From positions 1-45,424 of the forward strand of contig VXQO01000102.1 of assembly GCA_009838975.1 (NCBI GenBank): a stretch of DNA of 45,424 nt, written 5' to 3'. Numbering within the stretch: position 1 is the stretch's first letter; the number at the start of each line of letters is the position of its first letter. Under the pieces are notes generated by a model. The model was not told the origin of the DNA, searched no databases, and saw nothing but the letters and a program-made list of their open reading frames with translations. Of the stretch, positions 1-45,424 are shown one piece after another. Source of the DNA: Gemmatimonadota bacterium (GTDB taxonomy: Bacteria > Gemmatimonadota > Gemmatimonadetes > Longimicrobiales > Gaopeijiaceae). The position numbers were made by a program, and so were the translations under genes.

Positions 1-87
1 GGCCGGGGGCGAGGGGGTCGGCGGCGACGCGGGCGTGGCGCACGTTGCGAGCGCGAGCATCAGGAAGGCGGTCAGGCCGTGGCGCAT
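1..87 (-). CDS. N-terminus of a probable lipoprotein (partial)
   Basis: Only the first 29 codons are inside the window; the gene runs off the left edge. The ATG at 87 begins a short positively charged start, a hydrophobic stretch (LTAFLMLALA) and a lipobox-like LATC, followed by a Pro/Ser/Thr-rich linker. This is the form of a lipoprotein signal peptide processed before Cys. It is divergent from the amidohydrolase at 181, so the 93-bp gap may hold both promoters. Function cannot be inferred from this fragment. Confidence 0.5.
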   Translation of the reverse strand, partial: MRHGLTAFLMLALATCATPASPPTPSPPA

Positions 88-180
88 GGGTCGATTCCCT
101 GGTCTTGTTGCAGTGGCGGCCGACCTGCGGGCAGGCAGCCGGTCCCTTGTGGAAGGTAAGCCGCCGGAGCACGTTGACGA

Positions 181-1521
181 ATGCTCCTTGCCCGAACCGC
201 TCCGAATCGCGCCGCGCGTCCCCGGTGGATTGCCGTGGTCGCCGTGTGCGTCGCCGGGCTGGCAGCCTCGTGCGGCGGGGCCGACCGGGCCGGGCCGGCG
301 TCCGGCGACGCGGACGCGGCCACGCAAGGCGATGCGGGCCGGGCCGGGATCGTCGTCCTCCGTCCGGACCGCGTTCTTGACGGTCGCGGAGGCTCGCTGA
401 CCGACGTGGAAGTCGTGGTGAGCGACGGTCTCATACACACCATCACTTCCGCCGGTTCGACCGCGGGCCTCGTGTACGAGTTGTCCGGCGTCACGCTCAT
501 GCCGGGGCTGATCGACACTCACGTGCACCTGGGCTGGCACTTCGACCGCGACACCGGCCGGCTCCACAGCGCGAGCTCGACCGACACGCCCGAAGACCGG
601 GTGCTGTACGCGGCCGAGAACGCGTGGACCATGCTGCACAGCGGTGTCACCACCGTGCAGAGCGTGGGCGGGCCCGAGGACGTTCCGGTGCGCGACGCGA
701 TTGCGGGCGGCACGTTGCCGGGGCCCCGCGTGCTCACGTCGGTGCGCGCGGTCAGCGAGGGGACCGGCGGACCCGACGAGATCCGGGCACACGTCGACGA
801 GGTCGCGGCGGCGGGCGCGGACGTGATCAAGATCTTCGCGTCGGCCAGCATTCGGGTGGGGGGCACGCCGACGATGTCGCAGGAGCAGCTCGACGCGGCG
901 TGCGGACAGGCGCGCGAGCATGGACTGCGCGCGGTGGTGCACGCCCACGGACCGGAGAGCGCGAGCAGGGCGGCGCTGGCCGGATGCGACCAGATCGAAC
1001 ACGGCGCGCTCCTCGACCGCCGAACCCTGGAACTGCTGGCCGAGCGCGGCCTCTATTACGACCCGCACATCCACCTCCTCTTCGACAACTATTTCGCCAA
1101 CGCCGATCGCTACATCGGGATCGGGAGCTACACCGCAGAGGGATTCGAGCAGATGCGCGCGGCGGTGCCGACGGCGCTCGAGGTCTTCCGCGAGGCGCTC
1201 ACGGTGCCGGGGCTGCGGATCGTCTTCGGCACCGACGCGGTTGCGGGCGCGCACGGACAGAACTGGCGCGAGCTCGTGTACCGCGTGGAGGAGGGCGGGC
1301 AGGATCCGATGGCGGGGATCGTCTCTGCCACGAGCCTTGCCGCCGAGTCGCTGGGGCTGGGCGACGCGGTCGGCAGCGTGGCGGAGGGATTCGCAGCCGA
1401 TCTGATCGGGGTGGAGGGCGACCCCTCGGTCGACATCTCGGCGGTCGGGCGAGTCGTCTTCGTCATGCGTGCGGGACGGGTGTATCGCAACGACCCCGTC
1501 GCGGGCGCCGCTCGCCGATGA
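181..1521 (+). CDS. Imidazolonepropionase-like amidohydrolase, lipoprotein
   Basis: A 446-aa metal-dependent hydrolase of the amidohydrolase superfamily (imidazolonepropionase/prolidase-like group). The N-terminus is a lipoprotein signal ending in LAASC (about residue 31), so the enzyme is probably anchored in the cell envelope. The metal-binding sequence signs are all visible: HxH in DTHVHLGWH, a probable carboxylated Lys in VIKIFAS, His in VVHAHG and IEHG, and the catalytic Asp in FGTDA. These enzymes hydrolyse cyclic amides or X-Pro-type peptides; the substrate here cannot be told. The stop overlaps the start of the VOC gene by 4 bp (ATGA), so the two are translationally coupled. It resembles the hydrolase at 41794-43035, which has no signal peptide. 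Confidence 0.85.
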   Translation: MLLARTAPNRAARPRWIAVVAVCVAGLAASCGGADRAGPASGDADAATQGDAGRAGIVVLRPDRVLDGRGGSLTDVEVVVSDGLIHTITSAGSTAGLVYELSGVTLMPGLIDTHVHLGWHFDRDTGRLHSASSTDTPEDRVLYAAENAWTMLHSGVTTVQSVGGPEDVPVRDAIAGGTLPGPRVLTSVRAVSEGTGGPDEIRAHVDEVAAAGADVIKIFASASIRVGGTPTMSQEQLDAACGQAREHGLRAVVHAHGPESASRAALAGCDQIEHGALLDRRTLELLAERGLYYDPHIHLLFDNYFANADRYIGIGSYTAEGFEQMRAAVPTALEVFREALTVPGLRIVFGTDAVAGAHGQNWRELVYRVEEGGQDPMAGIVSATSLAAESLGLGDAVGSVAEGFAADLIGVEGDPSVDISAVGRVVFVMRAGRVYRNDPVAGAARR

Positions 1522-2378
1522 TCCTCCGTCTCCAGCACATCGGGATCGTGGTGCGGGATCTGCGCGACGCCTGCGCCCGCTTCGAGCGCGTCCTGGGGAT
1601 GCCCGCGCGCGACTTCCGGGACGACCAGGGCCAGGGAATGCAGCTGGATGCGCGCATCCTGCTGGGCAACGAATGCTGGCTCCACCTCGTGCAGAACTGG
1701 AACCCGGAGACGCGGGTCAGCCGCTTTCTGCGCGACCGCGGCGAGGGGCTGGAACACATCTGCATCGAGACCGACAGCATCGAGGCCGACGTCGCGCATC
1801 TGCGGGACATCGGGGTCGGGGTGTGGGAGGACAGGATCCTCGACGCCAACGACGGCTACGAGGCGTTCGTCTATCCGGACCGGCTGCCCGGGCTGACCGT
1901 CGAGCTGATCGAGTCGCACGATCGCAGCTGGGTGTATCCGTCCGAGGCCGTGGGCGAGCCGGTGAGCACGTCGATGGGGTTCACGCGCCTGCACCATGTC
2001 GGGCTCTGCGTAAACGACCTGGACGACGCGCGCCGGCGGTTCGAGAGGTACTTCGGGCTGGCGGCGCGGGACTTTGCGGAGGACGAGGGGATGTCGATGC
2101 GCGAGGCGTACATCCACTTCGGCAACCGGTGCTCGCTGCAGTTGCTGGAGGGCCGGGACCCGGCGTCGCGGGCGGGGCGGTTCCTGCGCGAGCGCGGCGA
2201 GGGACTGGAACACATCGCCATGGAGACGAGCGATCTGGAGGGCGATGTGGCCGGGCTGCGGGCGCGGGGCGTCAGGATACTCGACGATGCGATCCACCGG
2301 TTCGACGAGGGGCTCGCGGCGTTCGTGCACCCGGACGAGTTGCCGGGAATGGCGGTGGAGCTGGTGGAGTTGTTCTAG
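1518..2378 (+). CDS. Tandem-domain VOC (glyoxalase/epimerase-like) protein
   Basis: A 286-aa cytoplasmic protein made of two homologous VOC modules (about residues 1-135 and 150-286). Each starts with the typical LQHIGIVVRDL or LHHVGLCVNDL strand-helix and contains a GEGLEHI segment. The pattern resembles methylmalonyl-CoA epimerase and other metal-dependent VOC enzymes. Within-fold His and Glu residues (HIG, HHVG, EHIC, EHIA, VEL) are plausible metal ligands. The start ATG overlaps the upstream amidohydrolase stop (ATGA), so coupled expression is likely. The reaction is unknown; isomerisation, ring cleavage or glutathione-type chemistry are all possible in this superfamily. Confidence 0.8.
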   Translation: MILRLQHIGIVVRDLRDACARFERVLGMPARDFRDDQGQGMQLDARILLGNECWLHLVQNWNPETRVSRFLRDRGEGLEHICIETDSIEADVAHLRDIGVGVWEDRILDANDGYEAFVYPDRLPGLTVELIESHDRSWVYPSEAVGEPVSTSMGFTRLHHVGLCVNDLDDARRRFERYFGLAARDFAEDEGMSMREAYIHFGNRCSLQLLEGRDPASRAGRFLRERGEGLEHIAMETSDLEGDVAGLRARGVRILDDAIHRFDEGLAAFVHPDELPGMAVELVELF

Positions 2379-2491
2379 GCGGCCGGGGCTTGGGGCGCGC
2401 TGGTGGGTAATGTGTGTTCGTGGTCCGCCCGCACGTGCTGCGGTGACGGCTGCCCGAGGCGGCGGGGATTTCGCAAGCGGCCTCCGGGCGT

Positions 2492-2512
2492 AGATTCGGT
2501 GGCAGCGAATCT
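2492..2512. promoter_or_regulatory. Inverted repeat upstream of the propeller gene
   Basis: AGATTCG at 2492-2498 and CGAATCT at 2506-2512 form a perfect 7-bp inverted repeat with a 7-base spacer, 29 bp upstream of the ATG at 2542. The position suits an operator or a leader hairpin. The rest of the 2379-2541 gap shows nothing else I can support. Confidence 0.3.
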
Positions 2513-2541
2513 GTCTGTTGATCGACCTTCGGAGGTTTCCT

Positions 2542-4908
2542 ATGCGCTTTGTGCAATCCGTTTTTCACCAGCTTCCCCGCAGGCGCTTTCCGAGCGCACC
2601 GTGGGTATCGGCCGTTCTCGCGCTTGGCGGACTGCTCCTGGGTGCTCCCGCTTCGATCTCGGCCCAGGCGTTCGGCGGGGCCGTACTGGTGGCCGACCGC
2701 CAGGTGCTGGTCGGCGAGGCTGCGCACGAGCGCGATCCGGGAACCGTCCGAGGCTACGCCTTCGATGGCGAATGGACCGAGGTCTGGTCTTTGCGAGCGC
2801 CGGAGCCCGCGGTTCAGGACGGATTCGGCAGGGCGCTCGCGCGGTCGGGCGACCATCTGCTTGTCGGAGCGGATGGCGGGGACGAAGGACGGGTCTACGT
2901 CTACAGCCTTGCCGAGGTCCGGACGGGGGACGCGGAGCTGATCCAGGTGCTCGCGGGAGCGGGTCTGGACGGCTTCGGCGCGTCGCTGATGGCTTCCGGA
3001 GGCGAGATGATCGCCGTCGCGACCAGCGAAGCGGACGGACGCGTGCTTGCGACATTCGGTCTCGGAGACGACGGAATGTGGTCGCGTGGGTCCACGGTTG
3101 CGCTGCCCGACGACGTGGGTGAGCAGTTCGCGCTGGGCGACGGCCTGCTCGCAAGCGCGAGCGCGACGGGCAGAGCGGCGCACGTTTTCGAGCGTGACGC
3201 GTCCGGAGCGTGGGGACCGCCGACGGAGCTTGCACCTCCCGACGCCGAAGGTGCGGAATTCGCGATGTTTGGTCTTTCGGTGGCCGTGGCCGGAGATGAG
3301 GTCCTTGTCGGCCAAATGACGCTGCGCGGTCCCCGGCAGCCGCTATTGCACCGCTTTGCAAGGATCGACGGCGACTGGACGGCGATCGGGACCGTGTCTC
3401 CGGAGGACGATCGGGACGAGGGGTTCGGCATGTCGCTTGGGACCGACGGGGCCACACTGCTGGTGGGCGGCGGGTTGCTCCTGTCTTCCTACACTCGGCA
3501 GGGCGACGAATGGGTCCTCACGGGCGCCACCGAGATGTCCGATGCCACGGGTGACGGGCGGATCGTGGTCGGCAGCCGGCGGCTTGACTTCGCCGACGGC
3601 GTCGCGGTCTTCGGCGATCCGGGCGCCGACTTCGGACTGGGAGCCGTCACGGTCTTCTCCAACGAATCGGGGACGTGGGCCCGTACCGGACACCTCACGG
3701 TCGAGTATGCTCCCCTGCCCGCCATCAGCGGCGGCGAGATCCCCTGCGCCGACGGCGATGCCGCCGGCTACGACTGCGATCATGTGGACCTGCTCTCGTT
3801 CGTCCCGTGGGGGGAACTGGGCGCCGGACGGGGTGCGCGTCTCAACGACGTGTGGGGATGGACGGATCCGGAAACCGGGCGGGAGTACGCGCTAGTCGGC
3901 CGGATGGATGGGACCGCGTTCGTCGACGTGACCGACGCTTCCAACCCCCGCTATCTCGGCAATCTGGCCATGACCGAGGGCAGCCGGGCCAACAGCTGGC
4001 GCGACATCAAGGTCTTCAAGGACCACGCCTTCGTCGTCGCCGACGGCGCGGGGCAGCACGGGATGCAGATCTTCGACCTCACCCAACTCCGTGACGTCAC
4101 CGAGCCGCAGGAGTTCGAGGCGACCGCGATGTACAACGGGATCGCGTCGTCGCACAACGTCGCGATCAACGAGGACACGGGCTTCGCGTACCTGGTCGGG
4201 TCGTCGGACGGCGGCGAGACCTGCGGGGGCGGCTCCCACATGGTGGACATCAACGATCCCCTCAACCCCGTTTTCGCGGGATGCTTCGCGCACCCCAACA
4301 CGGGACGCCGCAACACCGGCAACTCGCACGACACCCAGTGCGTGATCTACCACGGGCCTGACCAGGATTACGCCGGCCGCGAGATCTGCGTGAACTCGAA
4401 CGAGACCGCGCTCTCGATTGCGGACGTGACCGACAAGGACAACCCCGTCGCCGTCGCCGCCGCCGACTATCCCAACGTCGCCTACGCGCATCAGGGCTGG
4501 CTCACCGAGGACCACCGCTACTTCTATTCGAACGACGAGCTGGACGAGGTGGGCGGCCTCGTCGAAGCCACGCGCACGCTGATCTGGGACCTGGAGGATC
4601 TGGACGACCCCCTGCTCCTCAGCGAGTACATGAACCCCACCAACGCCACGGACCACAACCTCTACGTCCACGGCGACCGGCTCTACATGTCGAACAACCG
4701 GGCCGGGCTGCGCGTGCTCGACATCAGCGATCCCGAGAACCCCACCGAGCTGGGGCATTTCGACACGACGCCGTGGAGCAGGGACGAAGCGGGCTTCGAC
4801 GGTACGTGGAGCGTGTACCCCTACTTCGAGAGCGGGACGGTGCTGCTGTCGAGCCGGAGGGAGGGGCTGTTCATTGTGCGGCCGAGGGCACGGCGGCTGA
4901 TCCCCTGA
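2542..4908 (+). CDS. Secreted FG-GAP / choice-of-anchor-B beta-propeller-like protein
   Basis: A 788-aa exported protein. The ATG at 2542 was chosen over the upstream TTG because GGAGG lies 7 bp before it and it begins a clear signal peptide ending near ASISAQA. Residues about 40-390 hold repeated units of the form GDHLLVGADGG...GRVYVYS, as in FG-GAP/integrin-alpha-like propellers. Residues about 420-788 hold LVIVD-type repeats (DVTDASNPRYLGNL, DISDPENPTELGHF) typical of choice-of-anchor B proteins. These are usually surface or secreted proteins of unknown ligand. Several Cys pairs (CGGG, GCFAHP, CVNSN) suggest disulfides. No catalytic motif is seen. It stands alone between the VOC gene and the Ldh2 operon. 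Confidence 0.8.
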   Translation: MRFVQSVFHQLPRRRFPSAPWVSAVLALGGLLLGAPASISAQAFGGAVLVADRQVLVGEAAHERDPGTVRGYAFDGEWTEVWSLRAPEPAVQDGFGRALARSGDHLLVGADGGDEGRVYVYSLAEVRTGDAELIQVLAGAGLDGFGASLMASGGEMIAVATSEADGRVLATFGLGDDGMWSRGSTVALPDDVGEQFALGDGLLASASATGRAAHVFERDASGAWGPPTELAPPDAEGAEFAMFGLSVAVAGDEVLVGQMTLRGPRQPLLHRFARIDGDWTAIGTVSPEDDRDEGFGMSLGTDGATLLVGGGLLLSSYTRQGDEWVLTGATEMSDATGDGRIVVGSRRLDFADGVAVFGDPGADFGLGAVTVFSNESGTWARTGHLTVEYAPLPAISGGEIPCADGDAAGYDCDHVDLLSFVPWGELGAGRGARLNDVWGWTDPETGREYALVGRMDGTAFVDVTDASNPRYLGNLAMTEGSRANSWRDIKVFKDHAFVVADGAGQHGMQIFDLTQLRDVTEPQEFEATAMYNGIASSHNVAINEDTGFAYLVGSSDGGETCGGGSHMVDINDPLNPVFAGCFAHPNTGRRNTGNSHDTQCVIYHGPDQDYAGREICVNSNETALSIADVTDKDNPVAVAAADYPNVAYAHQGWLTEDHRYFYSNDELDEVGGLVEATRTLIWDLEDLDDPLLLSEYMNPTNATDHNLYVHGDRLYMSNNRAGLRVLDISDPENPTELGHFDTTPWSRDEAGFDGTWSVYPYFESGTVLLSSRREGLFIVRPRARRLIP

Positions 4909-4942
4909 GTGGTCCCGCAGATGCGCTGAGTGGTCCCGCAGA
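4905..4942. repeat. 17-bp direct repeat, 21-bp period
   Basis: CTGAGTGGTCCCGCAGA occurs at 4905-4921 and again at 4926-4942. The first copy contains the stop codon of the propeller gene. Copy-to-copy spacing is 21 bp. No function can be assigned. Confidence 0.6.
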
Positions 4943-5002
4943 AACGGGCAGGGACAATTGCATGTGCGGATGGGACAGATACTCCATTTGCTTATCGATT
5001 TG

Positions 5003-5037
5003 TAATGTTGACATGACATTGTGTAAAGTTGACATTA
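5003..5037. promoter_or_regulatory. Paired 14-bp palindromic operators, 21 bp apart
   Basis: TAATGTTGACATGA (5003-5016) and TAAAGTTGACATTA (5024-5037) both fit TAAnGTnnACnTkA, with a GT-N2-AC core like GntR-family operators. Starts are exactly 21 bp apart, two helical turns, which suits cooperative dimer binding. The AT-rich pair stands out in GC-rich DNA and lies 15 bp before the presumed start of the Ldh2-type gene. The same arrangement recurs at 24698-24732. The regulator is not encoded in this window. Confidence 0.5.
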
Positions 5038-5051
5038 CGCATTAGGAAACC

Positions 5052-6155
5052 ATCATCGCCTACCACCTCGACGACCGCGTCTCGGTAGACCGCTTCACCG
5101 AGCCGTCCCTGCGCCACTTTGCCGAATCGGTGCTGCTGGCCCTCGGCGCGACCGCCGACGAGGCGCGCATCAACGCGGACGGGGTGGTGACGGCGTCGCT
5201 GTGGTGGCACCCCGGACAGGGTCAGGGGCTCGAGAAGCTGTTCCGCTATGCGCGGCGGATGCGGAACGGGGGGATCAGGCCAGCCGCATCGATGCGGTGG
5301 GTTCGTGAGGGCACCGCGACGGCGCTGCTCGATGCGGACAAGGGGCTGGGCTACGTGGCCGGCCGCCGCGCGATGGACCGAGCGATCGAGATGGCACACA
5401 GCACCGGGATCGCCATGGTCGCGGTGCGCCACAGCAACCACTTCGGGATCGCGGGCTATCACGCGAAGCGCGCGGCGGACGCGGGGCTGATCGGCATCGC
5501 CATGACGAACGCCGGCGCCGAGATGGCGCCGTGGGGATCGGCCCGGCCGGTCCTGGGCACGAACCCGTGGGGGATTGCCGTGCCGCGGGGCGAGGGGCGC
5601 GGCCCCATTCTGCTCGACATGGCGCTGACCCAGTCCGGCAAGGGCATGATGCGGTGGCTGCAGCGCGCCGGACTGGCGATGCCCGAGCACTGGGCGCTCA
5701 CCCCCGACGGCGCCCGCACCACCGATCCCGTCGCCGCGATGGACGGTCCCCTGCTCCCCATCGGCGACTACAAGGGCTTCGGACTCAGTCTGGTGACCGA
5801 CATCCTGACCGGTGTCTTGACGGGCTCGCTCTTCGGGGGCCAGGTATTCCAGGATGACCTCGACTACGACGTCGCCCACACGATGATCGCGATCGACACG
5901 GACGCGTTCATGCCGCGGGCACGATTCGAGGAGCGGCTCGAGGCGCTCATCGCCGAGGTGCTGGCCGCGCCGCCTGTCGACCCGGACCGCCCCGTTCAGC
6001 TCCCCGGAGAGGCCGAGCAGCGGCGCGCGCGGGAGCGGTTGCAGCGCGGCATCCCGGTGGACCGAAAGACGGTGGCGGGATTGCGCGAACTCGGCGCCGA
6101 GTTGGGAGTGCCGTTCTCGCTGGAGCCGCGCCCGCTTCAAACCACGGAGGAATGA
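5052..6155 (+). CDS. Ldh2-family NAD(P)-dependent dehydrogenase (malate/lactate/sulfolactate/ureidoglycolate type)
   Basis: A roughly 367-aa oxidoreductase of the malate/L-lactate dehydrogenase (Ldh2) family, which reduces or oxidises 2-hydroxy acids with NAD(P). Family marks include SNHFG with the catalytic His (HSNHFGIAGYHAKRA), the MTNAG and LGTNPW segments, a DYKGFGL loop and GLSLVTDIL. Homology clearly begins at VSVDRFTEPSLRHFAES, upstream of the first canonical start (GTG 5130). In frame, the only codons between the stop at 5043 and this region are sense codons led by ATC at 5052, with AGGA just before it, so a non-AUG start, a mutated start or a sequence error is implied. Its stop overlaps the next start (ATGA). 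The exact substrate is unknown. Confidence 0.8.
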   Translation: MIAYHLDDRVSVDRFTEPSLRHFAESVLLALGATADEARINADGVVTASLWWHPGQGQGLEKLFRYARRMRNGGIRPAASMRWVREGTATALLDADKGLGYVAGRRAMDRAIEMAHSTGIAMVAVRHSNHFGIAGYHAKRAADAGLIGIAMTNAGAEMAPWGSARPVLGTNPWGIAVPRGEGRGPILLDMALTQSGKGMMRWLQRAGLAMPEHWALTPDGARTTDPVAAMDGPLLPIGDYKGFGLSLVTDILTGVLTGSLFGGQVFQDDLDYDVAHTMIAIDTDAFMPRARFEERLEALIAEVLAAPPVDPDRPVQLPGEAEQRRARERLQRGIPVDRKTVAGLRELGAELGVPFSLEPRPLQTTEE

Positions 6156-7138
6156 TGCCCGACGTGTTCTCGGTCGGAACCGCCGAGGCGGCCAACGGTA
6201 CAATCACGAGAGGCGCGATCCCGGTGGGGCTCGACGCCTCCGGGCGGATGCGCGAGATCCCGGTCCTGATCTGCCGGGGTGAATCGGACGGCCCTGTCCT
6301 CTGGGTCAACGGAGCGACGCATGGAGACGAGCCCGAAGGTGCGCTGTCGATCTTCAAGCATTTCGCCAGCCTCGACCCCGGCGAACTCCGCGGTACGGTG
6401 GTCGGCGTCCCGGCCATGAACGTGCCCGCGTTCGAGGCCGGAAAGCGCGGCGATCCGCTGGACACCTTCTCCTACGACATGAACCGGATCTATCCCGGGC
6501 GACCGGACGGCTATCCCACCGAGCGCGCGGCGTGGGCCCACTGGGAGGCGATGCGCGACGCCTGTGACCTGCAGATCGCAATCCACTCCGGCGGCGAGCA
6601 CTCCTACCTGGCCCACATGATCTTCGCGTCCGACAACCCTCCCAGTCTCGAGCTCGCCGCGGCGATGGGCCCTCAGTGGGACCTGGTCTTTCGGAGCGGC
6701 GTAGGCGGCGCCAACCCGTCTTCGAAGATCGCGGAACTCGGCAAGGCGGGGATCACGGTCGAACTCGGCGGCAACTGTCGCACGCTGACTGCGGACTTTC
6801 ACGCGGTGGCCGAGGATTTGGCGGGAAGCTACGCGAATGTCATGCGGCACTACGGCATGCTCGACGGCGAGGCGCGCTACGCGGGGCGCCTGCGGATGGG
6901 CCACCAACGGGCGCTGCTGGCGCCTGCCTCCGGCATGTGGGTCGGAAGCGCGGATCTGCCCTTCGAGACCGAGATCCCGGCCGGAACGCCGCTAGGGCGC
7001 ATCTACGACCTCTACGGTGACGTTCAGGCCGAGGTGGTCGCGCCCGCGGACGGGATCGTGTTCGGCCTGCGCTCGCGGCCGGCGGTCCTCGCGGGGGAAT
7101 GGTGCTGCTTCTTCGGGATTATCGAGGAGGTGCGGTGA
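6152..7138 (+). CDS. Succinylglutamate desuccinylase / aspartoacylase-like zinc hydrolase
   Basis: A 328-aa M14-like carboxypeptidase-fold hydrolase. It has the zinc signature HGDE (GATHGDEPEG), DMNRIYPG with substrate-binding Asn-Arg, a third ligand in IHSGG, and the catalytic Glu in TVELGG, with a C-terminal beta domain. Family members cleave N-acyl amino acids or related amides. GGAGG lies immediately upstream; the ATG at 6152 overlaps the dehydrogenase stop, and ATG 6155 is an alternative. The coupling suggests an acyl-amide or amino-acid derivative is hydrolysed and its hydroxy acid oxidised, which is inference. The stop overlaps the LRR lipoprotein GTG start. Confidence 0.8.
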   Translation: MMPDVFSVGTAEAANGTITRGAIPVGLDASGRMREIPVLICRGESDGPVLWVNGATHGDEPEGALSIFKHFASLDPGELRGTVVGVPAMNVPAFEAGKRGDPLDTFSYDMNRIYPGRPDGYPTERAAWAHWEAMRDACDLQIAIHSGGEHSYLAHMIFASDNPPSLELAAAMGPQWDLVFRSGVGGANPSSKIAELGKAGITVELGGNCRTLTADFHAVAEDLAGSYANVMRHYGMLDGEARYAGRLRMGHQRALLAPASGMWVGSADLPFETEIPAGTPLGRIYDLYGDVQAEVVAPADGIVFGLRSRPAVLAGEWCCFFGIIEEVR

Positions 7139-9435
7139 GCCGTTGGCGACGCCGCTGCACGCCGGTGTGGGCGGCCCTGGCGCTGGCTGGCGCGGCTTGG
7201 AGTTCGGCGTGCGGCGACGACGTCACACAACCGGCCGCCGATCCAGCCGTCCCGACCACGATCATGGTCAGCCCCGACAGCGTCGAATTAGCCGAGATAG
7301 GGAGCTCGGTTCGCTTGACCGCGCAGGTTCGTGATCAGAACGGGCGGGTGATGGCGGACGCACGCGTGTGGTGGAGGAGCAGCAACGAGCCGGTGGCGAT
7401 CGTCGACTCCACGGGCCTGGTGCAGGGAGTCGGTCGCGGGGCGGCTACGATCGTCGCCACGGCCTCGAACGCGCAGGGAAGAGCCGCATTCAATGTGGCC
7501 GACCCGGACCGAACGGTTCTGGGAGCGCTGTATCGCGCCATGGACGGACCGAACTGGACCTACGATCCGGACTGGCTCACCGAAGCCGGGCTCTCGCGTT
7601 GGCATGGGGTCCGGGTCAATCGCGAGGGCCGGGTTATTGGGCTTGCCCTCGCGAGAAACGGCCTATCGGGGGTGCTTCCGCCCGAGTTCGCCGAGCTGAC
7701 GCACCTCGAGACCCTGTTCCTCGACTTCAACGAGCTCTCCGGTCCGGTGCCGCCCGAGTTCGGTCAACTGGCAAGCCTCAGAGAACTTGGCCTCAACGGC
7801 AACCGCAGCCTGACGGGACCTCTCCCCTCAAGCCTGACGTCGCTGTCGGAACTGGATGCGCTGGTCGCGGGTGACACGGAGCTATGCGTACCCGACGGTG
7901 CGGGATTCCTCGCCTGGCTCGACGGTGTCCGCAAGCGGCGCATCGCGTCGTGCGCGGGCGGGGCGGAGGCGGCGGTGTACCTCACGCAGGTGGTGCAGTC
8001 GCTGAAGTTCCCGGTACCCCTCGTCGCCGGTCGTGAGGCGTTGGTGAGGGTGTTTCCGACGGCAGTGCGGGCGACCAGCGCGCACATTCCTCTCGTCAGG
8101 ATCCGACTCTACCTGGACGGGACGGAGATGCTGGTGAGGGACGTTGCCGCCAAGGCAGTGCCCATCCCGACCCAGGTCGTCGAGGGCGATTGGTCGGGAT
8201 CCGTCAATGTGGAGGTATCCGGGCAACTCGTTCAGCCCGGTATGGAGGTGGTCGTCGAGGTCGACCCGGACGGCACGCTGGATCCGGCCTTGGGAGTGGC
8301 ACAGCGCATCCCCGATTCGGGCCGCCTGGCGGTCGACGTCCGCGAGGTGCCGGTCCTCGACCTTACGGTGATACCCTTTCTCTGGAAGACCCTGCCCGAC
8401 TCCGCGATTCTGGGGCTGGCGACGGATATGGCCGCGGATCCCAGGGGCCACGGAATGCTGACGGACACCCGCATCCTGCTGCCGGTCGGTGACCTCAAGG
8501 TGACAGCCCACGAACCCGTGCTGACTTCGGCCAACGTCCCCTCGGACCTGCTGTCGGAGACCCTGGCCATTCAGGCCATGGAAGGCGGGACGGGCCACTA
8601 CCTCGGCATGATGTCGGGAACAATGCAGGCACCCGGGGTGGCCCGGCTCGGCGGCCGTGCGAGTGTCGCAGAACCCAAGTCATCCGTCGTCGCCCACGAA
8701 CTCGGTCACAACATGAGTCTCCGGCATGCGCCGTGTGGACCCCACAACTGGCCGGACCTGTCGTTTCCGTACCCGAACGGATCAAGCGGCGCCTGGGGTT
8801 ACGACTTCCGTGGCACCGGAAGCCTCGTGCCGCCCTCCATTCCCGACGTAATGTCCTATTGCGATCCGAATTGGGTCAGCGACTACCACTTCACGAACTC
8901 GCTCCGCTTCCGCTTGGTGGATGAGGTTGTGTCCAATAACGCGGCCGTCGCCGCACCGGGCCGATCCCTTCTGGTCTGGGGCGGCGTGGACGACAAAGGC
9001 AGACCTTTCCTGAATCCGGTGTTTGTCGTGGATGCGCCGGCCAGCCTCCCCGATTCCGCGGGGGATTACGTCGTCACGGGACGCAACGCCGATGGCGGCG
9101 CACTCTTTTCGTTGAGCTTCACAATGCCCGAGGTCGCCGATGGGAACGGAGGTTCGTCGTTTTCGTTCGTTCTGCCGGCGAAGCACTCCTGGAGCGGCGA
9201 GTTCACGGCGTTGGCTCTCCGCGGACCCGGCGGTGTCGCGACACTGGACATCGGCAGCGACCGGCCGATGGTGATCCTGCGCAACCCGCGCACCCGACAG
9301 GTGAGAGGCATTCTGCGGGGGATGACCGAGGAGGTCGCCGCGCAACGGGACGCCGCGACCGCTTTCGGCGCTGGACCCGACCTGGAGGTTCTCTTCAGCC
9401 GCGGCATTCCGGACACCGCGGATTGGCGTTGGTAG
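7135..9435 (+). CDS. LRR metzincin lipoprotein, short paralogue
   Basis: A 766-aa exported protein starting at GTG 7135 (GTGA overlap, GAGGAGG just upstream). Order: lipoprotein signal with lipobox SSAC, a BIG2-type Ig-like domain (about 30-115), a short plant-type LRR block opened by ALYRAMDGPNW...W (about 125-250), a beta-rich linker, then a zinc metzincin domain with HELGHNMSLRH at 521-531 and Met-turn DVMSYC at about 571-576. A C-terminal beta domain follows. Zinc ligands and catalytic Glu are intact, so an active envelope or extracellular protease is expected. It is the short relative of the two giants at 24752-33485, with far fewer LRRs. Confidence 0.85.
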   Translation: MSRWRRRCTPVWAALALAGAAWSSACGDDVTQPAADPAVPTTIMVSPDSVELAEIGSSVRLTAQVRDQNGRVMADARVWWRSSNEPVAIVDSTGLVQGVGRGAATIVATASNAQGRAAFNVADPDRTVLGALYRAMDGPNWTYDPDWLTEAGLSRWHGVRVNREGRVIGLALARNGLSGVLPPEFAELTHLETLFLDFNELSGPVPPEFGQLASLRELGLNGNRSLTGPLPSSLTSLSELDALVAGDTELCVPDGAGFLAWLDGVRKRRIASCAGGAEAAVYLTQVVQSLKFPVPLVAGREALVRVFPTAVRATSAHIPLVRIRLYLDGTEMLVRDVAAKAVPIPTQVVEGDWSGSVNVEVSGQLVQPGMEVVVEVDPDGTLDPALGVAQRIPDSGRLAVDVREVPVLDLTVIPFLWKTLPDSAILGLATDMAADPRGHGMLTDTRILLPVGDLKVTAHEPVLTSANVPSDLLSETLAIQAMEGGTGHYLGMMSGTMQAPGVARLGGRASVAEPKSSVVAHELGHNMSLRHAPCGPHNWPDLSFPYPNGSSGAWGYDFRGTGSLVPPSIPDVMSYCDPNWVSDYHFTNSLRFRLVDEVVSNNAAVAAPGRSLLVWGGVDDKGRPFLNPVFVVDAPASLPDSAGDYVVTGRNADGGALFSLSFTMPEVADGNGGSSFSFVLPAKHSWSGEFTALALRGPGGVATLDIGSDRPMVILRNPRTRQVRGILRGMTEEVAAQRDAATAFGAGPDLEVLFSRGIPDTADWRW

Positions 9436-9467
9436 TGGTCCGGGAAGCTGCGGGTTGCCGCCGCTGA

Positions 9468-10877
9468 TCAGGGCAACGCCGCCGGATCGATCGTCCCGCG
9501 CCGCGCCAGTCGCCCCCTCCCCCGGCGGGGTATCGGTTCGCCGCGTTCGACGATCACTTCGCCGCGTGACACCGTCCAGGTCGGGAAGCCGCGCACTGTA
9601 AGCCCCTGGTAGGGGTTGTAGTCCACGGCAGAGTGCATGCGTGCGGCGTCGATCTCGACCTCGGCGCCCGGGTCGACGACGATCACGTCCGCGTCGGCGC
9701 CCACCTCGAGCGTCCCCTTGCGGGGATACATGCCGAAGATGCGCGCGGGATTGGTCGCGGTGATTTCCACGAAGCGCTGCGGCGACAGCCGGCCCGCGGT
9801 CACGCCGCCGGTGAAGACCAGCGGAAGCCGGGTCTCGATGCCGGGCAGCCCGTTCGGGATGCGGGTGAAGTTGTCGCGGCCCGTCGTCTTCTGGTTCTCG
9901 TAGTGGAAGGGTGCGTGGTCCGAGGACACCTGCTGGATCGACCCTTCGGCCAGCGCCTTCCAGAGCACTTCGCGGTGCTCGGCCGCGCGCATCGGGGGGC
10001 TGCACACGAACTTGGCGACCTCGAAGCCGGCGTCGGGGTCGTAGACGGAATCGTCGAGAACCAGGTACTGGGGGCAGGTCTCGGCCGCGACCGGTTCGCC
10101 CCGCTCGCGTGCGTCGGCCACGTGACGCGCGGCGCCGGACGAGGTGATGTGCGCGATGCAGAGCGGCGATCCGGCCAGACCGGCCAGCATGATGGCGCGG
10201 TCCGTCGCCTCGGCCTCGACGGCGGGCGGGCGGCTCGGCGCGTGATAGGCCGGGCCGGTCTTGCCCGCGGCCAGGTGCCGCTCGATCAGGTGGTTGACCG
10301 CGCAGTCGTTTTCGCAGTGCACGTAGACGAGGCCGCCGTGCTCGCCGGTCACCTCCAGCATCCGCAACAGGCCCCCGTCGTTGACGATCTTGTCGCCGTA
10401 GGTCATGTAGACCTTGAAGGAAGGGAAGCCATCGTCAATCAATACAGGCATTTCCGCTAGCACGTCGTCGCGTACGTCGGTGACGATCGTGTGGAAGCTG
10501 TAGTCGATCACGGCGTCGGGTTCGATCTCGGCGAGGCGCCGGTCGCGCGCGTGCAGCAGCGACTCGCCCCGGCGCTGCAGCGAGAAGTCGACGATCGTCG
10601 TGACACCGCCGCAGGCCCCTGCCACGGTGCCCGTGTGGAAGTCGTCGGCGGTCGTGATGCCGAGGCGGTCGATCGGATGCAGGAGGTGGGTGTGCGTGTC
10701 GATTCCGCCGGGCATGACCCAGTGGCCGCTCGCGTCGATGACCCGGGCGTCGCGACCGGCTGCGGCTCGCACATCCGGTCCAACCGCGGCGATGCGCCCG
10801 TCACGGACCAGCACGTCGCCGGGCCCCATGCGGTCGGCGGTAACGACCGTCCCGCCCTTGATGAGGAGTTCGCTCAC
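9468..10877 (-). CDS. D-hydantoinase / dihydropyrimidinase-type amidohydrolase
   Basis: A 469-aa cytoplasmic cyclic amidohydrolase. It shows HxH in IDTHTHLLHP, the carboxylated Lys in SFKVYMTYGDK, His in YVHCEND and IAHITSSGA, and the metal Asp in SSDHAPF. Length and the CPQYL segment fit hydantoinase, dihydropyrimidinase and allantoinase-like enzymes, which open cyclic ureides. The start is GTG at 10877. A 23-bp near-palindrome ends one base before it, so a classical ribosome binding site has little room. It is convergent with the LRR metzincin gene. The nearby NCS2-like permease makes a nucleobase or hydantoin substrate attractive, but that is inference. Confidence 0.85.
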   Translation of the reverse strand: MSELLIKGGTVVTADRMGPGDVLVRDGRIAAVGPDVRAAAGRDARVIDASGHWVMPGGIDTHTHLLHPIDRLGITTADDFHTGTVAGACGGVTTIVDFSLQRRGESLLHARDRRLAEIEPDAVIDYSFHTIVTDVRDDVLAEMPVLIDDGFPSFKVYMTYGDKIVNDGGLLRMLEVTGEHGGLVYVHCENDCAVNHLIERHLAAGKTGPAYHAPSRPPAVEAEATDRAIMLAGLAGSPLCIAHITSSGAARHVADARERGEPVAAETCPQYLVLDDSVYDPDAGFEVAKFVCSPPMRAAEHREVLWKALAEGSIQQVSSDHAPFHYENQKTTGRDNFTRIPNGLPGIETRLPLVFTGGVTAGRLSPQRFVEITATNPARIFGMYPRKGTLEVGADADVIVVDPGAEVEIDAARMHSAVDYNPYQGLTVRGFPTWTVSRGEVIVERGEPIPRRGRGRLARRGTIDPAALP

Positions 10878-10900
10878 AACCCTAACGTTACGTCAGGGTT
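10878..10900. promoter_or_regulatory. Palindromic operator, copy 1
   Basis: A 23-bp near-perfect inverted repeat built on CCCTAACGT / ACGTCAGGG, abutting the GTG of the hydantoinase gene. One arm position is mismatched around a central T. The closely related perfect version is at 14411-14431. The form resembles MerR-family operators (for example LiuR- or SoxR-type), but the protein is not in this window. Confidence 0.5.
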
Positions 10901-10913
10901 CCCTTTGCCGTGC

Positions 10914-11573
10914 CTACTTCGGCTGCGGGACGATGCGGATGTACGGCAGCGGCTCGTCCCACCCTTCCGGGTACTTGTCCTTCGCCGCTTCGTTCGAGAC
11001 CGCCGGCAGGATGATCACGTCGTCCCCGTCCTTCCAGTTCGCCGGCGTGGCCACCTGTTCCGCGGCGGTCAGTTGGATCGAGTCCAGCAGCCGCAGGATC
11101 TCGGCGAAGTTGCGGCCCGTGCTCATCGGGTAGGTCAGGGTGGCCTTGATCCGCTTGTCCGGGCCGATCACGAAGACCGAGCGGGCGGTCGCGTTGTCCA
11201 TTGGGGTCCGTCCCGCGCTCGTGTCGCCGGCGTCCGCGGGCAGCATGTCGTACTCCTTGACGACTTTCAGCTCCGGGTCGCCCACCAGCGGATAGTTGAG
11301 CGCGTGCCCCTGCGAAGTCTCGATGTCCTTCGACCAGGCGTGGTGGTCGCTCACGCCGTCAACGCTGATGCCCAGCACCTTGCAGTTGCGCCGGGTGAAC
11401 TCGTCCTTCAAGCCGGCGACGGTGCCAAGCTCGGTCGTACAGACCGGGGTGAAATCCTTCGGGTGCGAAAAGAGAATCGCCCAGCCATCGCCGATCCATT
11501 CATGGAAGCTGATCGGACCCTCGGTGGTGTCGGCCTGGAAGTCGGGAGCAACGTCGTTGATTCTCAGTGTCAC
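10914..11573 (-). CDS. 1-Cys peroxiredoxin (Prx6 type)
   Basis: A 219-aa AhpC/TSA-family peroxidase that reduces peroxides through a single catalytic Cys, C45 in DFTPVCTTE. There is no C-terminal resolving Cys, and the long C-terminal domain (PANWKDGDDVIILP...YIRIVPQPK) is characteristic of Prx6. GTG 11573 was chosen because AAAGGA lies before it and the product then has the normal family length. A GC-rich hairpin (11603-11620, GGCCCC/GGGGCC) lies in the gap to the upstream aminotransferase gene but lacks a T tract. It is a cytoplasmic antioxidant and probably independent of the catabolic neighbours. Confidence 0.93.
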   Translation of the reverse strand: MTLRINDVAPDFQADTTEGPISFHEWIGDGWAILFSHPKDFTPVCTTELGTVAGLKDEFTRRNCKVLGISVDGVSDHHAWSKDIETSQGHALNYPLVGDPELKVVKEYDMLPADAGDTSAGRTPMDNATARSVFVIGPDKRIKATLTYPMSTGRNFAEILRLLDSIQLTAAEQVATPANWKDGDDVIILPAVSNEAAKDKYPEGWDEPLPYIRIVPQPK

Positions 11574-11653
11574 GGTGGTTCCTTTCGGGTGTCTGTTTCC
11601 GTGGCCCCGGACATGGGGCCCCCACGGTGCCGCACCCATGATACCGGAACCCG

Positions 11654-12847
11654 TCAGTCGCGCGCCACCAGTCCACCCACGAATCCCGCGATCCGCTCCA
11701 TGGCCCCGCGGATATCGGCCTCCGGAGCCAGAAGCGACACGCGCACCCACCCCCGCCAGCGCCGTCCGAAGGCGTTGCCCGGGAACATGAGCACCCCCGC
11801 TTCGTCGAGCAGCCGGTAGCAGAACGTCTCCGCGTCCATCCCGAAGCGCGAAATGTCCGCCCACATGAACAGGCCGCCGCCGTGGGGACCGTGCGGAATC
11901 CCCAGCCGAGCGAAACCGTCGAGCAGGGTGCGGCGGCGCGACCGGTAGCGCGCAAGGTAGGCCGGGCGGGGATCGGGGTCCGCTTCCAGGGCCGCGAGCG
12001 CCGCATGCTGCGAGAAGGCCGGACACGGACCCGAGGTCGTGCTCTTAAGCGCCTCGACCGCATCGATGAACGCGGACGGACCGATCAGGTATCCGACCCG
12101 GAAGCCGGTCATCGCGTACGCCTTGGAAAAGCCCGACAGCACGACGGTCCGCTCCCGCGCGCCGTCCACCGCCAGGAACGAACGGAACGGCGTCTCGTTG
12201 AAGACGACGTCCTCGTAGATCTCGTCGGAGAGTACGATCAGGTCGAGGTCGGCCGCGGCCCGGGCAAGCGCCTCGACCCCGTCGCCCTCGACGCACGCGC
12301 CGGTGGGATTGGAGGGGTTGACGAAGACGAGCATCTTCGCGCCCCGCGCATGTTCGCTCAGCTCGCCTCTTCCGAGTAGGAACGGGCGGTCGCCACCGGT
12401 CGGCACCGGGACGATCTCACCCCCCGCAACCCCGATCGCCTGGTCGTAGGAGCTGTAGCGCGGATCCTGGCACGCGACCCTGTCGCCAGGGTCGACCAGC
12501 GCCAGCATGGCAAGGAAAAGTCCCTCCTGAGCGCCGTTGGTGACCAGGATCTCGTGGGCGGGATCCACCTCGATGCCCTTCTCGCGGGCGTAGCGCGCGG
12601 CGATCCCTTCGCGGAGGGAGACGAGGCCGCGGACCGGGCCGTTACCGTGTACGCGCCCCGCTTCGGCAAACCGCGCAAGGCCTCCTTCGATGATCGCGGG
12701 CGACGTGTCGATGTCCGGGTCCCCCCGCCCCAGCGAGATGACGTTCTCGCGGGTTCGCGCCAGCGCCATCATGCGGTAGCGCAGGGACGTCCCCCGCTCG
12801 CCCTTGCGCTGCGCGTCGCGGCCGGCAGCGGGGCGCCGCGCGGTCAC
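11654..12847 (-). CDS. Class I/II PLP aminotransferase
   Basis: A 397-aa fold-type I aminotransferase. Visible marks are NGAQEGL (phosphate loop), NPSNPTG, the SDEIYED segment binding the PLP ring, the Schiff-base Lys in SGFSKAYAMTGFRVGY and the carboxylate-binding Arg near the C-terminus (RVSLLAP). Start GTG 12847 overlaps the upstream stop as GTGA, removing an otherwise long overlap. It is strongly similar to the aminotransferase at 40616-41788. Amino donor and keto acid are not predictable. It is coupled to an aminotransferase-like protein that appears to lack the active lysine. Confidence 0.9.
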   Translation of the reverse strand: MTARRPAAGRDAQRKGERGTSLRYRMMALARTRENVISLGRGDPDIDTSPAIIEGGLARFAEAGRVHGNGPVRGLVSLREGIAARYAREKGIEVDPAHEILVTNGAQEGLFLAMLALVDPGDRVACQDPRYSSYDQAIGVAGGEIVPVPTGGDRPFLLGRGELSEHARGAKMLVFVNPSNPTGACVEGDGVEALARAAADLDLIVLSDEIYEDVVFNETPFRSFLAVDGARERTVVLSGFSKAYAMTGFRVGYLIGPSAFIDAVEALKSTTSGPCPAFSQHAALAALEADPDPRPAYLARYRSRRRTLLDGFARLGIPHGPHGGGLFMWADISRFGMDAETFCYRLLDEAGVLMFPGNAFGRRWRGWVRVSLLAPEADIRGAMERIAGFVGGLVARD

Positions 12848-13578
12848 GGCCGGACTCCCTGTGCGAAGAGCGCCGCCCGCTGCGACGGCGCGGGCGAGCA
12901 GATCGAGGATGCCTGTTTCCACCTGGCGATTCCCGCCAGCGTCTCCGGAGGGGCCGCCACGAAGCCGAGGCGGAAAGGCTGCATCGCCGCCAGGCCGTCC
13001 AGGGAACCGATCACGATGACGTTGGCGAGGGCGTCGTCCGAGTGCGCCGGGGCGTCGGACCGGAAGAGCCGATCGCCGATGGCGTGTATGCGGGGCACCG
13101 AATAGTCGCGCTCAACGCGTCCCCGCGTCTCCTGGGCTGCGTCATGCGCCCGGTCCGTGTAGTCGAACGCCAGGGCCTCGTGGTCCGCCGCGTCCGGGTC
13201 GGCCATCACCAGCCCCATCCAGTCGAAGAGGCGGCTGTGGCGGCCCGGAGCGCTGCCCGTGTACGAAGCGCCCTTTCCGGCGCCGAGGCCGAGCAGCGTC
13301 ACGAAGAGCGATTCGCCCTCGCTCGCCGTGATCAGGACGCCGTCCGCGCCGCGCTCGGGGTATCCGGCCCCCGGCAGCGCGGTGCCCACCAGACGGCGCA
13401 GGTCGACCATCCCCGGACGGGCCGGGTAGTGGGTCTCGCCGGCGAGCAGGTGGTGGCGCAGGCTTTCCAGCAGCTCGGGCAACGGGGCCGGGTCGGGACC
13501 GGACAGGTCGCCGGATCCGGCCTCGATTGCGGCGCGCGCGCGCCAGGACAAGGCCAGCTCGACCGCGCTCATCGACAT
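12844..13578 (-). CDS. Degenerate aminotransferase-like protein, probably lacking the PLP lysine
   Basis: A 244-aa protein beginning MSMSAVELALSWR (ATG 13578; an in-frame ATG at 13620 is possible). Segments match the aminotransferase fold: GETHYPARPGMVDLR, VLITASEGESLF, and QPFRLGFVAAPPETL...WKQASSICSPAPSQ, which parallels the region after the Schiff-base lysine of true aminotransferases. The place of that Lys (GSFSK in active relatives) reads GSLDGLAAM. The large and small domains are shortened compared with about 390 aa. The stop overlaps the next gene (GTGA), so it may be a non-catalytic partner of that active enzyme, or a decaying paralogue with an intact frame. I favour the partner idea only weakly. 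Confidence 0.6.
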   Translation of the reverse strand: MSMSAVELALSWRARAAIEAGSGDLSGPDPAPLPELLESLRHHLLAGETHYPARPGMVDLRRLVGTALPGAGYPERGADGVLITASEGESLFVTLLGLGAGKGASYTGSAPGRHSRLFDWMGLVMADPDAADHEALAFDYTDRAHDAAQETRGRVERDYSVPRIHAIGDRLFRSDAPAHSDDALANVIVIGSLDGLAAMQPFRLGFVAAPPETLAGIARWKQASSICSPAPSQRAALFAQGVRP

Positions 13579-13597
13579 CCCGCCTCTCTTCGTCGGC

Positions 13598-14395
13598 TCA
13601 TGATCCACTCTCCGGTCCATACTCGGCCACCTCGGCCGCTCGGTGAACGACGCCCTCCGACCCCCACTCCTTCAGCGCCTGCGTGAGCACGCGGGCATTA
13701 AAACGACATCCGCTGACCTCTCCGCGCAGGCCGGCCAGGAATACGAAGGCGGGCCCCAGCTTCAGGGGATCTTCCCATCGCGCGCGGGTTGCGGGATCCG
13801 CACGCTCGGCCTGCCGCCGGGTCAGCGAAGTGGGCTTCAGCCGGATGCCCGGGGTGACCGCGTTGACGCTCACCCTCGATCCGGCGAGTTCCAGGGCGAG
13901 ACACCGGGTGAACGCCTCGATCCCGAACTTCGACGCGCAGTACGCGATCTGTGCGGGGAACCCCTCGACGCCCGCGCGCGAAGAGACGTTAACGATCGAG
14001 CCCCCCCGGCGCCGCAGCAGCGGAAGGAGGTCGCGGGTGAGGAACACCGGTGCCTCGAGGTTGACTCGCATGATGCGGTCCCAGTGTTCCCGGTCGAGCG
14101 CCTCGAGGGGTTGGCGCTCGAGCACCCCGGCGTTGTTGACGACGGCGCGCAGGTTGGCGGCTTCATCGGTGATCAGGCGGACCAGGCAATCGCGTCCGTC
14201 CTCGCGTGACAGGTCGACTGGACACACCTCCGCCCAGCCCCCCGCATCGTGAATCCGGTTGGCGGCCCACGCCAGTTCTTCCGGCACCTCTGCTGCCAGC
14301 CAGACTCGCGCGCCCGCCGCCGCCAGCGCAGCCGCGATCCCGCTCCCCAGCCCCCGCCCGGCTCCGGTGACCAGCACGTCGGTCTCTTCGAGCAT
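13598..14395 (-). CDS. Short-chain dehydrogenase/reductase
   Basis: A 265-aa classical SDR. The Rossmann motif VTGAGRGLGSG lies near the start, NNAG at mid-protein, Ser in VNVSSRAG, and the catalytic YCASK. The ATG at 14395 gives the usual few residues before the dinucleotide-binding loop and leaves the perfect palindrome at 14411-14431 upstream. GTG 14461 would extend the protein by 22 residues through that palindrome and is the alternative. Substrate is unknown; an alcohol or hydroxy-acid oxidation step in the surrounding catabolic cluster is plausible. Confidence 0.88.
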   Translation of the reverse strand: MLEETDVLVTGAGRGLGSGIAAALAAAGARVWLAAEVPEELAWAANRIHDAGGWAEVCPVDLSREDGRDCLVRLITDEAANLRAVVNNAGVLERQPLEALDREHWDRIMRVNLEAPVFLTRDLLPLLRRRGGSIVNVSSRAGVEGFPAQIAYCASKFGIEAFTRCLALELAGSRVSVNAVTPGIRLKPTSLTRRQAERADPATRARWEDPLKLGPAFVFLAGLRGEVSGCRFNARVLTQALKEWGSEGVVHRAAEVAEYGPESGS

Positions 14396-14410
14396 CTCTG
14401 TCGCAAAACG

Positions 14411-14431
14411 ACCCTGACGTAACGTCAGGGT
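14411..14431. promoter_or_regulatory. Perfect palindromic operator, copy 2
   Basis: A perfect 21-bp palindrome whose core is CCCTGACGTAACGTCAGGG, 15 bp upstream of the preferred SDR start. It matches the 10878-10900 site in 10-11 positions per arm. MerR-type regulators bind such odd-centred repeats between -35 and -10 boxes; I see no clear promoter boxes, so the class is only suggested. Confidence 0.55.
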
Positions 14432-14467
14432 AAAGCCGTCGCCCGCTTCGGGATCACTCACGCGCCC

Positions 14468-15631
14468 CTACCCCACCAGCGCCTGCACGAGCCATGCACA
14501 GCTGAATCCCAGGTAGTTGCCCAGCGCGTACCCGAAGATCCCCACGATGACCGCCGGCGCGACCAGGCGGTGCCATTTCATGGCCATCCCGATCGCCAGC
14601 GCCGAGCCGGGGCCACCGATGGCCGCCTGGCTTGCGATCGACACGGTGGGCAGGTCCACGCGCAGCAGCCAGCCGATCCCGTAGGCCACCAGCATGTGCA
14701 CGGCGATGATCGCGATCATGAAGGTGAAGATCGGCGCGCCCGCCTCGACGACCCTGCCCAGCTCGGACGCGGCTCCCAGCACGATGAAGAAGATGTGCAG
14801 CGCGAAATAGGAGAGCACCTCGGCGCCGCGCAGCTTCCTGACCCACGGCAGCTGTGCGACGATCAGCGCCATCGTGGTCAGCCAGAGGACTTCCGGGATC
14901 TGCGGCAGGATCCCGGTCAGGATCCGCGCCAGCCAAAGTGCGAGCAGCGGAAGGGCACCGAGAATCGCCAGATCGGTGATACTCATGTCGGAATCGGTCC
15001 AGCGCCGGCGCATGGCCTCTTCGTCGACGGCATCTCCCTCGGCGTCCGCGGCGGTCCGCGCCCACGCGCCGGCCAGCCGGGTCCGGCGCAGGAATACCGA
15101 CGCCAGGGCCCCCGCCAGCCACACCTGCAGCAGCAGATAGGGCACGGTCGACAGATTGTCGGCCAGCGCGGCCGCGGCGAAGGTGCTCGGGTCGGTGTCC
15201 AGCCCCTGGCCGACCGCGGCGAAGTTCATCCCCCCGCCCGCGAACGCTGCGGAGAAGGCCCCGGCGAGCTTCCATGTCTCCGGCCCGACCCATCCGGACA
15301 TCGTTACGCCCGCCGCAAAGCCGCCGATCAGACTGCCCACGCACGCCGCGACGTACGCCACGAGCAGCGGACGCCCGGCCGCGGCCAGCTCGCGCAGCTG
15401 CGTTCCCATGATCACCAGCACGATCGCGTATGGGATCGCGAAGGTGAACACGCCCTCGTGCACCGGCCCCGTGTGCTCGATCACCCCCACATTCGCGAGC
15501 GTGATCCCGAGCAGCGTGCACACCACCGCCGAACTGATCTTTTTGATCGCCTCGTACCGCTCCTCCAGCCAGCGCGCAAACGCCACCACCGCCAGCATGA
15601 AGGCCAGGACCAGCACCGGTTCTCGAATCAT
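14468..15631 (-). CDS. DUF819 family integral membrane protein
   Basis: A 387-aa polytopic protein with about ten hydrophobic segments, matching the DUF819 family (YjcL-like). The family pattern is seen in AFAGGGMNFAAVGQGL and in the C-terminal SIASQAAIGGPGSALAIGMAM. ATG 15631 begins directly at the first membrane helix. Function is not established for the family; the repeat-like glycine-rich segments resemble secondary transporters. It lies just before the SDR gene on the same strand with almost no gap, so co-transcription and a transport role for the same pathway are plausible but unproven. Confidence 0.8.
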   Translation of the reverse strand: MIREPVLVLAFMLAVVAFARWLEERYEAIKKISSAVVCTLLGITLANVGVIEHTGPVHEGVFTFAIPYAIVLVIMGTQLRELAAAGRPLLVAYVAACVGSLIGGFAAGVTMSGWVGPETWKLAGAFSAAFAGGGMNFAAVGQGLDTDPSTFAAAALADNLSTVPYLLLQVWLAGALASVFLRRTRLAGAWARTAADAEGDAVDEEAMRRRWTDSDMSITDLAILGALPLLALWLARILTGILPQIPEVLWLTTMALIVAQLPWVRKLRGAEVLSYFALHIFFIVLGAASELGRVVEAGAPIFTFMIAIIAVHMLVAYGIGWLLRVDLPTVSIASQAAIGGPGSALAIGMAMKWHRLVAPAVIVGIFGYALGNYLGFSCAWLVQALVG

Positions 15632-15674
15632 GGCGTTCCCGTCGATGCGGATTTGTTTTTTGGGGTCGCTGCGC

Positions 15675-16697
15675 TCAGGGCGATGCGGTCCCCGCGGCGA
15701 CCAGACCACGCACCTCGCCCCCGTCGCGTACGGCTACGAGGTTAGCCACCACGTCCCTGGCCATGCCAACCTGGCCGCCACCGGTGCCCCCGCCCACGTG
15801 CGGCGAGAAGAGCACGTTGGGCGCCCCGATCAGCGGGTTGTCGTGGGGGAGCGGCTCGTCGAGGAAGACGTCCAGCCCTGCGCCGGCGATCTGTCCCGAC
15901 TGCAGCGCGTCGAGGAGCGCGGCTTCGTCGACCAGGCCGCCCCGGGCAGTGTTCACGAGGATGGCGTCGCTTTTCATGAGGAGCAGCGCCTCGGCGTCGA
16001 TGATGTGCTCGGTGTGCCCGGTGTGCGGCGCGTGCAGGCTGACGATATCGCTCGCGGCGAGCAGTTCGGGCAGCGGCAGGTACCGCACGCCCGCCATCTG
16101 CTCGTGCCGGCGCGGCAGCGGCGAGCGCTTGTGGTACGCGACCTCCATGTCGAAGGCGCGGGCGCGCCGGGCGACTTCCAGACCGATGCCGCCCAGCCCC
16201 ACCAGGCCGAGGACCCGCCCGTGCAGCTGCCGGATATCGTCGTAGCCCAGCCAGTTGAAGGCGATCCTGCGCTCGGTGGTGCGGACCGGCTCCACTCCCA
16301 GCGCCCTGTAGTCCGCGTTGCGGGTCCCCCGGTGGCCGGGAACCAGCTTCCGGTACAGCCCGAGCATCAGGGCGATGGTCTGCTCGGCGACCGCGATCGC
16401 GCCACGGTGCGGAAGAACCGACACGGGAATGCCCGTCGCAGCCGCGGCCCGGGTCTCGACCGCCCACGGCGCGCGTCCCTGCACCTGGATCAGCCGCAGC
16501 CGTCCCGTCGCCCGAATGAGATCACCCCCGATCCGCCGCGCGGCCGTGACCAGCACGTCCGCTTCGGCGGCCGCGTCGCGGAGCCCGGTGCCGCGCAACT
16601 CCCCGCCCCACGCGATCTCCAAACCCGCTTCTGCGGCAGTCCGCTGAAAGAGCCCGCGGATCCATTCCGGGAGAGGTTCGATATGCAGGGTTCGCAA
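15675..16697 (-). CDS. D-isomer-specific 2-hydroxyacid dehydrogenase
   Basis: A 340-aa NAD-dependent dehydrogenase. The nucleotide-binding motif is GLVGLGGIGLEVARRA; catalytic Arg is in NTARGGLVDE; Glu is near LDVFLDEPLP; the catalytic His is in SPHVGGGTGGG. TTG 16697 is preceded by GAGG and gives a normal family length; upstream extension is possible but has no family similarity. The enzyme interconverts 2-keto and D-2-hydroxy acids. It is divergent from the permease/TRAP operon across a 94-bp gap, suggesting shared control. Confidence 0.9.
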   Translation of the reverse strand: MRTLHIEPLPEWIRGLFQRTAAEAGLEIAWGGELRGTGLRDAAAEADVLVTAARRIGGDLIRATGRLRLIQVQGRAPWAVETRAAAATGIPVSVLPHRGAIAVAEQTIALMLGLYRKLVPGHRGTRNADYRALGVEPVRTTERRIAFNWLGYDDIRQLHGRVLGLVGLGGIGLEVARRARAFDMEVAYHKRSPLPRRHEQMAGVRYLPLPELLAASDIVSLHAPHTGHTEHIIDAEALLLMKSDAILVNTARGGLVDEAALLDALQSGQIAGAGLDVFLDEPLPHDNPLIGAPNVLFSPHVGGGTGGGQVGMARDVVANLVAVRDGGEVRGLVAAGTASP

Positions 16698-16791
16698 GGT
16701 GGTGCCTCGTTCGCTATGGTAGCGGTCAGGTTGAGAAGGAAGGTAGTAGAGCCGGCGAGAACAAGCGCGAGTCAGCACGGACCGCAGGTGC

Positions 16792-18555
16792 ATGAGACCC
16801 GACGACAACCTCCGCTACGAAGCGTCCGACCCGATCGAGCGGCCCCTGGCCCTCGGTCTCGGCCTTCAACTTGCGGCTCTTACGCTGAATTCGGCGGTGC
16901 TCCTGCCCACCATCGTCTTTCGGGCGGCGGACGCGGAGAGGTTCCTGGTGTGGGCAGTCTTCGCCGGCATGGTGACCTGCGGCATCACCACCATCGTGCA
17001 GGCGGTCAGGCTGAGGCGTTTCGGAGCCGGGTACCTGATGCTACACGGGGCCTCCTCGCCCTTCATCGCCGTTTGTGTCGCGGCTCTCCTTCAGGGCGGG
17101 CCGACCATGCTCGCGACGCTGGTGCTGGTGTCGGGGCTGGCGCAGGCGGTGTTCTCCGAGCGTCTCGCCCTGCTGCACCGGATCCTCACACCTGTGGTGA
17201 CGGGCACGGTGATCATGCTGCTGCCGGTTACGGTCATGCCGATTCTCCTGCGCATGCTCAACGAGGTGCCGAGCGGCGCCCCGGCCGTGGCTGGTCCTCT
17301 GTGCGCCCTCGCAACGCTGGCCACGGCCGTGGGGATCTACCTGAAGGGAACGGGCGGGCTTCGCCGATGGGCGCCCGTGGCGGGAATCGCGGCCGGAGCA
17401 GTCACAGGCGCGTTCTTCGGGATCTACGAAACCGGGCTCGTGGCGAATGCGGCCTGGATCGGCGTGCCGCAGGGCCACCCGCCGGGCCTCGACCTGGGTT
17501 TCGGCTCGTCGTTCTGGGCGCTCCTTCCGGCCTTTCTGTTCATTGCGCTCGTCGGAGCAACCAAGTCGGTCGGCGTAGCCGTCGCCACGCAGCGCGTCTC
17601 ATGGCGCGACCGACGCGCCGTGGATTTTCGCTCGGTCCAGGGCACCCTGGCAGCCGAGGGGGTCGGGAACGCCCTGGCGGGCCTGACGGGTGCGATTCCC
17701 AACACCCTGCATCCGACGCCGATCGCTGCGATCGAGACGACCGGCGTGGCAGCCCGGAGCGTGGGCGTTGCGGCCGGGATCGCGTTGATCGCGCTGGCGT
17801 GTCTGCCCAAGCTGGTCGCGGTGATTCTCGCAGTACCGGACGCCGTCGCCGCGGCGTCGATCGCTGTCGTCATGTGCATGTTGTTCGTGGTCGGCATGCG
17901 CGAGGTGGTTGCCGGGACCCGGACCAATCCGAGAAGCGGTCTCATCGCGGGCATCTCGGTGTGGACGGGCATCGCCGTCGAGTTCGACCTGGTCTTCGCG
18001 GACCAGCTGGCGGAACTGGCCGGTGGCCTTCTGAACAACGGGATGACCGCGGGCGGACTGATGGCCATCCTGCTCGCGGCCGTGACGATGCCGCGCGTGG
18101 CACGGTTCAGCGGCAGCCTCGACGTGGGCGAACTGCCGGGGATCAGGGACTTCATCGTGCGCTTCGCCCGCCGTCACGGGATGGAGACGTCTGCGGAGCG
18201 CATGGAGGCCGCGTGCGAGGAGACGTTGTTGATGCTCCTCGAGTCCCGCGATGCCGTAGCGCTGGAGGCCGACCACCCCGGGCACAGGGAGCGTGCGCTG
18301 CTGATCACCGCGTCCAGAGAGGACGGAGACGCCGTCCTGCGATTCAAGGCGGCCGCCCCGGGACAAGAGGAGCTGAACCTGCAGGATCGGCTCGCATGGC
18401 TCGGCGAAGAGGCCGAAAGCGGACCGGAGGAGCAGGAAATCTCGCTAAGGCTGCTTCGGCATCTGGCATCGTCCGTGCGGCACCAGCAGTTTCGCAACGT
18501 GGATATCGTCACCCTCAAGGTCGCGGCCGAGCAACGGGCCGGTGGAGAGCGCTGA
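16792..18555 (+). CDS. NCS2-like nucleobase permease with C-terminal GHKL-like domain
   Basis: A 587-aa membrane protein. Residues about 20-440 form 10-12 membrane segments with NCS2/uracil-xanthine permease character; the substrate-binding zone (GATKSVGVAVATQ, AEGVGNALAGLTGAIPNT) is recognisable though divergent. Residues about 455-587 are soluble. ARRHGMETSAERMEAACEE then LRLLRHLASSVRHQQFRNVD resemble the first and last helices of RsbW-type HATPase domains, but the ATP-binding D-x-G and G boxes are not evident. It may be a sensory or regulatory tail. It is directly followed by the TRAP genes in one operon. Confidence 0.75.
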   Translation: MRPDDNLRYEASDPIERPLALGLGLQLAALTLNSAVLLPTIVFRAADAERFLVWAVFAGMVTCGITTIVQAVRLRRFGAGYLMLHGASSPFIAVCVAALLQGGPTMLATLVLVSGLAQAVFSERLALLHRILTPVVTGTVIMLLPVTVMPILLRMLNEVPSGAPAVAGPLCALATLATAVGIYLKGTGGLRRWAPVAGIAAGAVTGAFFGIYETGLVANAAWIGVPQGHPPGLDLGFGSSFWALLPAFLFIALVGATKSVGVAVATQRVSWRDRRAVDFRSVQGTLAAEGVGNALAGLTGAIPNTLHPTPIAAIETTGVAARSVGVAAGIALIALACLPKLVAVILAVPDAVAAASIAVVMCMLFVVGMREVVAGTRTNPRSGLIAGISVWTGIAVEFDLVFADQLAELAGGLLNNGMTAGGLMAILLAAVTMPRVARFSGSLDVGELPGIRDFIVRFARRHGMETSAERMEAACEETLLMLLESRDAVALEADHPGHRERALLITASREDGDAVLRFKAAAPGQEELNLQDRLAWLGEEAESGPEEQEISLRLLRHLASSVRHQQFRNVDIVTLKVAAEQRAGGER

Positions 18556-18556
18556 C

Positions 18557-19573
18557 GTGTTGAACTCGCGACCGTTTCGAGGCGTGCCGCTCGCGCCTTT
18601 GCTGCTCCTCGTGGTTTCGGGCTGTTCACCTGTGTCCGATCGCGATCCGGACGGCAGGTCTCTGGTCCTGGCGCACTTCATGTCGCCGCTGAGCAGCGTG
18701 AGAGCGGATGTCGTCGTCCCGTTTGCCGAGCGATTGGCGGAGTTGTCCGAAGGCAGGCTGACGGTCACGGAGTACATGGGAGGGGCTCTGGGCTCCTCGC
18801 CGCGTGGATACTACTCCCTGCTGCTCGACGGCGTGGCGGACGTGGTCGCCACGCTCCCCGGATACACTTCCGCGGTGTTTCCGATGACCGCGCTCAGCGT
18901 CTATCCGGGCGTTTGCGACAGCGCGATCGAATGCACCGAGGCCCTGCAGCGGGCCCGTCCGATGCTGGAGGACGAATACAGGGCAAGGGTGCTGGCGATC
19001 TGGTCCGCGACCCCTCCCGTGCTTGTCACCCGCGACCGGCCCGTTCGCAAGCTGGAGGACTTGCAGGGGCTCAAGCTGCGAGTGTCGTCGCGGCTCGAGA
19101 TGCCCTTTGTCGAGGCGCTGGGCGCGAGCCCCGTGATGCAGCCGATCTCGGAGGTGCAGCAGAATCTTCACAACGGCGTCATCGACGGGGTGGTGATGAC
19201 TGCCGGGGGGATCCTTCCATACCAATTGCAGGAAGCGGCCGCCTACGTAACGACCTGGCTGCCACTCTCCGCCGCTCCATTTGTCCTGTTGATGAACCGG
19301 GACACCTATGCGTCGCTTTCGTCCGCGGAGAGGAGCTGGGTGGATCAGGCTTCGGACGCCTGGCTGTCGATGTCGGGGGCCCGGGGGTACGAGGCCACCG
19401 GCGCACGCGGGCTCCGAGTGGCGCGTGAGGCAGGCGTTGAACTCATCGATCTGCCGGACCGGGAAAAGGCCCGTTTCGAGGACGCGGTCGCCGGCACGCT
19501 GCAGGCGCAGCTCGCCCGAAGGCTGGGTGACCTGACCGTGGCCGAGGTCATCGAACGGTACCGCGGGAGGTGA
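18557..19573 (+). CDS. dctP: TRAP transporter substrate-binding lipoprotein
   Basis: A 338-aa periplasmic binding protein of the DctP family, anchored by a lipobox (VVSGC). GTG 18557 follows the permease stop immediately; GTG 18542 is possible. Family marks: an N-terminal LAHFMSPLSSVRADVVVPFAERLAELS strand-helix and the LEDLQGLKLRVSSRLEMPFVEALGASPV segment with the conserved Arg that binds the carboxylate of the ligand. It therefore probably binds an organic acid. Its stop overlaps dctQ by GTGA. Confidence 0.92.
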   Translation: MLNSRPFRGVPLAPLLLLVVSGCSPVSDRDPDGRSLVLAHFMSPLSSVRADVVVPFAERLAELSEGRLTVTEYMGGALGSSPRGYYSLLLDGVADVVATLPGYTSAVFPMTALSVYPGVCDSAIECTEALQRARPMLEDEYRARVLAIWSATPPVLVTRDRPVRKLEDLQGLKLRVSSRLEMPFVEALGASPVMQPISEVQQNLHNGVIDGVVMTAGGILPYQLQEAAAYVTTWLPLSAAPFVLLMNRDTYASLSSAERSWVDQASDAWLSMSGARGYEATGARGLRVAREAGVELIDLPDREKARFEDAVAGTLQAQLARRLGDLTVAEVIERYRGR

Positions 19574-20115
19574 GGGGCTTGCACCGAGACCCGGATCGGG
19601 GCCGCAGCAGGAGAAGCCACGCGCTGCAACGGGGTCTGACCTCCGCGTTTTCGATCACCGGGGGGACCGCGCTGCTCGCGCTTCTGGGCATCACCGTGGC
19701 CGAGGTTGTGGCGCGTCACCTGGTCGGGGTTTCCCTGCTGGGCGCCGAGGATCTCGTAACCATGAGCCTGACGGTGCTCGTGGCGGCCGCGGTGGTCTAT
19801 TCGGCACAGGAGGGCGGACATGTGTCGGTCGACCTGGTCGGGCGATTCGACGGCGGCCGCGCCGGCCGCGTGGCCGACTTCCTCGCGCGGCTTCTGGGTG
19901 CGGGGGCAACAGCGGTCGCGGCCCTGGCACTCTTTGCCAAGGGCAGCTGCGGTCTCGAGTGCGGCGAGGTCACCGGGAGCCTTTCCATCGTGCACACCCC
20001 GTTCTACTACGCGCTGGGGGCGTCGATGGCGACGTACTCTCTGCTTCTGGCGTCCCGAATGTTCGATCGGGCAGCCGTATCCGACGCGGACGACCCACCG
20101 GGGCAGGGCGTCTGA
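19570..20115 (+). CDS. dctQ: TRAP transporter small permease
   Basis: A 181-aa DctQ-type protein with four predicted membrane helices. The characteristic segment is LLGAEDLVTMSLTVLVAAAVVYSAQEGGHVSVDLV. The start (GTG 19570) overlaps dctP and the stop overlaps dctM by one base (TGATG), so stoichiometric production is expected. It forms the membrane complex with the large subunit. Confidence 0.9.
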   Translation: MRGLHRDPDRGRSRRSHALQRGLTSAFSITGGTALLALLGITVAEVVARHLVGVSLLGAEDLVTMSLTVLVAAAVVYSAQEGGHVSVDLVGRFDGGRAGRVADFLARLLGAGATAVAALALFAKGSCGLECGEVTGSLSIVHTPFYYALGASMATYSLLLASRMFDRAAVSDADDPPGQGV

Positions 20116-21428
20116 TGGACGGGACAACCGTCGCTGTCCTCGGGCTCGCCGCGCTCTTCGTTCTTCTCCTGATCCGGGTGCCGGTCGGGCTGTCGATGCT
20201 GATCGCCGGCGCGGCCGGCATCGCCCTCATACGTCCCCAGGCCGTGCTGCCGGTCATCGCCGGAGAGACGTTCGCGGTATCGTCGCGGTACGCGCTGACC
20301 ATCATCCCGCTCTTCATGCTGATGGGGAATCTCGCCGTCGTGTCGGGGATGAGCCGGGAGTTGTACCTGGCGGCCAACCTCTGGCTGGGCCGCTTCAGGG
20401 GTGGACTCGCTGCGGCCTCGATCGTCGCCAGCGCCGGGTTTTCGGCCCTGTCCGGATCGTCGCTGGCCGCGGCGCTGACGATGGGACGTGTCGCGCTCCC
20501 GGAGATGCGACGCTTCAACTACGACAGGTCACTCGCGGCCGGAAGCGTCGCCGCCGGTGGAACCCTCGGCATCCTGATTCCGCCATCGGCCGGGCTGGTC
20601 CTCTACGGCATACTTACGGAGCAGAGCATCGGCCGCCTCTTCATGGCGGGGCTCATTCCCGGGATCCTGCTCACGCTGTTCTTCGTTGTGACCGTCTTTC
20701 TTGTTGTGAAGCTCCATCCGCACAAGGTGCCGCCGGGAGGGCCTGCGAACCCGACCCTGGAGCTGCAGCATGCGCCTGCGGGAGCCTACTGGATCCTTGG
20801 GCTGGTGGTGGTAACCCTCGGCGGTATCTACGCGGGCGTCTTTTCCGCCATGGAAGCGGCGGGCGTGGGCGCATTCCTGACTTTGCTCCTGGCGCTGGCG
20901 CGTCGCTCCCTCACTCGGGATGGCTTCGGCGAAGCCGTCCATTCCACGTTGAGGGCGAGCGGAACGGTGTTCCTGATCCTGATCGGTGCGTATGTGTTCA
21001 AGGTGTTCCTGGGCTTCACCGAAATACCGTTCGCCGCGGCCCGCTGGGTGGCCGACCAGGGATGGTCGGGGGCACAGGTGGTCGCCGTGCTTCTCGTGAT
21101 GTTCATCGTGCTGGGCACATTCCTGGACGGTTTCGCGATGCTCGTCCTGACCATCCCGCTGGTTCAGCCGATCCTCACCTCGCTCGGCGTCGACATGATC
21201 TGGTTCGGTGTGATGATCGTCGTCACCCTGGAGATGGGGCTGATTTCGCCGCCCGTCGGTCTGAACACGTTTGTCGTGAAGAGCGTGGCCCAGGATGTTC
21301 CGATGGGCGCGATCTACCGCGGCATCATCCCGTTCTGGTTCGCGATGCTGGCGTTGCTGGTGCTGATCGCACTCGTGCCGCGGATTGCCACTTTCCTACC
21401 GGAGGCGATGTACGGGATTCAGCCGTGA
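20115..21428 (+). CDS. dctM: TRAP transporter large permease
   Basis: A 437-aa DctM-type subunit with about 12 membrane segments. Family segments include IRVPVGLSMLIAGAAG, IIPLFMLMGNLA, GTLGILIPPS and LEMGLISPPVGLNTFVVKS. It carries the ion-coupled transport step for the ligand delivered by DctP. It ends convergently with the PaaK-like gene, with only 25 bp between stops. Confidence 0.95.
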   Translation: MDGTTVAVLGLAALFVLLLIRVPVGLSMLIAGAAGIALIRPQAVLPVIAGETFAVSSRYALTIIPLFMLMGNLAVVSGMSRELYLAANLWLGRFRGGLAAASIVASAGFSALSGSSLAAALTMGRVALPEMRRFNYDRSLAAGSVAAGGTLGILIPPSAGLVLYGILTEQSIGRLFMAGLIPGILLTLFFVVTVFLVVKLHPHKVPPGGPANPTLELQHAPAGAYWILGLVVVTLGGIYAGVFSAMEAAGVGAFLTLLLALARRSLTRDGFGEAVHSTLRASGTVFLILIGAYVFKVFLGFTEIPFAAARWVADQGWSGAQVVAVLLVMFIVLGTFLDGFAMLVLTIPLVQPILTSLGVDMIWFGVMIVVTLEMGLISPPVGLNTFVVKSVAQDVPMGAIYRGIIPFWFAMLALLVLIALVPRIATFLPEAMYGIQP

Positions 21429-21453
21429 CCGAGCACCTCGCTCCGTCTCCGGC

Positions 21454-22803
21454 TCAGCGATCGCTCGACTCACGGTGGTCGGTGACGCGGCGTGCCTTGA
21501 CGGGGAACCGCGGCAGCGTCCCGAGCGGCACGGCCCGCACTTCAAACCGGATCCCCAGCGCGCCCCGCAGGGCCCTGGACAATCGCGCTGTCACCCCGTC
21601 GGCATCGCTGCTCCCCACCTCGACCCGTACCTCGATCTCGTCGCGGGTCTCCTGCCTCCGCACATCCACGGCAAACTCCCCCGCTTCCCGGAATCCCCGG
21701 ATCACGTTCTCGATCTCGCTGGGATGGAACTCGACCCCCCGGACGCTCAGGCTCTGGTCCAACCGGCCCCTGACACCCCCCTTGAGACGCCGGTAGTTGC
21801 TGCCGCACGCGCACGGCCGCTCATGCAGCCGCCCGAAGTCACCCGTCCGGTACCGTATGGCGGGCATTCCGGTCCGGCCGAGGTTGGTGACCACGAGTTC
21901 TCCCTCTCGCGCCGGGGCTCCGGTCACGGGATCGACGATCTCGAAGATGAACTCGGCCTCGTTGAAGTGGACGCCGTCCCGGGCGTGGCACTCGAATCCC
22001 CACGCGCCCACCTCGGTGGCGCCGGCGTGGTCGAAGACTTCGGCGCCGAGGGCCTCGGTGAGCCGCGCTTTCGTGGCCGGCAGGCTCGCCCCCGGTTCGC
22101 CCGCGTGGATGGTGACGCGCAAGGCGGAAGCCGCGAGGTCGATTCCGGCCTCCGCGGCGACCTCGGCCAGCCGCAGTGCATGGGTAGGCGTGCATACCAT
22201 GACCGTGGGGCGGTCCGACATGATGGCGTGCACGCGCCCCAACGAGTCCTTGCCGCCTCCCGGAAGGACAATGCACCCGAGGCTCCGGGCACCCTCCACA
22301 CCACTCCATACCCCGAGGAAGGGACCGAACGAGAAGGGGAAGAACACGCGGTCGGCCCGGGTGACGCCCGCCGCACGGAAGATCCTGACCCAACACCTGG
22401 CGAGCCATTCCCAGCTCTTCCGAGTATCGAGCCACCTCAGCCCCTGTCCCGAAGTGCCCGAGGTATGGTGCTCCTGGACATATCGCTCCAGCGGGTACGT
22501 CGGGAGTGTGCCGTACGGCGGGGCTCGCCGCTGGTCTGCCAGGAGTTCCTGTCTCGTGGTGAACGGCAGGCGCCGGAGGGCGTTCAGGCTGGATATGTCG
22601 GTGGGCGTGTGGACCCCGGCGTGGGTCAGCTTGTTGCGGTAGAACACGTTGTCGCTCAGGACGGGTTCCAGCATGCCCCGGAGGCGGGAGAGCTGGATGC
22701 GTTGCAGCGCTGACGGATCGAGTCGTTCTTCCGGATCCAGCCTGTCGGCGACGGAGGAGTCGCCTGTTCTACGGGGAGTGGCTGCGGCCGATTGGACTCT
22801 CAT
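21454..22803 (-). CDS. PaaK-like adenylate-forming CoA ligase
   Basis: A 449-aa enzyme of the phenylacetate-CoA ligase family. The phosphate-binding motif is HHTSGTSGQ, the adenine region is DHAGATEVGAWGFE, and the hinge and ATP motif is RYRTGDFGRL, followed by a C-terminal cap. A Cys pair (CACGS) near residue 350 is common in PaaK. It activates a carboxylic acid to the acyl-AMP and then CoA thioester; phenylacetate itself is not proven. It is divergent from the Tat lipoprotein/amidase pair, with a TetR-like palindrome between. An amidase could release the acid that this ligase activates (inference). Confidence 0.85.
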   Translation of the reverse strand: MRVQSAAATPRRTGDSSVADRLDPEERLDPSALQRIQLSRLRGMLEPVLSDNVFYRNKLTHAGVHTPTDISSLNALRRLPFTTRQELLADQRRAPPYGTLPTYPLERYVQEHHTSGTSGQGLRWLDTRKSWEWLARCWVRIFRAAGVTRADRVFFPFSFGPFLGVWSGVEGARSLGCIVLPGGGKDSLGRVHAIMSDRPTVMVCTPTHALRLAEVAAEAGIDLAASALRVTIHAGEPGASLPATKARLTEALGAEVFDHAGATEVGAWGFECHARDGVHFNEAEFIFEIVDPVTGAPAREGELVVTNLGRTGMPAIRYRTGDFGRLHERPCACGSNYRRLKGGVRGRLDQSLSVRGVEFHPSEIENVIRGFREAGEFAVDVRRQETRDEIEVRVEVGSSDADGVTARLSRALRGALGIRFEVRAVPLGTLPRFPVKARRVTDHRESSDR

Positions 22804-22827
22804 GGGATACAGGGTCGGAATGTGAGG

Positions 22828-22839
22828 CCGACCGGTCGG
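22828..22839. promoter_or_regulatory. TetR-like operator in a divergent promoter region
   Basis: The perfect palindrome CCGACCGGTCGG lies between the divergent ligase start (22803) and the small Tat gene start (22918). GACCGGTC-centred palindromes are common sites for TetR-family repressors of acyl-CoA and aromatic catabolism. The regulator gene is not in the window. Confidence 0.45.
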
Positions 22840-22917
22840 TCGGAAGGACACGCTTGGCGATGTCAACGCGCGATACGTAGCTTGCGGCGCAGGGATCAAC
22901 CTAACGAAGGACGACAC

Positions 22918-23199
22918 ATGACCATGGACCGCAGACGGTTCGCCGCCGCAACGGGGGCGAGCGCGGTGGCTCTCCTGTGGCAGCAGGCGTGCACCGAGGT
23001 GGCGGACACGGGAGAGGTCTCGGCGGCGACCGCGCAAACGCTCCTGGACCATCAGGGCACCCGCGGCATCTACGAGGACGCGGAAGAACTGGACCGTCTG
23101 CGCGCAGCGATCACCAACATGATCGACGTGCAGCGCCAGCTTCGTGATTTCCCGCTTGACCCCGACGAGCCGCCCCTCACCATTTTTCGGAGGGGCTGA
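22918..23199 (+). CDS. Small Tat-exported lipoprotein, amidase partner
   Basis: A 93-aa protein. The N-terminus has a twin-arginine motif (DRRRFAAATG), a hydrophobic stretch and a lipobox-like QQAC, so it is probably exported folded and lipidated. The mature part (about 70 residues) is acidic and helical, with YEDAEELDRLRAAITNM, and contains no recognised domain. AAGGA precedes the ATG. Its stop is 3 bp before the amidase ATG. Small partners of this kind next to amidases suggest a tethering or assembly role, which is inference. Confidence 0.7.
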   Translation: MTMDRRRFAAATGASAVALLWQQACTEVADTGEVSAATAQTLLDHQGTRGIYEDAEELDRLRAAITNMIDVQRQLRDFPLDPDEPPLTIFRRG

Positions 23200-23202
23200 G
23201 CG

Positions 23203-24672
23203 ATGCAGGAAGACACCTTCTTCCTCACGGTCCGTGAGCTGGCCGACCGGCTTGCGAACGGGGCCGTCACGTCGGTCGAACTGACGCAGGCCTACCTGGA
23301 CCGCGCGGATGCCCTCGACGTGCCCCCGTTCGACCTGCCGAGCGAGCCGCGCATGGACCACGACGGCAAGCTCGCCACCATGGTCACGATCGCCCGCGAC
23401 CACGCGCTGGAGTCGGCCGAGCGAGCCGACCGCGAACTCTCGGTCGGCCGTCGGCGCAGCATCCTGCACGGAATCCCCTACGGGGTGAAGGATCTGCTGG
23501 ACACCCGGGGCATCCGTACCACATGGGGGTCGAGGATCTTTCGGGACCGCGTCCCGGACCGGAACGCCGCCGTCATCGACCTGCTCGAAGAGGCGGGCGC
23601 GGTCATGATGGCCAAGATGTCGCTGGGCGAGTTCGCCGGCGGCAACACCAGCTCCGCCCTCAATCCCTGGAAGCTCGACCGCACCAGCTTCGGGTCGTCG
23701 AGCGGGACGGTCTCCGCTGCGGTCGCCGGGCTGATCGGCTTCGGCATCGGCACCGAGACCGGCGGCTCCATAGTCTTTCCGGCTTCTGCCGTCGGCGCCT
23801 CCGGCCTGCGCCCCACATTCGGTCGCGTGAGCCGCTTCGGCTGCATGGCGCTGTCGTGGAGCCTGGACAAGATCGGGCCCGTCGGTAGGTCGGCCGAGGA
23901 CTGCGGGCACATCCTGCAGGAGATCGCGGGATACGATGCGCGCGATAACTGCACCGTCGACCGTCCGTTTGTCTTCCGCCCGGAGCCGGGTCCGATGCGC
24001 GGCCGCCGCCTGGGCGTCCACCGGGCCGAGTTCGAACTGTCGGGCTCTGCAACCACCAAACGGGTCTTCCGGGAGGCGCTGGATGTGTTCGCGCGGATGG
24101 GCGTCGAGGTCGAGGACGTCGAACTGCCGCTCCGGCCCACCGGCGCGCTCTTTACGACCATCGTCACCGTCGAGAGCGGCACCAACTTCAAGTCGCTCTT
24201 CGACGACGGGAGCGCCGCCGAGATGTTCTCGTTCAACGAGGACCGGCGCGCGGGATGGATGGCCGGCCGGATGATGCCCGCCGCCGACTACCTCACCGCG
24301 CAGCGGATTCGCAACCAGCTGGTGCGCGAGGCCGACGAGATCCTGTCGCGCTACGACGCGGTGATCGCGCCGACGTGGCCCAACGGCGCGGCGATGCGCG
24401 AGGTGCGTGACGGCTGGCCGATTCCGGCTCGCAACGAGTGGGAGCCCCCGGGCGATGTCAGCGCGGGCACCCCACGCCTCAACTACATCGCGAACCTGGT
24501 CGGACACCCTGGGCTGGCGATTCCGTGCGGCTTCGACGAGGATGGACTGCCGCTGTCGCTGCAGATCGTCGGGTCACCGATGGACGACCAGAGCGTGCTG
24601 GATTTAGGCATGGCGTATCAGCGGGAGACGGACTGGCACCTGCGGCGACCGCCTTATCCGTGGCGGGAATAG
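23203..24672 (+). CDS. Amidase-signature hydrolase
   Basis: A 489-aa amidase-signature enzyme. The Ser-cisSer-Lys triad is visible: K96 in YGVKDLL, the serine loop FGSSSGTVSAA at 164-174, and S189 in ETGGSIVFPA. It hydrolyses amides to the acid and ammonia; the substrate is unknown. No signal peptide is present, yet it is coupled to a Tat lipoprotein, so export by a hitch-hiker complex is possible. It is not likely to be GatA because gatB and gatC are absent and the context is catabolic. Confidence 0.9.
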   Translation: MQEDTFFLTVRELADRLANGAVTSVELTQAYLDRADALDVPPFDLPSEPRMDHDGKLATMVTIARDHALESAERADRELSVGRRRSILHGIPYGVKDLLDTRGIRTTWGSRIFRDRVPDRNAAVIDLLEEAGAVMMAKMSLGEFAGGNTSSALNPWKLDRTSFGSSSGTVSAAVAGLIGFGIGTETGGSIVFPASAVGASGLRPTFGRVSRFGCMALSWSLDKIGPVGRSAEDCGHILQEIAGYDARDNCTVDRPFVFRPEPGPMRGRRLGVHRAEFELSGSATTKRVFREALDVFARMGVEVEDVELPLRPTGALFTTIVTVESGTNFKSLFDDGSAAEMFSFNEDRRAGWMAGRMMPAADYLTAQRIRNQLVREADEILSRYDAVIAPTWPNGAAMREVRDGWPIPARNEWEPPGDVSAGTPRLNYIANLVGHPGLAIPCGFDEDGLPLSLQIVGSPMDDQSVLDLGMAYQRETDWHLRRPPYPWRE

Positions 24673-24697
24673 AGGCGGGGCACAGACGGATGATCTG

Positions 24698-24732
24698 TAA
24701 TGTGTCCATTACATAATGTAATGTTTACATGA
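24698..24732. promoter_or_regulatory. Second pair of 14-bp palindromes, 21 bp apart
   Basis: TAATGTGTCCATTA (24698-24711) and TAATGTTTACATGA (24719-24732) have the same consensus and the same 21-bp register as the pair at 5003-5037. TGTAATGTTTACATGACATT differs from the 5 kb copy by one base. Here the pair lies between two convergent gene ends. A nested perfect palindrome (24707-24723, arms CATTACAT/ATGTAATG) could also act as a hairpin. Confidence 0.5.
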
Positions 24733-24751
24733 CATTCGTTAGGCTTCTACC

Positions 24752-27700
24752 CTATCGCCGCCACGTGGCCGGATCCGGAATCCCGCGACTGAAGATCACC
24801 CGGGGAGGGGCCGTGACCGGACCGGCGGCATCCGCAGCCATCCCGCCCAGATCGGTCGCATCCTCGCCGCGCAGGATCGCGCGCACCTGACGGCTGTCCG
24901 GATCGAGGAGGACCGCCATGGGCCTGTCGGTCGTCCCATCCATCATGGTCCAACCGCCGGGCCCGGACAGCCTGATGCTCTCCAGCGTGCCGGCCCACTC
25001 GTCTCGCAGTGGCAGCGCCAGCACGAACGACAACCACCCGTCGGTGTCGGCCATCTCCAGCATGTCGAAGCTCAGCGAGAACAGTTCCTCTCCGGTCACG
25101 GCTCGGCCGGTCAGCTCATAGTCCCCGCTGACCTGCGGTGCCGACGGTGTCGCGTCCGCCACGAACGCAGGCTCAAGGAACGGATTGCCGTGTGCGTCAA
25201 CGCCGCCCCAGAGCAGGAGGGAGCGGGTGGGAGCGCCTGCGGTAGACGCGCTGGTGCTGCTTTCACTTGCCAGGCGATAGCCCAGGGCCCTGGCGAAACT
25301 GTAGTCGCTCACCCACCTGGGGGGACCGCAGTACGACATCAGGTCCCGGGCGCGCGGCGGTACCAGGACGCCCCCGTCGCGGAAGTCGTATCCCCAGTGA
25401 CCGATGGACCCATCCGGCTGGGGGAACGCCCGATCGGGGCCGCCTGCACCTCCGCAAGGTGCGTGGTAGAGAGCGAAGTTGTGTCCCAGTTCGTGGGCGA
25501 TCACGAACCCGTCCGCAGCCGAAAAACCCGCCCCGTAACCGAGATACGCGACCCCCGACTGGCCGCCCACGATGCGTTCCGGCATGATGCCCATGTAGTA
25601 GCCGCCCCCGCCTTCCATGCGCTTGATCAGGTTGGTCTCGATGAGGAGTTCAACGGTGTTGTTTGTCGAGGTCAGGACGGGTTGATGAGCCTTTACGTCG
25701 AGTTCGCCGACCGGGAGCATTGCCCGCGTATCGGCCAGCATCTCGTGGTTCCGGGGGTCGGCAGCCATGGCGCCGGCAACGCCCGCGATCAACGAGTCCC
25801 GGTCCCGCATCCATTGGAACGGCACAAAGGTGAGGTCCAGCGCGGGCACATCCTGCACCTGCAATGCGGCACGGCCCGTCTCGGGGAGCCGCGCAGCCAC
25901 TCCGAGTTCCGGATCCAGCGTGTTGTCCGGGTCGATTTCGACCACCATCTCGAGGCCGGGCCGAATCACTGACGCCGGTATGATCGCGTTCGCGGACGCT
26001 TCGAGTGTGCTCTCGGCGTACTCGACTTCGGTGGGGATTCGAACGTTCGAGCTCGGGATATCGACCACGTGAGTCTCTGTGCCGTCGACGAAGAAGGTCG
26101 CCCGCACGGTCGGTATGCTTTGCTCCGTTGGCCGCGCGGCCGTCGGGAAGACTCGCAGCAGCGCTTCCCTGCCAGCAACCAGGGGGACCGGAACGTCTCG
26201 TGACTGCACCGCCTGCGTCAGGTAGGCGGACGACGCGGCGGCGGCCTCGCAGGGACGCACGCGGGCAACCGTGACCCCGGACATCCAGTCCCCGAACGTG
26301 GCATCCGCGGGCGCGCAGAGCCCGGTACCACCCAGGAGAAGCTCGTCCAGCCGGGCGAGCGTCGTCATACCCGAAGGCAGGACGCCGGAAAGTGCCGCGT
26401 TGCCGGTCAGGTGGAGCCGCCGCAGCGACGTCATGCCGCCCAACTCCGTCGGAAGTGGGCCCGCAAGGCGGTTTTCCATGGCCGACAGTGTCTGGAGTCG
26501 CGACAGATTGCCGAGCTCGAGGGGGATGGCGCCCGTCAGTTCATTCCGATCCAGGTAGAGTGTCCACATGTTGGACAGGTTGCCGAACTCGGCGGGGATC
26601 GGGCCGCTCAGCGCATTCCCGTCGAGGTGGAGCGTCCGCATGCTGGACAGCCTGCCCAGCTCCGGAGGGAGCGGCCCCGTCAGCCTGTTGCCGGTGAGGG
26701 ACAGGTATTCCAGGACCGACAGGTTGCCCAGCTCCGGCGGAATCGGCCCGCTCAGCCGATTGCGACCCAGGGTCAGGGCAGACAGGCTCGGCGCCGCACC
26801 CAGATCGGCCGGGATCGGTCCCGTCAGCTCATTGTCGTGGAGGATCAGATCTTCCAGAAGCGACAGGCTGCCCAGTCCCGGCGGGATCCTCCCGGTCAGT
26901 TCGTTGTCCTGGAGGTACAACTCGGCCAGGGCGGCCAAGTTGCCCAGTTCCAGCGGAATCGGCCCGCTCAGGCGGTTGCCGCTCAGCCGCAACCACGACA
27001 TTTGTGCGAGGGCTCCCAGTTCGGGCGGAATCGGTCCCGACAGTTCATTGTTGCTGAGATTCATCGCGAACAGCCCGGACAGGTCAGCCAACTCCTGCGG
27101 GATCGGGCCCGTCAGCCTGTTGTTGTCGAGGTAGAGCAACGTCAGGCTGGACAGGCCGCCCAGCTCCGGCGGGATCGCCCCGGTCAGGCGATTGCGACCT
27201 AAAACGAGCCACGACAGGCTCGGCATGTTGCCGAGTTCGGGCGGAATCGGTCCCGCAAGCCCGTTCAAGGCAAGGTTCAGCTGCGACAGATTGGTCAGAT
27301 CGGCCAACTCCGCCGGGATCGGTCCCGTCAAGTCGTTGAGGCTCAGATCCAGCTCGGAGAGGTTGGCCAGGTGTCCCAGCTCGGGGGGAATCGTCCCCGC
27401 GAGCTTGTTGCGGGGCAGTGCCACCCCGACCACTCGGCCCTCATCGTCAGTCGTCACTCCCCTCCACTCCTCGAGAGGGAGGTCGGACAGCCAGTTCTCG
27501 TTGTCCTCCCAGTCGTCGCCGCCGGTGGCCGTGTAGAGGATCTCGAGGACTTCCCGGTCGGAGAGGGGTGCACACGCCTCGCCCGTGCCCTCGTGGGATG
27601 GGATGGTGGCGACGAACTCGACGAACGAGTCATCGGGCGGGACGCACAGCCCCGTACCCTGGTATCGCAGTTCCTTCAGCGGGAGCGCGGAGAGCGACAG

Positions 27701-29161
27701 CGGCAGATGACCGGTCAGTCCGGCATTGGCGTCGATTCGCAACGACGTCAAGCCGGCAAGTTGTGCCAGCACCGCCGGAACGCGGCCCGCCAGATCGTTG
27801 TTTGAGAGGTCGAGCGTGCTGACGTGCCCGAGGGAATCGGTGCCCACGCCGTGCCATTCCTCCAGGAGGCCGTCGCCGAGCCACCCGGTGGACCGCTTCC
27901 AACCCTCTCCCCCGGTGGCGTTGTACAGAGCGACCAGGACATCCCGGTCAGCCTCGTTGCACAGGGGCCCCACGTAGACGTCGAGTTGCAACAGCCACGT
28001 CGCGAAGTCCGTCGACCCGGGAGCACAGAGCGACTCGTTGCCGGGAAAGTGGAAGACGCGAAGTCGCTCCAGGCCCATCAGGTCCAGTGGGATCGGCCCG
28101 GCAAGGTCATTCCAGTCCAGGCCGAGTCGCGTGAGATTGCGCAGCTTGCCCAACTCGGGCGGGACCGTCCCGGTCAATTCGTTCCTGCGGAGTCTCAGCA
28201 CCTCCAGGTTGGCCAGATCGCCGATCTCGGCCGGAATCGATCCGGAAAGGTCGTTGACTCCGAGGATGAGCGCCCTGAGGTTGCGCAGCTTGCCCAGTTC
28301 GGCAGGGATCGGTCCCTCCAGCGAGTTCCGCTCGAGACTCAGCACTTCCAGGCGGGTCAGGTTACCCAACTCCGGGGGGATGCGTCCCTCGAGATCGCTC
28401 GCGGAGAGTATCAACTCGGTGACGTGGCCGGCATCGTCGGTGGTAACCCCGTGCCATTGACCGATGGGCAGGTCCGACAGCCAGCCATCGTTTTCGATCC
28501 ATCCCCGACCGTACGTGGCCTCGTAGAACGTCACCAGGTCGCCCCAGTCCTCGTGGGCCACGGTCAACCGCACCTGCCCATTCACGCCGGACCGCGCCGC
28601 CGTGATCAGTACCGAACCCTCGGCGAGGCCGCGCACCAGACCCGATCCATCCACTGCGGCGACCGACGTATCGCTCGATGTCCAGGTGTACTCCCTGCCC
28701 GGCACCGTGAACCCGTTGGCGTCCCAAGCTTCCGCCGTCATGCGGACCGTATCTCCCGCGGACACCTTGCCGCCGGCCGGCAGCACCTCTATCCCGATCA
28801 CCTCCTGCGCCACCGTAACCGCCGAGCTCCCCGACGCCCCGCCCGCGGTCGCGGTGATCGTCGCCGTCCCGTTCGCCCTTGCCGTCACCAGACCGGTCGC
28901 GTCGACCGTCGCAATCTCGGCGCTGGTGCTCACCCAGGTCACTGCGGCGCCGGCCATCACCTGGCCGGTCTGGTCGCGAACTTCGGCGCTCAGCTGCACG
29001 GTTTCCGCAAGGGCCGCCAGGGTGGCCACCGTCGGTGTCACGGCAACCGCGGTCGGGCGGGGAGGTTCGGGCGGCTCAATCGTGTCGTCGCTGCACGCGG
29101 AGGTCCAGGCCAGGCCGGCCAGCAGCATCAACGGCAGGAGGTGGTTGCGCGGAAGACTCAT
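24752..29161 (-). CDS. Giant LRR metzincin lipoprotein A
   Basis: A 1469-aa envelope protein; GGAG lies before ATG 29161. Order: lipobox TSAC (C23), two BIG2 Ig-like domains (about 35-200), then three LRR arrays, each opened by a cap of the form LYNATGGEGW...W.GV. The third, longest array (about 550-960) is of the plant type IPPELGNLS.L..L.L..N.LTG. A beta-rich region (980-1200) leads to a metzincin domain: HELGHNFALYH at 1223-1233 and Met-turn DLMSYCG near 1272. Zinc ligands are complete. It follows paralogue B by 37 bp in the same orientation. A surface protease whose LRR array selects targets is the simplest reading (inference). Confidence 0.88.
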   Translation of the reverse strand: MSLPRNHLLPLMLLAGLAWTSACSDDTIEPPEPPRPTAVAVTPTVATLAALAETVQLSAEVRDQTGQVMAGAAVTWVSTSAEIATVDATGLVTARANGTATITATAGGASGSSAVTVAQEVIGIEVLPAGGKVSAGDTVRMTAEAWDANGFTVPGREYTWTSSDTSVAAVDGSGLVRGLAEGSVLITAARSGVNGQVRLTVAHEDWGDLVTFYEATYGRGWIENDGWLSDLPIGQWHGVTTDDAGHVTELILSASDLEGRIPPELGNLTRLEVLSLERNSLEGPIPAELGKLRNLRALILGVNDLSGSIPAEIGDLANLEVLRLRRNELTGTVPPELGKLRNLTRLGLDWNDLAGPIPLDLMGLERLRVFHFPGNESLCAPGSTDFATWLLQLDVYVGPLCNEADRDVLVALYNATGGEGWKRSTGWLGDGLLEEWHGVGTDSLGHVSTLDLSNNDLAGRVPAVLAQLAGLTSLRIDANAGLTGHLPLSLSALPLKELRYQGTGLCVPPDDSFVEFVATIPSHEGTGEACAPLSDREVLEILYTATGGDDWEDNENWLSDLPLEEWRGVTTDDEGRVVGVALPRNKLAGTIPPELGHLANLSELDLSLNDLTGPIPAELADLTNLSQLNLALNGLAGPIPPELGNMPSLSWLVLGRNRLTGAIPPELGGLSSLTLLYLDNNRLTGPIPQELADLSGLFAMNLSNNELSGPIPPELGALAQMSWLRLSGNRLSGPIPLELGNLAALAELYLQDNELTGRIPPGLGSLSLLEDLILHDNELTGPIPADLGAAPSLSALTLGRNRLSGPIPPELGNLSVLEYLSLTGNRLTGPLPPELGRLSSMRTLHLDGNALSGPIPAEFGNLSNMWTLYLDRNELTGAIPLELGNLSRLQTLSAMENRLAGPLPTELGGMTSLRRLHLTGNAALSGVLPSGMTTLARLDELLLGGTGLCAPADATFGDWMSGVTVARVRPCEAAAASSAYLTQAVQSRDVPVPLVAGREALLRVFPTAARPTEQSIPTVRATFFVDGTETHVVDIPSSNVRIPTEVEYAESTLEASANAIIPASVIRPGLEMVVEIDPDNTLDPELGVAARLPETGRAALQVQDVPALDLTFVPFQWMRDRDSLIAGVAGAMAADPRNHEMLADTRAMLPVGELDVKAHQPVLTSTNNTVELLIETNLIKRMEGGGGYYMGIMPERIVGGQSGVAYLGYGAGFSAADGFVIAHELGHNFALYHAPCGGAGGPDRAFPQPDGSIGHWGYDFRDGGVLVPPRARDLMSYCGPPRWVSDYSFARALGYRLASESSTSASTAGAPTRSLLLWGGVDAHGNPFLEPAFVADATPSAPQVSGDYELTGRAVTGEELFSLSFDMLEMADTDGWLSFVLALPLRDEWAGTLESIRLSGPGGWTMMDGTTDRPMAVLLDPDSRQVRAILRGEDATDLGGMAADAAGPVTAPPRVIFSRGIPDPATWRR

Positions 29162-29198
29162 CGTGAACTCCGGTAGGACGGCCTGACCTGCGGCCTAC

Positions 29199-32100
29199 TT
29201 AGTGGCCGATCCCGTCCGTGTCAATCGGTATCCCGCGGCTGAACAGTACCTGCAGACCCGACACGGCCGGCCCGACAGCTTCCGCAGCCACGTCAACCAG
29301 GTCGGCTGCGTCCTCGCCGCGCAGGATCCCCCGCACCTCGCCGCTGGCCGAATCGCGGAGGATGGCCATGGGCCGGTCGGTCATCCGGTCCGTGGTGGTT
29401 GATCCTGCCGGGCCCGACAGCGTAATGCTCTCGGGCATGCCCGCCCACCCGGTCTGTATCGGCAGCGCGAGCACGAAGGACGACCCCGCCACAGCGTCAG
29501 CCAGTTCCGCCATGTCGAAACTGACGGAAAACACCTCGTTGCCGCTGGCGCTGCGGCCAACGAGTTCGTAGTCGCTGCCGGATCGGGGAGCGGTGGGCGT
29601 GGCGACAGTCACGAACGCGGGCTCCAGGAACGGATTCCCTTCGTCGTCCAGGCCGCCCCAGAGAATCAGGCTCCGCGTGGGGGCGTACGGGGCGGCTGGC
29701 GCGAACGGACCCCGGCTCCCATCCCCCGCGAGGCGATGGTTCAGTGCCTTGGTGAAGCTGAACTCGCTGACCCACCTCGGTGGACCACAGTAGGACATCA
29801 GGTCCCGGGTCCGCGGCGACACCAGTCTCCCACCGTCGCGCGAGTCGTATCCCCAGGAGCCGATCGAGGCATCTGTTTGAGGGAACGCGGGGTCCGGGCC
29901 GCCAGCCCCTCCGCAGGGCGCATGAGAAAGACCCATGTTGTGTCCGAGTTCGTGCGCGATCACAAAGGGATCGGCCACCGAATAGCCGATGCGGAAACCG
30001 AGGAACGCGACCCCGACCGGGACCCCCGCGACGTGCTCCGGCAGGATCCCCATGTAGTAGCGCGTACCGCTCTCCAGCGTCCTGATCAGATGTGTCTCGC
30101 GAAGCAGATCCAGAGATTCGGTCGTCGAGGTCAGGACGGCTTCATGGACTTCCACGTCCACGTCGGCAACAGGGAGCATCGCCCGCGCGTCGCCGAGCAT
30201 TTCGTGCGTTTCCGGGTCTGCAGCCATGCCCGCAGCCAGATCCACGATCCACGAGTCGGGCTTCGGTGCCCATTGGAACGGGATCACCGTCAGATCCAGG
30301 CTGGGCAACGCCTCCACTTGCACGGGAGCCCTGCCCTCCTCGGGAATCCGCTTCGTCACGCCCAGTCCGGGATCCAGCGTTCCGTCGGGGTCGATCTCCA
30401 CGACCATCTCCAATCCCGGCTGGATCACCCATCCGGGGACTGTCACGTTGGCCGACCTTTGCAACGCACTCCGGGCGTCTTCGATCTCGGTTGGGATGGG
30501 CGTCCCCGAGGCCGGGATTTCGATGGCCAGCCTTTCGTCGCCATCGAGGTAGAAGGTCGCGCGCACCATCGGGATGCCTTCGCCGCTCGGGATCGAGGCC
30601 ACCACGAACACCCTCAGCAGTGCCTCCCTGCCGGCGATCAGCGGAACCGGGAAGTCAAGCGACTGGACCGCCTGGGTCAGGTACGCCGCCGACCCCGCGT
30701 CCACCGCACAGGCGCGCACCCGCGCCACCTCAACTGCCGACAGCCAGTTCTGGAAGGTGGTGTCCGCAGGGGCGCACAGACCGGTACCCGTCAGAATCAG
30801 TTCCTCCAGCTCGCGCAGGCCGGTCAGGTCGGCAGGCAGGATCCCGGACACCTCGGCATTGTCGGTCAGGTGGAGCCGCTCCAGACGGGTGAGTCCACCC
30901 AGGACCGGCGGGAGCGCACCGGACAGCCCGTTCCCGGCCAAAGAGAGCGTCTGCAGCCTTGACAGATCACCGATTTCGGCGGGAATCCGTCCCTCCAGTT
31001 CGTTCCTGCTCAGGTTGAGTTGCTCCAGGCTGGGCAGGGCACCCAACTCCGACGGGATGCTTCCGGTCAGCCTGTTCCGGCTGAGATCCAGCTTCGCCAA
31101 TGCAGACAGGCCGGCCAGCCTCGCCGGAATCGACCCCGTCAGCAGATTGCGACCGAGGACCAGCTCGCTCAGGCGGGACAGGTTGCCCAACTCGGGCGGG
31201 ATCGACCCAATCAGCCAGTTCTCGCCGAGCCCGACACGTGTCAGGGTCGGCAGGCTGCCAAGCCACGAAGGAATCGATCCCGTCAGCCGATTGCGATTGA
31301 GAATCAGCTCGTGCAACCTGGCCAGGTTACCGAGTTGCGGCGGGATCGGTCCCTCCAGGCGATTCCCGTCCAGGTACAGAAAGTAGAGGTTGGCAAGGTC
31401 GCCCAACTGCGGAGGGATCGGTCCCTCCAGCCGGTTGATCCCGAGCCCCAGCACGAGAAGGCCGGTCAGTTTGCCCAGCTCCGGCGGGATCGGTCCCTCC
31501 AGCTCATTCGCCCACAGCAGCAACTGTGAAAGGTTGGACAGATCGCCCAACCGCGGAGGGATCGGTCCCTCGAGTTCGTTCTGGCCGAGATTCAGCAGTG
31601 TGAGGCTGGACAGGTCGCCCAACTGGGCCGGGATCGGTCCCTCCAGGCGATTGCCGGACATGTCCAGTTCGCGGAGCGCGTCCAGGTAGCCCAGCCGGGG
31701 CGGAAGGCGGCCCGCCAAACCGTTGCGTGGAAGCCGCAGCGCGATGACCCGGCCGGCGGCGTCGGTCTCTACTCCGGTCCACACACCGAGAGGATGGGAC
31801 GAAAGCCAGTTCCCGTCGTCCTTCCATTCCGGACCGCCGACCGCACTGTACAGTAGTTCGAGGATTTCCCGGTCCGACGGGGGCGAACAGTCGGCGTCCG
31901 TGCCTTCGTGCAAGGGAATTGCGGCCAGCCATCCGGCAAACGATTCGCCCGTGGGAATGCACAAGCCGGTGTGTCGGTACTCCAGCGCTTCGAGCGAGAG
32001 CGCGGACAGCGTCAGCGGCAGGGGACCCGTCAGTCCCTCGTTTCCGTCCAGCCGAAGAGAAGTCATGCGCGTGAGCGGTGCCAACAGCTCCGGCAGGGAA

Positions 32101-33485
32101 CCCGCAAGCCCGTTGTCGGCCAGATCGAGCGCGACGACCCGCCCCAACGAATCGGTGGTCACGCCATGCCATTCGCTCACCGGTACTTCGTTGAGCCAGC
32201 CGTCGGAGCGAGTCCATTCGCTTCCCCCGGTGCCCTCGTAGAGCGACACGAGCGCTTTCCTGTCGTCTTCGTTGCATGCGGGTCCGAGCGCAACATCAAG
32301 CCGCTGCAGCCACCGAATGAAATCGGTTTCGTCGGGAATACATGGGTATTCGTTGTCCCTGAAGTGGAAAAACCGGAGCCGTTCGAATCGCGTGAAGGCG
32401 GAGGGAACCAGACCGGTCAGGGCGTTTCCCTGGATACTGAGCCTCGTGAGATTGGGCAGACTGCCCAGCTGGGGCGGAATCTGGCCGGAAAGGAAATTGT
32501 GGTTCAGCCGCAGGTCCTGCAGCCTGGCCAAGTTGGCCAATTCGGCCGGGATTTCCCCGACCAGGCCGTTCACGTCAAGGCGCAGACTCCTGAGGTTCAG
32601 CAGCCTGGTCAGTTCACCGGGAATCGGCCCCCGCAACCGATTCCAGTGGAGATGCAGGGTCTCAAGATGTGACAGGCGGCCCAATTCCGCCGGGATGCTC
32701 CCGGTCAGGTGGCTCGAAGCGAGTTCCAGCGCGGTGACGTGACCATCCGGCCCGGTTGTCACTCCATGCCACTCGCCGATCGGCCGATCCGACATCCAGC
32801 CGTCGTCTTCGATCCAGCCTTGACCCTGCGTGGCCTCGTAGAACGCCGCGAGCGGGCCCCAGTCGGCGTGGGCTACCGTAACCGCTGCCGTACCCGGCAC
32901 TCCTGCCGAGGCGGCCGAGATGATTGCGACGCCCTCGACGATCCCATGAACCAGGCCCGACTCATCCACGGTGGCAACGGCAGTATCGCTCGAAGACCAC
33001 GTGAATTCGCCGCCAGGCACCGTATGCCCGTTCGCGTCCCAGGCCTCCGCGCTCAGGCGCAGGGTGTCGCCCGCGGACACTTTGCCGGGGGCGGGCAACA
33101 CCTCTATCCCCTTAACAGCTTGCGCCACGGTTACCTCGGCGCTCCCCGAGGCCGACCCGGCCGTTGCGCTAATGGTGGAGGTCCCGTTGCCCACCGCAGT
33201 GACCAGCCCCGCCGCGTCCACCCTCGCCACCGCGTTGCTGACGCTCACCCACGTCACGGCGGCCCGGCTCATGACCCGGCCGTTCTGGTCGCGGACCTCG
33301 GCACTCAGCTGCACGGTCTCGCCTACAGCTGTCAGCTCGGCCGAGGCCGGGCTCACCGTGATCGTCGCCGGCACGGGAATCTCGGGTGGCCGCGCAGGAT
33401 CCGTCGTGCCGTCGCCACAGCCGACGACCCAGGCGACACCTGCCAGAACTGCCCCGGCAAGGATGGATTTGCGCGGGTGGCTCAT
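29199..33485 (-). CDS. Giant LRR metzincin lipoprotein B
   Basis: A 1428-aa tandem paralogue of protein A with the same domain order: lipoprotein signal (lipobox near VGCG), two BIG2 domains, three capped LRR arrays, a beta-rich linker, and a metzincin domain with HELGHNMGLSH at 1178-1188 and Met-turn DLMSYCG near 1228. The LRR consensus here is LEGPIPPQLGDLSNL, distinct from A, so the arrays have diverged while the protease is conserved. No Shine-Dalgarno sequence is seen before the ATG; a promoter-like pair of boxes lies so close that the mRNA may be leaderless. Confidence 0.88.
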   Translation of the reverse strand: MSHPRKSILAGAVLAGVAWVVGCGDGTTDPARPPEIPVPATITVSPASAELTAVGETVQLSAEVRDQNGRVMSRAAVTWVSVSNAVARVDAAGLVTAVGNGTSTISATAGSASGSAEVTVAQAVKGIEVLPAPGKVSAGDTLRLSAEAWDANGHTVPGGEFTWSSSDTAVATVDESGLVHGIVEGVAIISAASAGVPGTAAVTVAHADWGPLAAFYEATQGQGWIEDDGWMSDRPIGEWHGVTTGPDGHVTALELASSHLTGSIPAELGRLSHLETLHLHWNRLRGPIPGELTRLLNLRSLRLDVNGLVGEIPAELANLARLQDLRLNHNFLSGQIPPQLGSLPNLTRLSIQGNALTGLVPSAFTRFERLRFFHFRDNEYPCIPDETDFIRWLQRLDVALGPACNEDDRKALVSLYEGTGGSEWTRSDGWLNEVPVSEWHGVTTDSLGRVVALDLADNGLAGSLPELLAPLTRMTSLRLDGNEGLTGPLPLTLSALSLEALEYRHTGLCIPTGESFAGWLAAIPLHEGTDADCSPPSDREILELLYSAVGGPEWKDDGNWLSSHPLGVWTGVETDAAGRVIALRLPRNGLAGRLPPRLGYLDALRELDMSGNRLEGPIPAQLGDLSSLTLLNLGQNELEGPIPPRLGDLSNLSQLLLWANELEGPIPPELGKLTGLLVLGLGINRLEGPIPPQLGDLANLYFLYLDGNRLEGPIPPQLGNLARLHELILNRNRLTGSIPSWLGSLPTLTRVGLGENWLIGSIPPELGNLSRLSELVLGRNLLTGSIPARLAGLSALAKLDLSRNRLTGSIPSELGALPSLEQLNLSRNELEGRIPAEIGDLSRLQTLSLAGNGLSGALPPVLGGLTRLERLHLTDNAEVSGILPADLTGLRELEELILTGTGLCAPADTTFQNWLSAVEVARVRACAVDAGSAAYLTQAVQSLDFPVPLIAGREALLRVFVVASIPSGEGIPMVRATFYLDGDERLAIEIPASGTPIPTEIEDARSALQRSANVTVPGWVIQPGLEMVVEIDPDGTLDPGLGVTKRIPEEGRAPVQVEALPSLDLTVIPFQWAPKPDSWIVDLAAGMAADPETHEMLGDARAMLPVADVDVEVHEAVLTSTTESLDLLRETHLIRTLESGTRYYMGILPEHVAGVPVGVAFLGFRIGYSVADPFVIAHELGHNMGLSHAPCGGAGGPDPAFPQTDASIGSWGYDSRDGGRLVSPRTRDLMSYCGPPRWVSEFSFTKALNHRLAGDGSRGPFAPAAPYAPTRSLILWGGLDDEGNPFLEPAFVTVATPTAPRSGSDYELVGRSASGNEVFSVSFDMAELADAVAGSSFVLALPIQTGWAGMPESITLSGPAGSTTTDRMTDRPMAILRDSASGEVRGILRGEDAADLVDVAAEAVGPAVSGLQVLFSRGIPIDTDGIGH

Positions 33486-33492
33486 GGCATGA

Positions 33493-33522
33493 GTTCTAGT
33501 CGGGCTGAATGACCCCTGTCAA
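33493..33522 (-). promoter_or_regulatory. Candidate sigma70-type promoter for the giant LRR genes
   Basis: On the minus strand TTGACA (33522-33517) is followed after 18 bp by TAGAAC (33498-33493). A start point about 7 bp on would coincide with the ATG at 33485, giving a leaderless or near-leaderless transcript. This agrees with the absence of a ribosome binding site. Confidence 0.35.
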
Positions 33523-33545
33523 GCGTTGTTATGACGCAATCGCGT

Positions 33546-34435
33546 TCATTTTCGACGCAACAACACTCGCCTGAGGAACCGGTTGCGGAACACGCCCCGC
33601 GGATCGAACGCCCTGCAAGTGGCTTCAAACTCCCCCAGTCCGGGATAGCCGCGCTCCACCCCGGCCCCGCCCGGAGGGAACCACTTGCCCCAGTGAAGGC
33701 GTGCGCCGAGAAGCGACGACATGCGGTCTGCCAGGGCAGCCACCACGCGCCGGAACGGCTCCCGTGGCTCGGTCAGCGTGATGAGGCTGATCGCATACCA
33801 GTCCTGCTCTTCGAGGCCGTGGCAGGAGGCCATTGAGATCAGTGTGTCGTCGGGCAGCACGCGACGGATGCAGATCGGGTAGTGGTGGACGTACGAACCG
33901 CGCTCGTCCGCCCGCCGCAGAGCCTCCACGACGAGATCGACCGCCGCCGCCAGGTGCTGGCGCGTGACGAACGCTTCCATCTCCAGGTGGCGAAAGAGGT
34001 CGTGCCGCATCAGGAGCTGCCGGTCGCTCCGGTCGGTGACGCACCACCGAGGGAAGATGAACGCCGGAAGAAGGCGTCGATAGAGCAGGTGTACGAGGCG
34101 ACGGCTCCGCATCAGCGAAGCGGAGAACTTCACGCAGAGGTGCAGCAGCACATCGATCACGGCCAGCCAGTACAGCCGATAGAGTGCCGCTCCCCCCGTC
34201 CGACGGTTCTCATCGGCCACGCTCCGTTCGTGCACGAGCCAGGTCCAGGCGTGCGGCATCAGGTAGAACTGCTGCAGCGGCGCCTTCCCCTCCCCTGCCA
34301 GCACGGCATCGAGATCGCGCCGCCAGACGGACCGCTCACGCACGTAGTATTGCGGCACGCAAGGCAGCGTCACCTCGAGGACGACGCCCATTGCCCCAAC
34401 CGAGCATCGCGCCGCCCGAAGCGCACTGCCGGAAT
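33546..34435 (-). pseudogene. FAD-linked oxidase (aldonolactone oxidase type), C-terminal part, split by the IS
   Basis: The 3' part of an oxidase gene whose 5' part lies at 37213-37695. It encodes the continuation ALRAARCSVGAMGVVLEV and the C-terminal D-arabinono-lactone/L-gulonolactone oxidase domain with HWGKWFPPG and FDPRGVFRNRF. The IS1595-type element plus one 8-bp duplication separates the halves. In silico removal joins GATTCCGGC to AGTGCGCTT in frame, giving a 447-aa protein of normal family length. The enzyme would oxidise a sugar lactone or related polyol with O2 or a dye acceptor. An upstream extension inside the IS stays open, but the N-terminal FAD site is lost, so this fragment is almost certainly inactive. 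Confidence 0.88.
34428..34435. repeat. Target site duplication, left copy
   Basis: GCCGGAAT directly outside the left terminal repeat, identical to 37234-37241. Eight bases is the usual duplication length for the IS1595 family. Confidence 0.95.
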
Positions 34436-34458
34436 GGGGCCTATATACATGAGTAACC
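34436..34458 (+). repeat. Left terminal inverted repeat
   Basis: Begins GGGGCCTATATACATG and ends AGTAACC. It is the exact reverse complement of 37211-37233 over 23 bp. The GGG start is usual for the family. Confidence 0.95.
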
Positions 34459-34641
34459 GGAAGGCAGCACACGTTCAAAATGTTGAACAAAAGCAAATGT
34501 CCAATTGTTGACGTGCAACGTGTTTGCGCTTTACCTTTATACATCGGAGGGTAGCGCCCGTCGGAGGGCAACACGTCTTAAAAACGTGGCCATGCTCATC
34601 ACAGCATGAGGGTTCGATTCCCTTACCTTCCGGTTACTCAT
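34449..34641. repeat. Internal inverted repeat linking the left TIR and the tRNA-Leu 3' end
   Basis: ATGAGTAACCGGAAGG (34449-34464) and CCTTCCGGTTACTCAT (34626-34641) are perfect 16-bp complements. The left arm covers the inner part of the terminal repeat; the right arm covers the 3' acceptor strand of the tRNA-Leu-like gene and its flank. A smaller hairpin, GTTCAA/TTGAAC, lies between them near 34480. Confidence 0.85.
34546..34632 (+). tRNA. tRNA-Leu (UAA)-like gene inside the IS
   Basis: A class II cloverleaf. Acceptor stem 34546-34552 / 34625-34631 (7 bp with one G-U), anticodon stem CACGT/ACGTG with loop CTTAAAA giving anticodon UAA, a long variable arm (CATGCT/AGCATG), and a T arm with loop TTCGATT. 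No CCA is encoded. The D arm is atypical (GCCC/GGGC with a six-base loop). It may be functional or a captured remnant; its 3' end merges with sequence matching the terminal repeat. Confidence 0.65.
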
Positions 34642-34643
34642 TT

Positions 34644-35541
34644 TTAGTAGCACTTATACAAAGGTTTTTCTGGATTATATACTTCATAATCTGCTATATA
34701 TCTATCATGTATATCAAGCGGCGGTATTAATGCAGCTTTTGTTATAGGAGTTATCACAATGCTGTCTGTTCTTGGTCCATATAAAGCCATTATATCATAT
34801 ATAGGCTCAATGCGCCCGTCAATATTTGCCCAATGAGAAATAGACGCACATTCATACCAGTGAAAACCAAATCTTCCATCAACAGGAAGTTTTCCATCAT
34901 AATAAACCCCGTGTTGTTTTCTTGCCTTGTCCCATTCATGTCTCCATATGGAATCTACTTTTGGATGTTCAGACCAATACCTGTCTCCTGCATATTTACC
35001 GTTTTCATCATATATGACTTCTCCCCCAATCCATAAGCATATGAAATATTTCATGCGCCCATATTGATTCCCATCCGCCAGAAGACGAGCTATACTCTAT
35101 TCGTCCTCCAAAAACATTATATGCATTTACAAATTCTTCATCGGTACATGGTGTAACACGAGCAATAGACGTACCAAATTTTGCATCAGTAAATACAGAT
35201 AAGTGGATTCCTTGTTTAATTGTATCTCCCTTTGCAAAATTCAATCCTCGGCAATACATATCTTTGTCGGATATGTATACTGAATCTGGAGATAGTGAAG
35301 TTTTGGACAGCATTGCAGAAATCTGTTCTATAGCATTGTTGAATGTTTCTATTTTTTGAGGATCAGAATCGGCTTCTTCGTTTGAGCCTCTAATCTGGTG
35401 AATATAAATAGGATATTTCCAAAGATCCGCTGGTACATTTTCTACTAACGGAGGACGATCAATTTTTGTTGATTCTAGAACAGATACCAGAGTGTTTTCT
35501 GTTACGCACCCACATATGACAGATACAATTAAAACTAAAAG
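34644..35541 (-). pseudogene. Frameshifted HExxH lipoprotein carried by the IS
   Basis: Two overlapping frames encode one protein of about 300 aa. The first part starts at a lipoprotein-like hydrophobic segment (LLVLIVSVICGC) and reaches HEIFHMLMDWG, a zinc-protease type HExxH motif. A run of five G near 35030 then throws the frame; with four G it continues as GEVIYDENGKYAGD in the second frame. A later YDIMALYG could be a Met-turn-like segment. There is no ATG before the signal segment: the frame runs straight into the antisense of tRNA-like 1, so the original start has been lost or displaced. Family is not identified beyond a possible metallopeptidase. Confidence 0.55.
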
Positions 35542-35542
35542 A

Positions 35543-35615
35543 GGCCCGGTGGCAGAATGGTTATGTACTTGGCCTTGCAATCCGAGAGATGTCGGTTCGA
35601 TTCCGACCCGGGCCT
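35543..35615 (+). tRNA. Cys-tRNA-like element 1, on an extended stem
   Basis: A 73-base cloverleaf: acceptor GGCCCGG/CCGGGCC, D arm with GG, T stem GTCGG/CCGAC with TTCGATT loop, and U73, a strong Cys identity base. The anticodon stem CTTGG/CCGAG encloses a nine-base loop, CCTTGCAAT, instead of seven, so the anticodon may be read as GCA (Cys) or UGC. Flanks 35531-35542 and 35615-35626 add 12 perfect base pairs below the acceptor stem. It lies antisense to the HExxH gene start. Confidence 0.5.
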
Positions 35616-35617
35616 CT

Positions 35618-35881
35618 TTTAGTTTTTGAATCAACAACATGATACTCTCCTGTCTAGCTGGCATTTTTTCTGCCCATTCATTCGGGCCGTTGCCAACACA
35701 ACAGGAGAAACCTTCGTGTCCCTGCCTATTTAGCTGTGGAATAAGCTCGGTAGCGATCCGATTTCTTATTCTCTTATTCAGCCTATTGTATTCAGCAGGT
35801 GGCCCGAAAAGACAGGCTCCCGCCGTGTTGGCAAATGAAAGGTAACTATTTTCAGCTCTTTCCGCAAGTGAAGAATAAAAA
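35618..35881 (-). CDS. Unrecognised open frame between two tRNA-like elements
   Basis: About 88 codons remain open between tRNA-like 1 and 2, encoding FYSSLAERAENSYLSFANT... to ...ESIMLLIQKLK. The first ATG comes only near the end (MPARQESIM), so any gene would start inside the antisense of tRNA-like 2, or this is a fragment. It has mixed charged and hydrophobic composition and no known motif. The frame continues through both antisense tRNAs, giving the well-known spurious peptide ARVGIEPT, so I give it little weight. Confidence 0.2.
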
Positions 35882-35954
35882 GGCCCGGTGGCAGAATGGC
35901 TATGTACTTGGCTTTGCAGGCTAAGAAATGTCGGTTCGATTCCGACCCGGGCCT
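35882..35954 (+). tRNA. Cys-tRNA-like element 2, on an extended stem
   Basis: A 73-base cloverleaf nearly identical to element 1 outside the anticodon arm: same acceptor, D arm, T arm and U73. The anticodon arm is CTTGG-CTTTGCAGG-CTAAG, again a nine-base loop, though a C-G pair can close it to seven bases with UGC central. Flanks 35868-35881 and 35954-35967 extend the stem by about 13 pairs with one mismatch. The right arm contains the stop codon of the 47-aa ORF. Confidence 0.5.
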
Positions 35955-35956
35955 CT

Positions 35957-36100
35957 TTATTCTTCATTTTTCTTATCTATTTCTTCTGGAAATGGCTCCA
36001 ACGCATCAGGAGGCAGAGACATAAGTTTCCGTGCAATGTTTTCTGGTGTATCTGGTATGCGCTTGGGCCATTTAGCTTTTTTGCCTTTTTTCTTTTTCAT
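35957..36100 (-). CDS. Small basic 47-aa protein of the IS
   Basis: ATG 36100 to TAA 35957. The N-terminus is extremely Lys-rich (MKKKKGKKAKWPKR), followed by IPDTPENIARKLMSLPPDALEPF and an acidic tail. The PDTPENIARxLM pattern looks like a small protein I associate with ISXO2-type elements, but I cannot name the family with certainty. The sequence around its start (TGACCAAATGAA) duplicates the transposase stop, suggesting the two ORFs once overlapped as ATGA and were translated together. A nucleic-acid binding or transposition-control role is plausible from its charge (inference). Confidence 0.6.
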   Translation of the reverse strand: MKKKKGKKAKWPKRIPDTPENIARKLMSLPPDALEPFPEEIDKKNEE

Positions 36101-36138
36101 TTGGTCAAATGCGCCTTGTTTTTATGAACAACGAAGAA

Positions 36139-36211
36139 GATCCGGTGGCAGAATGGATATGCGCCCGGACTTGCAAGCTGGGAGACGTCGGTTCGATTCC
36201 GACCCGGATCT
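36139..36211 (+). tRNA. Cys-tRNA-like element 3, on an extended stem
   Basis: A 73-base cloverleaf with a different acceptor, GATCCGG/CCGGATC, and the same D-arm, T-arm and U73 pattern. Anticodon arm CCCGG-ACTTGCAAG-CTGGG has a nine-base loop. Flanks 36124-36138 and 36211-36225 add 15 pairs with one G-U. It lies exactly between the transposase stop, which is inside the right flank arm, and the 47-aa ORF start. Confidence 0.5.
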
Positions 36212-36221
36212 TTTTCGTTGT

Positions 36222-37146
36222 TCATTTGGTCAGTTTCTTCCAGGTGAGGATTTTTCCTTCTAGACTGCGAGCTACCTTTTGCATTTGTGTTCTTATGCTC
36301 ATCTTTCGGACATTGTGTTTCCATGCAAACTCATCAGCATATCTTTGTAGATGTTTTGGAGACATATAATGAAACGTTCCTTTGTGAGCGCGTTTCAACA
36401 TAGACCAAAAACTTTCTAGACCATTGGTATGTACATCGCCTCTTACAAATTCACCACGAGAATGACAAACCTTTTTGTGGTAATGATGAGCATTAGTATA
36501 TACTCTGCTTTCATCTGTATACAATTTCGCTCGTCCATGCAGCTTTTCAGATAGAAAATCATATACTGAATCCATTGTTACGCCATCTGGCATAACTCGG
36601 GCGTATACATGATTACTGAATCTATCTTTCATTCCAACAACAGGTGTCTTTGTACCAATCGGCCCTTTGCGAGCTTTCTTCTTTGCATGTTTGTTTTTCT
36701 CTAATCCTCCTACATAAGTCTCGTCAGCTTCAACAGGACCAATAAAATGTTGCATTGGAGTTTGAAGCTTCCAACCTTCACGAATTCTGTGAGCAAGAAA
36801 CCAGGCAGTTTTTTGGGTTATTCCTAATTCTTTATGAAGTTGTACGGATGACATACCTTTAGGATGATTGGCCATAAGATATATAGCAACGGCCCAAACT
36901 CTATATCCTAACTTGCTATTCTGCATCACAGTACCAGTTTTCACAGAAAAGAATTTTCTACAATCTCTGCATCTATGAGGCATTGTTGGATGCGTAGTCT
37001 TTTTTTTGCGTATTCATAGATTCGCATTTTGGACACACTGGACAGCCGAAATCTCCCCATCTGACTTGTTGAAACCATTTCTCGGCCGTATTATCGTCCG
37101 GAAACATTTCCATTAGCTTGAAAAGAGAAAACGGCTTTTTGAACAT
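36222..37146 (-). pseudogene. ISXO2-like transposase, frameshifted in an A8 run
   Basis: Two frames encode one IS1595-family transposase of about 310 aa. The first (36973-37146, 57 aa, ATG 37146) has the N-terminal helix and the first zinc-ribbon knuckle (CPVC). The second (36222-36983) starts with the second knuckle (CRDC), then the HTH-like region and the DDE-type catalytic domain: D87 in VEADETYVGG, D157 in YTDES, and HTNGLESFW carrying the Asn/Glu of the family. The frames meet around eight A (T at 37000-37007 on the plus strand); seven A would join them. It could be decay, sequence error, or controlled slippage on the A run. All catalytic residues are intact. Confidence 0.85.
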
Positions 37147-37210
37147 GGCGCATCCTAATCTTGAGTATACAGCTACCGCGTCGGTAATATAACACCAGTG
37201 TCAACCCCTT

Positions 37211-37233
37211 GGTTACTCATGTATATAGGCCCC
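37211..37233 (-). repeat. Right terminal inverted repeat
   Basis: Starts GGTTACTCATGTATAT on the plus strand and ends AGGCCCC; the exact complement of the left repeat. Confidence 0.95.
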
Positions 37234-37695
37234 GCCGGAATCGACGGTGCGGACCCGCGCCTTCCCATCCCTTCCGTAGCACGCGATCCGCATGGACTCG
37301 ACGTAGTGCGACATGGAGTGCCGTCCCGAGCCGTGAGTCCCCGTCGCGGCCGCGCCAGCCACCGTCTGGCGGTCGATGAGCCCGATCGAGGGCAGCGTCA
37401 GGCCCCGTTTTGACAGGTGTTTGAGAAGGGCGCCGATCCTGACCCCGGCTCCCGCCGTCACGCGCCTGCGGTCACCCTGCACATGCACGCGTGCGAGATG
37501 GCGCAGGTCGACGAGCGCATCGGCGGTCTCGATTCCCCCGTTCCACGAGTGCCCGGCTCCGAGCACCCGCACCGTTCCGTCCCGGTGCCTGTCGAGTATT
37601 AGGAGGACCTCCTCTTCACTGAGCGGACGGTACCTGTGCCGGGGAGTGAAACTGATGTTCCTGCCGAAGTTGGAGATCGGGGCGACGCCCCTCAC
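37213..37695 (-). pseudogene. FAD-linked oxidase, N-terminal part, split by the IS
   Basis: GTG 37695 overlaps the ABC ATPase stop (GTGA), making this the last gene of the peptide ABC operon. It encodes the FAD-binding PCMH-type half: VRVLGAGHSW, with a His in the place used for covalent FAD in aldonolactone oxidases, then VTAGAGVRIGALLKHL and SIGLIDRQTVAGAAATGTHGSG. Host sequence ends at 37234; the reading frame then adds seven codons of IS sequence and stops at TAA 37213. The residual 160-aa protein lacks the substrate domain. The rest is at 33546-34435. Confidence 0.9.
37234..37241. repeat. Target site duplication, right copy
   Basis: GCCGGAAT, identical to 34428-34435, directly outside the right terminal repeat. 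Confidence 0.95.
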
Positions 37696-38498
37696 GACGC
37701 GCGTCCCGGCCTGCGCGGGACCGCCGACAGCAACGCTCGCGTGTAGGGATGCTCCGGCTTCCCGAAGAGCCTCTCGGTCGGCTGCGTCTCCACGATCCTC
37801 CCCTGGTGCATGACCGCCACCCGGTCACACAGATGCCTTACCATCCTCAGGTCGTGGGAGATGAAGAGGTAGGCCAGCCCGAACCGGTCCTGGATGTCGG
37901 CGAGCAGGGTGACGATCTGGGCCTGGATCGAGATGTCGAGCGATGAGATGGGTTCGTCGCAGACGATCAGGTCCGGCCTCAGCGCCAGGGCTCGCGCGAT
38001 TCCGACCCGCTGCCGCTGGCCTCCCGAGAACTCGTGCGGCATGCGCGTTGCCAGGGCGGGATCGAGGCCAACGAGGTTCAGCAGTTCGGCGACCCGCTCA
38101 TCGCGTTCCAATCGGGTCAGCTTCGTGTGCTGCAGCAGCGGTTCCACGATCGATCGGCCCACGCTACGGCGCGGATTCAGTGACGAATACGAGTCCTGAA
38201 AGACCATCTGCATGCGCGGACGCAGCGCCCGCAGTTCGCGGGCCGTTGCCTGCCCGACATCGACACCGTCGAAGACGATCCGGCCTGAGCTGGGGCGCGT
38301 GAGGCAGAGCACCGCGCGGGCCGTGGTCGTCTTGCCGCAACCGCTTTCGCCCACCAGTCCCAGCGTCTCGCCCCGTTCAAGCCCGAAGCTGACTCCGTCG
38401 ACGGCCCGAACGGATCCTGTTTGACGCTGCATCGCCCCCCGGCGCACCGGGAAGTGCTTCTTCAGGTCGGTGACTTCGAGGAGGGGCTCAGCGGACAT
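37692..38498 (-). CDS. dppF: Peptide-type ABC transporter ATP-binding protein (DppF/OppF class)
   Basis: A 268-aa ATPase: Walker [11 protein letters not shown]-loop [13 protein letters not shown], signature FSGGQRQR, Walker B LIVCDEP, H-loop ISHDL. It is shorter than usual (about 320 aa) because the C-terminal oligopeptide domain ends soon after the conserved [15 protein letters not shown] 38498 overlaps the end of dppD by 11 bp, and the stop overlaps the FAD oxidase start. It powers uptake of peptides or related compounds with DppB, DppC and DppD. Confidence 0.93.
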
Positions 38499-39519
38499 GG
38501 CTCTCGCGGCTTCCGTCAGGCGTTCGCTCCCGCCGCAACCCCACATCCCACCAACAGGCCGCCCGCGCGCCATGCCCCGCCTCAAGCAGCGGCGGCACCT
38601 CCCGTTTGCACCGCTCAAAGACGTGCGGACATCGCTCTGCAAAAGTACACCCCCCCGGGGGGGTAGTCATATCGGGCGGCTGTCCTCGGATCGCCGTCAG
38701 ATGTTTCCGACCGCCATCACCGAGTGCGGGCAGAGACGCGAGCAGCGCACGAGTGTACGGATGCGCCGGAGCGTCGAACAGCCGTCCCGCGGGCGCGGTC
38801 TCGACGATCGAACCGGCGTACATCACGGCGACCCGGTCGGCCAGGCTCGCCACCACGCTCAGGTCGTGGCTGATCCAGATCATCGCCATCCGCCGCTCGG
38901 CCCTCAACTCGGTGACGAGATCCAAAATCTGTGCCTGGACGGTCACGTCGAGCGCTGTGGTCGGCTCGTCCGCGATGAGCAGGACCGGATCGCAGGCAAG
39001 CGCCATCGCGATCGTCACCCGCTGGCACATCCCGCCCGAGAACTGATGCGGGTAGTCCTCGATCCGCTCGTTCGCGCGCGAGATGCCGACCGTATCCAGC
39101 AGTTCGACCGCGCGCTCCCGGGCTTCACGCCGTCCCAGCCCGAGATGCACCTGCAGGCTCTCGGTGAGCTGTCGCCCGATGGTGAGCACAGGATTGAGCG
39201 ACGCTCGGGGATCCTGGAAGATCATCGCGACCTCGGCGCCTCGCACGCGCCGCATTCCCTCGTCGTCGAGCGAGAGAAGGTCGCGGCCGCGAAACGTCAC
39301 CTCGTCGGCGTCGACACGCGCCCGCCGGGCCGGAAGCAGCCGCAGCACGGAGAGCATGGCCGCGGTCTTGCCGCAGCCGCTCTCGCCGACCAGCGCCAGG
39401 GTCTCGCCGCGCCGCACGGAAAAGCTCACGTCGTTGACCGCGTGGACGACTCCATGGTCGGTCAGGAAGCGGGTGCGCAGGCCGCGGACCCGCAGCAGGG
39501 CGTCGGATGGACCGGGCAT
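38488..39519 (-). CDS. dppD: Peptide-type ABC transporter ATP-binding protein (DppD/OppD class)
   Basis: A 343-aa ATPase: Walker [10 protein letters not shown], signature FSGGMCQR, Walker B LLIADEP, H-loop ISHDL, and the full C-terminal domain with [14 protein letters not shown], the Cys motif that holds an iron-sulfur cluster in some relatives. ATG 39519 shares a base with the upstream stop (TGATG). It pairs with the DppF-class ATPase. The Cys region is encoded across an unusual C7G7 palindrome at 38650-38663. Confidence 0.94.
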
Positions 39520-40619
39520 CAGGCAGGCGCCAGGGAGAAGCGATCTCGCAGTTCCCTCAACTCGACCCATCCCCCGCTCCCGAGCGACTCGATGCACGCT
39601 TGCACCAGGAGCAGGCTCTCGAGGTGATCGCCGCCCGTTGTCACAGGATCCAACTCCCCTTGAACGGCCCCCAGCAACTCGGCGAGGAGCCGCCGCGTGT
39701 CGTCCACGAACGGCGCGCATGGCTCGAGCGGCTCCACGACCGGCACCTCGGCCTCGGCCTCCCCCTTGAAGTTCGACCCGCTGAGTCCCAGCCCGCGCTC
39801 GAAATCGACGCGCACAAGATCGTCGAACTGCTCGCGCTGAATGAGGGCCCCGCGCTCGAAGTCGCTGCGCCAGCGGAATTCCATCCGGTTCCACGCCGCC
39901 GTCCACGTCCCCAGGTAGTTGGCGCGCACCCCGTTCTCGAAGCGGAAGAGCACCGAGACGCAACAGTCGCCGGCATAGGTGCTCCACGACGGCCGCCAGG
40001 TGTCGCACACCAGTGATTCGACCTCCGCGTCGTAGCAATAGCGCAGCAGATCGAAGTGGTGGATGCTCTGTTCCAGCAGCATCGGATGCGCCATCGACAT
40101 GACGTAGTCGTTCAGGTCGTCCCTGTTGCCGTCGCGCTGTCTGTGGTAGGTGAAGTGCGCATGACTCAGCGCGCCCAGGTGCCCGCCCAGGACGTAGCGG
40201 CGTATGCGCTGCGACGAGGGGAGGTAGCGGAAGTTCATTCCGACGAGCAGGTGGCGCCCGGCTGCGTCGGCCTGCGCGATCAGGTCGACGACTTCGTCGA
40301 GGTCCTCCGAGAGCGGCTTTTCGCAGAGGACGTGGAGACCGTGCGCGAGCGCGCGGCCGACAAGGCGGTGATGGGTGGCGGGCGGCGTGGCGATGACGAC
40401 GGCGTCGGCGCCGGCCCCGGAGCGGGCCAGAGCGGCTTCGATGTCACGGGTGACATGGGTTCCAGGTGCGTGATTGTCGCGCGCGCGCCCGGCCCGTGCC
40501 AGATCGCGATCCACAATCCCGGCCAGCGTTGCGCCAGGGGCCTCGGCGATGACGCGCGCCCACATGGCCCCGCGCACCCCCGCGCCGATGAGGAGGACGT
40601 GAACAGGATCCCCGTTCAC
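39519..40619 (-). CDS. Gfo/Idh/MocA family oxidoreductase
   Basis: A 366-aa NAD(P)-dependent oxidoreductase. The N-terminal Rossmann motif is LLIGAGVRGAMWARV; the family catalytic motif is CEKPLSEDLDE; the C-terminal alpha/beta domain contains EQSIHHFDLLRY. GTG 40619 overlaps the aminotransferase stop (GTGA). Family members oxidise sugars, inositols, amino-sugar or related polyols. With the lactone-oxidase-type gene in the same operon, a sugar- or cyclitol-like part of the substrate is plausible, but this is inference. Confidence 0.9.
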   Translation of the reverse strand: MNGDPVHVLLIGAGVRGAMWARVIAEAPGATLAGIVDRDLARAGRARDNHAPGTHVTRDIEAALARSGAGADAVVIATPPATHHRLVGRALAHGLHVLCEKPLSEDLDEVVDLIAQADAAGRHLLVGMNFRYLPSSQRIRRYVLGGHLGALSHAHFTYHRQRDGNRDDLNDYVMSMAHPMLLEQSIHHFDLLRYCYDAEVESLVCDTWRPSWSTYAGDCCVSVLFRFENGVRANYLGTWTAAWNRMEFRWRSDFERGALIQREQFDDLVRVDFERGLGLSGSNFKGEAEAEVPVVEPLEPCAPFVDDTRRLLAELLGAVQGELDPVTTGGDHLESLLLVQACIESLGSGGWVELRELRDRFSLAPA

Positions 40620-41788
40620 GGCTCGCGCACCCGCTCCACGAACCGCTGCATCCGCGCCAGCGCCTTCTCCATGGACCCGAACGGCGACAGCAGCGTGATC
40701 CGGATGTGCCGATTCGCCGGGTCCGCGAACATCGTGCCGGGGAAGACCATGACCCGTTCCCGGCGCAGCAGTTCGAGGCAGAAGGTCTCGGCGTCCAGCC
40801 CGGTGCTCGAGATGTTGGCGTAGACGTACATCCCCCCGCCCGGGCGCCCGTACGAGATGCCCATGTCGTCGAGGCGGCTCAGCACGAGGTCGAGCCGCCG
40901 CTCGTACTCGGCCAGCATCGAGGCGACCGCCTCGTCTCCGCTCTTCAGCGCCGCCAGCGCGCCGCGCTGCAGGGCGGGCGGCGTGCAGATGCTCAGCGTG
41001 TGCTTGATCTCGACGGCCGACTCCATCATCCAGACGGGCGCGGCCAGGTAGCCCACGCGCCACCCGGTCATCGCGTAGGCCTTGGAGAAGCCGTTCACCG
41101 TCACGGTGCGTTCGGACATTCCGTCGAGGGCGCCGAGGCTCACATGTTCGGCGCCGCCGAAGATCAGCTTTTCGTAGATCTCGTCGGAGATGACCAGGAG
41201 GTCGTGCTCCACGGCCAGCTTCGCAATGCGCTCCAGTTCGGCGCGCGGGGTCAGTCCGCCGGTGGGATTGTTCGGATTCGCGATCACCAGGAGCTTCGAA
41301 CACTTTGTGAGTGCCCCGCGGATGGCGTCGGCCCTGAGCGCGTAGTCGTCCGCTTCCAGCGTCGGCACGTCGACGATCCGGCCGCCCGCCAGCTTCACCA
41401 TGTAGTCGAAGGCGTTGAAGCGCGGGGTCTGGAGGATCACCTCGTCGCCGGAATCGACCAGCGCGAGGATCGATATCAGCAGCGCTTCCTGGGCGCCGTT
41501 GGTGACGATGATCTGGTCCGCCGAATACTTAACATTATTGTTAAGTTTCAGCTGAAACGCGATCGCTTCACGCAGTTCCGGCAGACCGGGGGGCGGGCTG
41601 TAGTGCGTGTAGCCGCCGATGAGGGCGTCCGCGCCCGCGGCCACGATCGCGGGGGGCGTCTCGAAGTCCGGATCGCCCCGGCCGAGCGCGATGATGTCGT
41701 TCAGCCCGGCGGCAAGTTCTAGCATCCGGGTGCGGAAGCTGGACTTGACGCTGACGGCGCGGGCGGCAAGGCGGGAGGCCGCAACCAT
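40616..41788 (-). CDS. Class I/II PLP aminotransferase
   Basis: A 390-aa aminotransferase with NGAQEALL, NPNNPTG, ISDEIYEKL, Schiff-base Lys in NGFSKAYAMTGWRVGY, and the C-terminal Arg in IRITLLSP. It resembles the enzyme at 11654-12847 closely enough to be a paralogue. ATG 41788 is used here; the GTG at 41797 is in frame and overlaps the upstream stop, so it may be the true start. Residues LKLNNNVKY are encoded by an AT-rich palindrome (41528-41545) unlike the rest of the gene. Confidence 0.92.
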   Translation of the reverse strand: MVAASRLAARAVSVKSSFRTRMLELAAGLNDIIALGRGDPDFETPPAIVAAGADALIGGYTHYSPPPGLPELREAIAFQLKLNNNVKYSADQIIVTNGAQEALLISILALVDSGDEVILQTPRFNAFDYMVKLAGGRIVDVPTLEADDYALRADAIRGALTKCSKLLVIANPNNPTGGLTPRAELERIAKLAVEHDLLVISDEIYEKLIFGGAEHVSLGALDGMSERTVTVNGFSKAYAMTGWRVGYLAAPVWMMESAVEIKHTLSICTPPALQRGALAALKSGDEAVASMLAEYERRLDLVLSRLDDMGISYGRPGGGMYVYANISSTGLDAETFCLELLRRERVMVFPGTMFADPANRHIRITLLSPFGSMEKALARMQRFVERVREP

Positions 41789-41793
41789 CCGCG

Positions 41794-43035
41794 TCACACC
41801 CCGGGCCGCGAGTACAGCAGGCACCCCCGCACGAACGTCATTCGCACACGTTCCAGATCGCGAAGGTCCTCCAGCGGGTTCCCGTCCACAACGATGACGT
41901 CCCCCTCCTTCCCCGCCTCCAGCGTGCCGATCCGGTCGTCCAGACGGTTCATGATCGCTGCCTGGCGCGTCGCGCTCATGATCGCGGCGTGATTGTCCGC
42001 AACCACCCCCACCTCGATCATGAACTCCATCTCCGGGACCACGACTCCGTGCCGCACGGCGGGACTCCCCGCATCGGTCCCGAACACGATTCGCACCCCG
42101 GCCCGCGCCGCCCGCAGCAGTCCGTCGTAACGCCCCTTGTCGGCAACCGCCCGCTGCCGCTCGCGGATCTTCCACTCGGGAATGTTGTACCGGCGCGCGA
42201 TCTCGGGCTTCGACTGGATCACCACCGGCGAGAACGTGGTGACGATCGGCACGCCCCGCTCCACCAGCTTGCCGATGGTGCGGTCCGACATGCTGCCGCC
42301 GTGCTCCACGGTGTCGATTCCGAAATCCACCGCCCGCTCGATCGCGGCGTCGAAGGTGGCATGCGCGGTGACGGGCAGCCCGCTGCGGTGCGTCTCGTCG
42401 ACGATGGCCTCGAGTTCCTCGTCCGTGAACTCCAGCAGGTCGTGGCACATCATAATCTTGATCAGGTCGGCGCCGGCCTTCACCTGCTCCCGCACCGCGC
42501 GCCGCATTTCGTCGGCCCCGGTGGCCTCGCGGCAGCACCAGTAGGTGTGGCCGCCGGTCTGCACGATCGCCTCGGCGCAGATCAGCAGGCGCGGGCCCGC
42601 GAACACCCCCTGCTCCACCGCCTGTTTGGCAAACTCGCCGCTCCGGTTCATCCCCAGGTCGCGCACCATCGTGATCCCGCCGCGCAGATTGGCCAGCATG
42701 TTCGCCGCAGCCTTGTAGGCGCTGATCTCGGGGGCGTCGTGCATGGACTGGGCCGCGAGGTCGTGAATGCCGTCCCAGCCGAGGTGGGCGTGGCTGTTGA
42801 TCAGGCCGGCCAGGATCGTTCCGCCCGTCGGGACGACCGCGCGAGCATCCCCCGCAGCCGCGCCCCACGCCCCGACCGACACGATCCGCCCTCCCTCCAG
42901 CGTGACGTGGCCGTCCTCGATCACCTCATCCCCTACCCCCGTGATCACGCGGCCGCGGAGCGTGACCGATGCGGGCTCGCGCGGCGCCAGGTCCTGCAGA
43001 AGCGGCTGGAACTTCCAGGCTGGTGCTTCGGGCAT
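41794..43035 (-). CDS. Imidazolonepropionase-like amidohydrolase (cytoplasmic)
   Basis: A 413-aa amidohydrolase: HxH in NSHAHLGWDG, Lys in LIKIMMC, His in VTAHATFD and VEHGGS, Asp in FGTDAGS. There is no signal peptide. GGAGG lies 8 bp before ATG 43035. It probably hydrolyses a cyclic amide or a prolyl/acyl-amino compound imported by the adjacent ABC system. A CCR pair (TYWCCREA) is unusual for the family. Confidence 0.88.
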   Translation of the reverse strand: MPEAPAWKFQPLLQDLAPREPASVTLRGRVITGVGDEVIEDGHVTLEGGRIVSVGAWGAAAGDARAVVPTGGTILAGLINSHAHLGWDGIHDLAAQSMHDAPEISAYKAAANMLANLRGGITMVRDLGMNRSGEFAKQAVEQGVFAGPRLLICAEAIVQTGGHTYWCCREATGADEMRRAVREQVKAGADLIKIMMCHDLLEFTDEELEAIVDETHRSGLPVTAHATFDAAIERAVDFGIDTVEHGGSMSDRTIGKLVERGVPIVTTFSPVVIQSKPEIARRYNIPEWKIRERQRAVADKGRYDGLLRAARAGVRIVFGTDAGSPAVRHGVVVPEMEFMIEVGVVADNHAAIMSATRQAAIMNRLDDRIGTLEAGKEGDVIVVDGNPLEDLRDLERVRMTFVRGCLLYSRPGV

Positions 43036-43050
43036 GTGAGCCTCCGTGCG

Positions 43051-44457
43051 TCAGATTCCGAGTTCCGCGAGCGCCCGGGCGCCGGCGTCGAGGTTGGTCA
43101 GGCGCATGCTCGCGTAGTTGGGCGAGTAGATGACGCCCGCCGCCCCGTTCGAGTATGCCGCGTGCACGCTCTCGTACACGATTTCGGGGGTGCAGGCGGC
43201 CTGGTCCGGGCTGGAGCGGGGGGCGTCGACGCCAATCCCCATCAGCACGGGCAACTCGCCGTCCAGCGCCTCGATGGTGTCGCGGCATTGGCCACCGACA
43301 TACGTGGATGGGCGCATTCCCGCACCCATCAGCTCGTCCCACGGCGCCTCGTCGAGCCCCAGAATCCGGTACATGATCGGCGTCATCTCGGCGGGCGCCA
43401 GGTCGCGCAGCAGGGTCGCGTGCAGCTGCTTCATCTCGCCCAGGTAGATCCCGCCCGACTGGTGCTGGTAGGTGATCGGCTTGACCCAGTCGGCGTAGTC
43501 CTTGGTCTCGGCCCACGGCCACTGCGCCTTGCGGAACGGGTTGAAGTGATTGCGGTTCCACACGTTGAGCCCGAACTCCAGCGCCGGATCACACCACTTG
43601 ACGAGCCCGTACAGCTCGCGGTCCAGGTCCTTGTTACGCCTGACCCAGTGCCGCTCGAGCAGCAGGAACTCGGGGTTGTCGAGGAGCACGCGAAGCCCGG
43701 TGATCAGCGCGCCGTCGGTGAAGTGCTCGCCGGCGCGCGCCCTTCGGAAGTAGCTGTGGAGCAGGCTGCACGCCCGCCGTGCGGCTTCCGGATCGACGCC
43801 ACCGGCCGACATCGCAACCAGGCAGTGCCTGCAGAAGCACCCCGGAGCCATCCCGGTGACCAGCTGGTCGAGTGGGCTCCGCCTCTCGTTGCACCACATG
43901 ATGCCGTCGATGTCGTAGCTCCGGCAGTGGTCCTCGATGAGCGCGTGCCACCACGTCCGGTAGGCCGGGTTCTCCTGGCAGGGGGCCCCGCCGATCCGGC
44001 CCAGGTAGTCCACCTCCATGTACTGGACGAGGTTGGGGATCTGCACGGTGTTGGCCGACCCGTGGCCGGCATACTTGAACAGCGGCTCCATCAGCTCGGG
44101 GATCACCTTCATCCCCCGCGCCCTGGCCCCGGGGATGACCATTTCGAGTATGTCGCGGTCCCGCATGGCCTCGTCAGGCGCGCGGAAGTTGGTGATGGAC
44201 GTGTTGCGGTAGAACTCGGGATGGTCCGCCAGGTACGACCCGCCCTGCACCTCCAGGGGCTCGGGCACGCCGTGGTCCGGCCAGCCGTCGATCCGCCACG
44301 AGATGCTGCGCCCGATCTTGAGCCCCAGCCAGCTGACCGTGCCCAGCAGGATCACGTTCACGCCCACGCGCTCCTGCAGCGTGTCGAGCACCGCGTCCAC
44401 GCCCTCGTCCACGAAGCTGGCGGGGCCGATCTGGATGCCTACGAACCTCTCGTTCAC
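43051..44457 (-). CDS. Putative TIM-barrel glycoside-hydrolase-like protein
   Basis: A 468-aa protein starting at GTG 44457 (GTGA overlap with the permease). It has no signal peptide. Segments such as ARGMKVIPELMEP, DIDGIMWCNER and GCFCRHC resemble uncharacterised TIM-barrel glycoside hydrolases, in which the CxCxxC group follows the acid/base strand. Acidic residues in ELMEP and CNER are possible catalytic carboxylates. Family and substrate are unknown. Its place between transporter and deaminating enzymes suggests it acts on the imported compound. Confidence 0.55.
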   Translation of the reverse strand: MNERFVGIQIGPASFVDEGVDAVLDTLQERVGVNVILLGTVSWLGLKIGRSISWRIDGWPDHGVPEPLEVQGGSYLADHPEFYRNTSITNFRAPDEAMRDRDILEMVIPGARARGMKVIPELMEPLFKYAGHGSANTVQIPNLVQYMEVDYLGRIGGAPCQENPAYRTWWHALIEDHCRSYDIDGIMWCNERRSPLDQLVTGMAPGCFCRHCLVAMSAGGVDPEAARRACSLLHSYFRRARAGEHFTDGALITGLRVLLDNPEFLLLERHWVRRNKDLDRELYGLVKWCDPALEFGLNVWNRNHFNPFRKAQWPWAETKDYADWVKPITYQHQSGGIYLGEMKQLHATLLRDLAPAEMTPIMYRILGLDEAPWDELMGAGMRPSTYVGGQCRDTIEALDGELPVLMGIGVDAPRSSPDQAACTPEIVYESVHAAYSNGAAGVIYSPNYASMRLTNLDAGARALAELGI

Positions 44458-45284
44458 TCTCGCCTCGCTTTCAGCCTGGGATCGAGCATTTCCTGCAAGC
44501 TGTCCCCCAGGAGATTCGTCGCCATCACCACCGTGAATATGGCGAGCCCGGGGAATGTGGAAATCCACCACGCCCTTCCCAGCACGTCGCGCCCCGCCGC
44601 GGTCATCAGCCCCCACTCCGGTGTCGGCGGCTGCGCCCCCAGCCCGAGGAAGCTCAGCCCGGCGCCGACCGAGATGGCGTGCCCGAACTCGAGCGTCGAG
44701 AGCACGAGCAGCGGGACCGCCGTGTTCGGCAGCACGTGCCGCAGCATGATCCGCGCGTCCGGCACGCCGATCAGCCGGGCCGCGTCGATGTATGCCTCCT
44801 CGCGTACGGTGAGCACGGTGCTGCGGACCAGGCGCGCGTAGCGGGGGATTGTGGACACGCCGACGGCGATCATCACGTTCATGATGCTGGGCCCGAGGGC
44901 CGCGATCACCACGAGCGCGAGGAGAATGCCGGGGAAGGCCAGCATGGCGTCGACGACGCGCATGAGCACGGTGTCGCTGGCGCCGCGGTAGTATCCGGAT
45001 ACGAGGCCCACCGCCGATCCGAGCGCGGCCCCGATCGCGACGCTGATGAAGCCGAGCAGGAGCGACACGCGGGCAGCGTGGATGACCCGGCTGAACACGT
45101 CGCGCCCGAGCCGGTCGGTACCGAACCAGAACTCGGCGGAAGGCGCCTCGCGGGCGCCCGAGACGGTAGCGAGGGGGTCGTGCGGTGCGGTGGCGGGCGC
45201 GAGGAGAGCAAGCAGCACCCAGGCGGCGAGGATCGTGATGCCGGAGACGAAGGCGATGCTGAAGGTCCGGCCTCGGACGGTCAT
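44454..45284 (-). CDS. dppC: Peptide-type ABC transporter permease (DppC class)
   Basis: A 276-aa permease with an N-terminal helix, periplasmic HDPLATVSGAR...FWFGTDRLGRDVFSRVIHAARVSL signature of DppC/OppC, five further membrane segments, and the EAA loop EEAYIDAARLIGVPDARIMLRHVLPN. ATG 45284 overlaps the dppB stop (ATGA). It forms the channel with DppB. Confidence 0.94.
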   Translation of the reverse strand: MTVRGRTFSIAFVSGITILAAWVLLALLAPATAPHDPLATVSGAREAPSAEFWFGTDRLGRDVFSRVIHAARVSLLLGFISVAIGAALGSAVGLVSGYYRGASDTVLMRVVDAMLAFPGILLALVVIAALGPSIMNVMIAVGVSTIPRYARLVRSTVLTVREEAYIDAARLIGVPDARIMLRHVLPNTAVPLLVLSTLEFGHAISVGAGLSFLGLGAQPPTPEWGLMTAAGRDVLGRAWWISTFPGLAIFTVVMATNLLGDSLQEMLDPRLKARRE

Positions 45285-45424
45285 GCCGCGGCCTCCTCGC
45301 GTATGCGCGGGTCGAGCCACGCGGCCAGCAAGTCCACCAGCAGGTTCACGACGACGTACATCGCTGCCATGAACAGCACGATCCCCTGCACCAGCGGATA
45401 GTCCTTCCAGAGGATCGCGCTCAC
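45281..45424 (-). CDS. dppB: Peptide-type ABC transporter permease (DppB class), C-terminal end only
   Basis: The last 47 codons of a gene that continues beyond the right edge. The sequence LVQGIVLFMAAMYVVVNLLVDLLAAWLDPRIR is the typical final helix and tail of DppB/OppB. The substrate-binding protein gene is probably further right, outside the window. Confidence 0.9.
   Translation of the reverse strand: MSAILWKDYPLVQGIVLFMAAMYVVVNLLVDLLAAWLDPRIREEAAA

What the first reader, a model, noticed from the sequence alone, without database searches (positions are those of the whole stretch)
35531..36225. Three Cys-tRNA-like cloverleaves with nine-base anticodon loops, each crowning a long stem of unrelated sequence
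Seen: 35543-35615, 35882-35954 and 36139-36211 are 73-base cloverleaves with normal 7-bp acceptor and 5-bp T stems, a TTCGATT loop and U73. All three have two extra anticodon-loop bases around a TTGCA or TTTGCAG core. Each acceptor stem is prolonged by flanking DNA: 12, about 13 and 15 further pairs, giving stems of roughly 19-22 bp. The extension sequences differ between copies, so pairing is kept while sequence is not, which is covariation. Known: ordinary tRNA genes have no such extended stems, and U73 is a Cys identity base. Inference: these are structured RNAs or DNA hairpins, possibly mobile, built on a tRNA scaffold. Candidate roles are terminators, transposase or RNase P targets, or recoding tRNAs.
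Basis: partly seen in the sequence, partly recalled or inferred. Interest (0 to 1): 0.82.

Follow-up and report, generated by a model that had tools for sequence, protein, structure and literature searches.

The report
Odd tRNA-Cys copies inside a transposon
A foreign jumping gene (IS1595 type) in this bacterium carries three altered copies of a cysteine tRNA with an over-long anticodon loop, each sitting on its own extra-long DNA hairpin; they are real and unusual, but only this one example was found, so whether they act in translation or are merely mobile hairpin-forming leftovers is open.

Summary
Three 73-nt cloverleaves (48-51 bits to Rfam tRNA) have 9-nt anticodon loops with an invariant TTGCA followed by a purine. 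Their acceptor stems run on into the flanks for 12, 15 of 16 and 15 pairs; 42 other tRNAs show 0-5. They lie in a 2798-bp low-GC IS1595-family transposon (perfect 23-bp inverted ends, 8-bp target duplication) cutting a host oxidase gene. The body is 89% identical to ordinary tRNA-Cys of small-genome Proteobacteria but 69% to the host's, so it is foreign.

The arms arose separately at each site, so 'covariation' does not apply to them. Copy 3 appears inserted between transposase and next gene (12-bp direct repeat), and copy 1 within a signal peptide. Inside the core, four compensatory pair changes and one-sided G-U pairs point to a folded plus-strand RNA.

Best reading: tRNA-Cys-derived, non-canonical tRNA genes carried and multiplied inside a now frameshifted transposon, with hairpin arms made by fold-back template switching. 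No further copy was found among about 400 related genomes, IMG/VR, phages or plasmids.

The parts
34436..37233 (.). IS1595-family transposon (2798 bp, about 42% GC in a 66% GC genome) that holds all the tRNA-like units
   Evidence: 23-bp perfect inverted repeats; 8-bp target duplication GCCGGAAT; GC drop; DDE_Tnp_IS1595 5.9e-33
34436..34458 (+). left terminal inverted repeat GGGGCCTATATACATGAGTAACC
37211..37233 (+). right terminal inverted repeat GGTTACTCATGTATATAGGCCCC
34428..34435 (+). target duplication, left copy GCCGGAAT
37234..37241 (+). target duplication, right copy GCCGGAAT
35543..35615 (+). copy 1: tRNA-Cys-derived cloverleaf, 9-nt anticodon loop CCTTGCAAT, U73
35531..35542 (+). copy 1: 5' extension arm, pairs with 35615-35626 (12 bp, U73 included)
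   Evidence: (I6)
35615..35626 (+). copy 1: 3' extension arm
35882..35954 (+). copy 2: cloverleaf, loop CTTTGCAGG, U73
35866..35881 (+). copy 2: 5' extension arm (15 of 16 pairs)
   Evidence: (I2)
35954..35969 (+). copy 2: 3' extension arm
36139..36211 (+). copy 3: cloverleaf, loop ACTTGCAAG, U73; two acceptor pairs changed on both sides
36124..36138 (+). copy 3: 5' extension arm (15 pairs)
   Evidence: (I3)
36211..36225 (+). copy 3: 3' extension arm
36096..36107 (+). 12-bp direct repeat TTCATTTGGTCA on one side of copy 3
36221..36232 (+). 12-bp direct repeat TTCATTTGGTCA on the other side of copy 3
34546..34632 (+). fourth tRNA-like gene: class II, long variable arm, UAA anticodon, G73, no U8; fits the tRNA-Sec model (41.2 bits) better than the tRNA model (30.1). 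Its 3' end plus flank (34626-34641) is complementary to 34449-34464 at the left transposon end
   Evidence: (I4)
36222..36983 (-). IS1595 transposase, catalytic part (DDE)
36973..37146 (-). IS1595 transposase, N-terminal zinc ribbon, out of frame with the DDE part; the A8 run 37000-37007 is where a +1 shift would join them
35957..36100 (-). 47-aa accessory protein (PDTPENIA motif), shared with several related IS1595 transposons; its stop codon lies in copy 2's arm
35008..35563 (-). cargo gene, N-terminal half (lipoprotein-like, HEIFH motif); copy 1 sits in its signal-peptide region
34644..35054 (-). cargo gene, C-terminal half, split from the first by a +1 shift at the G5 run 35023-35027
37242..37695 (-). 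host FAD-linked oxidase gene, 5' part interrupted by the transposon
33546..34427 (-). host FAD-linked oxidase gene, 3' part; joining the flanks gives one open frame

Best explanation
These are three diverged copies of a tRNA-Cys-derived, non-canonical tRNA gene with a 9-nt anticodon loop, carried and multiplied inside an IS1595-family transposon that entered this GC-rich genome from a low-GC bacterium. SHOWN: the transposon and its target duplication; the cloverleaf with a maintained body and TTGCAR loop; the per-site arms; transposase and cargo genes frameshifted as they stand. INFERRED: (1) a proteobacterial-type tRNA-Cys was captured by the transposon and its anticodon arm remodelled and lengthened by two bases; (2) copies were inserted between or into the minus-strand genes (copy 3 at the transposase/47-aa gene junction, copy 1 into a signal peptide); (3) the strong acceptor stem then primed fold-back template switching during replication, which copied the flank of one side in inverted form to the other and lengthened each stem with site-specific sequence; (4) the plus-strand RNA folded as a tRNA and was under selection for that fold, either as a minor tRNA or because spread of the unit needs the fold.
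For: Transposon anatomy: 23-bp perfect ends, 8-bp duplication, intact oxidase frame when the flanks are joined. tRNA origin: body 48/54 identical to canonical tRNA-Cys of the G440 order against 37/54 to the host's own; change relative to those is concentrated in the anticodon arm. Selection on the fold: 20/20 pairs in all copies, 4 pairs changed on both sides, reached by 12 of 500 column shuffles; 5 G-U cells and no A-C cells in the core, which favours a plus-strand RNA. Loop core TTGCAR kept while neighbouring bases vary. Arms not homologous between copies: alignment scores no better than shuffled letters (28-96% of shuffles reach the score), 5-6 of 12 identical while cores are 57-66 of 73. 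Insertion signs: 12-bp direct repeat around copy 3; arms contain the stop codons of the transposase and the 47-aa gene. Template switching is a documented way to make perfect stems in one event (PMC8794818). tRNA cargo recurs: another complete IS1595 transposon in the same genus carries a different tRNA (L060).
Against: No second example of the unit anywhere, so the order of events rests on one locus. The compensatory-pair statistic rests on three sequences. U33 and the Cys anticodon are intact only if the two extra bases lie 5' of U33; whether a 9-nt loop works in decoding is untested. No convincing plus-strand promoter was found. Direct repeats flank only copy 3. In copy 1 the outer 6 bp of the arm may predate the insertion if the inferred ancestral signal peptide is right, which would fit insertion into an existing palindrome instead.
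Confidence: 0.5

Rival explanations
1. Mobile palindromic elements: the tRNA-derived hairpin is itself a small dispersing unit, like Rickettsia palindromic elements or a bacterial counterpart of tRNA-derived SINEs, which invades genes and operons and makes or chooses inverted arms when it inserts.
For: Three copies at unrelated sites in 800 bp, with cores 78-90% identical; a 12-bp direct repeat around copy 3; copies 1 and 2 lie in frame in a minus-strand ORF and are read as EARVGIEPT..SATGP; arms unique to each site; copy 1's inferred empty site contains a short palindrome.
Against: No copy outside this transposon in the own genome, 98 relatives, 394 class genomes, 395 phylum genomes, IMG/VR, phages or plasmids. 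A self-dispersing element should be repeated. No direct repeats at copies 1 and 2.
Confidence: 0.2
2. Functional minor tRNAs carried as cargo, comparable to allo-tRNAs and selC* tRNA-Cys: they decode Cys codons or unusual codons, or replace tRNA-Cys cut by a host nuclease, and the long stem is a processing or stability feature.
For: Maintained body, U73, GCA within TTGCAR, compensatory pairs; a fourth, Sec-like tRNA in the same element; tRNA in another transposon of the genus (L060); non-canonical tRNAs with links to transposons are described (PMC7609411); element genes hold 24 Cys codons in 677 against 41 in 4851 in sampled host genes.
Against: A -1:U73 pair and 12-16 further pairs should hinder RNase P and 3' processing; copy 3 lost the G2-C71 and C3-G70 pairs seen in copies 1 and 2; no promoter; the element's own genes are frameshifted, so the whole copy looks inactive.
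Confidence: 0.2
3. Intergenic hairpins of the minus-strand operon: bidirectional terminators or mRNA 3' ends that happen to have been built from a tRNA gene.
For: A-rich 5' arms and T-rich 3' arms on both strands; stop codons of transposase and 47-aa gene fall inside the arms; both strands fold strongly.
Against: Does not need TTCGATT, GG in the D loop, U73 or TTGCAR; the core's G-U pairs would be A-C mismatches in minus-strand RNA.
Confidence: 0.07
4. Simple decay: tandem or dispersed pseudogene copies of a tRNA-Cys in a dead transposon, the fold kept only by chance and short time.
For: Transposase and cargo genes are both frameshifted; single-copy element.
Against: 16 of 73 positions differ between copies 2 and 3 without one broken pair, 4 pairs changed on both sides, and a shared 9-nt loop and TTGCAR.
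Confidence: 0.03

Closest known systems
IS1595-family transposons with passenger genes
   Same: DDE_Tnp_IS1595 transposase with N-terminal zinc ribbon, terminal inverted repeats beginning GGG, 8-bp target duplication, accessory and cargo genes; close relatives abundant in the same genus
   Different: four tRNA-like genes as cargo, three of them non-canonical tRNA-Cys; transposase needs a +1 shift as it stands
allo-tRNAs and selC* tRNA-Cys (reviewed in PMC7609411)
   Same: non-canonical bacterial tRNAs, some of Cys type with U73, one reported to overlap a transposon-related ORF; the fourth gene here is class II with G73 and a non-Ser anticodon
   Different: the three copies have an ordinary 7/5 acceptor/T branch and a short variable loop; their oddity is the 9-nt anticodon loop and the outward extension of the acceptor stem
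Canonical tRNA-Cys (GCA)
   Same: body 89% identical to tRNA-Cys of the G440 order, U73, same D and T arms
   Different: two extra anticodon-loop bases, remodelled anticodon stem, no 3' single-stranded end because U73 and the flank are paired
Rickettsia/Wolbachia palindromic elements (from own knowledge; only genome papers found)
   Same: about 100-bp hairpin units inside reading frames, site-specific surroundings
   Different: tRNA body with conserved T loop; only three copies, all in one transposon
Quasipalindrome and template-switch hairpins (PMC8794818)
   Same: perfect inverted arms of local sequence around a pre-existing stem, made in single events
   Different: here all three copies of a tRNA gene show it, with 12-16 pairs each

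Membership tests
IS1595-family transposon | IS1595-type DDE transposase with zinc ribbon | tested here: met
   PF12762 5.9e-33, PF12760 9.7e-6, NF033547 2.4e-51; the two parts are in different frames
IS1595-family transposon | terminal inverted repeats and 8-bp target duplication | tested here: met
   23/23 bp and GCCGGAAT on both sides
IS1595-family transposon | active transposition | not testable with these tools
   transposase frameshifted at A8; slippage or trans supply possible
functional tRNA-Cys | cloverleaf with 7/5 acceptor branch, T loop, U73 | tested here: met
   Rfam 48-51 bits, 20/20 pairs
functional tRNA-Cys | 7-nt anticodon loop with U33-GCA | tested here: not met
   9 nt in all copies; TGCA present but with two extra bases
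functional tRNA-Cys | free acceptor end for processing and CCA addition | tested here: inconclusive
   U73 and the flank are predicted to be paired; processing cannot be tested
functional tRNA-Cys | transcribed, processed, charged | not testable with these tools
   no promoter above the shuffled number found
allo-tRNA / selC* tRNA-Cys | 8/4 or 9/3 acceptor branch and long variable arm | tested here: not met
   three copies are 7/5 with a 4-nt variable loop
allo-tRNA (fourth gene, 34546-34632) | 12-bp acceptor branch as 8/4 or 9/3, long variable arm, Ser identity (G73) | tested here: inconclusive
   long arm and G73 present; the 12 bp can be drawn as 7/5, 8/4 or 9/3; tRNA-Sec model 41.2 bits, below its cut-off of 47, against 30.1 for tRNA, while ordinary host Leu/Ser tRNAs score the other way round
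self-dispersing palindromic element | many copies at unrelated sites in the genome | tested here: not met
   only the three in this transposon
covarying RNA stem (the extension arms) | homologous arms that change on both sides | tested here: not met
   arms of different copies no more alike than shuffled

The most novel reading that the evidence does not exclude
A tRNA-Cys-derived unit with an enlarged anticodon loop that spreads inside bacterial operons and builds inverted arms from each target site: a bacterial, tRNA-based mobile hairpin, carried between phyla by an IS1595 transposon and possibly still decoding with a 4- or 5-base anticodon (UGCA or UUGCA).
Probability: 0.13. Interest if true: 0.8.

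Novelty: new variant of a known kind. Interest (0 to 1): 0.47.

Why it matters
Non-canonical tRNAs linked to transposons have been noted before but their carriers are poorly known. This locus gives a complete carrier with exact ends, shows an anticodon arm rebuilt in three parallel versions on one tRNA body, and shows long, almost perfectly paired stems that look like covariation yet arose separately at each site. It is a caution for reading covariation from few copies and a test case for template switching around tRNA genes.

Tried and rejected
Recoding of the element's own frameshifts by the 9-nt-loop tRNAs: both the transposase (A8, 37000-37007) and the cargo gene (G5, 35023-35027) need a +1 shift, but neither context holds UGCA or UGCAA at the shift, so plain indels or slippage in homopolymers are preferred. 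Host origin of the tRNA-Cys: rejected, body 37/54 against 48/54 for foreign tRNA-Cys. Duplication of core and arms together: not supported, the arms are not detectably homologous. General habit of IS1595 tRNA cargo to have long stems: rejected, the tRNAs of L057 and L060 have 0-1 flank pairs. Searches without result: 9-nt-loop patterns in IMG/VR, blastn in phages and plasmids, whole element in plasmids, cargo proteins in IMG/VR (both halves), phages (C-terminal half) and plasmids (N-terminal half), CM search in 36 genomes of the G440 order (only ordinary 71-nt tRNA-Cys). Integron attC sites were considered and dropped: no integrase was seen among the element's genes and the units have tRNA, not attC, architecture.
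Full report
CHECK. Rfam's tRNA model finds each at 48-51 bits, ARAGORN as well, though it reads the enlarged loop as an Ala anticodon. The drawn cloverleaf has all 20 pairs in all three copies. The anticodon loops are CCTTGCAAT, CTTTGCAGG and ACTTGCAAG. Copy 2 can close one more C-G pair to give a 7-nt loop; copies 1 and 3 would need C-T or A-G there. Base pairing continues outward from the acceptor stem for 12 pairs (copy 1), 15 of 16 (copy 2) and 15 (copy 3). Among 42 other tRNAs, mostly of this genome, the same count gives 0 to 5, and at other places in the same element 13 or more pairs occur at a rate of 1.2e-5. So the feature is real and far beyond chance.

CONTEXT. Composition falls from about 66% to about 40% GC between 34.4 and 37.2 kb. 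The island is bounded by a perfect 23-bp inverted repeat, 34436-34458 and 37211-37233, and by an 8-bp direct duplication, GCCGGAAT. It encodes an IS1595-family transposase on the minus strand. Joining the flanks restores one open frame for an FAD-linked oxidase. This is therefore a recently inserted, horizontally acquired IS1595-family transposon of 2798 bp. Relatives of its transposase at 50-59% identity are common in the same genus and family, and for many of them I could define ends and target duplications. The host belongs to a phylum of which only about 440 species were reached by the searches; its name is not given by the tools.

STATE OF THE ELEMENT. The zinc-ribbon part (36973-37146) and the catalytic part (36222-36983) of the transposase are in different frames, with an A8 run at the join; seven A would make one protein. 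The cargo gene is also split: a genome of the same genus (G016) has one protein that matches both ORF 35008-35967 (its last part, 66%) and ORF 34644-35054 (57%) in a single frame; here a G5 run separates them. The copy now looks inactive, or dependent on slippage or help in trans. A 47-aa protein with a PDTPENIA motif between transposase and cargo is shared with several related transposons.

THE tRNA BODIES. Outside the anticodon arm, copy 1 is 48 of 54 identical to the ordinary 71-nt tRNA-Cys of genomes in the order of G440, a small-genome proteobacterial MAG that itself holds a related IS1595 transposon (L034), but only 37 of 54 identical to this genome's own tRNA-Cys. The units are foreign tRNA-Cys derivatives. 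The change is concentrated in the anticodon arm, which is two bases longer and has three different stem sequences. Four pairs of the core are changed on both sides between copies, two in the acceptor and two in the anticodon stem; 12 of 500 column shuffles reach this. The core holds five G-U cells and no A-C cell, which favours a plus-strand RNA, the opposite strand from the genes. TTGCA followed by a purine is kept in all loops while the other loop positions vary.

THE ARMS. Cores are 57-66 of 73 identical between copies. The arms are 5-6 of 12 identical, and their alignment scores are reached by 28-96% of letter shuffles. Each arm was made, or found, at its site. The transposase stop codon and the 47-aa gene's stop codon lie in the arms of copies 3 and 2. 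Copy 3 is flanked by a 12-bp direct repeat, TTCATTTGGTCA; an empty site without the 125 bp between repeat starts would have an ATGA overlap of transposase stop and next start, a common arrangement in operons. Copy 1 splits what reads as a lipoprotein signal peptide, MLLIQKL / LVLIVSVICGC, in frame (inference from the sequence). Fold-back template switching, known to produce and repair perfect stems in single events (PMC8794818), needs only the 7-bp GC-rich acceptor stem as primer and would give exactly such site-specific arms. Insertion into existing palindromes, or arms made by a dispersal mechanism of the unit itself, are the alternatives. A related sign: the fourth tRNA-like gene has its 3' acceptor strand and flank (CCTTCCGGTTACTCAT) inverted 16 of 16 at the left end of the transposon, about 80 bp upstream of its 5' end, so inverted copying around tRNA ends seems to have happened there too.

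THE FOURTH GENE. 34546-34632 has a long variable arm, anticodon UAA, G73, no U8 and a tight D loop. It scores 41.2 bits with the tRNA-Sec model (cut-off 47) and 30.1 with the tRNA model; the host's ordinary Leu(UAA) tRNA scores 45.3 and 59.6. It resembles the Sec-like allo-tRNAs with sense anticodons reviewed in PMC7609411, where a link to a transposon-related ORF is mentioned. Membership is not settled.

tRNA CARGO ELSEWHERE. Among related IS1595 loci, one complete transposon in the same genus (L060, ends and 8-bp duplication found) carries a tRNA with anticodon GCU, and L057 has a class II tRNA with anticodon UGG close to its transposase. Neither has long arms. So tRNA cargo recurs in this transposon group, but extended stems are particular to this element.

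DISTRIBUTION. The unit was not found elsewhere in its own genome, in 98 relatives by blast, in 394 genomes of the class by covariance model (one further hit of 71 nt is an ordinary tRNA-Cys), in 395 genomes of the phylum by pattern, in IMG/VR, or in phage and plasmid records. These genome samples overlap. Everything rests on one locus with three copies.

CONCLUSION. Non-canonical, foreign tRNA-Cys genes carried as multiplied cargo of an IS1595-family transposon, with selection on the RNA fold of the core and hairpin arms of mutational origin, is the best-supported reading (about 0.5). A self-spreading tRNA-based hairpin and a working minor tRNA are the serious rivals.

Noticed in passing
window 36973-37146 and 36222-36983 (A8 at 37000-37007): IS1595 transposase halves in different frames; one A fewer would join them. 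Could be decay, or transcriptional slippage on A8.
   Followed up: partly
window 34644-35563; L121 (G016:C62, ORF 14371-16545): Cargo gene with HEIFH motif split by a G5 run; a related genome has both halves in one protein, in a low-GC patch of its own, with no IS1595 transposase found nearby.
   Followed up: partly
L060 2196-2270 (G019:C9): Complete IS1595 transposon in the same genus carries a tRNA with anticodon GCU, a body unlike tRNA-Ser (short variable loop), and a C-U mismatch at the top of the anticodon stem.
   Followed up: partly
L057 5233-5319 (G252:C271): Class II tRNA with anticodon UGG (Pro) and A73-CCA just downstream of an IS1595 transposase; looks like a Leu-type body with a Pro anticodon. 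Transposon ends not found.
   Followed up: no
window 35690-35707 and 35817-35834: 18-bp inverted repeat (83%) around 109 bp of sequence between copies 1 and 2, with no relative found.
   Followed up: no
window 34449-34464 and 34626-34641: 16-nt perfect inverted copy of the fourth tRNA's 3' acceptor strand plus flank at the inner side of the left transposon end.
   Followed up: partly
window 35957-36100: 47-aa PDTPENIA protein recurs in many related IS1595 transposons (L031, L059, L060, L061, L066, L067, L091): an accessory protein without a Pfam or NCBIfam match.
   Followed up: partly
G000:C79:1-78 (L115): A tRNA-Sec gene of the host cut by a contig end (55.8 bits), which suggests the host uses selenocysteine.
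   Followed up: no
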